DNA from: Apostichopus japonicus
Taxonomy: Eukaryota > Echinodermata > Holothuroidea > Aspidochirotida > Stichopodidae
Length of the DNA: 64,000 nucleotides
NCBI RefSeq assembly: GCF_037975245.1
Contig: NC_092568.1
Location: 126,001 to 190,000 of the forward strand
Direction: 5' to 3'
Position numbers and translations under genes: made by a program. The notes below the pieces were generated by a model. It did not search any database. It was not told where the DNA came from and worked only from the letters and a program-made list of their open reading frames with translations. How positions within the stretch are numbered: position 1 is the stretch's first letter; the number at the start of each line of letters is the position of its first letter. Below, in pieces: positions 1 through 64,000 of the stretch.

Positions 1-158
1 TTACAGAGAATATTGTCAGATTAAAAAATATTTCAAAATGTATCATGTCTCAAAGCATAAATCAACAAGAAGATGATAGCTTACTAAAGAAAGCTTTGAA
101 GACCATTATGCAATGATGACTTCACACCAATACCGTGTGACACCGTGACACCTACCGT

Positions 159-202
159 GATCCAACCAGGAAGTTGTTGCATAAAACCTCCCTGGTCCAA
201 CC
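159..202. mobile_element. Palindromic mini-insertion, copy 1 (decayed)
   Basis: A 26-nt core at 168-193 has arms AGGAAGTTGTT and AAAACCTCCCT around GCAT, with 8 of 11 arm positions still pairing. It is flanked by a 9-bp direct repeat: GATCCAACC at 159-167 and GGTCCAACC at 194-202, 8 of 9 identical. It shows the same plan as the copies at 32600, 41257 and 51178, and it is the most diverged, so presumably the oldest. The mobile origin is inferred from locus-specific flanking duplications around a shared core. Confidence 0.65.
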
Positions 203-619
203 GACTGGAGTAGGTGAAGGTTTAACCAGTCAAAATAGGTTATACATTCGATCGGCGGTATCGCAAGTTAGGGTACATGATATGGTGAGCAGGTTTTCAA
301 ATTAACACACTGTGGATCGTTATATTTCTCTTTGATATTTCGTTTCACATGCATCGCTTGCTTCCAGACTATATACCTTTAAATATCATATTGTATGTCG
401 ATCCGGCATATAGAAATACTTTTAAAACAATAATATTGGTCCATGCCATGACTTTCTGTCATAAACCACGCACCGCAAGGAAACCACACGCGCCCTGGTT
501 AAATCATTAATTTTAAGATATATATATACGGGTGGATATGTGAACAAAATATATGGTTAACTATAATGCGGGTACAATCCGGGCTTATACGCGCTCAGGC
601 ATGTATTGGCCGTATATAG

Positions 620-621
<2 letters not shown>

Positions 622-652
<31 letters not shown>
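622..652. repeat. (TA)n microsatellite
   Basis: About 15 uninterrupted AT dinucleotides. The YIYIY-type open frame through it is an artefact of the repeat. Confidence 0.95.
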
Positions 653-653
<1 letters not shown>

Positions 654-2767
654 TAAAAACAATAGTCACTACAAATTACCACATCAGAATTGGGAGAGCC
701 GAAAGTATATACGATTGGGTTTAGTGCCCAGTCGTTCGGTCTGTTATAATAGCGAAATATGAAATACCGAGGAGATATCGGCGAAAGCTCCCTGTAGGTA
801 CTAAGACGAATGATTTGTATAGAAATAGTGACTGCCTCGTATTGGAAACGACTAAAAGCAGGTCCACCCTAAGGGGCAAAGTTTTGCGAAACATTTTCCC
901 GAAACGTGTAAACGTTTCAGATATTTTCTCAAGCGTGTAATAATATATCTGGGTCACTAAGATAAATTCAATTGGACGGAGACCATCGGGACCATTTTAA
1001 TGTGTGTATTCAAGCGATCAAACCTAAATATGATTCTCTATGCCCATCCCTCCCCTCCCCCTTCCCTCCGTTTCTTGCATATACGGTCACCTATTGGTCG
1101 TGTACACACATCCATAAATCCTTGCTGTTGTTTTAAGTTTGTCAGTGTATTGAGTTTTCATTCTAACTGACTATAGTGACCTATACCTGCAGCCTTTCAA
1201 TTTAACCATTAATGATTTCGGATGAAACATATTAGATTGCAAAAAATATGGGTTTTACTAGATTTCCGTATCACATACATCATACGAAGAAAAAATACAG
1301 GAATATGGCTAACGGGAAAACAACTGTTATACAACTATGCCGCATTAAGCGAATGGCTGGATTTCGAGTGAGATACAAGAATTAAATGAAGTGAATGATT
1401 GGAAGTAAAACAGCCAATGTTTGGCTTTTGCAGCGTTTTCGAGCTATCATTTGAGCTTGGCACACTCTGTTACTTGCAAACGTATGTTTCTTGGAACGAA
1501 TATAAGAGTACGAGTATAAGTACGAACTATACGTGTATACACACCGCTTCATGAAGCTCTTATGCACCGGATACGGCCATAAAAGCTGCTGGTTGGTAAC
1601 TTAATATGAATTCTCTTGTATACCGAGTGAAACGTAGGATTGTATGCAATAATTGTGCACAATAATTGAAACGGCTTGTACAAAAGACTCGCAATAACCA
1701 GTGACAACTTGTTTCAAACAAAACAGACCTATATACACTGATCGAGATTATCACCCACGCTATTAGTATTAGGCGTGGTACCCGGAATGAACCGGTCACT
1801 ACCAACTTGTAAACGAAGAATTTCAAAGAATCTCGGTGTCGTAACATAAAACATACAGTAAAAACTGTATATAATTTCACATAATTTCACCTTTTGTACT
1901 TAGGAAGGAAATTGTATACGAGACGATAAACCGATGGAAAGTGGTGGTGTAATTGCACCCACACAGGTCATACGTCGGGCAACTTTAACGATCACATGGG
2001 GGGGGGAGGCAAAAAGTTATGTTAGTTGGAAAAAAATATTCTGTCAAGGGATATAGGCTAATTGCAGGCAGGTATTTGGAGAAGTTTTGCATTTTGTATT
2101 CATGTATAGTGACCAAAAAAAAAGACTTTTCGAAAGATTATCTCAAAATAATTGTCAAAATTGCAATAAAAATTTCGCAAATATTTTCCTGGTGTAATTG
2201 GGAACCTTCCAATTATTCATGGTGTAATAGTGTAGAGTCCCTCCCCAAGTATTCTACCCGGGAACATTTTAAGCTCTTTTGAGTGTAAAAACTCCCGGAG
2301 ATTAATCTCCCACAGTATAATAAATGCGAATGGAGAAAAGTGACTAATGGACTTTTGTCCCTGACTATCGCAACCCTTGAGTGTTTACAGAGTGCACAAA
2401 TTCATACCAGTTTAGAACACACCCCCCCCCCCACCGGTGTGGTGCAATACTCAGGGAGAGATTCTAAACTCTCACACCTCCCACCCGCCCTCAAGTTCTC
2501 CAACCTCCACACCCATCTAGTACCTGCAAAAACTAATCACTTTTATTCCAAATCCTGCACAATACATACACGCTAACGCTCAATCAGCCTTTGATACTTC
2601 GCTATACTATACTCCCCCGCCTCCCTCGCCTCTAAGTCAGCCTGTGAATTCGCTACTCTGGACAAATTGCATCCGGAAGAGTAAACCCAGGAGAAACTTT
2701 CTCTTTGCACGAAATTCACCATCATGATCATGATTATTGTTACCACTCTGCTATTTTGCTCTATGAC

Positions 2768-2892
<125 letters not shown>

Positions 2893-5423
2893 TGATATTG
2901 TAGTGAGTTGGAAAATCCACAACAGTGAAACGAGGTATATATATATGTGGGGGACCGATAGTCCAATTTATTTTGTACGTGCTAATCTACCTATACAGTA
3001 TATGCTGCGTCAGTCATAAACAAACCATTGTAGGGACGTATATGCAGGAAACCATGCTGTTATTTCGGATGTTCTTCGAAGCACGTGATTAGGTGATTAT
3101 TATGGTCAGGCATCTGTATATGGGAGACAATGCACCATCAGCACGCCAAGAGTTACTCAGTATATATAGGTGGCATATAGGCTATACGGTTTGTTATTGA
3201 TCAAACGGTGTTATTACCATCATTCAGGCTATACATTATATCCACAAGGATGCCGTCTGTCCTTTTACAATTGTTATTAAACAAAACAGATAATTGAAAG
3301 AAGAGGAAAAAAATATGAAAATGTGGGCGGGGACTTATCACATCTCTCCCCTCTGCTAGTTAATTCGTGACTGTTAATTGAAACTATATACACTAATGTT
3401 GACTATAATAGAGTATTGAATGTTATTTCTTCACCTACTATATGAAAAATCATGCATATCATAGCAAACTTGAGAGCCTAGCCAAACAAAACAAACGTCG
3501 AAACGCAACAGGATGATTGATATGGATGTGTGGCGGGGTATTTTACCTTTTATACACGAATGACGTTTAGAGCTATACTAAACCAATTGGTCATTCGAGT
3601 CGTGTGCATGGAAAGTCCAAGTCGCCTACGGACCTTCGGCACAGGCTGAACAACTTGCCCCTGCTCTTTACGGTATCTCTCCCTCCCTCCGTAATTACAC
3701 GTATCCAGAGGCGGTCTGCAAACAGAGAAAGAGAAAAGTCAGTGAGGAGGAACTTTCTCCGCACAAATTACTGTTAATCTAACAATTTAGGGTATAGGAA
3801 TTGTACATACGACCAGTGAAGATTTTTGCCCTATACGGCCATACAGCAGCGATACAATGTATATTGATCCGTTCGACGTAGCCTAAAGGTGTTAGCCGTT
3901 CTTTTGACCGAGTCGATTTATTCCCAGGAATCTCCGAAATCAACTTTATTTCTCAGTTGTTCGTCAATAATTACCAAACTATCGATTATGACTGCAAAGA
4001 TAACTGCAATTGATTAATCTAACAGACAACATCCCAGAGTTTCTTCCACCAGATTCAAAGTCAATGGTCAATAATAATAATAATTGATGAAATTGAGACA
4101 ATACTCAACATTTTCTTGCATGCTTGCAGACAATCATTACGTTACTACTATAGACAACTTAAAAAAAAATGAACTGGAACCTATAATTTCCATAGAATTT
4201 TTCATCAACTTCATTATTTGAAATGAAACTGAACAAATCAGTCTAATTGAGGCTGAAATGGAAATTTTTGGGAATAGAATAGCTTTGAAACATTTGTCAA
4301 CTTAAATGAGCTACTTCTGCGAACTTTCAGATTGTTTCTAAACATAACAATTACGTGAAATTATGAAATGTTTGTTTTAGGAGGCCAGCCTTTGAATCTT
4401 CACAACCAGCATATACAGAGGCCGAATCCAGGCAGGAAACCCGGGATCTGGGGTGTGGGTGGGGTGGGGCGGGACTTGGCCTCGTCTGGTCTGGTTTTTA
4501 AAGTTACCCGCAAGCAAAATTAGTACGCTCGCGCGGAGCGGATGTTCTTCCGAGATTCCTGGACCTCACCGCCTGAGCGGTTGCATTACACCTCGATTCG
4601 TGCAAGTCCGTGGCCATATTCTTTATTTTGCGAGACCAGGATGAAGCCTTGCAGTCAGCCGGAGTGAATTAGCCCACTTCATTCAATAGTTTTCATATAA
4701 CTAATTCAAATGCCGTTCAATCCAGGGAACGAATACCTTGACATCATATATTAAAAATAGAAAATGACGTATTGCTGTAATAAAGTCTATTTGGTCACGT
4801 GCCAGACTATAGCAACAGCATGTACAGAATTGAATTTGAAAAGGTTCAAAGGCCTCTTGGCTTGTATACACGGCTACTTATCCAATAATATAGCACGTAC
4901 CATATATGGAATAACGAAAGCTAACATTTAACCCCACGTGACTATTTTGTTGTTGTTGTTGTCTTTCGTTTTATTGTGCAGAGCGATCTTAGCATTTAAA
5001 GCGGCGAAAATGTGTTTCTTGACAATTGAAGAAAAAGCAATGATATCTTCACGAAAAGGTACGCAGTGTATTAATGTATATTCCTGCTATGTGACGTTTC
5101 ATCGTATCATTCAATTTCAGGCATGACCTGTAAACGTTGCAAACTTAAAGCTAACATAACTGAAAGCATTACACTTATTAAAGAGCACATATATATTACA
5201 ACCACCTAGCTATACGTAAATCATGCACCATGTGTTTGGGGAAATATCGCGTTATTGGGAGTCAGACTTGTCGTGGAAAGAACATACACTAAACAACAAG
5301 TTTGGATACGAGTACAAATATATTTCCCTCTGTATGGTTACGAGTAGGAGTACGATGTTCTGAGTGCTAGTATACGAGTATACGTGTCTGCTAACACCTA
5401 CACTAGAGTTCCAAAATGCCCCG

Positions 5424-7345
5424 ACTACGAGTACATATCCACCAGAGGTGAGTACCATTACTGGTGACTATACGCTAGAGACGAATATATGAGTACAAAC
5501 CCACGAGAGGTGATTACTGATGAGTAGGCTGGAATACGAGTACATATCTACGAGAGGTGAGTACCATTACTGGTGACAAGACTAGAATACGAGTACATAT
5601 CCACGAGAGGTGTGTACCATTACTGGTGACTAGGCTGGAATACGAGTACATATCCACGAGAGGTGAGTACCATTACTGGTGACAAGGCTAGAATACGAGT
5701 ACATATCCACCAGAGGTGAGTACCATTACTGCTGACTAGGCTGGAATACGAGTACATATCTACGAGAGGTAAGTACCATTACTGGTGACAAGGCTGGAAT
5801 ACGAGTACATATCCACCAGAGGTGAGTACCATTACTGGTGACAAGGCTAGAATACGAGTACATATCCACGAAAGGTGTGTACCATTACTGGTGACTAGGC
5901 TGGAATACGAGTACATATCCACGAGAGGTGAGTACCATTACTGGTGACTATAGGCTAGAATACGAGTACATATCCACCAGAGGTGAGTACCATTACTGGT
6001 GACTAGGCTGGAATACGAGTACATATCTACGAGAAGTGAGTACCATTACTGGTGACAAGGCTAGAATACGAGTACATATCCACGAAAGGTGAGTATCATT
6101 ACTGGTGACAAGGCTAGAATACGAGTACATATCCACGAGAGGTGAGTATCATTACTGGTGACTATAGGCTAGAACACGAGTATATGAGTACAAATCAACA
6201 AGAGGTGAGTACCATTACTGATGACTAGGCTGGAATACGAGTACATATCTACGAGAAGTGAGTACCATTACTGAACAAGGGTAGAATACGAGTACATATC
6301 CACGAAAGGTGAGTATCATTACTGGTGACTATAGGCTAGAACACGAGTATATGAGTACAAATCCACGCGAGGTGAGTACCATTACTGATGACTAGGCTGG
6401 AATACGAGTACATATCCACGAAATTTGAGTACCATTACTGGTGACTATGCTAGAATACGAGTACATATCTACGAGAGGTGAGTACCATTACTGATGACTA
6501 GGCTGGAATACGAGTACATATCCACGAAATTTGAGTACCATTACTGGTGACAAGGCTAGAATACGAGTACATATCCACGAAAGGTGAGTATCATTACTGG
6601 TGACAATGCTAGAATACGAGTACATATCCACCAGAGGTGAGTACCATTACTGGTGACTAGGCTGGAATACGAGTACATATCTACGAGAAGTGAGTACCAT
6701 TACTGGTGACAAGGCTAGAATACGAGTACATATCCACGAAAGGTGAGTATCATTACTGGTGACAAGGCTAGAATACGAGTACATATGCACGAGAGGTGAG
6801 TATCATTACTGGTGACTATAGGCTAGAACACGAGTATATGAGTACAAATCAACAAGAGGTGAGTACCATTACTGATGACTAGGCTGGAATACGAGTACAT
6901 ATCCACGAAAGGTGAGTATCATTACTGGTGACTATAGGCTAGAACACGAATATATGAGTACAAATCCACGAGAGGTGAGTACCATTACTGATGACTAGGC
7001 TGGAATACGAGTACCATTACTGGTGACTAGGCTGGAATACGAGTACATATCTACAAGAAGTGAGTACCATTACTGATGACAATGCTAGAATACGAGTACA
7101 TATCCACGAAAGGTGAGTATCATTACTGGTGACTAAAGGCTAGAACACGAGTACATATCTAGGAGAGGTGAGTACCATTACTGGTGACTATAGGCTAGAA
7201 CACGAGTATATGAGTACAAATCCACGAGAGGTGAGTACTATTACTGGTGACAAGGCTAGAATACGAGTATATACCCACGAGAGGTGAGTACCATTACCGG
7301 TGACTAAGCTAGAATACGGGCATACGAGTACGGACTCACTACAAG
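5424..7345. repeat. 53-bp minisatellite array (TACGAGTA family)
   Basis: About 35 tandem units lie head to tail. Measured spacing between successive GAATACGAG words (5532, 5585, 5638, 5691) is 53 bp. The unit contains GAATACGAGTACATATCC, then ACGAGAGGTGAGTACC, then ATTACTGGTGAC plus a variable TAGGCTG or AAGGCTA linker. A longer variant with CACGAGTATATGAGTAC recurs near 6180, 6350, 6840, 6960 and 7200, so the array has at least two interleaved unit types. Each unit carries an AGGTGAGTA word like a 5' splice site. The array ends with TACGGACTCACTACAAG at 7329-7345, a 17-mer found again at 52430. There are no spacers, so this is not a CRISPR array. Confidence 0.93.
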
Positions 7346-8589
7346 TATGTTTGAAGCTTGTTTGAAGCAAGTGAATTAAGCTATATTATCATTAAATATG
7401 AAGATCAAAAGACAATCGTGAATTTCACTGACATTAATCCTGACATTTCCACCCAAATCTGTCTACCACCCAATTTAATTTGTAGTTTTATCCACAGAAA
7501 ACTGAAGGGAATGAATGTGAGGTACAATAGTCTATACCTGTCGCTAAGTATATACTGCAGGTATACTGTTACACATACCTTACATATTGGTGCCCACATA
7601 TCGCTTTAAGTTTGACACTCATGCATATTTGCTATCTTTTTGAGAGTCTTAATTGGGAGCCACTATATTTTGAGGAATTTATTGGCCTTTGGGATTCCTA
7701 TCTTAATGCTTTTAGGATTGGTTTTGGGAGCCTAGGGCCTTAAGATTGAACCAGTCTAGCATTAGTACCGCCAACATTAAAATGTCATCCCTCGATCATT
7801 TTCACCTTTGTTTTTGCAGAGTGACTGCTCATTTGCATGTAAAGGTGTGGGAGGGGGGGGGGGTGTCACACCTTTGACCATATTGGCTTTCAGGCAATAT
7901 CGGCTTTTGGGGAATCCCTTAAAATAAGCTTTTAAACTTGAACTGCTGGGCTCCAAAAATTAGCTTATGAAGTGGCTAAGACTATTTGGGCCCAAAAGGT
8001 TGGCTTTTTCAAGGCCCCTAAACTGACTGGTATCAATAGCAAAACCTAACAAACCTATTTTCAAAATCGTCACAGCCCTGCGAATACGGTGTCTGTGTAC
8101 GTTATTCGCCGGGCTGCCCTGCGAATAATCACTTCGTTAAATGAAACGAAGTTGTACAGTTTGTAGATGTAGGCCTACACGCCACGGCAGTAGCGGGACA
8201 ATTAGTAAGTGATTGGTGAGTTGTGTGATCGGCCCTTCAATTTGCAAGTGAACATGTGCCTCAAACAGTGAGCGAATTATGTTATTCTCGGATTCGGTGT
8301 GACCGGGACGTCACCGTACACACACTATCCTTAGCTATTCTCGAATTCAGGAATTCAGTGTGACCGTGACCATTTTTAGCCATAACCATATGACTTTTCA
8401 AGAAGGACAGTACTGTAAATAGTCTACTGGGGTTAAGTGTTCTACTGAAAAATCTTGCATAAAAAGCTTTGTAGTTTTCAATGGTATACACAGTATGCTA
8501 TGAACAGTGAATGCTTAGTGATAGCCACAGTAAAGAGACAACATGTTACTGACTACTGTATTTAGCTTGACAGGTACCAAATTTCATCT

Positions 8590-8758
8590 GTTACATTACC
8601 TGAAGGGTGCAGACTTAGTTGCAGTGAATGTAGATATATGTTCTCATTTGTTACATTGTCTGAAGGATGTAATGACATCTTTGTCATTACATGACAAATA
8701 TGTAATGTCATGTAATATTGGTCATGAAATATTGGTCAAAAAATTGACCAATATTTCA
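8590..8758. repeat. Nested inverted repeats with a local duplication
   Basis: Two copies of a TTACATTRYCTGAAGGRTG phrase lie about 61 bp apart (near 8590 and 8651). They are followed by overlapping palindromes: TGTAATGACA with TGTCATTACA, then ATGACA with TGTCAT. Last comes a perfect hairpin at 8725-8758 with 15-nt arms (TGAAATATTGGTCAA / TTGACCAATATTTCA) and an AAAA loop. It may be the end of a foldback transposon or a small hairpin RNA locus; the sequence alone does not decide. Confidence 0.7.
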
Positions 8759-10149
8759 CCGCCTCCCTGCCACAGGCACTGCCCCTAATTCTATATAATA
8801 ATGCCTCTTCACCTTTCAATCCGTACAATTTCACAAAGAGCAGCCATAGTTACAGCCATAACAGCCATAACTATACAACCACAGTATATTGGCATATTTT
8901 ATATGCGGGTATATCTGCTAGTATTTATAAACCAAAGTCGAACATAACGGCAACAGGTGTAAATATAACCAGATATGGCCTAAGCCAAAAATACGTACCA
9001 ATCAAAAACAAGGAACTTTGTACTAATGGGCGATATATTTGACACTGTTTAATGACATTTTAATATAAACTGTATACACGAATGGTATAAATTTCTAATA
9101 TAAAGACTACGAAAGTCTCAATTTATAGTTACTACGCAGAAGTTATTCTAGACAGTTTTCGAAAAGACATTTCAGGGGGAATAACCGATGTTGTCAGAAT
9201 GGACCTTTCAAATGTTATAGGCAGACGATTAAAACTGATGCATTATTTCCTGTGGATATGTTAAATTAACAAGAAAAAAATATATATTCACCTGCCTGCG
9301 TCAATAATGTTATATCTTACTCTATGAGATACTTCTGCTTTTTCTTTTGCAATATAATAAAAATTCCGAGATCCTCTTTCTTTCTCTTTTAAACTGTCAA
9401 ACGTGATAATGACGTCAGTTCCTAATTTTAGTTGTGCTGTTTGGTTTAAGGAATGTTCTCGGTTTGATGTTCACTTTCAAAGGAAGTGTCACTTCCCTAT
9501 ATCATTTCGGAGATCTAATGTCAAAAAAAAAACAACAACAAAAAAACATCTGTACCATTTATTTGGCATAAGAGGTCATTGTACTCTTTTTCTTTCTTAT
9601 TTTTGACGAGAAAGTGAAACTGATTTGATATTCCGGGACGGTAGTCCACCCAAACTGAGCGACATATTGTGATATATCTCGACTAAATTCAATTCAATTT
9701 AAAGTGCAATTTTGTGACGAGTCGGTCATATAGTATAGCCCTCCGTGCTTTACAGTGTTCCCATAGAGGTGTCAAGGTACCCCTGGGGGGAGTAGGGAGG
9801 GGGGATGCTTTGTTCATCGACATTGGTGATATATAGTTCAAACTTGCCCAGGCAAAGGAGGCATACGCCCCATCTCCATCCCATTACCAAAAAAAGATTT
9901 TAAAAAAAGAAGGAAAGAAATGAACAAGCAAACACACAGATACATGCACGAACATACGATTATGTTACGTAAGCCTCACATGCATACACATACTCCCGAC
10001 CTCCCAATCTTATACCGGTTGAAAGCTACGATATACTCAGCTAGTAACCTTCTGTATAACTGGTTTGCCTCATCTGTACAAAGGACACAAAACTATACAT
10101 TTTGAGCAGCAGGGGGAAGGCGAAAATTCCTCGAGAATTCTAGTGAAAA

Positions 10150-10210
10150 ACGAAGGTGTCATACACTAGCAGGATTCGAACTCACTCTGTCTGCGAACAC
10201 CTTTAAAGGG
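10150..10210 (-). other. tRNA-like B-box fragment, possible SINE remnant
   Basis: On the minus strand the phrase GAGTTCGAATCCTGC matches the tRNA T-arm / pol III B-box consensus. It is enclosed by GGTGT and ACACC, which could pair. I find no convincing A box upstream, so it is a fragment at best and not a functional tRNA. Confidence 0.35.
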
Positions 10211-13200
10211 AGATATCGGATATTTTCTGCATCTTTAGATCAAAACCATCTCCTCCTATATCATCTGGTATGTTGGAGATATAATTTTTTGTTCTCCAAA
10301 TTTAGTGGTACTTTGTAAATGCATCTGGCAACAGCTGCTAAAGTGAATGACGTCATCACGGCAATTCAAACTAATATTAGTGTAATATTTTGCTCACTTA
10401 TTCACAGAGGGGCATAATATTTCTTTACCAAAAAAGTGCATTTTGATGAATTTCTATAAACAGAGAACCTTGGATTGCAGATAAACAAACATTTCAATAA
10501 CATCACTTTCTTGGATAAATTAACAAGAAAACTAGAATGATATATAAAATAAAAGTTTTTAACAAAATTAGCCGTGATTACGGCGGACCAACTGCCGTTT
10601 TGTGCACCCCCCCCCTCCCTTGAAAAATTAAGGATTTACCCTGTCAAAATAAGGTACATATACAATTACAGATATCTCGAGTTATAGGAAGAAAATATTG
10701 AGCTGGAGTGTCAGCTGCAAGCAGTGGGGGATACTCATCTTTTAGAGATATAAAAGTGTATTACAAGGCTGATAATATATATGTTGAAACCAGCAAATTG
10801 TGAAGATTAAATCGCGTCAAATTAATACTATCGTGTTCCTTTTACATATATATTCCATGAAAATAAAAAGGAACAATTCGTATAACAACCTTTTCTCGTC
10901 ATCAGATTAATTGAAATAAATATGCAATGTTCGTTAAACTTTTTTGTTTTCACTAAAGGGACACAAAACCCAACTATCATCTTCAGTATATATATTAGAG
11001 ATCGTGTCATGTCTGGTAGCTGCCATTTTGTAAATCTGTGCCGATGTCAAAAATGCTATACAAGGATATGAAATTTTTTACTTTCTTGTTTGTTTTTATA
11101 CTTGTTTTTGTAAGTGCAATTGTTAATCGTGTTGACATTGTTATCAATGCCAATCATTAGGTCGTGTAAGCAGCTTCAATATTTAAGATACGGCATTTTG
11201 CAAATATACCATTTAGGCTACATAGCCAGGAAAGCAAAATGGTAGTAACTAAAACAAATTGAAAAATTCAAGAACATGTGGCTCGATAACGTCATATTTA
11301 GACTTGATCAAGTCATCAGCCTTATGTGTGACTGAATATTATATCTATATATATAGGTGTCATATAATGTACATGAAATTGAGGATCGACGTAAAAAGTG
11401 CTGTTCGAACGAACAAGAGAAGCTATAGTAATGTTCTTGACATTATTTACAAAATTATTTCAAAACATTTCGATTGATAATTGTCCAAAGACCGTATTGA
11501 GAGTTACAACATGACATAAAGGCATCACACTTCGAGGAGATATCTGCCATCGAAAACTTCTGGAAAAACTTTGAACCAAAGTAATCATTTTGGTCATCTT
11601 TTGTAACCCCAGAGACTGACCGGATTCCATAATCAATGAAACATATGAACATATATTCACTATTCAAACACGGTTATTAGAAGATACTACAGAAATGCTC
11701 TTTGCCGTATATTGTGCAATGTTCTAAAAATAAATTGTAGATAATTATTTTGTCACGCCACGGGAATAATGTTTGCCAAAGGTCTCGATGTATTGCTCAC
11801 TTTCAAGTTGTTTACCTAATAGTATATATTTCTACACCCAATGGTACCAAAGATCAAACATGACGTAGACATGCGCAGTACTAACTGAAAATGTCTTAAT
11901 GCAGCCGTGTAACATTAATCGGGTGAACTATATATACCGAGTTGGGTATACAAACAATGAAAAATCCTGACACGCAGCTGTTTACTCTGATTTCATATAC
12001 TGCCGTGGTGTGTTCATGAGACCGGCGTCATGTTCTAACAGCTGGTTCTGCCGGGATATAGAATCTCATTATCCTTCCAACAGCTCGAAGTGAAATTATA
12101 AGGCATCGAATCGGGCAAGGAATACATAGTTTTCATAAAGAGTGGTATTTAATTATTTATCATGATTAAAGTAAAAGTAAAGTGTTTCAAAACACCGATT
12201 GGATTGATATAGCATGGCGTATGCATATAGCAAAGATAAGCTCAGTGATGTATATATCAGTAAATAGGCCTATACCGTACTGGTGAAAGTAACACGCTTA
12301 CTTTCAAAAGTGAAAGATCCCGCTCTGACGAGAGGGGCCATTCTCGGGAGATGCTTAGTCAAATTATATGGGGGCCACGTGAAATATGAGATTATAATTT
12401 ATTTTCATTTTCATAATATGTAGTAATTACGGAGGTATGAATACTTCAAGAAGGGGGACACTGTGACCTATTATTTGCCTCGGCCCAACCTGGCTCCGCC
12501 GAAGCCACTGTTGATTTCAGTACATGACACAGACGACTACCAGTCTACTGGTATAACACTGCTATGAGTAAAACGCCTTTGTTTCGTCATGTTTGAAACA
12601 TATACAAACTGTAAAAGGAACACTCTATCCAGTGTATTTAGTTATCAGATAAACATCGACATTTACTGTATGTCATACAATAAGCCTACATCTCAATCTA
12701 TAAAAGGGTCCTAAATGTAAACGATTGTTAATTTTTTTTTTAAAGTTACATTAAGAACACAAATCGACGTCATGCACAATCAGATTAACAAAACTGATAA
12801 AACCGTCCGATTAGTACGTATACGATTCTATATAATAGAATGGCCTGTTGTCATAGTAATGATCGCCTGATCGGCGTTGAATATACGATATCTGTAACGC
12901 AAATCAAAAGCTATACCCGTGAGTTAAGTTGGAAATTCAAATCACACAGGTATTATTTTTTTAAATAAAGAAGCGAAAAAAAAAATTATCATAATGAAAT
13001 CTCAACTTCTATTTATATATTTCATATATCACCGTTGGTCATATTTCGCTATTTTGTGATGTAAACTGCATTTTGCACACTGTTGAAAAGAATAACCAAA
13101 AACGATGGGCCAACTTCTTGCCTAACGTTAGTCACAATATCAGCAGAAAGTTTAAAAGGCAACCAAAAAAAAAAAAAGAAAAAAAAGAGGGGTTAATTCC

Positions 13201-14532
13201 TATATAGCCTACACGGTTAAAATGGTCAGGAATCTGTCGATTACCCTTGAAGCCAAATATTACACACTTCCATAAATATCTTTAAGAAGTTTAAGAAATA
13301 GCTTTCTTTCTAGTCATTGGCATAAACTGTTCTTTTCCCCCAGATAATGTGATACTGCAGTGTAACCATGCATGCATGTTGGTCATTATAACAAGAATAC
13401 CGATGATTTTTTCATTTATCTATCTATCCGTAATAATTGAGCTAGCATACACCCGTCACACCCACACGGTAGTGACGGGAACATTAGCAGCTATAGCTTC
13501 TTATGTTCCTGGCATGCATGTTTAATTTCTTCTTTTAACACCTTAGCGATATCACCGTATAGCGGTTTACCCGAAAACAGGAAGTATAGACTTCCAAGCA
13601 AACTGTCATGCCATAATTGGCCAGGATTTTCGGGCCTATTATAAACTAACCATTACAAAGACTCTGTGGATGAAGTTGGTTTACCCGTCTGTAGTTCCAA
13701 TTATTGTCTCTACAATTACTTTATTGTCTAGGCCAAATTTAACATACAGTGAAACACCCATTTCACAGTAATTGTACTTGGTTCAATGCTACTCGGGTTA
13801 TGTGTGACTCTATAGAGAGATGGATTGATCGCACCAACTTATATCAAAGGAGTTACCCTCCCCAACCCCCCCCCCTCCATTCCCCTTCCATTCACCCTCC
13901 CCATCTGGTCAACCATGTCCCTTCCGAAGAAAGTTGATTATATATGCAAAACATCATTTTATATACACCACTACAACCTGATTCATTATTCCAATCATAT
14001 TTCCTTTTGGTCAAATAAGTCCCCACTTTACAAAGCGCTCTTTTTACTATAAGACCACAACACACACTTTTTAATAGCAAATCGCAACCACTGCCGTGAT
14101 GTCATTGCTAAAGTTAAGATTCTAAAATTAGATGAATAGAAACCTTTGACTCCTGTTTACATATTATCTTTAATCTTTCGCTATCAGATGCAATTGTCAA
14201 ATCGTATGGACTCTGACCTGTAAACAAACTCACCATGTATAACAAATATTATCGTAAGTAAACGTAACCTCTCACTGTACGTGACGTCACAGCGAAAGTT
14301 CATGATTATTCAACTACAGGATTGATCATACGGTGGCTGTACGTGGAAAGAAAATTTCCTAGAATTGTTAGTAAACACGTTTGTGTAACAAAACATCTCT
14401 GTTATTTGATTCCATTCAACTTAGTTGACGAAATGTAAATATTGCTAATGACCAGTGACATGGAAATAGCCAGAGAAAAAAGGACAGAAAAATTATGTAC
14501 AGTAAACACTTTCCAGTAAGTTGTGAAATATC

Positions 14533-14577
14533 TTGGTTGGGTTGGGGTAGGGAGTGGGGTGGGGTGGGGGAGGGGAT
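14533..14577 (+). other. G-quadruplex-prone tract
   Basis: Repeated runs of three to five G (GGTTGGGTTGGGG, then AGTGGGGTGGGGTGGGGG) give more than four G-tracts with 1-3 nt loops, the standard pattern for an intramolecular quadruplex. No gene lies nearby, so any function is unknown. Confidence 0.55.
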
Positions 14578-15054
14578 TTCTGGCAGGCACTATCTCTATG
14601 TGTCTCAAACTTATAGACAGAGACCGTTAGTGTTTCACCACGATTGAAATCAGTACTATACATTAACTTCAAAGTTTCTTTCTCGGATAAGAAGTGAGCA
14701 ATATATAATGATCTCACTTTGCCAAGATATATAATCAGGTCAAGCATATTGTTACATTTGGACGGGACAACTTCGATTGTCAATGGAACGTGAGGTAAAC
14801 CACACTTCAAAGGTATACCTTAAAACTTCCGGACAACTTTGCGTATATGGCAGGCTATATATATAGGTGTGACCTGAGCAACCATGCATGAATTAACATT
14901 AAAACCAAGGAATCATGAAATTACGACACAAGTTCCTAATTATAAAGTGAGTTCAAGTAACTCAACTTCCTCACAATGTTGCATCCCTTCCCCTCCCCTT
15001 CCCCCCCCCCCAAACCCACCCAAACCTCATAAAATCACCCTCCCCTTCAGTTTG

Positions 15055-15082
15055 CATGGAGCTATAAACAGACAGCTCCATG
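15055..15082. repeat. Small perfect hairpin
   Basis: CATGGAGCT and AGCTCCATG (9-nt arms) flank a 10-nt spacer. It sits about 45 bp after an 11-C run. No function assigned. Confidence 0.6.
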
Positions 15083-15506
15083 TTTGGTAATAGGGTTCTC
15101 TTTCTTGAACAAGGAACACTTTGGGCATTGATGGCGAACACTCTAACACCCCTTCAGTTGAAGAAGGTAAATATAGATTTATGATATATTTGAGTAGAGA
15201 ATGGGTTCATTGGGTGAAGAGTCACTGAGACTTCGTGACGTCATGCTCAGGACTATTTGTCCCGAATCGAAAGCAAAATAAAGTTATACATGTCTATACG
15301 ATCTCTTCCTCGATGGCGGACACATGCATATATATTGAGCCTTGTAACTATATATGTATAGGCCTTGTATATACGGTACGTTTCATAAATCAGATAGCTT
15401 TTAGCGTTGATTTTAACTTTAATTTCTAGACTTTTGATCTAATTGTTCCCATAAAAATGAGAAAAGAAAAGAAAATGATGGGAAGATAGTGGCACGATAT
15501 CCTTCA

Positions 15507-15548
15507 ACCCCCCCCAAAAAAAACCTCCACCCCACCCCCACCCCCACC
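15507..15548. repeat. C-rich/A-rich low-complexity tract
   Basis: Runs of C separated by A (eight C, eight A, then several CCACCCC blocks). On the complementary strand it is quadruplex-prone. Confidence 0.6.
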
Positions 15549-17285
15549 ATGCGCGCGCCATGTTAAGGCGATGAGTAATTAATTAGAGAATGGTAAAGCT
15601 ATACTGACATATAGATTGCTCAATCATATAATTATTAATCTGTGGATGGATCCTAGTTTCCCTCTAAATGATCCTACACTACAGACTTTCGATTGTGCAT
15701 GTCTTGATTTGTTTTGTAACTATGGTAATTCCGGTGAAACTGGTATAGAAAAGTGCCTGAACATTACGTGAAAGGCATTGTACACTTCTGTCCCGCGACC
15801 AGTCATTATCACACGGGAATTGAAGTGTGTTACTGTTAGAAGTACAATACAATGGCCCACGCATACGCAATACAAATATAAGGTGTACACTAGAGATATC
15901 GTCCATGCATAGGCGAGACTTTATCTATAATTATTTTCACGATTAGACCTGCTTTCAACAAAATATATATATTGTGTCGATATGACTGAGCGTGTTAATC
16001 ATGATACTTCTAACCCGTCATAATTAATATCCTAGAGACGCCATTTTATATGGTGTAATATGCACTATGCTTATTAACCAACACGCAATTCTATACCTGC
16101 ACACTTCTACAAACAAATGATTCATGATGATATACATACGATGAATTCTGATCTTTAACAAAAAAGGGGGTATGCAGTTAAAAGGGCATTTCAATTCACC
16201 CATCACGGATCAAGTCATGAAATACTACAGACAGCTCTTGTTTATCAACCGAAATTGAAAATATTATATACATATAGAGACAAACGGATTTTGTTTTGAC
16301 CAAGACTTCGGAAATGTATTTTAAGTTATCGGAGCTTTCATGGGTCTGCGTGGCCATCATGTGAAGGGAGGGAGGGGGTGGGGGCGTCTGGTGGGTAGTG
16401 GCTCGATCCTCATAGGACCTAAAAGTTCAACGTCGGACCGCTGCATAGGACTCTATTGGAAATAGATGAATCAAAGAAACTACTTAGAAAGTCATATAAA
16501 ATATTTCTTCATTTGTGGATGTCCAACTGAATTTATTTTATCAGTTTGCTGATTGGTTTCTTTGATACGAAAATGAAATATAGCAATATGTTTGTTTGCT
16601 TTGATTGATACTGTTTTATATGAAACAAAACTTGTTATCGATGGAAAATGTAACTTAATCTTTTGTCTCAAATATCCACCAATATCATATTGTCAGTGTA
16701 TTATGTAAAAGAGTGGCGTATATATTATCTATAGTAAACCGGTGTTCGATGTAAGGTAATCACGTAAGTGGTTTCATGTAGATAATGTGCAGTGGTAAAT
16801 CACCCCACGCATTCAATCTTGTGTTAGTATTATGTAACAGGTAATCTTGTGGGTTTTTTTTTTCAAGGTAAAATTATAACTCGAAGAACAAACACGGAGA
16901 AAATAGACTATAAGCTTATCTGATTATTAAACTTGTCACGTGATCATAATCCTCACTAAGACCATTGGATGGATTAATAACGGATTGTGTAATGTCTACA
17001 CAACTCGCCTTTCAGTAAGAATGACAGGTACGGTACTACTAGGGGGCATCGTATGGAATCATGTATGAAATTACAGTTTGGTGCAACCGAACTGCTCCCC
17101 GATCCCCGAGATTGACCTCTCTAGGCACCCACCCGTTTCCCTGTCCCAGTGTACACTGAGACTGTGGCCTGACTTGTGGCAGACTCAGAAATACATTAGC
17201 TCGTCATGGTTCTCAAATAACAAACTCGATGCCACAACTAAATAAAGCTTTAGCAGCGAAGTCGTATCGTATATATACTACATGT

Positions 17286-17291
<6 letters not shown>

Positions 17292-17335
<44 letters not shown>

Positions 17336-17358
17336 GTATATATATGTATATATGTATA

Positions 17359-17430
<72 letters not shown>
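17292..17430. repeat. (TA)n microsatellite with TATG interruptions
   Basis: About 139 bp of alternating TA. The first half carries regularly spaced TG substitutions (TATATATG blocks) and the second half is pure TA. All open frames through it are artefacts. Confidence 0.95.
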
Positions 17431-17433
<3 letters not shown>

Positions 17434-18409
17434 GCACAGTATCAATTTTTCTTCTATCATTGTAGTTGGAAAAAAAAATGTTCGACTAAAACAGGAAAGC
17501 TGCGAAATTTTTCCCTCCATTTCACAGTATAAGACTTATTTATATACTGCGACAAGTGAAAACTTGAATAACAGTGACATGTCCAGAGGTATCCATTACA
17601 TATGGATTGGGTAATGCTTCTTACCAAATAGTGATTTACGTAAAGAGTGCAATTTAGGACTTTCCACAATTAAGACTGACCAATAAATAAACGACTGTGG
17701 CGCAATAGGAAACAAATGTCTTTATTATCCATTCCTTCTGCTTTTAGTTCACGGTCAAGGTTTTCCATTTTTTCATCATTTGTATTCAAACTGTTCGTTT
17801 TCAACTAGTCAGACTAGAATACAATTATATACATTTACCATGACATCACGACTCTTTCTCGTTTCTAATTTGCTGTTATGTATATGAAATGACTATGCAT
17901 AAGTCACCTTTGACTCAGAAAAATTGTCCAATGAGACCTCGCAATATGGACAATCAGGTTTAAAAATAGCACATACGTCATTTTCATTCGGAGCTCTCAC
18001 TGCACTGAGACCTGAATATAACAGCAACGTATAGCATTTTGGTACGCACTTAGTGTACACAGAACGCATAGTAAAAGTCCACGGTAATCACACACATACC
18101 ATCCACAACGCGGAACGCTTGTTGTGGGAAAATCGCCATTGCAACTAACTGGAAACCTTTTTAAAAGCCTAAAATCTTCGTTAAATCTCTTACATTTGAC
18201 ATCGTTCTATTGAAGGAAATAATACACCAGTCGAAGAAGGGTTTCAATCGATAGTTTATGATCTTTTTTGGTTATCATTTGTATTTTCAACGATCTTCAT
18301 TCGCATCTGCATACTACAACAGAGTGTGTTACTGTGTGCAACGATACAACGAACACAATCGACGCCATTTGGATAGTAAACATCGAAGTATCGATTAGTA
18401 GATTACAGG
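17431..18409. other. Region upstream of the phosphatase gene
   Basis: No coding exon recognised. It probably includes the promoter region and perhaps 5' UTR of the downstream gene. A CCAAT word lies near 17930 and a CRE-like half site (ACGTCA) near 17967. These words are short and weak evidence on their own. Confidence 0.35.
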
Positions 18410-18417
18410 TATAAATA
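18410..18417 (+). promoter_or_regulatory. TATA-box-like motif
   Basis: TATAAATA is a canonical TATA-box string. It lies only 19 bp before the first in-frame ATG (18436). If it positions transcription about 30 bp downstream, that ATG would fall outside the transcript and the start would be the next in-frame ATG at 18568. It may also be chance in AT-rich DNA. Confidence 0.35.
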
Positions 18418-18435
18418 CATCCTTGTAATCTCCGA

Positions 18436-19186
18436 ATGCCTCCAGCAGTCTCACCAGCACCAGCCCCTATTGAATGGCCTGCAAGTCGCGGTAAGGACCA
18501 AACTTGTGCAGAAACCGTAGCATCGATCCCTTCGAAAACAGTTGTTGACCACGACGGTGAATCTAAGATGTCTACCTTCCTCAAATTGCATCAAATAAAT
18601 ACGACGAATAGGGCGATACGTAGCGTCCAAAATGCTTCCAACTTGTCACAGTCTTCCGAAAATTTAGCAAATGACAATTTATCACCGAGTTCATTATTAG
18701 TTCCAAGAGGTACCAGGAGTCCAAGATCCGGTAGAAGTCCATCTCGTATGGACAGGTTATGTCATAATCACGACGATGATGATGTTGTGCTTCCACAGGA
18801 ATTGTACCAAAAACTTCATGTTTCAAAGCCTACTCGTAAAACTTGCGATTTTGCCCATTCTCGGACCTCATCTTGCCCGTTTTTGCTTCTTGATTGCCGT
18901 TCAACTAAGGCCTTCAAGCAAAAACATATCGACGGTGCTCTTAATGTTAACTGTTCTAATAGGCTTTACTGTCGACGGTTACGAGATGGTAAAATGTCTA
19001 TCGCCGATTTAGTTTCATCAGAAGAAGGGAAAATTGTTTTGAAACAATCAAGCCATAACCAAAGAAGGGAAATAATTGTCTACGACGAAGACACTCAACG
19101 GACTGATAGTTTACCGACTTCTCACCCTACACTTCTGGTTTTATCAAGATTAAGAAAAGAAGGGACTAGAGCATCTCTCTTGAAAG
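18436..19186 (+). CDS. DUSP10-like exon 1: N-terminal extension and rhodanese domain
   Basis: Encodes residues 1-250 plus one base of codon 251. An in-frame stop (TAA at 18412-18414) lies upstream, so 18436 is the first possible ATG in this exon. Its context (C at -3) is weaker than that of the in-frame ATG at 18568 (AAG before ATG). The protein begins MPP as in vertebrate DUSP10, which supports 18436. The N-terminus has an SPRSGRSPSR phosphosite-like stretch and an HDDDD acidic run before the rhodanese domain. The donor is AAAG|GTAAGC. Reading on past 19186 gives an unrelated tail before a stop, so the splice is needed. Confidence 0.9.
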
Positions 19187-22100
19187 GTAAGCTCTTTCAT
19201 TTGGTTTTACGTTAATGATCATCACACATTCTCAGCAATTTTATAATTTTTCAGACATTGATCGTGATCGTTAAATGTAACGGACTAATTTTCTGAGATT
19301 ATGCCTACCGTTTATTTATTACCTCCACTTCTCTACTTTTAAATAGCATACTAAAACTGTGTACTGTACGTTGCTGATACTGTTTATGTGAAATCGACAT
19401 TTGTATACTGTATGTAGTGTGCGTGTTGCTATATAGCCTACACCATGTATGTTTTTTTAACAGTTTACCAAACTGTCAGTGCAAAGGTCAAATCTTTTTT
19501 TTTTTTACAGCCAAGGCCTTTCTTTATTGGTCATTGCAATATGGGAAGTTATCAGTTGTTTGCTTCACTCCTACGGTCCTAGCTGCTCTCCTGAAATTAA
19601 ATGTTTGTCGTGTTGCCGATAAGGTTCAATGTTTACCATTTGACTGTTAAACTGTATGCACTTCAGAATGGCAACCAGGGATAGTATAAACCAGGGATAG
19701 TATAGAGATAGGGAGAACAAACTTACAGTGGAATATTCCAGTGTACGTGTTAACTGGTTCAGTGATCAGCGTGAATGCGTAGTGATCGAGTATAGCACTC
19801 TTGTGAATTGATACCGTGTCAAGTTGAAGGTTAGCATCGGCCGAGGCCGAGGTACTTGCTGACAATACATAATGGAGAACAAAGACATTAATTTTGTCAA
19901 TTGTTAGCGCTATGTTTAGATTAAGGCAATAAAGGGTCTCTCCATTTGATCGACATCTCCCGTTTCCATATATCACCATGGTCTGTACAGAATGGATTAG
20001 GTTAGGAAATATGGTATCTTGACGGGATGGGAGAGCTGTTCAGGTTTTATATGTAGAGCGCATAACCTTGGTGAATAACTGAATCAAATAATACCCAGCA
20101 GCCGCCCCTCCCCCGTAATGTGCTGACTTGTAATTTAACTGTCTTTTTTCGTGCGGAAAACAAGCAACATAATTTTTAAACTTAAAAAAAAAGAGTTAAA
20201 ACAACAAGGAAACTTAACATGGTGCAGTACATACCACCTTTGCTTATAGCTTCTATGATGCTTTAAGTTGTAAAGTGCTATATTTTAATACGTCTGTCCC
20301 CCCATATTATTCGCAATATAATATAACACATTAATTTCTTAGTGTTAATTCGCCAAGGTCTATTTTCACTTTGATTCGTTAAAAAAGAAAAAAAAACATG
20401 GTAACAAATAGTCGTGGGTTAGAACAGTTCCTCCATTCTGATTGTTGGTCTTTTGTGTGTAAATAGTTCAGTATCTAGCAGGTACTGGTATAATGGTAGG
20501 ACCAGAACAATAGCAGGCTATATCGTTGACACCCTCTACCCACGCTGTGACTAATGATAGGCGTGATAGCGAATGGTGTGGGTATATAGGGTTAAGTCAT
20601 TTGTTGAGCAAGAAAATGATAGTCATCATAATATCGACAATTTGCATGATTTTGTAATTTCATATTAATTTTATGTTAACATATATATGTAGATTTTTTT
20701 TTAAATATTTCTTTTCTCCATTCTTCAGGTGGTATGCAGGCTTTTGAACAACGATACAGCGACATGTGCAATGCAGACTTTCAAAACGCAAACCAGACTT
20801 CATTGAGCCCTCTGATTATGAACGTTAACAGTGCGCCTTCAAACCTAGACTCGGCCGGGATAGAGAACCAGCCACCCCGGTGTGATTCGGCAAGTATCGA
20901 CGCTCCCATGGCCCGTATTCTGCCATACCTTTACGTCGGTGGGGACAAAGATGCTGCAGATATCGGCGAACTCAAGAGAAACGGTATCAACTTTATTCTG
21001 AATGTGACCAACAAGATCCCATGTTACCACGAGGGAAACGCAAACTTCAATTATCTGAGAATCCCAGTGAAGGACAACGGATCGGAAAACCTTCTTGCCT
21101 ATTTCGACGCTGCTTTCCATTTCATTGGTAAGGAACTATACCCTCGCCCCCCTCCCCCTCCCCTCCGAAACCAATCGCTTTTTAGGACAAAAACAAATGG
21201 TTCTGTATTTGTTTATTGGCTGACCGAGAAATTAGTCATAACATCTATACAGATGAAATCAAACTATACCTTGACCGCAAATTGAAATCGTTTGATGACA
21301 AAAAGAATATTTGTATTGATTCAATCTCTTATGGTTTAGGTGGTTTTGTTTTCACTCGAGAATTTTCTGCCTGCAGTGCGCATGACTCATTTATTAATAT
21401 TTGCATTTCAATCGCACTCCTGTACTGTTCAAGGTTACTTGCACCCGCATTGAAAACCGAAAACGATGACTTGTTTGTTTGTTCTTCTCTGAGTAAATAT
21501 TATAAAACTGAAGTGGAAAAAATGCCGCTTTGTGAAATAATTTTATTTAAATATATATATATATGTTGAAAGTATATGGTATTTGAAACATGCACTACAC
21601 ACATGATTTAAGGATGATTCTACTGTTTTAAGTTAGGAAACGACACAAGTGATGATATAGGTCAAATACTTCTGCAGTATGTTTATAGCAAAACGTGAAA
21701 CCAGACGTTTCGCTCTGCTTCAGTGCCAGCAGATATAATAATAACCTCGAATTTATTATGGATAAACCACATGTTTTCATACGCCTGATATCCTAAGAAA
21801 CAGACTCGCAACTCTTCGAGCCTTCAACTCCGCTGGTAGTCTGTCGCCAACTCGTGTCGCCTCTCTTTAATCCCAGTGAAATTAAGAAACCATCAACATC
21901 TTCACGAACAGTTGTTCACGTTGACTAAAATAGAGTTATGAGTCACGACGGTCGCATACTAATTTAGTTTTCCTTTGCATGGCGACGTGTTCTATATTTG
22001 ATAAGGTCGGTTTATTAATAAAGACCTCCATTGATTACATACATACATGCATGTATGGTTGTGTGTGCGTGTGCGCGCATGGTCTCTCTTGCCTTAGGGC

Positions 22101-23342
22101 GATACAGCTTAAGATTCTCGGCATAACCTCGTAGGTCTCTCACCCGTTCGTTTTACGTAAGCAACTGTAGATGAATCATTTTTTCTACAGACGTAAGAGT
22201 AATGCCAAGATACCAGTGATGTGGATTAATTGGCCAGCTATTTTCAGTAAATCTGTAACGGATTTCCGTGTACGCAATGAGCTGCTACTATATTTGATAT
22301 ACGATAACCCCGTATTTTAATTTCGTGAAAATCAGACGCTTAATGTCAAAATGTTAATAGTAGAACTTCTTGTGAGATTAAAAAAGGAAACATGTTAGGG
22401 GGAAGTATGAAGTTTTCAACAATGATGTAACCAGAACAGAACGCAAATTTTGAGAAAGTCGTTTAGTTCAAACCATATCTCTTTTGTTATTTATTTGAGA
22501 CAATATATATATATATTTATTTAAGACAATAAAAATCAAGTTCAGGCATAGTGAAATTGTAATGCATATTCAAATGCAGACATTATTTGGCAACAATACA
22601 TCAGCCAATGAAATGCCCCAAATAAAGGTGGAATGAAAAGAAGATAAAATGAAAGTCTATAGAGGAACTTGTTTTGCACTTCCCTGTTCATAATACCTCA
22701 GTTTTGACTGTTAAAGAGAATTCTGCTCAGTTTGCAGTTTCCCTATTTAGACATTTCACTCTAAAAATAGCTTCCTTTTGTGACTCTTGTCACTGTGATG
22801 TGAGGATTATATATGGACATTTGCTGATTTATGTATATATGTAGATATATGTATATATTTACCTCACAAAAGGAAATGTTTTTCACTGCTGAATGATATG
22901 CAAGAAATATTAATATTTATACTGTCTCTCAAAATTGTGCTTGATCATTTTCCCAGCGAGTGAAAGTTGTAACTTCATCCATCGATTGTTAATCAACATT
23001 CGTTTTCTTTTTGTTTCAATAGAACAAGCACGCCAGACGAATGGAAGGGTTCTTATTCATTGCCAAGCTGGGATTTCCCGCTCTTCCACCGTTGCCATTG
23101 GTTACATAATGAAATACCATAATTTGTCTATGAACCAGGCGTACAACAAGGTACAAGCTTGTCGACCAATCATCGCACCAAACCTCAACTTCGTCGGACA
23201 ACTCGCAAACTTTGAAAAATCCCTCCAGACGTCGAAAGCTCAGCAACGGAAAATTGAAGTGGTCACTGTGGGGTGTAGCATACAGGCCCACAGTAGCCGA
23301 CCCAGTACACCGATCACGGAAATTGACATGTTGGAGACGTAG
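18436..23342 (+). CDS. Dual-specificity MAP kinase phosphatase, DUSP10/MKP-5 type (gene span, 3 coding exons)
   Basis: The predicted protein removes phosphate from Thr and Tyr of the MAP kinase activation loop; in the DUSP10 family the usual targets are JNK and p38. Joining 18436-19186, 20729-21127 and 23023-23342 gives 1470 nt, or 489 aa, close to the roughly 480 aa of vertebrate DUSP10. Domain order is a Ser/Pro-rich N-terminal extension (1-140), a rhodanese/CH2 MAPK-binding domain (about 145-250, LDCR at 152-155), a linker, and a DSP catalytic domain (about 312-452). The active site is HCQAGISRS with Cys397 and Arg403, and the likely general acid is Asp366. The long N-terminal extension, the EIIVYDE phrase of the rhodanese domain, LKGG at its end and RPII-PNLNF near the C-terminus favour DUSP10 over DUSP1/4/6/8/16. 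A basic patch (RLYCRRLRDGK, 176-186) is the likely kinase-interaction motif. All splice phases agree. Confidence 0.93.
19187..20728 (+). other. DUSP10-like intron 1
   Basis: A phase 1 intron of about 1.5 kb bounded by GTAAGC and a pyrimidine-rich TTCTTCAG acceptor. It contains a short tandem duplication (ACCAGGGATAGTATA twice near 19675-19705) and T- and A-rich runs. No gene seen inside. Confidence 0.85.
20729..21127 (+). CDS. DUSP10-like exon 2: linker and first half of catalytic domain
   Basis: Completes codon 251 (Gly) and runs to the first base of codon 384. It encodes the end of the rhodanese domain (LKGG across the junction), a Ser/Asn-rich linker, then the start of the DSP domain with RILPYLYVGG and RIPVKDN. 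Asp366 in VKDN is the expected general acid. The donor is CATTG|GTAAGG. The unspliced frame continues into low-complexity Pro/Arg sequence, which is intron. Confidence 0.92.
21128..23022 (+). other. DUSP10-like intron 2
   Basis: A phase 1 intron of about 1.9 kb, from GTAAGG to TTTCAATAG. It holds AT-rich sequence, a short TA tract near 21550, and a duplicated TATTTATTTRAGACAATA phrase near 22490-22530. A minus-strand CTGAAGC...CGAAAC motif (21707-21723) resembles ribozyme-like ends of Penelope-type retroelements. Confidence 0.8.
23023..23342 (+). CDS. DUSP10-like exon 3: active site and C-terminus
   Basis: Encodes residues 384-489 and the TAG stop. It carries the P-loop HCQAGISRS (Cys397 nucleophile, Arg403 phosphate binding), then AYNKVQACRPIIAPNLNFVGQL, broken here for clarity as AYNKV and RPIIAPNLNF, the conserved closing segment of MKP catalytic domains. 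The tail after residue 455 is short and Ser/Pro-containing (SSRPSTP) and shows no added domain. The acceptor is TTTCAATAG. Frame and phase join exon 2 without adjustment. Confidence 0.93.
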
Positions 23343-23538
23343 AGAGTTTCATTGGTTAAACCCGCCAAAACTCCACCAAACTTCCCGCCCTGTGTGCTCA
23401 ATTATCAGGGTGCCCTTTTTTTTATTTATTCGTGACCCCTTTTATCCCTTTTTCCTGTTTCTTTTATCTTCCTATGTAACCTTTACCTCGATAAATTAAG
23501 AAAAAGGAGCATAATTAAGTGATTATTTTTCATCTCAA

Positions 23539-23544
23539 AATAAA
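23539..23544 (+). terminator. Polyadenylation signal for the DUSP10-like gene
   Basis: AATAAA lies about 200 bp after the stop codon, the first canonical hexamer downstream. That position implies a short 3' UTR. A later signal cannot be excluded. Confidence 0.5.
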
Positions 23545-26500
23545 TATATTTTTGGAGGAATGTTGTTGAGGATGAGACTACTCATATTATTTCAGAAAGA
23601 ATAATTATGTGAGTTTTGTTACTCTGCAATATCCAAAGTATCAACCAACTCTATAACCGTTAAATTGCAAGGTCACAAGACATGTTTTGTTTGGTCTGTT
23701 TTTTAAATTTATATCAAAGGTTCCACTCGCTACATGCGATATACCGTGATGGTATTGCATGATATCTATATATAACCATTTTATGTCAATTTCTATCTGT
23801 TGAATGCACTTCTCAGGGGAAGGGTGGGGTGGGGCAATGGTTGGGGAGGGGGCAGCAGCGATTGTCATAGATTCACTAGTCATAGTCATAGATGATACTA
23901 TAGTGGTCACTCAGTAACTGACAGAGAATTTCAACATGATTTCGATGCCGGTAAAATTAAAAGGTAATTATATACTGCATATATATACTTCCAAGAAGGA
24001 AGTGGTACGTGTATTACAAACATGAGAATGAGAATGACTTAACAATCTGTTCAACTATGACACACCGGTAATAGATTGTTAGGCATATTTTCATTAATTG
24101 ATTCTGGGGGGACTTGAAAGAGGGTATGTAGAAAGTTTGTCGGCACATAGTTTTAAATTGAAAAGGAAATACCAAATTTGCGACGAACTTCCTGCATTTG
24201 AAAAAAATCTTTGGAAATAACATGTCACCCCTAAAATATGCTCTCTTTTTTTTAAATTATTTGTTATTATATATGTACTTTTGTTGTTTAATTGTATATT
24301 TTATTACTCATAATCACCTACGCATATTCTCAGTTAGCCAAATTAGCTAATATACAAGTACCTCGATCAATAGCCAATCTTGCTTGTTGTCATGAGCACT
24401 ATTGCCCTTCTTTTTTTTCTTAAATTATTGATAAACAATTTCCGACAAAACTTGCATATCAACGTTGGTGAGAAATTGAGACGGATTCATTGTGTGTACA
24501 ATTAGGTGGCTCTAGTTTTTTTTTTCCACAATCATTTATACATTTATAAGAGTTAGAGGAAACAAAAGGAAGGTTGGGTGAGGGGTGGCGGAGGGGGGTG
24601 AATTCATGAAAAGACGTTTGTTTGTAAAAACCGGGTTTTCATTATGATTTGATTTTACTATAGAACTAGATCTTGGATATTGAGTGAAAATGATGATGAT
24701 GTGTCTGATGTATTTCTGATGTGTGAATGTTTAGTTAGAAAGATTTACGGAAGTCAAACCTGTGGCGCCTCCGGATTGTGTTTGATGTTTTCTTTAGGTA
24801 ATGGGAAAGAGAGGTGGGGGGGGGGGAGGGGATCTTTAGAAAAATGTGCAAGAAAGTGAGAGAGGGAACTGTTGATTAGATAAGTTATCGATATAATTAT
24901 TTGTAATGCATTTGACAAATGTTACATTTGAAAAACCCGTTGTTGCGGGTTTAGGATTAGTGTGTCAGTTGAAAGGGAGCTAAATAGTTTCGTGTTTGGT
25001 ATCTGTCTGTCCGTTCGTCTGTTTGTTTGTTTGTGTTTTGTATATGGGGAGTTCGTAAGTGTTGGGGATAATATGCAATATGTACATATAGTTATCAAAC
25101 TCACCGTTCTTTTGGGAAGACTTGAACCTACATTCCATTGAAACTCGAAAAGTAGATAAGAAGAAGAAAAAAATACAAAGAAATTAAAGAAGATAAAATC
25201 ACGTCACATGAAGGCCTCCGTATATTTTATTTTGTATATTTGTTTTCTTAATTTAATTACGACTTATAAAATTGCCATCGAAGCTGCAAATGAGCGTGCT
25301 TCAAGTTAACATTTAGCTAACTTTCCCTATCGAAGTCAATTGGGCCAGTCCCTGGAAGGTGAATAAACTGTCGGAATGCATCGCCAAGCCCATAAATAGC
25401 CTAATGCAAGATCACAGTTAATCAAGTTTATATAGTCTTTTACAAAGAAGTTGAGCAGTCTTTGGTAACAATAATGTGTAGTCATTTATATTGGATAGAC
25501 TTGAAGCAAAGCCATGAATATAGTCTAAAACAAGCCGGTGTGTACATTGTATGTAATGTGAGTTTAGAAAATGAATCCGATTGTGGGGGGGGGGATGCTT
25601 TCCACCCCGGCACGGAAAGCATGTACCCGAATCGATGGTTACACGAGGAAATACCTCAGTGTATACGAAGTGTATTGGATAGCCTAAATACATCCCCGCG
25701 ATAATAGCCTAAAAGCAAGCCCATGAATAGCCTAAATCCAATCCATATGTAGCCGATGATATGGTTTTTGAAAGCGTGCATCAAATACAAACAAAATTGC
25801 AAACATTTAGTTATATATGCGAAACCAATTTGAATAACCGAACAATTACAGCTGAATTACAGCCCAATTACAGCTGAAAAAGTCGATGAAAACTTGTCTG
25901 AAATATGATATAACAATGCAAAACTTGTGTGTAATATGATATAATGCAGGTACCACTCAGACCAACTTAACAAAAAAAAAAAGGTAAACCTACGGGTATA
26001 ATAAGGCATATTTAAAATCGATTGGATGTAGCCTAATATGCACTTATATATGGCCTAAGTCATGATATATTGGTTAGTATTATACATCAGGGCATGTTTT
26101 TACATATATAGTTAATATACAAGTTCACCAAAATCAGCCTATATGCATGCATGGTTTTATTCTCCTGTGAATATTTCATTCTCTTCTGAACTAAATTTAC
26201 CATATACCGCTGTACCAAACTTTTTGTTTTCATGTTTGATATTATGACTCAGAAGCCCGTGAATTCTACCAAAGATTAAAATTCCATATTTTCAGATCTT
26301 GGTTATAGACTAGTAAATCAGAAGTTGTTATAGGTAAATACTTTTGATCCGAAAAGGAAACAAACCTAGCTAAACTTACAAATAGGTTCTGCATGCATGC
26401 ATGTGTGTGCGGATTGGTGTGTGTTTTTCAGATAAAAATGATTTGTGACAATTAGGAATACACACGGAGCTTAATATACATATATCTATCATAGTGCCTT

Positions 26501-27227
26501 AAAAAGCGGATATTATTCTCGATTTAATGCAACTTATTCAAGCACCATATCATTATGTAGCAAACATATTAACACTGTTCTGGAACGCCACTCTGTTGTA
26601 ACTTCTATTCATGAAATTCTATTCATGAAATTCTTTGAAATAAAGAAAAAAGTTACACAACTTCTGCGATCTATTTATATCGATTATGGTGGATATGGGT
26701 GATCGGGTCCCATTCATCGCTCGTCGGAATAGTCAACTATTAGGTAGGGGTGTTCTGTATTTGTGTAGAATATAAAACGGTCGTTTTGTCTGTTTCAAAT
26801 TATTTTGAGAACGACCCTTCACATCCCTTCCCTATTTTAATTTAATTTCATGAATAAAAATTATATTTACCATTGTTAAACTTGACTCCAACATATTATC
26901 GAATGGTATGTGTTCCAAATGATACTTGACCCGATATGGGCCTTAGTTCACATATATTTTTCTTACTTGGCCATGGGAAACATAAACCTACTCAAACATT
27001 TCACTGTGTTACCTCCTTCTATCGTTCTCGACTTACAATCGTCGTCGTCATCATCGTCATCATCATCAAGAAATGGCCTGCTTTAGTTGCCAGAACTCTC
27101 TTGTTTCTTTGTTCTTATTCTTTATTGTCTATTTTCCCTTTGTTTTCTGTTCTGTTTTTGTTTATGTACCGAGCTTTCTGTGGAATCACAGAGTATGAAC
27201 AACAGTGTGTAATACTTTGTCTTAAAA

Positions 27228-27295
27228 AAAATGTCGCCGCCCGGGACCGAACCATGCTACGAAAACAAACCGTTACAGTAGCATGACAAATTGAC
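27228..27295 (-). other. tRNA-like fragment followed by a T run
   Basis: Minus strand: GGTTCGGTCCC (B-box-like) is followed by GGGCGGCGACA, which resembles a tRNA 3' acceptor end, and then at once by eight T, as at a pol III terminator. Upstream, ATGCTAC and GTAGCAT can form a 7-bp stem. The 5' acceptor strand that would pair with CGGCGAC is missing, so this is a tRNA-derived SINE end or tRNA pseudogene, not a working tRNA. Confidence 0.4.
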
Positions 27296-27367
27296 CCCCT
27301 TTTCAACCGCATGCCAGACTCTCCTGCGACATTATTGGCACCACGACATGCATGCGACTATGACGAT

Positions 27368-27370
<3 letters not shown>

Positions 27371-27437
<67 letters not shown>
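27371..27437. repeat. (TA)n microsatellite
   Basis: 67 bp of uninterrupted AT dinucleotide. Confidence 0.95.
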
Positions 27438-27440
<3 letters not shown>

Positions 27441-28518
27441 GCACTGAATTACCAAACCAAATAAGCAGATATACTCGTAACGTTCAGTAAGTATGAATAT
27501 GATAGTTGATATGTACAGTCGAAACATTAGAGCAAGAACTCTGTCGTGGATCACTTGAAGTACGTACTCTTGAGGCAACAGTGCTACTGTTGAAAGTTCT
27601 CATGTAAAGATGCAACGAGGAATCAGTAAGCCCATTGGCTTTCTGTTTTTCCCCGAATTTTGGCGTAAGAATAACGATTTGTGCGTCATCTTGTGTCATA
27701 TAAGTGAAGATAAGTCCTTTTGGACTTGTGTTAACGAAAGCCTATTTTCAGTCAGATGAGCTACATGTGACAATATTACGCTTACATGCTGTGTTAAATG
27801 CAATATGTAGCCTTGATTTTAATTAAGAAAGAAAAAAATGTTTTTCAATTGATAATAGAGATTCCACGAATAACGTTGTAGTTCTTTGGTTTATAACAAG
27901 CCAAGTTAAATCATTTGGAATATTGAACAAGAAGAAGAATAAAGAAGAGAATTTTGGAAATTTCAACTCTGTGTGTGCGATATGAGAGACTGTGTCCGTG
28001 CGACGAATATGTCAATATAGAAACGATGAATTCACAAGTACCCACAAATTAATATTGGGTCAACATAGGTCTTACACCGCATGAGTGTCTGTATCAGTTT
28101 GGCCAATTCTTACTGTTGGTTAAGGTATAGTTCTCCAACAATTGTCGAGAAGCTCCATGATATTACAAGCACCATGTATGCTCTATGCATGTATCGTTCC
28201 GAATTCAAGTGTCATGTACGTAGGATTATAATGACGTCATCGGCGAATCTGACGCAGTGTCGATCGAGAACAGGAAGACACGTACCCGTAAACCGATGGT
28301 CGTAACTTTTCCAAGAAATTGAATCCGTGAAAATTTCTTATTATTTCCCAACAGCCCACATGTATCCTGCTGGCGTGCTAACCTTCGCAGCTGAGTTACT
28401 TTTTTTGAACTATTACTATTAAAATTAAAAACAAAATTAAAAAACAGTCGGATGAAAAGATGAATATAATGTTTAATATTAGAATATTTCTTGTTGACAA
28501 GGCTTCTCTTAGTCGAAA

Positions 28519-28562
28519 TTTAATAATAATAATAATAATAACAATAATAATAATAATAACAA
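28519..28562. repeat. (AAT)n microsatellite
   Basis: About 14 AAT units with two AAC interruptions. Confidence 0.9.
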
Positions 28563-31461
28563 TGACGTTATATTTTATAAAGCAATGGCATCCTTTCGGG
28601 TAGTGGTGTGAACATAATCAGCAGCAGGTATATACGGTATCATATCGAACAGAGGTTAATGTAGGGTAACATGGGTCGGGATCTGACATGTATGTGGGGT
28701 CACCAATAGTTCATATATAGTTATTTCACTTACGTACTCTGCGGTATGATCGCATTGCGTATTGGTCTATAAATAGAATAAATTTGTAATAATATACAAA
28801 CAAAAGAAAACTGATTATGCCACATGTGTGTCTGTTGGTAACCTGCAGTGTGATCACGTGTGTAATACAAAATGCACATGCGCACATGACGTCATTTTAG
28901 TATTGTTGTTTATAATGATACAAAGCGTCCTGTTTTAAAGGACATCATAGTGCGGCTGTCATGATAGGGTGGATATTGAGAACCAATTATTCCATTCTTT
29001 TCTTTTTCAAACAGGGACGCCGTCACAGTTTTAAGAGTGCAGGGTGTAAAGCCAGGAGTAAGGCCAAAGGTCCATGATGAAAATGATTGCTGCGATAGGT
29101 TGTGAGGGCCATGGACCCCGGCCCACCTGGTGCCAGAGCGCTGTTAAAGTTGCTGGTTATATGTGCAAGGTTGTGATAAGAATCTTTTTGTTGTTGTCCC
29201 TATAGTTAAGAAGTTGTTAATGAATTAACCCAACGGGGGGAGAGGGTGCGGGGCAGAATTGTAACGTTTTTTTTTTTGCTTTAAAGGGGTCCATACATTT
29301 GATATCATGCTACGTAGTTTCCCTATATAATTCAGTAACAGTGTAGTTCTTAATTGGTTTATTTATCACTTATCAAAGTCTTGGGACCACAAACGATTGA
29401 AACTATTATTCATTCAGCAATTCTCCCATGATGAAACTGCAGCTTGTAGTTGATTGATTTCAGTCAAAGGTACATCTACAAATGCAAATTCCGAATACGA
29501 GCACGAATAGAAAACATTCGTGTACATATCACTCAAGCCGAGTATACATTAGTGCATTAATGTATTAATCCATTAGTTCATTAGTGTTTAAGTGCATCAG
29601 TATACATTAGTACGCGTACATGAGTATACAATTCCACAAAGCATATAGTACGATCAGTACAGGGAGCTATGCTAGAGTATACGAGTAACAGAGTTTTAAG
29701 TCAGATTACAGCTGCACACTGGGTATAGACCATTCCATAATTAGAGTAATGTTTATAGCCTTCGACCGCCGTAATCGGCGGGAAATGTTACCCTAAGTTA
29801 CCCTAAATCTGCATGATGTTATATATAGGGACTGCGGAAAGTGACGTATTTAGTGTAAATATCAATTGAGCAATTAACTGCATGTAGGGGTCTACATGGT
29901 ATTGCATCATTTTGAAGTTGTTTAAGTCGGTTGTTTAAGTATTGAATCCTGTTTATTGAGAATAAACTTGAAAGCAGAAGAATTATATTCTTTGTAAATT
30001 AGTCAAGCGAGAACAGGAATACCACGTTAGGTAGACAAAATTCTGTTTATTTGCCACTTTGTATTGAATATGAAGTAATAGTACAATATATATTTTTTTT
30101 TCAAGAAACGAACTCTAACAGCAAGCAAAAAATTATATGGAACATGGATGCCATTAAAAAAAATTCTCCATGGATACCCGAGTATGTACTTGCGATATTT
30201 GATTATATAAGATGCCATGACCATTCTAAAAAACTTGGAAAAGAAGCAACAATATAGGCCTACTATATTGCTTAATTCCTTACAGTGGCTGAGACAAACA
30301 CACACACGCACATACACACACACTTGAACAAGTTAAAAAATATGACATCATCGAACCACTTTTGCTTCACGTTTTTTTTTCTTTTAGTTTAGTTTTAGTT
30401 TGGTAGAAAAAAAAAGGATCATGAGGGATACTCAAGTCCCCATCAAGGACCCTATAGGAGAGGGGACAAACTGAAGACACAAACACTCAGACCCGATTAC
30501 AATGCTTAAAGTGCCTGTCCAAAGCATTCTTAAACCCATTTCACACTACTTGCAAGTATACATTCACAACCCTATTAAAAAAAAGTTCTGCCGAATATTA
30601 ATCCTACTTTGTGACTTTTGGAGGTTAAGACAATGACCTCTGATTACAACTACTAGTTTTCTTGACTTATCACACCGTTTATTTTCTGTAGTGCATAAAA
30701 GATGGTATTTTATTAATGCTGAATCTGAAATGTTGAACTTCGTTATATGACCTTATGATGGCATTGGTCTTAGTGTAAACAATGTTAACATTCTTCCTTA
30801 TTGAAACAAAAAAATATGAAAAAGAAAAGCAACGACTAAAGAAGAGGGGTTTCAGATTTTAGGGGCGCATCATAATTTAAAAAAAAAAAGTGATCAGTTT
30901 CCATACAAGAGTTTTAAACTAAGATATCTTCCAAACGAAACAAGATTTTGTTTGTAGGAGCTGTTCTTCACAAAGATCTCTATATTTTTATTATATTGGT
31001 GTTTTGGCTATTTATCACCTTTAAAGATATGACGCACAAATATAATAAGAAGCAATGTTTCCGAAGAAGGAAGTACGTCAGTATAAACCCAAAGACTGAT
31101 TGCATGACAGCGACAGGACAGAACCGTAGATAATCATAGCTCTGAGCCAGGGACGTATAGTATGTTTTACACAGTACAAAAAGGCTTTGTCATACAGATT
31201 GTACAAGTATACGTGGCAAGCGGTTATCCCCCTGTGTGATGAAATGAAAAAATTCATTCTCTCGAATGAGGAACACGTGACATCATCATCATCATCATCA
31301 TCATATTTATATTTATTATTTGTTTTCGTGAATGGTCCTGTTTAAATCATTTCCAGACGTTGAGTAATCAAACATCATCATTATTATTAAGGTGTACCGA
31401 TGATGACATGGTATTGGAAAGGAGGTCTTTCTGTAGTGCGTTGCGGGCAATGTTTTCATGT

Positions 31462-31733
<272 letters not shown>

Positions 31734-32599
31734 ATCACAAATAATTCCGAGTTGGCTAGCGTCATCTATCTATATATTGCAAGTCATTCCATGTAAAATA
31801 GTTACAGATCATTTTATTCTCAAGTGCAGGAATTTCAAAATTCGATTACAAACGTGACCAAGGCGTGAATAAATGCCTGTATACCGGTGAATCAAACCGG
31901 CTCATACGGTGCACCCTATTATACATGTCGTCTATTTTTATTTTTGCCTTGAAACACTTTTTCACACTCAATTATATGTTCATCGTAGAAGGTGTGAATC
32001 CCACACAAAATTCTCGGCATGCGTTATTTCTCAGTGAGCATGCGCAAGAGTTAAGAATTGATTTCGTCATATAGGCCATACCTATAGCCTACCAGAGGAT
32101 CTATGATAGAGCGGGCCAAATCGTTGTTCCCGCTCAAACTATGTGTACGTGCAACAATAAACTGACTCTCCCCTAGGCTCCACCTCTCCGCAACCACCGG
32201 GCCCTACCTCCAACCAATAAACATTTAAACGATAAATGTGAGCCTCTTCTAAAATACATATACATACTAATGTTAGAAACTATAGGTACGGTAAACGTAT
32301 TCGGTATACCCGCACGATGAGGATGGTGGCCCTCTATAGAAACCCACCCAATCCCCAAATCGTTCTACCATTTTTGGACCAGAAGTCACTCCTGAAGATT
32401 ATAGAAGCAAACATGAAAACAATACAAACGTCTTGTCCCTGGTTGGTTGTCGTCAACACCACCTCTCAAGAACCCCCCTAGCTCCCCCTCTCAGTTACTC
32501 AACGATATGAAAAAATAATATCACAAATACCAAGTATTTTCTTATATATTATGTACCACCAATGCACGGTACGTATATTGAACACACAAGTTTTCACAT

Positions 32600-32648
32600 G
32601 TCTAAACCAGGGAGTTGTTCCATAACAACCGTCCCTGCAGTCTAAACT
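32600..32648. mobile_element. Palindromic mini-insertion, copy 2
   Basis: The core at 32609-32636 has arm AGGGAGTTGTT, loop CCAT and arm AACAACCGTCCCT, which has two extra bases. GCA follows. The flanking direct repeats are GTCTAAACC (32600-32608) and GTCTAAACT (32640-32648), 8 of 9 identical. The small insertions in the right half look like later mutation or an imprecise event. Confidence 0.75.
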
Positions 32649-34269
32649 ATACATTATACAGAACCGTTTGTACGCGGTACGAATACGCACTGTACCTAGA
32701 CGTACAGTGCATGTATATAAGGGGTAAGCAATTTATATATTAGTACAGTTAACGAACAATAAACCTTCTAATAATACCTGCATTGTGCCATTATGTATTT
32801 GGAGGTGTGGTTCGTGTATCATGCACACGTGTCATGTACTGCCTTGCTTTACAGGCTTATGTATTTTATTTGAATTGGGTATGCTTCACAATGCGTCATT
32901 GTTAACGTTAACCTTGCATTTTGAAATAATTTGAAACAACCGAAATATGGGCCCTGTATGGTAACTTCCTTGTATATGCTGGCGACACATAAAAGAAAAT
33001 ATATATTGTGTTATGCTATTTGTATTTCTCGTAATATTTCCAGGGGTATATGGCACGATATTTCAGGGTGTGGGTACATGGAGGGTGAAGAAAGGGGTCC
33101 ACGTCAACTGGGTGTAGGGTCAGATTATACGCAATGATTCGTGTGTGTCTTAATCATATTCAGAGAAATTGGCATGTTTGCAAGCTTTTCATCATGGGGC
33201 ATGGCCCCCTATTGGGGCGGAAGATTGGGGTATACGTAAACCAAGAAAATATGTTATGATTGATCAGTTTAATCACTGACCGAGACTAGTTTTGTTTAGA
33301 CACTATAGTTGTCCAAATCTACAAACCTGTCGTTTTCAGTAACAAGAAGTACTTGCCTTTACATATAAGTCATCCAGGTCCTCCCTTAAACGTAGGATTT
33401 CTAAAATTTATATTTAACTATATTCAAGGTCATTTATTTGAAGACAATAGTGGAGCGTGTGTCGAGTGAGTTGGGCTTTTAAAACAGTTGACAGAGTGAA
33501 CCTATCCTTGCACATTTACCGTGCATCTTGCATTATTGACGATGATTTTTTAGTCATAGAAAATATCTCTAAGGTCTAAAATGTTCATCCGTTATTCGAA
33601 GCTATTTCGATATTTAAAAAACAAAAGCATTAGCTGAACTCGTATAATGAAGTCAAACTCAGAAAGTTTGGAAATTTGACGGTTTATACTTTATCTGTGA
33701 TTAATAAGGCTACTGAAATAAATTTGAAAAATGCATTGGCGGAGAACAATTGGAAACGGAATGGAATGATGAATTAAATTTCCCCATTACTGCATTAATT
33801 GATAAAGCAGCTGGTCTTTGTCTTAGTTTGATCATATTACAATCTGGAAGAAAAATGGCAAACAGGGACCTGACACAAGTTTGAGATTGGACGGGGGATG
33901 GGGGATGGGTGAAGGAGTTATAGCAATGTTCGGTGGGGGGGGGGGACTATTGCTGCCAGTGACAGCATCATGCCCGTAGAAAATCATTGTTGTAAAAGTT
34001 ATGTGGCATTATGGACCTCGCCCTTCCCATCCCCCTATACCCCCTCCCCTACTCCCTGTTTCAGACCCATGCGTTATTGAGATACAATCAATGAGCGCAC
34101 GATAACAATTACGACTGCAAGCAGACATTTAATCAACCGAAAGAGATTTATTATTAACAACATAAGGTAAATGCATAGTAACAGTCAAGCACGAATAAAC
34201 GCGAAGGACCCTGGTCTTTTCTTTCTTCTGAGGCGACCCATGCAGTCGGATTGACTCAACACCGTTGAG

Positions 34270-34330
34270 TTATATATATATATATATATTACCGTACGTT
34301 ATATATATATATTTATTACGTTATATATAC

Positions 34331-34421
<91 letters not shown>
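34270..34421. repeat. (TA)n microsatellite block
   Basis: Two TA tracts separated by short unique sequence (ACCGTACG, TTTATTACG), the second over 90 bp. One interruption reads TACATATATA...TGTA, itself symmetrical. Confidence 0.93.
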
Positions 34422-37371
34422 GGTGACTCATGCTCAATCTTCAAGAATACATTTACTGCCATACTTAAAGGAGTTTCCTCGCTGAACGTGTCTATAGTAG
34501 TAAACTTTAACACTCGCAAGAGGACTTCAAGAGGGGTATAATAACCTACTGGAAAAAAATACTCAGTTTGAAAACTCTGACATGCTAAAAATTGCAACTC
34601 TATACGGTTATGGACTTTCCAACGCTGCCCAGTCGTATGGATGTTAGCTGTATATATAATTACATCCATATATGGATATATTAACATAAAACTTAAGATG
34701 CATGTTACCCTATTCGGTAAACATGGGGGGGGGGGGTGGAAAACGGAAAAAAGGTGACTTTGTAAAATATTCCCATGTTTTCACATGTATAATATTTTCA
34801 TTTCAAATCTTCCTTTAAACACGTTCCTTCTTTCCAGCATATCTCAATTCCTTCCCATCATGTCTCCTTAAAACTCTACATCAAATTTCAAAGTTCGTTG
34901 CCATTACGCAGTTGCATGGATATTCTCACCCGCAGATGACGTCACAAGCTGTCTTAGCACATAAAACTGACTGTGTGTAGTATAAAGTCGAATGTCATTC
35001 CGTTACCAAATTTTAGAACTTTCTTTGGTTTGCATGTTGAAGTGTATGTGGTGTGAAAATCAGAGCAAATTATAGGCAGCATTAGACATTTTTAGCCCTT
35101 CAAAGCTCAACGTTTAGGAAGCAAAGAAACTTTTTTTTCAGTTTTTTTCATTTGGACTCTCGTTGCTAGAAACCTGCATGGTGATAGTACGGAAAAATAT
35201 ATGTGCCATGAAAGTCATACATGCACAGCTACCGAGTGAGGGATCGTTTTTACCTATACTTTTACAAGGTAGTTTACACCATGGAGGTCTGTTTTTACTT
35301 CCATGGTTACACCACATCGTCAAATGGACGAGTCATTACCGGGTGGGGGGGGGGGATTATATGAGGTTATTTCTAAGTTATCTTAACTGGAAATGAAATT
35401 TTACGACTGAGCTGCTTTTGAAAGTTATCGTCACTACTATCAAAACAAGTCATTCCTCTTTACTTAGTTTCACGATGCTCTCGTAAGGCAAATCTGTTGC
35501 TTTCAATTTGTACTATATAGAAGTACCTCTTCCGTATTTCCTCTGTAGAGTTACGATGTCTACATCATGATCAGGGTATAAGGGTCATCGTCCTTTGAGT
35601 ATAATAAGGTATAATTCAACTTTCGTGCCCTTGCGTGACAAACTTTCGAAAACATTGTGATAGTTCTTTTACCGTTTTCACTTTCCTATTTGACTTACAC
35701 AGCTGTATACTTTACATTTCATAGTCCTGGAGTGCAAACTGAAATCTGTCGGATTAACCGGAAAATATCTTTTTTCAAACACACAATTTGAGAAACAGGA
35801 TGAAGGAACGGGATATCACAAGATGGGAATAGTTCACTTTTATGACTTGACACAACATAGGGATAACCATGGAGGTAAAAACAGACTAAACCGACCACCC
35901 CAACCCGCCTACCCAGTCGACTCCTTGCTAGAGACTATTTGCAAATGGGGGGTGGGGGTGGAGGGAGGGGGAGTAGGAGGAAGGGAGAAAAGGATTTACC
36001 CAGATCATCGTCAGTGCGCTCTCACTTTATACCAATATCATTATGGCAAGCGAATACAATAGCAGTAACATAATCCGCAGAGATTATGAAAATGTTATAA
36101 CGGATTGAGGAGGAGAAGGGGTGGGCGGGAAGGGGAGGGGAAGGAGGGGTTGAGAGTTGAACGGGATAACGTTTTGGAAATATAAAATACCTCCTGAAAT
36201 ATATATGTGCTTTAGAAAGCTTCTTCGATTTTCAGATTTAGATCATTAATAGGTTTGCCAGTCCGTTCTTCATCTCAATTTACAAGGAACCATTTCAGTT
36301 TGAGATCAAACGAAAATGGGCGAGAAGTTTTGTGGGGGCCGGCCGCTTCGGCCCTTGCGGTCCTCTCCGTTGACCGTAACGACTCTAAGCATGTACAACT
36401 GTATTATTGCGTACACCGCCGATGAAACCATTGCCGAATTGCAAGTTACATTGTATTCACTATTTTCAGAAAGTAGAAAACACTAAAACTTGATGTCAGT
36501 GATTAACAAATTCTCCCCATTCAAAACACAAGTAGTCACGTGATTATCACGATGTTACGTCATGATCGTGTGTATCCATACCGTAAGTTAGAGGGATATG
36601 AAACACACAGACAAAACGTTTATGACGAAATTCACTTTGAAAAGTATCCTTATAGCACAAAAGTCCACCCCAATGGATTAACCCCCCCCCCCCCCCCCAT
36701 TACCATGTCTAATCCACTTACACTGGGACTGATGTGGCCACTGGTTTGATGATCATGATCTAATGCTTATGCATAATTCATTCGCACTTCTGCACCCCTC
36801 CCCTCCCCTTACGTGGAGACCACGTGATTTTAGCGAGGGTGTGCATAATGAGTATTGTGTAATGGAAAAATGGAGTCGAAAAACCGGACACTTCATCACC
36901 AACTGATACACTTAACCCCCTCCCCCCATTACCCTTAAATATTGGACTGTTACCATGATATCATGACGATGGTACATCTATGGTGGTCAAGGCATAGAAA
37001 TTGTTGGAAGGGATATTTACCCTCGCCCCCGTCCCTTCCCCTCACCGTCCCCTCCCCCCCCCCCAAGCACGTACTCACTTACACACACAATAAAGTTTAT
37101 CAAAAAGGAAACAATGGGGATGGAAGAAAATATCTAACATGCTGTAGCTGTCGGGTTCTTCCAGGGGACCAAATCAGGGTTCTCACTTCTTGAGGGAGCC
37201 ATCAACCCCCAACGAATTACAATACTGTACATCACCCACCCACCCACTCAAGTAGTGATAAGATTCTGTTGAAAAGGGAATATACTAACCACATTATCAG
37301 TTTGAAGGAATGTTACCCAAGCTATAACCTTGAACAAGTGACCGCTAACAGGAAGCGACTGCTCTGGTGAC

Positions 37372-37490
37372 TTTTCAACCCCTGCCACCTTTCAACCCCT
37401 GTCACCTTTCAACCCCTGCCACCTTTCAACCCCTGTCACCTTTCAACCCCTGCCACCTTTCAACCCCTGTCACCTTTCAACCCCTGTCAC
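37372..37490. repeat. 17-bp minisatellite
   Basis: Seven tandem copies of CTTTCAACCCCTGYCAC. The Y position alternates C,T,C,T,C,T and then T in the last copy, so the array expanded as a 34-bp dimer. The open frame through it is an artefact, since a 17-bp unit shifts frame every copy. Confidence 0.95.
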
Positions 37491-40400
37491 CTTCCATCGA
37501 GAACTTGACTACTTCATTAATACACAACAAGATCTTAACCAAACTGCCGAGAAACCTTAACATATATAATATATAACCACTGCTAAGTATAAGAAAAACT
37601 CTAAGGAAATTGGAAGCATATATTATCCGCATTCGAAAAAAAGTATGAAACAAATGACTAAGGTTCACAAGTATTTCTATAATGACTATATTTAACGTGC
37701 TTTCGCAATTTTGATTTAAGAAAAGTCAATCTAGTAATCAGCCTTCCCGTGAAAGAAATCTTTCCAAAAAGTAATAGTACTTTTCCGGATATGCTTAGTA
37801 ACACGATCATAGTTTCGTTATCAGTCACGTTTGTACCGGTCTGATTGGATGATATAGCCCACGTGGTTATTCTCGTGATACGTGATTGGATTTCAGGTAA
37901 CGACGTTGCATCGACTGTAGAAGAAAGTTTCTAATCAGCTGATCTGCAGTGCGATTGGATGACGTCACATTTGATGTTATTCGACACTATCACCTAATGA
38001 AACTGGCGGTATTGAATTTCAGTATATCCTCCGATGAGTGCATGGTTATAGTGGTATCATAGTTATCATATTTTTTTGTGGAAATGTTGAGGGCATTGCT
38101 TGGTCAAAGCATGGAGGTAAAACAGAAGTGTATGAGCCAATATACGTGCTGTTTGCCGCAAGGCTCTCTCTATGGTTTGCAAGGTTTCGGAAATTTGAAT
38201 TTTGTGTTAGAGCTAAATCCATTACATTGTATGACATCATAAAGACACGTGATCAGTAGCCATTACGTATACATACCGGTAACCGGTTATAGGGTTATAC
38301 CTATAGTATCAAATATCTTCAAAATGATTCCGGATTTTTTTTTTTTTTTTTTTTTTGTCATTCATATATGGATTGGGCACCATTTCAAAATTAATTACAG
38401 GCAATGATAGTCGACCATAGGATGCTCAAATCTCGAACATTAAGAACGTATTTCGTAAATAATATATCTTCATAAAAAAATAGTAATGAATACAATGTAC
38501 GACGAGGTATTATTTAGCCGTATATAGTTGTTAAAGTATTGTTCCCCCAACCCCCCCCCCCCCCCACAAACGATACCTATGAATATACGGTAGGTCTTGT
38601 ATGAATTACGTTCAGTATATTAAATAACTCGTTGCATGTCTTTGATAATGTCCATGCAAGTATACAAAGATAACAATGGCTGTCTATTGTATCCAATGGT
38701 CAGTGCCCCCCCCCCCCGCTCGCCCCTCACACCCCCGCCCCGTATACCTCTCCATTTTAATGGTATAGGATATGTTGACGCTCATTACTTTTGTGTGTCA
38801 TGCATGTGTTGCCTGTTACCAGTATAAGCCTATTATGTAACCCTATACGTATATAAACTATCATGTTCTCCCGTCACACAGATATTACTTCAATGCTAAT
38901 AATACTCATGACAAAGACTAAACATATACACGAGTTAGGAGGACGTCGACCGCTTAATCAGTTCCATGAACTTTTCAAAACATGTTGCGTTCATTATCTC
39001 GACCAACGTTAGATTTCTTTGTGCATGTTTTACTTTTGAAATCGATGTCAGGCTCATACCATTTTTGATTCCCTCATTCAGTGTAATGAAACTAATTTGA
39101 ATGCGGACTCACGGATTCATTATAATCACACAATCCAACCTCCAACTGGTGAAGTTTAACGAAAAAACGATTTGTAAATCTCGAAAGTAAAGCACTTTAA
39201 AATTTTAATCGAAAGTCACTTCTTACTAACTTTCTTGAAGAGGGTTCGGTGGCAAGAGTAACTCAACGAACCCGATGGTCATTGACCTCCAGGCGGGGGT
39301 TTCATGACCTGTCCAACACAAGTGAATCAACTTGATTTCAGTTAACTAAGTGTCTATAAAGGTTTTACTTTTGAAACCAAATGTTGGCTCTATATTAGTC
39401 AGTATTTCTTTCATGAATGTAGTGAAAGTATTTTGGATGTTGGTCATTATTACGTTGGTCATTTCTGTTCAGTTTGGTCTTGTAAATACATCACAGACTG
39501 TCATATTTCTATTTGCGGTAACTGGTAAGGGTAATGGAGGCCAGGATTTGTGGCGAGGGTGATCATGGGGGGGGGGGGGTGAGTAATATGCTATGTCCGG
39601 TACAACAGGTTTCAGAAACTTTAACGAGAGATATATTTTTGACTTCGGCAATGAGCCGGGGCAGGGGTGGGGCTTATATTGCTCTTTGACCCTCCACATT
39701 TCTTGACCTTCACGGTGTAACATTCGTTACATATTAACAAAGCGGTAAGCTGAAATTCTAATTCAAACATACGATTTGATGGTAGATTTTAATTTAGAGA
39801 AAGTTTGCTTACGATATGAATGAGCGGCCACCTTTAGACTCTTAATTGACCTATTTCTTCAATTCAAGGAAGCAACTTTTTGAGTCGATTTTAACAAAAT
39901 TTTTGAATATAAAATGTTGATATTAAAATCTTATTTAAATGCAAGTTGTTAACTTGACTATATGATATATTATTTTCAAGTAAATGTGAGAAATGACCAC
40001 CAAAAAAAATAAATCGATTCACCCTTTGTATGTGAGTGATTAATACTGTATACAAAGTTGTCTTTGTAATAGTTTCAAAGTCAAACGTTGGTCAGTCTTG
40101 TAGTACGGGAACTGATATAGGCTTCCTCGAAGCATGATGTCATTGACCTCAACTTTACAACATCTGTTGACCGTGACAAATATTTGTCCTGTTTCAACAC
40201 AATGCGCGGCACTAATTAACGAAACAAGTATCTTGTTTCATTATCGTTTTACATAATATCGCAAATTTGGGATGGACTCGGGGAATTCTCTATTTGTGCG
40301 TGCGCGTGTTTATGTCCTATGGAGACTTCAGAATTGTTTCGATTTTGCTGTCATTCCTTAATACAGTTGAGGCACTGAAAGATCGTTGAACTTCTACCAA

Positions 40401-43093
40401 AAACACAAAACAAAATAGAAAAGAAAAAAAAAGGAAGAAAAACAGTTGCGAGCGTCAAAACGTCATGAAGTATAGATAAAAGGTTTGTTTACTTGAAATT
40501 CCGTGACGTGCAAATTGTTTTACGTTCCAAACATTGATCATTTTATTACTTGAAATACTTTCACGTCGTTTTCGTTTTGAAAATACATTTTTTGGGGCAT
40601 TATAAGTTATATAAAAATAATAAAAATTCACAAATAAATGATAAAATAAACCCTCAATCCAACTCAGATATCTCTATGGGGTATATACAACCATTTCACA
40701 GTTATCATACTTGTACGATTACCAGTGGGGCACACAGGATCAAGGGAGAAGGTGGAGGGGGGGGGGGGTAGTTCGGTGAGGCAACTCTAAATTCAACCCG
40801 ACTGGTTTATGTATAAGGCCTATGAAACTTTGTGGAAGAAACCGAGGCGAAGGAAGAAATTTGGAGAGGGCGTGGCGGTAGTCTCGTTGCAGCCGACGCC
40901 GGGCGGCGGTTGGGGTTTGGATACACGTTAAGACATCAAGTATTGCAATCTGAGGCATATATTTATACACTAAATTAGGTATATAATAGGGTCTAAACGC
41001 AAGGTTGGTGAGTGGAAGGGTACACCCGGAGGAGTTGCTTGCTTCTTCCCGACTGAATGATTGAACCATTTACACTGACTAGAGATGGGAAAGTAGGGAG
41101 TGAAGGGGGATGGGGGACACTCCACCGACGATCATTAATGGGCGATAGCTTAATATCGGGTTTGCGAACGTCTTATAATTGTTAATAATGTGACTCGCAG
41201 ACCGAGTAAGATTCACCTGGTGTTGCAGATGTAGTTGAAAAGGCTAATTGTTAGGTGTTCAGACCAGGGAGTTGTTCCATAACAACTCCCTGTTCAGACT
41301 CGGTATAGGTGTGTGAAGGAGGTAGGGTGTTTTGTGGTGAAGACCGCGTACTAGTCCGGTGTGCGAAGTGGGTGATGTAGGGTGCGATGTATAAACAAGA
41401 TCCGAAAAAGATTTCCGTTATAACCGTATGATACAGTCCATGTTGCACAGAAACTTTAACAATCCCCCCTCACCTCCCCAAACCTGGCAAATCTAAATTT
41501 ACGCCATGCGTCTTGTAATACATAAATAAAACCGAAGAATGTGCAGGATAATGTTAATTGACTCTCTAAAACAAAGGGAAGAAAAAAAAAACGCCTACAA
41601 TGAATAATAATTTATTTTTATGACTGCCTCCGCTATCTACGTAGTGGATTTTTTATTTATCATCCACGCATCAATTATAAACAACAACTATGTTTCTTAA
41701 ATTACGTAGCCAATTAACACAACAGTTTGTGCAAACTGGTTTCCTGTATGGTGTAATGTTAAAGGAAGTTTGGACTTATACCATGTACTGACTAATAATG
41801 ACACTTGGTTATATTAAACAGACTACATCAAAGAAAGGGATGACGTTGTTTCAATGTTTTGCTTGCACAATTATTGGTCACATGTTTGCTCATTATTAGG
41901 TAACATGGCCAAAAGGTTTTAAAGTAAGAAAACATTGTCAATGTTCTATCAGTGTTCTCGTAACTCAAATTTAACCGAGTGAACAGAGTAATACGTATTC
42001 TTGAAGTAAAATGTATATCACATGTTCGTGACATCATGATTCGTGTCAGATGATCCATGACACATGGAACGCCGTTCCTATACACTTATTCTCAAACTGA
42101 TTGTCAAAAATAGGAAGTAGTTATGTCGACGAACTTGTCTATCATATTGTCCGACAATCGTGAAATCGGTTCTTTTTGAAAACTGTAATCTTTTGTTCCA
42201 TTTTCAAATGACTGCACACTAAGCGAAATTCATCAATAAGTCAAAACACTTGCTTGCTGACTTTATGTATTACATCACTTGACTGAGTGTGACGTAACAG
42301 TTTCTACCAAAGGGGATTTTCATCTTTCTACCAGCTGGTTCTTGTTTCACGCTGGTTTATATTGTCTCTTCTTGAACAAACCAAATAACGTTTTTCATAA
42401 ACGGCGTACACGGCAGCTGCAAGTTAAAACCTGCATTATATTTTTAAAGTATACGGTATAGATTTCTCTCACGCCAAAACAACAAACCAAAAACGAAACA
42501 AACAAAACAGCAGATGTCGTCTTGCTGAATCTTATTCGACAATATTAATCATGTGGGTTTAGTGACGTCAGTATTATCGCTTTTCAACGGATGGAAAAAA
42601 AAGTCAAACGGGAACTATTTAAAGTACACAAAAATGTATACATTTTATTAACATGATTAGAAGTGACTACACGTTTTCTGTGAAACAAAATACAAGACAT
42701 ACTGCAAATTCATGCTGGTATTATCTGGTATAGTTAGTTTTGCAAGGAAGTAAACGTATTCAATAGTCTAAACATTGTTTTCAAAATTAATATATCATTC
42801 TGTCAATAAGTGATGTCATCGACATTGGGTCACTATGACTTAAAACCGTTACTTTCTTTTTTGCTTTTATCTGCATATTTGAACATTGTTGTTACTAAAA
42901 GCAATCCAATATCGTATGTCGACAGTCCGTAATGTACTGGGCGCGACCAAAAAGTGGGTGGAGAACAATTTGTATGTGGGTGGTGGAATTTCCCCCCTCC
43001 AAAAGCCGGTTTATTCATTAAAAAAAAGGTTTTCGAAGCTTGCCGAATGAGATCGATGAAATCATTTCTTTATATCTTTCATCAATGAACTGT
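37491..43093. other. Gene desert, third part
   Basis: No gene recognised. It includes a 22-T run at 38335-38356, C runs at 38551 (15) and 38706 (12), and G runs at 39567 (12) and 40757 (12). The palindromic mini-insertion at 41257 is listed separately. The remaining sequence is AT-rich with short uninformative open frames. Confidence 0.55.
41257..41300. mobile_element. Palindromic mini-insertion, copy 3 (intact core)
   Basis: The core at 41266-41291 is a perfect hairpin: AGGGAGTTGTT, CCAT, AACAACTCCCT. The direct repeats are GTTCAGACC (41257-41265) and GTTCAGACT (41292-41300), 8 of 9 identical. The core is identical to copy 4 while the flanks differ, which is what an insertion with target-site duplication would leave. 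Confidence 0.85.
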
Positions 43094-43385
43094 GGGCATG
43101 AATTCTAAGGGAATGGGGTCTTGTGAAGTCGTGACTGGGGAATCTGGGCATGAATTATTAAGGGGTGGGGGTCTGGTTAGGTCGTGACAGAGGATTGAGG
43201 GCATGAATTCTATAAGGGGTGGGGTCTGGTGGGGTTGTGACTGGGGAATCTTAATGGATGGAGGTCTGGTGGGGTTGTGACTGGGGAATCTTGGCATGAA
43301 TTCTTAAGGGGTGGGGGTCTGGTGAGTTCGTGACTGAGGACTCTGGGCATGAATTCTTAAGGGATGGGAGTCTGGTGGGGTTCGT
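43094..43385. repeat. About 60-bp minisatellite, roughly five copies
   Basis: Tandem, diverged units built from GGGCATGAATTCTTAAGG, then GGTGGGGGTCTGGTG, then GTTCGTGACTGGGGAATC. One unit near 43250 lacks the GCATGAATTC part. No coding meaning on either strand. Confidence 0.88.
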
Positions 43386-43497
43386 GATTATAGTTTTCAT
43401 GGAAGATCCTGGATCGTGGGCTTAAAAGTGTGCGGAATGCTGTTATATCGGTCTTAGTAAAGACTTTACTATCGTATTGACAACATCGACAAACGTG

Positions 43498-45130
43498 TAA
43501 TAATAATAATAATAATATAATTCCAAACACTTATAATGCGCCAACTATAAGCAAAAATTGTCAAAAGCGCCTCAGTACAGATAACAACAAAAACAAACAA
43601 AGATATAAAAAAAAATCAGCATAAATGCCTCGTGAAGAGGTGCGTTTTTTATCTTAGCCATGAATAAGGGGTTAATCAACGGTCTAGCGTGTGTTACTCA
43701 CAGGATTAATGCACGATCGGGGGATAATGCAAGTGATGCACGAGGGCGGAGCCCGAGTGCATCCAGCGATAGCATTAACACCCAGAGTGCATTAATCATG
43801 TGAGTAACGCACGCTAGACCGTTGATTAACCCCTTATTCATGGCTAAGATAAAAAACGTACCACTACCATTTGTGTGGGGGAAAAATCATAAACAAAACA
43901 TTTTTGGTTACATATTTATTAAAGTGATGCCCCGTAATTTTACCGTGCGTTACTCACATGATTACCACGGTCAGCTGACCTGAATTGACCAATAGGATTT
44001 AGGAATCTTTACTACGTATGAATGAACAGTGATTTATCGGGTATGCAATTTAGATAGTTGGGAAGGGAATTCCATGACTTTGGACCAGAGATACAAAAAG
44101 CATGCTTACTATAAGTAACACCAACAGTTTGAGGAATAAGTAAAGTAACAAAATTAGATTGACGGGTATGGCATTTGAATTTCTGAATGGATATGATTTC
44201 ACAGAGATATTTTGGTGAAAAACCGTAGATGCAGCCATGTACTAAAGTAGTAATTTTTAATTGTATTCTTGATTCAATTGGTAACCAGTGCAACGATCTA
44301 AGAAGGGGGGGGGGGGGATGGTCGGTAACGTGTGCGCATTCTGATTGCTCAAACAGCAGTTTAGCAGCTCAGTTTTGACATTTTTGCAGACGATTTTTAT
44401 AGGTTTTTGGAAGACCAATTTAAATGGCGTTAGAGAAGTCGAGACGAGATGTCACAAAAGCATGAAATAAACGTTCACGAGACAGATAGTGCCTTACAGA
44501 TCTTATATTTCTGAGGTGTACACAACATGATTGAACGATATTTGAGATATGTTTCAATGGGGATTCCCAAATTTCGTGCATGGGTGCATGGATTAACAAT
44601 CGTCCCGCAAAGGTTTAAATTATGTTGGGTACCTGTTTTGTCGTGATTTTGATACTAACAACAAGAATTCAGTTTTGTCAGCGTTTAGTTTGAGTTGGTT
44701 TAGTACCATCCAATTCTGAATTTCAATTAATGTGTCTTGAAATAAGCCAATCTTAGTTTGGATGTCAGTTGGGTCATCTACTAAATTAACCTCAGACAAA
44801 ATGTGCGTATCATCCGCATAGACATGGAAGATAGAATTGATTTAGTAAGTAGAATATCACTCAGTGGCTTAGTATATATAAAGAGTGAATAATAATGGGA
44901 CTAAGACACTTCCCTGAGGCACATCAAAACTAAGTAGATGATCAGAAGATTGATGGGATTTAATTTGAACTATAAAGTGCCCATCAACAAGATAAATGCT
45001 TTAGTAAGCCTATAAGGCCGTATTGGGAAAACCATACAATTTTTCTAATCATGTCAAGAGTATATGCTATGATGTATCGTATCAAAAGCCGCACTCATTG
45101 GTCTTATATAGTAATAGATATCACAGCTCT
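43498..45130 (-). mobile_element. LINE (non-LTR) retrotransposon remnant, reverse transcriptase and 3' end
   Basis: Read on the minus strand. Coding sequence with frame breaks shows FDVPQGSVLVP and TLY near 44940, then the catalytic VYADDTHIL (44809-44826), then QNWMVLNQLKLNADKTEF (about 44680). Further on are HLRNIRSVRHYLSRE and the closing HWLPIESRIQLKI and PKSWNSLPNYL segments (44293-44012). This order is typical of CR1/L2-like elements. The 3' UTR runs to GCGCATTATAAGTG and an (ATT)n tail ending at 43498. The tail contains an inserted foldback element (43642-43859). The element is 5' truncated and, being frame-broken, inactive. The clade is uncertain. Confidence 0.85.
43642..43859. mobile_element. 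Foldback/MITE-like element with 73-bp inverted repeats
   Basis: The left arm (43642-43714) and right arm (43787-43859) are inverted copies of 73 bp with about three mismatches, around a 72-bp centre that includes GAGGGCGGAGCCCGAGTGC. The arms read ATCTTAGCCATGAATAAGG, then GGTTAATCAACGGTCTAGCG, from the outside in. It lies in the 3' UTR of the surrounding LINE remnant, so it inserted after the LINE. A related word, GTGCGTTACTCACATGATTA, recurs just outside at about 43946. No transposase. Confidence 0.88.
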
Positions 45131-46671
45131 ACGCGTGTCAAGTGACATTACCAGCTTATTGGAATTAGCCACCATGGCAGTTTCCACACTGTGTTCAGAC
45201 ATATAGGCGGATTGATACGAGGGATAAGCATTTGTCTCAAATAAGTGACCATGTATACGTCTTGAAAAGACTTTCTCAAGTAGTTAAACAAAACTAAGAT
45301 ATGATTCAGATTGACAGAATCCATATAGCTATTTTGAGAAATAAACCATACCACAATCATGCAGTACGGTAAGTCATGAAATGGAATCGACATTCGATCA
45401 CAAGTGGCTCAATGACGTCATATTTAGACTTACTCCAGTCTTTCATCTTTAGTCTAATCTTTCAAAGACAATCATTTTTGTCCAATTACCTATATGGAGA
45501 AGTTTTTTCCATAACAAGCAATCTTTTTCGCGTAGGACTGTATTCTAGTCTTAATGGTTGGCGCTGTTTAAAAATATATACGACTCGCTGTCTTTAATCA
45601 CATTTGGACACGGCGTGTATACTCGAGTGCGCGAGAGCCACGAAAGAGGAGTATACCCTATCTTTCAAAGAAAGCATAATCTTCATTATAAAGCGCTGTT
45701 TAGTATGTGTATGCCTGGTCCTCTAGTGGCGGTTGGGTTTGGCTCTCATCTCAATTACTTATTATGATAGTGACTCATTACATCGGTTCCTATAAACAGT
45801 CACAAAAAAAAAAAAAAAAAAAAAAAAACGCTCTTAAAGTCGCATGTAGCCTTTATTATGTACTGTAGTTTAGGCCGTCCATCTCCAACATTAGTTTCTC
45901 CTTGTAAATGCAATGACGCAGTATCATAATTTTATTAAATAAATTTACAATAATTTTGGGATCGTTTGGTCCGCAATTTAAACATTTTTTTTTTATTACA
46001 GAAGATAATTCAAAATAAGGTTACAATTGATCAAGTTATAAGTCACTCTCCAACAGTCTCGAATGCTTTAACGGGTATATAAATTAATCGATGATAATAT
46101 TCATAATAATTGCATATTTACCGGTATGAGCATTATTATCATTAATCGCATGTAAAACGCAAAATTAAGTTAATTAATTATGACTTAATATTTTGGTATG
46201 ACAAATACTTGAATATACCCAATCAAGTGAATTGAATCTTCTTCTTCTTATCTAATTTTCCGAGCAAATCATCCACGAGGCCCTGAAATAATATAACAAT
46301 ATCTAATAAAAATCAAATAATAGCATTGACAAATTCATCAGAATTACATCGACAATAATTCTTTTGCATTTATTTCCGACGATTATATAGGTTATAATTA
46401 TCAAGCTACGTCATTCTTGGGATTTCCCCTATATATGTCTGTGCGAGGCACGTTAAAGTCACGTAAGTATGCAATGTTTTTTTAAAGTTTTTTTTTTTTA
46501 CCTTCTTTGTTTGTATTGTTAAATAAAAAAATACTATATATGTCTATGTAAACTATATGCCGCAGTGTTCAAAGTTGTATTTTGCATTGCGGCAATATAG
46601 TTTGTACATAAACGGAATGCCCCACTTGAGAAAGATTTGTGGATAAAATGATTTGGTTGCTAATTCCAATT
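45131..46671. other. Non-genic stretch between two LINE remnants
   Basis: No gene recognised. Contains a 25-A run (45804-45828) and very AT-rich sequence. A phrase at 45404-45440 (GTGGCTC then GACGTCATATTTAGACTT) is shared in diverged form with 11278-11314. Confidence 0.5.
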
Positions 46672-47165
46672 AAATAATGATAATAATAAATTACATTTAT
46701 ATAGCGTTTCAAAGCGCTTTACAAAGTAGGAAAGAGACAAACCAAGGAAAAGGAAACTAGGAATCAAACAGAAATGTTTTTAGTTGTTTCTTGAAAATAT
46801 AGAGGGAGAAAGAGTCATGAACGTGAAATGAGAGTTTGTTCCAAAGAAAAGGCGCAGCGACAGAAAAGACACGATCGCCATAACGAGGGTGGGTACGTGG
46901 ACCAGGAGTCAATTGCAAATGCGCATGATAGGAAGAGCGAAGCGTAACTGTAGTTGACCGACCCAAAGGAGTAAGAAGGTCAGTGATATATTGAGGAGCA
47001 AGCCCGTTGATCGCTTTGTAGGTGTGAAGTAGGATCTTAAACTGGATGCGCTGAGAGACGGGAAACCAATGCAATGAACGGAGTACAGGAGTGATGTGAT
47101 CAAACTTTTTAGTGAGTGAGACTAGGCGCGCAGCAGCGTTCTGAATAGCCGTTCCAGTAATACCG
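46672..47165 (-). mobile_element. LINE 3' end, second family copy
   Basis: On the minus strand an open frame of 105 codons (47074-46757) reads HWFPVSQRIQFKILLHTYKA, then GLAPQYITDLL, and ends GDRVFSVAAPFLWNKL and FKKQLKTFLFDS with a stop. This is the conserved C-terminal end of CR1/L2-type reverse transcriptases. Coding similarity extends upstream to about 47165 (AIQNAAARLVSLT). The 3' tail has AAAGCGCTTTGAAACGC and TATATAAATGTAA, then an (ATT)-like end at 46672, as in LINEs of this kind. Only the last few hundred bp survive. It is less decayed than the copy at 43.5-45.1 kb and differs from it in sequence. Confidence 0.88.
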
Positions 47166-48762
47166 TAGCTTATCGAGTCAGTTACCAGGGGCAGCGGACG
47201 GAGCCTTTGTGGAGAGCGAAGGGGGAGTGGGGGGATTTAGGTCACGTGTAACTCCAGTTTTGTCAAAACGTAATTTTTTTTAAACATCAAATGTGCCCCT
47301 TTCCGTAAATAATAAGTGTTAAAATAAGTAACACATATTTTTGCACTGAAATTTACCCTTTTGTGTTTAAAGATATAGTCCCCTCTGCCTTTCGCCGTTT
47401 GCGTCGCCCTCCCACCCCAACGCACCCCACCACGATTGACCTCTGCCAGTTATCGTTGTTTCCAATGAAGAAATTTTTTGAACCCCACTCAAGTTTGTCG
47501 GTTTCATTTGGAAATCGTTGAGAGTTATCACTTTAATTGCTATCGCTCCTGGTACGACTTTGGTGGGCTTTAGTGAAAGATCATCATGTCTCAGGTTCAA
47601 CATTATCATTCATTTCACTTTGGGTTATGATGCAGGATAAATATTAATGACCGCTGAACATTTCTTTACGCCAGTGAAAACTGTTCTGTATTGCAAAGTC
47701 TTCCTGCAAAAATATCTGTATTGCACAGGCTTCAACGAACCTCAGGTCCATTCCCCCACCCCACCCCACACCCTTCTTTTTAAAATCGAGCATCCGCAAT
47801 GTTCATAAAGTCAATATACTGCTGAATCATCATGTGTGTAGGTGTGTGGAATTTTAGTCTTTTTTGTTTTGTTTCTTTGAAGTTGAATTTGACAATTCAA
47901 CTTAAAGACTTTGCGCAGTGTTATGGCATCAAAGGTTATACATAGTTTGCTATTTCATTGTGACCGACTGTCTATAGGTTTATGTGTCTTTCTTATGAAC
48001 CAACTAACCATATATAACTAAATATTTCTTTTCTTCTGTGTGACCTTGTTAAAATTCTCATATAATATCACTCGCTGTTAACAAACTTGAAACTTTGCAA
48101 CTTTCTGTACTACACGGTAGTAATGCTATATACTCTCATCACGGCAACGACAATCTCAATAGAATATTGGTAGCCTGAGTTATTTGCGGACGTGGAAGAA
48201 GGGATTGGTGTCTCTTTACCATTTTTAATAGTTGTATACTCCCTCTCGATAAAAGATCGTATTAACTTTAAAATCCTGTTCTTTGTCCATAATTGTGTTC
48301 ACCATGCTGCCCCTGATTACCTTAATGGTATGCTGTATTGGTCCCAAATATGCTAGATATTTAAATATGGTCACCTTTGGTCAAAATTCGTAAACTGTTT
48401 TTATTACAACCCTCGAGGAAATGTTCCTAACTGGGACATTCAGTCAACAATTCAGAACAACTTGGGGAGTAAAGACCTACAGGACAGTACTTTTTGAAAA
48501 CTTATAGCGTTCATAGCGTGCTATAATTTCGGGCCAATACTGACTACGGTACCTTTCAGAACCTTACTTATTGTTTCTCGCCCGGCTACCCCTGTTACTG
48601 ACACTGATACTAGAGTCGTCGCCGTTTGTGGGCCGAATGCTTAATTTAGACAGTCAGCCCTTAGCATTGATTTCATACTGAATCTTGTTTTCTTTCAATA
48701 TTAATGCCAAACACTACATCCAAACTCAAGGCGCAAAGTTGAATGCAAACGAATCCCCCCCC
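47166..48762. other. Non-genic stretch
   Basis: No gene recognised. The last part (from about 48300) may belong to the 5' side of the Penelope-like remnant that follows, but I could not identify conserved motifs there. Confidence 0.45.
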
Positions 48763-49420
48763 CCCCTGGTCTTAGACTACATCCCCCTTGTTCCCTCACT
48801 TGCTCGTGATTTCCGTTTTCTCAAAGATGACCCGTCTCTTTATGCTATTTTTGAAGACCCCCTCCTCTCCTAGCACTACGGCAAATCCCACCCCCCCCCC
48901 CCCAACCTTAAACATTTGCTTACTTCTCACATTTCACCTACTCAACAGACCACCAAGAGTAATGTTGGTTGTCAGAATGCTCGTTGCCAGGTCTGTAGAC
49001 ATATCACTGTTCGGGAAAGCATTATCATTCCTAAACTTAAATTTCCTATCGCGCCTCCCAGTCTTAATTGTGATTCATACAATGTTATTTATATGTTCCA
49101 CTGTAATATTTGTGATCATGGTATGTATGTTGGTGAATAGGCCATCAGATTCAGTTAACCGGCGATTTAATAATCACAAGAAAAATCTACTCGTGATAAC
49201 TTGCCAGGTTTTCCAGTTGCTGCCTAGGCTAGTCTAATACCCCCACGGCTCTATTAATAACCTCATATCATCTGGCTTTACATCTACTGAAAAGCGCAAA
49301 CAAGCTGAACTAAATTGGATCCTTAAGACCAAGTCACACTTGGTAGGCATTAACAAAGACCTTGCTACTCAACAATACACCTTCTATAAACTATGTTTCC
49401 CCCCCTTAGCCCCTTTGAAT
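48763..49420 (+). mobile_element. Penelope-like element remnant with GIY-YIG-type 3' domain
   Basis: Plus strand, frame-broken. It starts with LDYIPLVPSLARDFRFLKDD, the post-RT segment of this element type, and then NLKHLLTSHIS. A cysteine cluster follows (GCQNARCQVCRHI) and then YNVIYMFHCNICDHGMYVGE, the start of a GIY-YIG-like nuclease domain. After a stop and frame change come RRFNNHKKN and ELNWILKTKSHLVGINKD, which close the domain. C runs of 12 (48755) and 13 (48891) adjoin or interrupt it. It is inactive. Assignment rests on motif order; a related retroelement with the same 3' domain is the alternative. Confidence 0.7.
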
Positions 49421-51177
<1,757 letters not shown>

Positions 51178-51221
51178 GGTTCAATCAGGGAGTTGTTCCA
51201 TAACAACTCCCTGGTTCAATC
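51178..51221. mobile_element. Palindromic mini-insertion, copy 4 (intact, perfect 9-bp duplication)
   Basis: The core at 51187-51212 is the perfect hairpin AGGGAGTTGTT, CCAT, AACAACTCCCT. The flanks are GGTTCAATC on both sides (51178-51186 and 51213-51221), 9 of 9 identical. It is the best-preserved copy and presumably the youngest. Removing the core and one 9-bp copy would give an uninterrupted pre-insertion site. Confidence 0.88.
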
Positions 51222-52060
51222 AGAAAACGCCGGGTTCAGAGCCATTTGCACCCCTATAAGCACCGCTGAACAAATACATGCAGTGTGGATGTTTGATATT
51301 ATGTTAATAGAATTCCAATGGTCGATGTAGTCTTTGCTCGTCCAGCCGTTTGTTTTAATGTTCCCCTACATGCGCTTAACTTTCCCCATTTCTTTGTTTC
51401 GTCACTCTCCTATCAGCCAAAGAAATCTCTCCTGCGTCTAAAGTTGGAACCAGACATTGCTTACCATTTAAAAAAAAAAATCCTATAGCATAATTACGGA
51501 GAATACCATGACCTTCAACTTTAAACGGGCAAGCAATCTATTTATTTATTTCCCTTGAAACAGGATTTAAAAATCGTTGAATGAAAACAGTCAGCAATTC
51601 CTTTGTGATGTAAATGCCATTGAGTGAAATACCATACGTCTATACCATTCTTGTACACTGTTATTTTAACAATTGATATCGGCATTCTTTTCTTACAGGG
51701 ATTGCGACAGGCTGACTGAAGCAAAGAAGGGAGCCACATTTCCACGGACAAAAAACTCAGCAAAGAATTCTGCACACATATACAGTTAAGGCTATCGCGG
51801 AAACGCGTGCACATAAATAAGAACAATATCTGTTTCTACAGAATAATTGCTTTATTATATTCCTATACATATGTGGTTCACATTAGGGTCAGGTTTTGAA
51901 GGATTGACGTACTTTACAATTATTGTTACGTTTATAACCTCCAAATGACGATAAAATTTATGTCACATCTATTCTTGTTCACAGAATTGGGGGAAAATGG
52001 AATAATTGACTAAAATCGTCACTTGAAGTATTTTGTTGCCTTTTACATCATATATCCCCT

Positions 52061-52195
<135 letters not shown>

Positions 52196-52214
52196 AAATA
52201 TAAGTTTCAGCCCT

Positions 52215-52446
52215 TATTCGTAAATGCAGTAGGAGTACAACAGCATGAGTACGAATAGAACTAGAATTCACGATTGGCTGAATACAAGTACAATTACGAG
52301 GCCATAAGCACGAGCGAATATAATGTACATATGTAAATATGTAATATTTCTTTAAATGTCCCGAGTAACGAATTCGAGTACAAGGGAGCGACTACGAGTA
52401 AACACGGTTATGGGTACGAGTACTATTACTACGGACTCACTACAAG
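52215..52446. repeat. Second TACGAGTA-family island
   Basis: Degenerate words GAGTACG, ACGAGTAC, TACGAGTAAAC and GGGTACGAGTACTATTACT fill about 230 bp without a clean period. It ends in TACGGACTCACTACAAG (52430-52446), the same 17-mer that ends the 53-bp array at 7329-7345. The shared terminus suggests one repeat family with a defined edge. Confidence 0.65.
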
Positions 52447-55400
52447 AAGGCTGCATGATGAATTATTCATGTTAGGCTATGAATAAATTATTGATATGCC
52501 TCCTTAAAACGTACGTCTCTGATATCGCGCAGAAACTCTGATGAGCTGTCACAGACATTATCAATGAGTACCGTATATGAAGTTTTATGAGTTTTTTATA
52601 CTGTCTGCGACCTGATCAAGGTTATTTTATAGATGATCGAATCAAGGGACCATCTCTCGCCCTGCTCTTGATATATAGGATATAGCTAATGCCTCCCCTC
52701 TCTTGAACATGAAGCCTAAATTGAAACACTCATCCTTCTACTAATAAGTCTGGACTTATGGCATCAAGTTTCCATTCCCCAGTCGCGTATGTAAAGGGGC
52801 GGGGTATGACACCCCCAAAACCATCGTCAATCTTGGATAGAAAAAAACACTTTCCGTCGGAGAGTCTTTTTACAATCAGACGGGGATAAGTATGACCATC
52901 ATTCGGACCCCATCACTCCCTGAGGGGCGGATCCAGTGTGTGAGGTTTTACAACCACGTTTCAACCCCATGCACCAAAGCAATTCAATAGTATTTATTAA
53001 TACATAACCCGACATTTAGACCTAATTGGAGACCTTATTTGTATATACCTTGCTATGCCTCATTGCACCATTTGACGTCTAAACTTTTAATTTTCTCTCT
53101 TCATAACCCCCTCCCCTCCTTCCCCTACTGTTTGAGAGTCGACTTCACTATACAATGGTCATCTGCCCCGCCTTTATGTAATATTGGATCATTTGGTCTT
53201 ACAACAAACATTCGTACCTTGTCCTAATCAGTCTAAGGGGAGGGGACTAACAATCCCCTCCCCTCATTCTCACCCTATCTTGAAACTTCTCTAACTTTTG
53301 TCTGTGAATGAGACAAGATCAATGGGAAGAGATTATTCGTAATGGATATAGATAGAGGAACATAGGTCCAAACGGAATTCTACACACAGTTACCAACGGT
53401 ACCACTACAAGTTGCTAACGAAATAGTTTGCACAAATTTAGGCGTCAAGTGCACTTACATATCATAACATCAATATGGATTAGCCTTATGTCACACAATA
53501 GAACGTATGTATCGTTATATGTGTAATATAGATTATCATATAATACATCATATGTGTCCTATACATGTTTTTCTATATCTATACTATAACACGACCTTAT
53601 TACTGATTACGTTTACTTGCGCTTTAGCGAGACTTTTCTATAAAAAATATCGACTGTGTATCAGCGTATACTTACTATTTATGCAACCAATGCAACTTAT
53701 ACAAGAATGCATTGAAGCGGTGAGTTGTTGTTGTCGTAATATGGCAGGGTGCCAAATCTGAGCAGCCTATTCCGGATCACACGTAGGCCTATACATAATA
53801 AGAAGTTACCTGGAAACAGTATACATGAATAGAAACTGGATCTTGCTCGAAGGAAGCAATTGTATCTGCAATGTCCATCTGTTTGTCTGTTGACATTTTA
53901 AATGTCACAAGTATTAATCCCAACATTTGAAATGCTAACATTTTGCAGATTTAAAAAGCGAACGAAAACAGCATTTTGCAATACATCTGCTGCCGTCATA
54001 CGTGATACCGCGAAGTCGATCAGGATTGCAAGAGAAACAATATGCTTTTTTTTAGGGGGGGGGGGGAGTGTTTACGAAATCAACCTCGACACATTCTCAT
54101 AAATATAGAGGGTGGTATAGAACGAAAGCGGGACGAATTCGTTCCACCCTTCACTTCCCGAGTGATTTTGTACATGATCCGTTCAGGTGAAGCAACAGTG
54201 TCCTCCCAAATTATTCAGTCAACCAAGCCATAAGACTATACAAGAACGTCCACATAATTAATATATATTTTTTGAAGATGAAGTACAACACGATTGTTCA
54301 TGCTGGCATCTACGTTGTATTCTTACAATTCTTAAATCTAAACACTAGGATTTCTATATTTGAAAGTGTCTAAAATTTAACTCTTTCCAGGAGCAAAATC
54401 AGTCTTTTTTTTTCTCCTCTGAGTGTATTGTCTCAAATTTAATGCTTATAGAGTGAAAGTGCACTTGCTCATTTTTTTTAAGATACAAATTGAGATGATC
54501 TTGTTATTGTGTTATTGACTTAAAGAGTGAAATTGACTTCTCTTGATTCATCATTCTGGACACGTTCAAAGAGAGGATAATAATTTCTTTAAAGTTAGAA
54601 AGTGTACCGGTAAAATTTATTTGTGAAGTCCCATAGTTTACGACAACATCAGTTTTGCTTTGTTATTTGGTGTTGTTAAGGAATATGGACAATCTATCAG
54701 GAGATATTAATTAGGAGATGAATTATATCTAATCCGGTATTTATAGGGATAAATCAAATACTGAATCAGTGTCACAATGCCAATGTTTGCCATCTGGCTT
54801 AATAATAATTTAAATATATCTTGAAATTCAGAGTTTCATGCATAATTCGTTGACATATCAATCTATAATTGAACGTATACGGAACGAAGTATACACTTTC
54901 TCAAGATCCTATTCAATAGTTAACATTATCGTAATACAGTTAAAAGAAATTATGTCTAATCGAACAAATATTGTAATCATTTTTGACAGATTTCTGTGAT
55001 AAGTAAAAGACATGTTCTGTAATTTGATATTCTGTGCATAAACTACTTCGAGTTTTACTTGAAGCTGAATCAAGCTTTGGTCTCTGCATGAATTAAGACA
55101 TTATTTGCACTAAAATCATTCTTTCTTAAAATGCCACATTGCGTCGAAGTCTTCCTGGAAATGGTCTTCTGATGTTACCTATATAGTACCTGTACGTAAT
55201 TACTAATCAAACATAAATGTTGTAACCTTTTAGTCATTTTGGACGTGGTGCCGCATATCCAGGATGCTGAAATGTGCTTACTGTTTTTTTCTATTTATAT
55301 TATAATACAGTATAGTTGATCAATATAGCACTACAAATGTTTAAAAAAATACACGGAAAGGGCAAAACCATCAGCAATTCGCAGTAACGTTTCTTCGTTA

Positions 55401-55689
55401 CGTCGACAAAGGTTCCGTTCTATACAGGACACACTTAAACAAATATAAGATTGAACACAAAAACTGGAAGTAATAGAAGATAGAAATACCTTTATGGCTT
55501 ATGAGGTATTACAGGAACTTTAACTAAATGAGTTAATACCGGATAACTTCATTACGTACGGTTTTGTAGCCGGTTTTTTTTTATTATAACCACGTCCTTA
55601 GAAAATAAACCTCAAAATTACTATGGGGTGAATATACTTTTAGATCCTGGGATGTTCTGCGGGGGGGGGGGGGGGGAGGGGAAAAGGGG
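52447..55689. other. Gene desert, last part
   Basis: No gene recognised on either strand. Contains a 12-G run at 54055 and a 16-G run at 55661. Confidence 0.5.
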
Positions 55690-55960
55690 CAACCACCCCT
55701 CCTTGAGCATATTTTTTAATTTTTTTTTATGATATCCCTAGTAATTTCAAAATATTATATATTGCTGAGATGCAACTTACAAGGCCTGGGAAGTGCCATT
55801 TCCAGCGATCTGGGGAGCATTTTCGGCCAAAATGAATGTTCTTGTACGCTTCGCTCCAACTCGTGGTGGCGCTACGCTTAGATAGTTTGCCTACAGGCTT
55901 CGGAATCCCCCCCCCCCCCCCTCTCCACCTCTTTGGCAAATTCCTCGCTACGCGCCTGCG
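55690..55960. repeat. Probable dispersed repeat (CGCTTCGCTCC type)
   Basis: The stretch has GTGCCATTTCCAGCGATCTG, then GTACGCTTCGCTCC, a 15-C run and CGCTACGCGCCTGCGCC. It is more GC-rich than its surroundings and has the character of interspersed repeats common in marine invertebrate genomes. Recognition is from memory of that general sequence style. No second copy lies in this window. Confidence 0.4.
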
Positions 55961-56276
55961 CCGTTTGCATATTTTTATAATTTTTGAAAAGCTTACTAGA
56001 AACTACAATCATGATCATTTGTGTTCAAATATATAGGCTGGGTGGTACTGTTCGAACTGTGGTACTCGAGTACATTTTGAAATCAGTTGAGAGAAATAAA
56101 TTATGCATGATTTCACAGTCCCCGATAGTCCGCTGACGTTAAAAGAGTACCAATCAACAATAATTTTGTGTGATGATATCCCATTAACAGCCACATCACC
56201 AACGATGCTGAAACACACATAGCGTCGTATTCAGTGGCATAGGATACCATTTAGTACATAACACCCCCGAACTGCC

Positions 56277-56470
56277 ATGGCGACAAGTATTGACATTAGT
56301 AACTTGAATATTGTTAGTGACATAACCAGAGATTTGCCTTCTTTGCAGTTTGAAAGTTCTTTAACGGAAGACGAAAAACCTTACTTAGGTTTGAGAGTTA
56401 GGTCCCACGCGATCGGCTCGTCACTTTGTGGCCAAGCCACATACTTTACAGCAATCCTAAACCAAGCCAG
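56277..56470 (+). CDS. NOXRED1: NOXRED1 exon 1
   Basis: Encodes residues 1-64 and two bases of codon 65. It opens with GCCATGGCGAC, a near-ideal start context, and reads MATSIDISNLNIVSD at the N-terminus. The acidic N-terminal segment precedes YLGLRVRSHAIG, conserved in the family. The donor is CCAG|GTGATT, a moderate match. The next in-frame codon in the intron is a stop (TGA), so splicing is required. Confidence 0.88.
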
Positions 56471-59400
56471 GTGATTAATTTCGCATAACACGTTAATGTC
56501 AAGAATTGTGTTGGAAATACAGTTGCCTACAGTAACGTTAGTCAATTGTGGACATTAGGCGACGAAAACTTGACAAAGCTAAGAGTAAATATGTTGTCTA
56601 TTAAAAACAAAATGGTGAAAAGGATAATTATGATCTTTCTGTTATGTTATTCTTGTATGTGACTAGCTAGACTCGGACAGGGTGTTGGCCTAACTACTGT
56701 AGCCTAACGATTTGGCTAGGCTAGGACTGAGGCAAGTCTAACGTGAGACCTATAGCACCCCCCCCCCCCCTACCAGTAAGAAAAAAGTTAAGCATTATTT
56801 TCAAGTTGTGTAGCAGGTTTGGAGGCACTCATTTTTGTCTCATGCAAAATACAAAACCTGTTATACAATTTTGCACTCGTACAGCAATTGGGTCCCGTTT
56901 ATTCTCTGCACACAATACTTTACGCTGACACTGGTGCTTTCCGCACACCAAATTTGTCAGCGGAAAACAACGCGGTAAATACAGGTTTTTTGCTTGAGGA
57001 GCAGAATGGCTTACTGGACTGATAAGAAACATTGAAATGATTTAGAAGGATGGAGAAGCTAGAATTTGACTGTAGCACGATAGAATTTAGCTCAGAGACT
57101 AGATTATTATTAGGATAGCTTTGGTTCGGAAGAGGAATGATGACTGACTCGAGTACAAGTGGCGGTGATAATTAAATTTAGTTAAACAGCGCCACTTTAT
57201 TGGTTGTAGTTTTTGATATGGCGTGAAGGTGAAAAAGGTGAGCTGCCGTAACAATTTGGTCTCGCTAAGTTTCATCCTTTAGGGAGTATCTTTTGTGATA
57301 TTTTCTCATTAACCTTGTGTATTCTTTATATTTTAATTTTATCATTGCCTTTTTACGCCGACTGCCAGCGTCTTGTACTTCTTTACGTAATCCCTAATTA
57401 CATACACCCATGCCTCCAGTAAATTATAGGCAGCTTAACTTTCCTGACATGAACTCAGTCTAACCATCCTTATCGTCTTTGATACTTTCTTGTGACATTT
57501 TCATCATCCTAAATTTGGTATCTTAAAATTGAAGAAAAATATAGTGTACAAGTAAGAGAAAAAAAAAATTGTTTTCCGCACAAGAAATTTTTCAGCAGAA
57601 AGTAATCAGCGTTAAGTACCGTGTGCGGAGAATAACTGGACAACAGCAATTTGCTCTTATTGCATAGCAATAGCATATGGCTATGTGATAGTGGATGAAT
57701 TATTCACTGCTATTTAAAGTCCTCCTGTAGGTCTAAATACTTGTAATACTTTTAATGTTTACTTTATAGTGTAAAAGCATCTTGACAACAAAATTTACCA
57801 ATGCAGTTATCAGCAGCATCAATTCAAAACTTTAACATGTTAAATTTTGATAATTTTGATAACTTTACAGACAGAATATTTTGGAGTTGAAGACTCCACC
57901 ACAAACGAAAGCATCAAAGCTCTTGAGAGATGCTCCGCCCAGAGACCCACTTTTGGTGGGTCTTATTGGATGTGGGAGACTTGGTACTCAGTTGGCCAAC
58001 TGTCTGCTGACATATGCTGATGTCCAATCATCTGAACTTTTAATATCAACAAGAAGACCAGAACTGCTCAGTAAATATATTTACTTTAAACTTTGGCAGA
58101 TTTTTGGTGAAAACAGAGGAGTAGTGTTATCAGTATGTGTTGCTGTTGTATGATATAGTTTTCTACTAACATGTCATTTGATAAGGGTTTCATATCACTC
58201 ATAATTTTAGTTGTTGTTGTTGGGAACCACTGGATCAAATTAATAGAAGGTTGTAGAAACATAACATGTTAGTTTCAGGAATAGAAGAAAACTGGGAAAC
58301 AGTTTACCACCTTCAGTTAGGCTTGCCAATACGATGAGTCTTTTTAAAACAAACTTAAAGGCCTATCTTTTCATGGTCACATATTATCACTAATTTTTTT
58401 ACCGGCCCTTTATAAGTGTGTATTAATATGATTATAATTAAACTGTGCATAATAAAGAGCATGTGAAATGAAGTATAATGCTCAAACTCTGAATTTTGAA
58501 CATCATTTGTTCAATGTTGAGATATTTCATTTTATATAAAAGTTTTGATCCTGATATGGTCTTCGTCAGAGGCTAAACTAAAAGGAAAACAGACTAAGGA
58601 CATATTTAAATCAGACAGATAGACAGACAGCTAAATTGGGCAAAAATTAGACAGAAAATAGATTGGCAGTGCGATCAAAGGGTTTCAGCTTGACTTGAAC
58701 ATTTAACAAGTATTGTAAGTTTTCTTATTTCAATTGTTTCAGTTATTCAAATAATCAATTATTTCAGTTATGCTGGGAACATATTTGCTAATCTGTGATT
58801 TCAAAGTAAAACACAAATACAGGTTTATATTGTTATCCATGTGTGACATCACAAATTTTCTGACATTCTTATATAAATAAATATATTCTTTCAATAAGCA
58901 CCTTCAATCCCACCGTTGCCAACTATGTTACATCCATCTCAGTAGCTTCACCTCCCTCAGTATCTGACATCAGTAGTCATGTATTCGTGGAACACGTCTC
59001 TCTCTCTCAAGTGAGATATATATTAATATGACAGAGCTAGACTATCAGGAAATTAATAAAAGTCTGAATATGCTGTATCTTACTTTAGTAGTAAAAATGA
59101 TAAAGCTGTATCAAAGCATTCCAAAATGTAGGTTTCAAATGTGTCGATTCCCAAATCCATCTTTACTCGACATCTCTCTTGGTATGTTCCATTTTCAAGT
59201 CACATTCCGTTCTTCTCTTCAACAGATGCTTTGTCTGATCGAGGGGTCAGATGTTTCTATGACAACCATCAACTTGTCCAATCAGCAAACTTGATCTTCC
59301 TGTGTGTTCTTCCCTCTCATCTTGCTGATGTCGTTGAGGAAATCCGAGGTTCCATCTCGGCCACTTCCACAGTTTATAGCTTCCTCAGTTCGGTGCCTCT

Positions 59401-60943
59401 TTCCAAACTCAGATATTGTCTGGGATTTCCAGCGGTTGTTAAAGCAGATCTAAGCTGGAGTGCTGAAGACTCAGGGTTGGACTGGGACTGCACTGAAGAC
59501 GTGTGTACCGTGCTGGAAAATCAGGTCCAAGTTGAGATGACTTGTCCATTGAATCTGTTAGAAAATTGTAAGTTTCTTACCCCCCCCCCTCTGCTCTCTT
59601 ATCCACTCTTTCTTCCTTCTTTTGCCATTTAAATTACCAGTGACTGATGTCTGCTAAGTTTCACTTAAATGTGATGTTGCATCTTCCATGAATACAACCT
59701 TTTAATACTTTAAAAATACAACCAAAATTAAGCTGAGAGAAGATGTCCACAAATTAAGCTTATCATCAATATTTTGAACCTAGCTGTTGTAAAGTTTCTG
59801 GTTGAAGTGAGGGGTGCTGTTTGGTTTTGTTACGGTATTTATTTTACCGTTTTGAATATTATGTCATTTTTATTTTTTTCCTTATTCTGTGGCAGGTTTC
59901 ATTCAAACAGACACCAAGTGGGCAGAACTGTTGTTATACACATTCCTTAATCTCTGCACGAGTAAAGAGTTATCGCAGGAGGAGACAGTTTCATTAGTCA
60001 ATCAGATCGTCTTAGGGCAGCTTGCTTCAAAGGAATACGACGTTCGCTTCACCTCATTGGATTTTACCAGGAGGAAAGGGTAAGTTCCTTATCTTAGAGC
60101 TAAAAGAGGAGGGTTTTCAAAATGGTTGTAAGTTTCTGCTTATAGTTCCAATGTATTAAAAGTTGTCACCACTCACTTGTACATATTTATTGGTATGGTG
60201 AAAATCTTTGTATATACAATGATTTAGCCAGTTTTACTTTTAATTAACCACTTACTCAGAATTGGTTACAATTTGGTAACTACTGTTAACGGGCATTACT
60301 GGGAGCAAACTTTGACCTACACAGGGATCTAGTTTCAGGTGTGGGAGGGGGGGGGGGGTGTCCCACTGGCACTGTTGTTGAAGAAATCTGTACATGCAAA
60401 TATTGAAATTGTAGCCTAATAACTTATCGAATTAACAAGTTTACCTTCTTTTTTTTCAAACCTCAAAGGAAATTTGCAAATTTAGATGTTACAGGTTTGA
60501 AGAAAAATATGAAAAGAAACTTCTCTTTGAAGAGGTCAACAACATTGCATTTAAAGAGAAAATTTGAATATACCCCTTGTATTCATGTACTAGTTTGGAA
60601 TTTGACAAAGGAAAAAAAGCTCCATTTAACTTAATATTTCTTGATGCGAATGTTACTTACAATCTGGTTTCTAATTGTACTTTCTTTCACAATTAAACAT
60701 ACCTTTTTCTTTCTTTTTTTTTGTTGTCATTTTTCACTTTTCAGAAAATTTCCAATCTTTGATATAGCCGCTGTAGCGTCTAGAGAGACACCGTTAACGA
60801 AAACCATAAACCAAAACACAGAACTGAGGGCGTTGTTTGTGAAACAGTATAAGAACATCTTTGACAAATTCTATTACTGGAAAGGAATCAAACAGTTAAA
60901 GAAGAAATCTGAAGAAGGAGATGTTAGGCTAAGGAGTACTTGA
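56277..60943 (+). CDS. NOXRED1: NADP-dependent oxidoreductase domain-containing protein 1 (gene span, 5 coding exons)
   Basis: A Rossmann-fold protein related to pyrroline-5-carboxylate reductases / F420-dependent NADP oxidoreductases; the substrate is unknown. Joining 56277-56470, 57871-58070, 59226-59567, 59896-60079 and 60745-60943 gives 1119 nt, or 372 aa, close to vertebrate NOXRED1 (about 360 aa). The dinucleotide-binding motif is VGLIGCGRLG with G98, G100 and G103 (GxGxxG). It is followed by LLISTRRPE, where the Arg pair after the second strand fits NADP preference, then FYDN and SANLIFLCVLPSHL, the conserved substrate-side strand, and YSFLSSVPL. The C-terminal half is helical and carries the NLCTSKELS and FPIFDIAAVASRETP segments seen in NOXRED1. 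All splice phases agree. The start has a strong Kozak context (GCCATGG). Confidence 0.92.
56471..57870 (+). other. NOXRED1 intron 1
   Basis: A phase 2 intron of 1.4 kb. It contains a 13-C run (56758) and two diverged direct copies of a roughly 45-bp segment at 56938-56982 and 57573-57619 (TTTCCGCACA, AAATTT, TCAGC, GAAA, GCG, TAC in the same order). The second copy is followed by GTGTGCGG, an inverse of its own CCGCACA start. Confidence 0.8.
57871..58070 (+). CDS. NOXRED1: NOXRED1 exon 2: dinucleotide-binding motif
   Basis: Encodes residues 65-131 and one base of codon 132. The acceptor is AACTTTACAG. It has the GxGxxG motif (IGCGRLGTQLA) and STRRPELL, the beta-alpha-beta core of the NADP site. 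The donor is GCTCA|GTAAAT. Reading through gives a non-conserved tail and a stop within 90 bp. Confidence 0.9.
58071..59225 (+). other. NOXRED1 intron 2
   Basis: A phase 1 intron of 1.15 kb that holds a LINE 3' fragment (58270-58392), a short GACA/GATA repeat near 58614, and a degraded ribozyme-like motif on the minus strand (58542-58572). Confidence 0.8.
58270..58392 (+). mobile_element. LINE reverse transcriptase C-terminal fragment
   Basis: Plus strand, reading LGNSLPPSVRLANTMS followed by LFKTNLKAYLF and a stop. This is the terminal WNSLP...FK..LK.YLF signature of CR1/L2-like reverse transcriptases with the Trp replaced by Gly. It lies in the same orientation as the host gene, inside intron 2. 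Only the last 40 or so codons remain. Confidence 0.75.
59226..59567 (+). CDS. NOXRED1: NOXRED1 exon 3: central Rossmann region
   Basis: Encodes the rest of codon 132 through the first base of codon 246. The acceptor is CTCTTCAACAG. Key segments are DRGVRCFYDNHQLV, ANLIFLCVLPSHLADV, STVYSFLSSVPLSKL and VKADLSW. The donor is AAATT|GTAAGT, a strong consensus. The frame past it becomes a Pro/Leu-rich run over a C tract, which is intron. Confidence 0.9.
59896..60079 (+). CDS. NOXRED1: NOXRED1 exon 4
   Basis: Encodes codons 246 (completed, Cys) to 306 and two bases of 307. The acceptor is CTGTGGCAG. It contains KWAELLLYTFLNLCTSKELS, matching the helical region after the Rossmann fold, and TVSLVNQIVLGQL. 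The donor is AAAGG|GTAAGT. Confidence 0.88.
60745..60943 (+). CDS. NOXRED1: NOXRED1 exon 5 (C-terminus)
   Basis: Encodes residues 307-372 and the TGA stop. The acceptor is CACTTTTCAG. It has KFPIFDIAAVASRETPLTKT, the conserved C-terminal block of the family, and ends in a basic tail (KQLKKKSEEGDVRLRST). A 4-exon product lacking this part is unlikely since the frame joins exactly. Confidence 0.9.
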
Positions 60944-63900
60944 AATGACGAGATGGAAAAGAGAGTTGGAGAGGTTGAGAAAAACTAATCAAGTCTGTGG
61001 ACCAAAATATGCAAAGAAGATAATATTAACCAAAAAACAAGATTTATAATTATTCTCTTACTCCTCAAGATGAAAAAAATTAAACTTGCATAAGTTTCCT
61101 GCACACTTTTAAAAGAGTGTAAGATCTGGAAGTTTGAGAGAACTTTATTATGGTCATCATCAGTCAACTAAAAGTTAGAACATACCTAAGATTTTATCTC
61201 GTTTTCAAATGAAATTTTTATCCTTTTCTGAATACAAAATGAAAAACAAACAAAAGCTTGTTTTGTGCTGTTCTTTGCTCTGCAGCTGCTTGGTCATTCG
61301 TCTGTTAAAGTCACAATGTGTGCCAAATTTTAATTTCGATCTTTCCAGCTTACTGCCCTAAAATCTCAGTGAAAATAACACCATTCTATGCAATTTTCAT
61401 ATTAATAATCATTATTTTGATTGAGTTACCTGTCGTTAAACATTTTGAGCTGAATTAAACTTCGCCAGATTTTTTACTGAGTCCGTAGATTCTACAAATT
61501 TACTCAAAATTTGCAAGCCCCGCCCAACAGATCATGCGCCAATCAAATCTCTCTGTTTTGTTATGACCGTTAGGCATAGGACTCACGAATGGACGATACA
61601 AGTATTTATAGGTTACATTTGTGTAATGAACATGCTGATATGTACGGTCGCAGTGATTTTACGGTAAATCGCCACAAGGGCAACAGGAATAATAAATTTC
61701 TTTCTTTTGATTGCAAGAGCTTTTCTCTTTAAAACTCACCTGGACAAAGTGCCTTAGAATAAGAAACATTGAATCTGCTTCGGAAGTTTGTTTTCCGAAA
61801 TTCATCAGCAAGCACGTATTGAGAATGGATTAGACTTGGGTTGCTGCTTGCAGGCAGGGTTCATCAAAAATACCGAGTATTGGCCGGTATGTGGCGTGCA
61901 AATCGATAAATTGAGGACACCATGCTAGCATTTTCAAGTTTCACTCGAGAATTGCTATTCAAGAAGTAATTAACAATGCCTTGTGGGTTTTGACGATTTG
62001 TTAACTATTGGTATCTGTAGCGGCAATCCATAATGATACATTAATACAACTAAAAACAGTCTAGATTTTTAGAGACTTTCAACAATTGTAATAAATTCAG
62101 TGGCAAAAACTCCCTCTAGTTTGAATAGCCATCAACCTACTTTAAGTTGAGCACAGACGGGCAACTTTTCAACAGTAACAGCCCTTTAACCATTCTGAGG
62201 CAAGGCATATGAAAATTTTTTTAACTTGAATTTTGACCACCCCGACTGAAATGAATTTTTTTCCAAAAAGGGAAGGGGGAACCCTTCATCCAGGACCCAT
62301 CATTTCCGATCCTTGATAAATTGCGCTCATTTCTTCAGATAAAATAGGATTAACCCTAAAGCTTGAGGGAACCACCCCCCCCCCCCAATAAACAACAAGA
62401 AAAAAAAACAAACATGAAACAAGATACTCATGTTTTAAATCACCTCTTTGTTTCAATAGCCATTGTCAAAATACAATGTTATAAAATAAACTTAGTAAAC
62501 ATCAACATCATCTCTAATATTTTCATTCATTTCAACAATAAAACCACATTCGTTTTTTCCCCCTCTTTTTCAAGGTCTCAAATGGGACTAATTTAAGTCA
62601 AAAACGGATTGATACATTGAGAGCTACATACTTTCCATTACAAATCTGAAGTCTAACACATTTAATCTCACAACAATCCTTCACAACCATATTTCCATCG
62701 AAAGAAAAGATGATTTTTTTTTTTGATGTTTCAAATGAATTTTTAACCAGTCTACTACTGCTACCAGTCTCAGAAAATTATGCTATTCTCTTAAAAAGTT
62801 TAAAGAATCACTCACTGGACTGCTACTACTCACACCCCTAAGATCAACTTTAATTGAGACCGGTCCCGAGATGAACGTTTCCCGAATGACCGACCATGTG
62901 ATAGTAATTTCAGTACAGCAACACTGGTAGTCAGTTTGCATAATGGTAGAAACACTACACATCTTATTTTCAACTTTACCATTGCATTGATAGTAGAATA
63001 TTACTTGAATAATACTTGAATGTATCCAGCTGTCTTCTACTTTTGTGAGGTTTCAAGAAGAAAAAGAAGCTATATCTGGGCGAATTGTAGATTATTCTCA
63101 CAACCTCAAGCAAAACTTGCGACACGTTTGTTCAACAGAACTGACGTTGAACTTATTTCCCTCGTGAGAGAGATTCAATAATGGAGAAACACTTCGAGGG
63201 CTTATAGCAGAGCCACAGTCTGAATCCCGAAGACCTTAACATATTCAGTTACATCGAGAGTCAAAAAACAGTTGGCTTCGTTCTTTTCCTTCCATATGAG
63301 GTAGGATGTCAAATAGTCAGCCTCGCTGAAAGTCCAAGCTTTCGGGAATAACTCTCATCAGGCATCTGCAAGTTTTAAGATGCCTGAATATCTAGGTGAC
63401 CAGAACCTACATATACAAATCTGCAGTCCTTCATGTAGACGTGTCTTTTCTTTATTAATAAATTGAATATTAAATTTGTGAATATATATATATATAGACA
63501 ATTTAAATCCTCACTACTGTGTTAGGTAAAGAACACCATTTATATTTCAGCAGATAAAACTTGTCAACCACACCTTAAAACTCACAGAGATTGCAGCTCA
63601 AATCCACTTTGTATTTTGTCGATTGTGGCCCCCTGATTCACAAGTTCTTCAATGGAACCAAGTGGCCACTCGGGTATAACCACCAGCCATTTGTCATGTT
63701 CTTATCTATTAATTTATACTCCTTTAGGAGCAAACATTACTACCATGTAGCAACAAGGTTGGATCTATGACTAGGGCTAGCAACTGCACTACATTAGAAA
63801 ACGCACTCCTTGCATATATTCTACTGGCAACTTAAAGATGGTTGGCTTGTTACAGATCTGAGAAGGTATGTTAGGCTCTACTGTTTGGATCAGTATGAAA

Positions 63901-64000
63901 ATTGAAAAGTGATATCTATCTCCAGCAATCACAAAAACTAACCTCAGCTCAGAATGACTTAAAAGGCAACTACAGAAGTCTCCGTCTTGCACAAACATCA
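60944..64000. other. Region downstream of NOXRED1
   Basis: No further gene recognised. An ATTAAA at 61079-61084, about 135 bp after the stop, is a possible polyadenylation signal; the nearest AATAAA I noted is about 750 bp downstream. Also present are a 12-C run at 62375, a short TA tract near 63485, and the hammerhead-like motif listed separately. Confidence 0.5.
63324..63387 (-). ncRNA. Hammerhead-ribozyme-like core (candidate, degenerate)
   Basis: On the minus strand CUGAUGA (63361-63355) is followed by GAG-UUAUU-CCC, a possible stem II with one A-C mismatch, and then GAAA (63343-63340). This is the invariant hammerhead core order. Just 5' of it, TCAGGCATCT and AGATGCCTGA form a perfect 10-bp hairpin (63387-63358) that overlaps the CUGA of the core. 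I could not place a canonical UH cleavage site joined to a good stem I, so activity is doubtful. Such motifs are known at the ends of Penelope-like elements. Confidence 0.35.

Follow-up and report, generated by a model that had tools for sequence, protein, structure and literature searches.

P elements of Drosophila and their relatives are the closest described systems to the hairpins reported here. In P transposition the cuts in the two strands are staggered, one falling at the edge of the transposon and the other 17 bp further in, which gives 17-nt 3' tails, and the donor break is then mended either by homologous recombination or by end joining (excerpts of PMC7776569). Drosophila P-element excisions, as tabulated in PMC2895639, carry an 8-bp duplication enclosing at most 17 nt from each end, and comprise AT/TA joins, fillers, one-sided losses and near-complete losses, one near-complete loss accounting in the table for 14 isolates, the same number as the commonest short join. 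Galileo, also of the P superfamily, is described with 7-bp duplications of consensus GTANTAC (PMC4168063).

The sites that we describe in the genome of Apostichopus japonicus, which we read as probable excision scars and call scars in what follows, resemble Drosophila P excisions in having a target duplication, a part-end joined to a part-end, 2-nt microhomologies, short fillers and one-sided losses. They differ in that the fly has 8-bp duplications and 17-nt tails whereas the scars here have 7 bp and 18 nt, and in that the Drosophila junctions are laboratory events whereas ours are inherited sites (PMC2895639). Galileo shares with them a 7-bp duplication with a palindromic preference (GTANTAC) but is known as elements with long inverted repeats (PMC4168063), whereas the family here is known from scars only. 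A study of excision sites in two rice species likewise reads excision repair at genome scale, with deletions and fillers; unlike ours, it covers 94 putative excisions from several superfamilies through a comparison of two genomes (PMC4423477, as excerpted), whereas the family here is a single one, in one genome, recognised by its retained ends. The type of event is already known from laboratory P elements; what is new is a genome-scale population of scars without a visible source, and we found no description of such a population in the open-licence literature searched. The hairpin strings themselves are printed in 33 papers (any of four strings), and the 20 of these that were listed deal, by their titles, with other subjects.

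Results

The window analysed here is a stretch of 64,000 nucleotides (64 kb; contig C8, 126001-190000) from a 671.6-Mb genome in 35 contigs. Direct reading of its letters confirmed the hairpin between direct repeats that a sequence-only reading had placed at 51178-51221, where the order is GGTTCAATC-AGGGAGTTGTTCCATAACAACTCCCT-GGTTCAATC. That reading had also reported one and the same core at four positions, which is true of two of them: the 26-mer core is exact at 41266 and 51187 (none of 100 shuffles contained it), whereas each of the other two, at 168 and 32609, is degenerate, with four mismatches in 26 bases, those at 32609 being confined to the right arm. The reported matches between the flanking repeats (8, 8, 8 and 9 of 9) were reproduced, although the copy at 32609 needed a 5-base offset.

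The length of the target duplication was determined in a genome-wide sample of 44 loci in which the register was fixed by the exact core; three copies with the same left flank were dropped, leaving 41 distinct sites. Left positions -8 to -2 equal the right flank in 34-37 of these 41 sites, and outside this 7-bp span the matches fall to 9/41 at position -9 and 14/41 at position -1. A C stands directly before the core in 38 sites and a G directly after it in 39. Because C and G are this constant and positions -1 and -9 rarely match, the adjoining C and G are part of the insert, which reads C-AGGG...CCCT-G, and the apparent 9-bp repeat is a 7-bp duplication lengthened by the C and the G of the insert itself. 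The 9-bp duplication of the sequence-only reading was accordingly rejected. Mutator-like elements make duplications of about 9 bp; the 7 bp found here do not fit them, and the argument for a Mutator-like transposase, which had been drawn from the nine base pairs, falls. Duplications matching in at least 6 of 7 positions were present at 35/41 sites, compared with a mean of 0.8 and a maximum of 5 when partners were shuffled 1000 times, and the remaining 6/41 fell below 6/7. In a wider set of 90 sites (94 loci less four copies), in which the partner position was searched by script, 54 matched in 7/7, 20 in 6/7 and 16 in fewer positions. The 74 sites with at least 6/7 reveal a target preference, (G/C)T-NNN-A(C/T/G), with T at position 2 in 66/74, A at position 6 in 65/74, G or C as the first base in 61/74 and C, T or G as the last in 70/74. 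One common target seems to have been struck twice: at C1:7353295-7353342 (L010, L042) GTTTGAC is followed by a 15-nt single end, a second GTTTGAC, a 28-nt scar and a third GTTTGAC.

In the 7-bp register the four window sites resolve as follows (the scars have no strand; all duplications are given on the + strand). The scar at 51186-51213 is 28 nt long and consists of CAGGGAGTTGTT joined to CCATAACAACTCCCTG, that is, a 12-nt and an 18-nt end that overlap by TT. It lies between copies of GTTCAAT at 51179-51185 and 51214-51220, which match in 7/7 positions, the length of 7 bp being taken from the 41-site register test. An identical join forms the 28-nt scar at 41265-41292, between copies of TTCAGAC at 41258-41264 and 41293-41299 (7/7). 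The scar at 167-194 is degenerate, with four mismatches in the 26-base core, and is flanked by ATCCAAC at 160-166 and GTCCAAC at 195-201 (6/7). Also degenerate is the scar at 32608-32640, which has extra bases in its right part in addition to four core mismatches, and lies between copies of TCTAAAC at 32601-32607 and 32641-32647 (7/7). A scan of the window with a model of the ends returned the scars at 167, 41265 and 51186, with a partial row inside the last, and nothing in the reversed control; it overlooked the degenerate scar at 32608.

In the whole genome, 603 places match AGGGAGTTGTT-N(0-6)-AACAACTCCCT, compared with none for the reversed control, a count restricted to copies whose arms are exact and whose loop measures 0-6 bases. 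Since the genome mean implies only about 0.06 exact copies per 64 kb, the window is locally rich in hairpins and is not representative of the genome, and the tens of thousands of copies that had been extrapolated from it are too many for exact copies. One arm followed by other bases was found at 152 places with AGGGAGTTGTTATGGB (control, 3), at 525 with AGGGAGTTGTTATGGAAD (control, 0) and at 150 with AGGGAGTTGTTATGGAB (control, 0); since these sets share places with the 603, the counts are not additive. Clustering was assessed on positions drawn from these four pattern searches, after removal of 14 known copies or family members, with the flanks of several other sites uncompared. On contig C2, eight sites lie inside 500 kb (20601044-20955378, about 355 kb; simulated p = 0.0008) and 16 gaps between sites are shorter than 100 kb (p = 0.007), while on contig C1 neither measure is unusual (p = 0.51 and 0.76), and we take the clustering as a hint only of local hopping. 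The hairpin was absent from viral contigs and present in two stretches of bacterial contigs, from Bacteroides sp. UBA7335 (L005) and Neptunitalea sp. Y10 (L006). Runs of A and T border the bacterial copies, which were read as intrinsic terminators and rejected as relatives; the window hairpins have no T run beside them, and the same explanation was rejected for them.

The junctions between the arms are not uniform. Among the 50 matches listed for the 603-place pattern, the loops include none, AT, ACAT, CCAT/ATGG, TCCAT, TTCCAT, ATCCAT and ATGCAT, and the loci fetched from the one-arm and palindrome patterns show many different junctions between double ends. Single ends also occur between duplications, with 15 nt (L030, L036, L062, L073), 16 nt (L025, L034) or 17 nt (L139). 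What remains of either end reaches no further than 18 nt, CAGGGAGTTGTTATGGAA. Because junctions differ, single ends occur and retained ends stop at 18 nt, the hairpins are not copies of a single inserted element; nor do they have the common body between inverted repeats that defines a MITE, for there is no interior and the junction changes from site to site. Junctions were further surveyed in 144 loci, of which 100 were kept and 44 dropped as copies or as having a duplication below 6/7; scripted junction rows were in part in the wrong register or had a spurious duplication (for example L097, L100, L041, L082 and L105), and the patterns pick sites that retain ends, so that scars that lost their ends are invisible to them. 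Inserts longer than 36 nt in this survey were L033 (40 nt, including part of a second end copy) and L105 (38 nt, in a doubtful register); L067, with a 42-nt insert and a 5/7 duplication, was excluded from the 100-locus survey.

At the long extreme, AGGGAGTTGTTATGG-N(0-12)-CCATAACAACTCCCT matches 20 places, each with at least 16 nt of both ends. The middles are a single base in four, AA/TT in eight, AT in one, AAT/ATT in four, and GAT, AATT and AACAT in one each; fillers of 6-12 bases, which the pattern allowed, were absent from the 20 places. Two CAGGGAGTTGTTATGGAA ends of 18 nt, shortened by 0-2 bases, account for 18 of the 20, the exceptions being GAT and AACAT. In the palindrome set, which was picked by the first and last 11 core bases with a loop of at most 6 and in which total length is consequently capped, 30/36 sites retain exactly 18 nt of one end and the 28-nt form is much the commonest (25/36, mirror images and point variants of the outermost base included). 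When all prefixes and suffixes of two 18-nt tails were combined, 274 products resulted. A microhomology of 2 nt is present in six of them: a mirror-image pair of 28 nt, two of 25 nt, one of 24 nt and one of 26 nt. The 28-nt form in the window is one of these six predicted joins, and the predicted 24- and 26-nt joins were met in the genome (L091 and L078). The 25-nt join CAGGGAGTTGTTATGGAACTCCCTG lies outside the patterns used and stands as a forecast.

Scars in duplicated stretches share one common junction (L107/L109/L114; L125/L126; L127/L129/L134/L136/L140), which indicates that scars were inherited when the stretches were copied. The last group, five of 20 fetched places, is a 27-nt scar inside a dispersed repeat (flank CTCTGTC), where it has been copied together with another repeat.

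An intact element with scar-type ends was not found at the places fetched (50 of the 152, 30 of the 525, 20 of the 150 and 44 of the 603). At 30 fetched loci no right end with a duplication of at least 5/7 appeared beyond scar length within 1.5 kb, and 14 sites without a clean duplication had no common sequence past the end, the longest match (12 nt, L066/L069) being scar sequence itself. P-type transposases are nonetheless present: stretches of the genome gave 40 matches to PF21788, compared with none in 14 control genomes, but none was tied to scar-type ends at the places examined. Three P-transposase frames were scanned. All three match RNase H and GTP-binding families, and the one of 764 residues (L148) also matches the P-type helix-turn-helix family; a THAP domain was reported in none of them. 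The 764-residue frame resembles the Drosophila P transposase of solved structure 6p5a (E = 3e-26). Examination of 10, 8.5 and 7 kb around these stretches disclosed a complete P element of 8.0 kb (L151:763-8761, contig C17) that contains the 764-residue frame, open in the assembly, and no convincing element ends in the other two surroundings (L152, L153). The inverted repeat of the complete element is perfect over 34 bp and begins CATAGAGCTTAATAATAA; its target duplication, ACCGAGAA, is of 8 bp. It is like the scars in its CA...TG ends, and carries a P-type transposase, but is unlike them in its end sequence and in the length of its duplication, and it has no scars by the pattern used, no place carrying at least 13 bases of both its ends. 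Broken P-transposase stretches with internal stops cluster on contig C16, at 5188063-6079690 and nearby.

Discussion

Most likely, the hairpins are end-joined scars left by the excision of a larger cut-and-paste transposon, now departed, that we infer to have belonged to the P superfamily. The ends of this source element would begin CAGGGAGTTGTTATGGAA, and its insertion would have duplicated 7 bp of target. To leave, its transposase would make a staggered cut at each end, severing one strand at the edge of the element and its partner about 18 nt further in. The element would then be gone from the site, and both chromosome ends would keep an 18-nt tail of transposon sequence, presumably single-stranded and with a 3' end. 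Repair of the break, presumably in the germline, would then fuse the tails by end joining, often with the last A or AA of one paired with T or TT inside the other, and the outcome would be a near-palindrome of at most 36 nt between two 7-bp repeats. Varied junctions, 7-bp duplications, an 18-nt limit and joins at short microhomologies are what the sites display, and excision scars of the P superfamily have the same marks (a duplication of 7 or 8 bp, a limit set by the length of the cut, and varied short-microhomology junctions), the limit agreeing in principle and differing in number, with 18 nt here and 17 in Drosophila. The transposase would be one of the P superfamily or that of an element working likewise; membership of the source element in the superfamily is likely, and its transposase probably stood on the Galileo-like, 7-bp side.

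The sequence-only reading had seen in the hairpins the footprint of an insertion, and part of this survives: two terminal inverted repeat ends are fused with nothing between them, and a target-site duplication encloses the pair. What does not survive, given the varied junctions, the single ends and the 18-nt limit, is a 26-bp unit that inserts itself. A miniature element of 26-28 bp, mobile by itself or mobilised by a transposase, could appeal to the predominance of the 28-nt form and to the fact that every copy lies inside its own duplication, but the former is predicted as a microhomology join, neither differing junctions nor single ends suit such a unit, and a paper on Anopheles (PMC1562414) states that deleted P elements of Drosophila stay mobile only if no less than 138 and 216 bp of the ends are left; we regard such a miniature element as very unlikely. 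Less probable still is a programmed removal from body cells of elements that persist intact in the germline. Intact elements are indeed missing at the sites examined, but identical junctions in duplicated stretches argue against healing in body cells only, and two of the window scars, those at 168 and 32609, carry mutations.

A larger share of doubt attaches to the superfamily. The sites could be excision scars of another superfamily with 7-bp duplications and long staggered cuts, which would accord with the lack of a transposase tied to scar ends at the places examined and with the different ends and 8-bp duplication of the genome's complete P element. CA...TG ends, a 7-bp GT-NNN-AC duplication and tails of about 17 nt are, however, the description of the P superfamily in the relevant parts of PMC7776569, PMC4168063 and PMC2895639, and P-type transposases occur in this genome; we consider another superfamily improbable. 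With the excision-scar reading as the preferred one, it can be speculated, though we find it rather doubtful, that scars are all that is left of this transposon family, with hundreds of inherited sites and no element surviving; nearly every copy would have been cut out and not restored, through the transposase of the family or through a domesticated "cleaner" transposase.

Excision junctions are usually gathered singly, one laboratory event at a time; here hundreds of outcomes of one type of break stand in one genome, and the use of microhomology, trimming and filler in end joining becomes readable at evolutionary scale in a non-model animal. In repeat catalogues such scars could pass as miniature elements. 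The family also raises a testable question about the fate of its elements.

Two other features of the window were recorded. A tandem array with a 53-bp period occupies 5407-7361, and 18436-19215 and 20734-21285 are exons of a protein with rhodanese and dual-specificity phosphatase domains. The protein of 18436-19215 (rhodanese domain) has four relatives, of which the one that is named, dual-specificity phosphatase 10-like of the starfish Patiria miniata, is 48% identical to it over 53% of the query.
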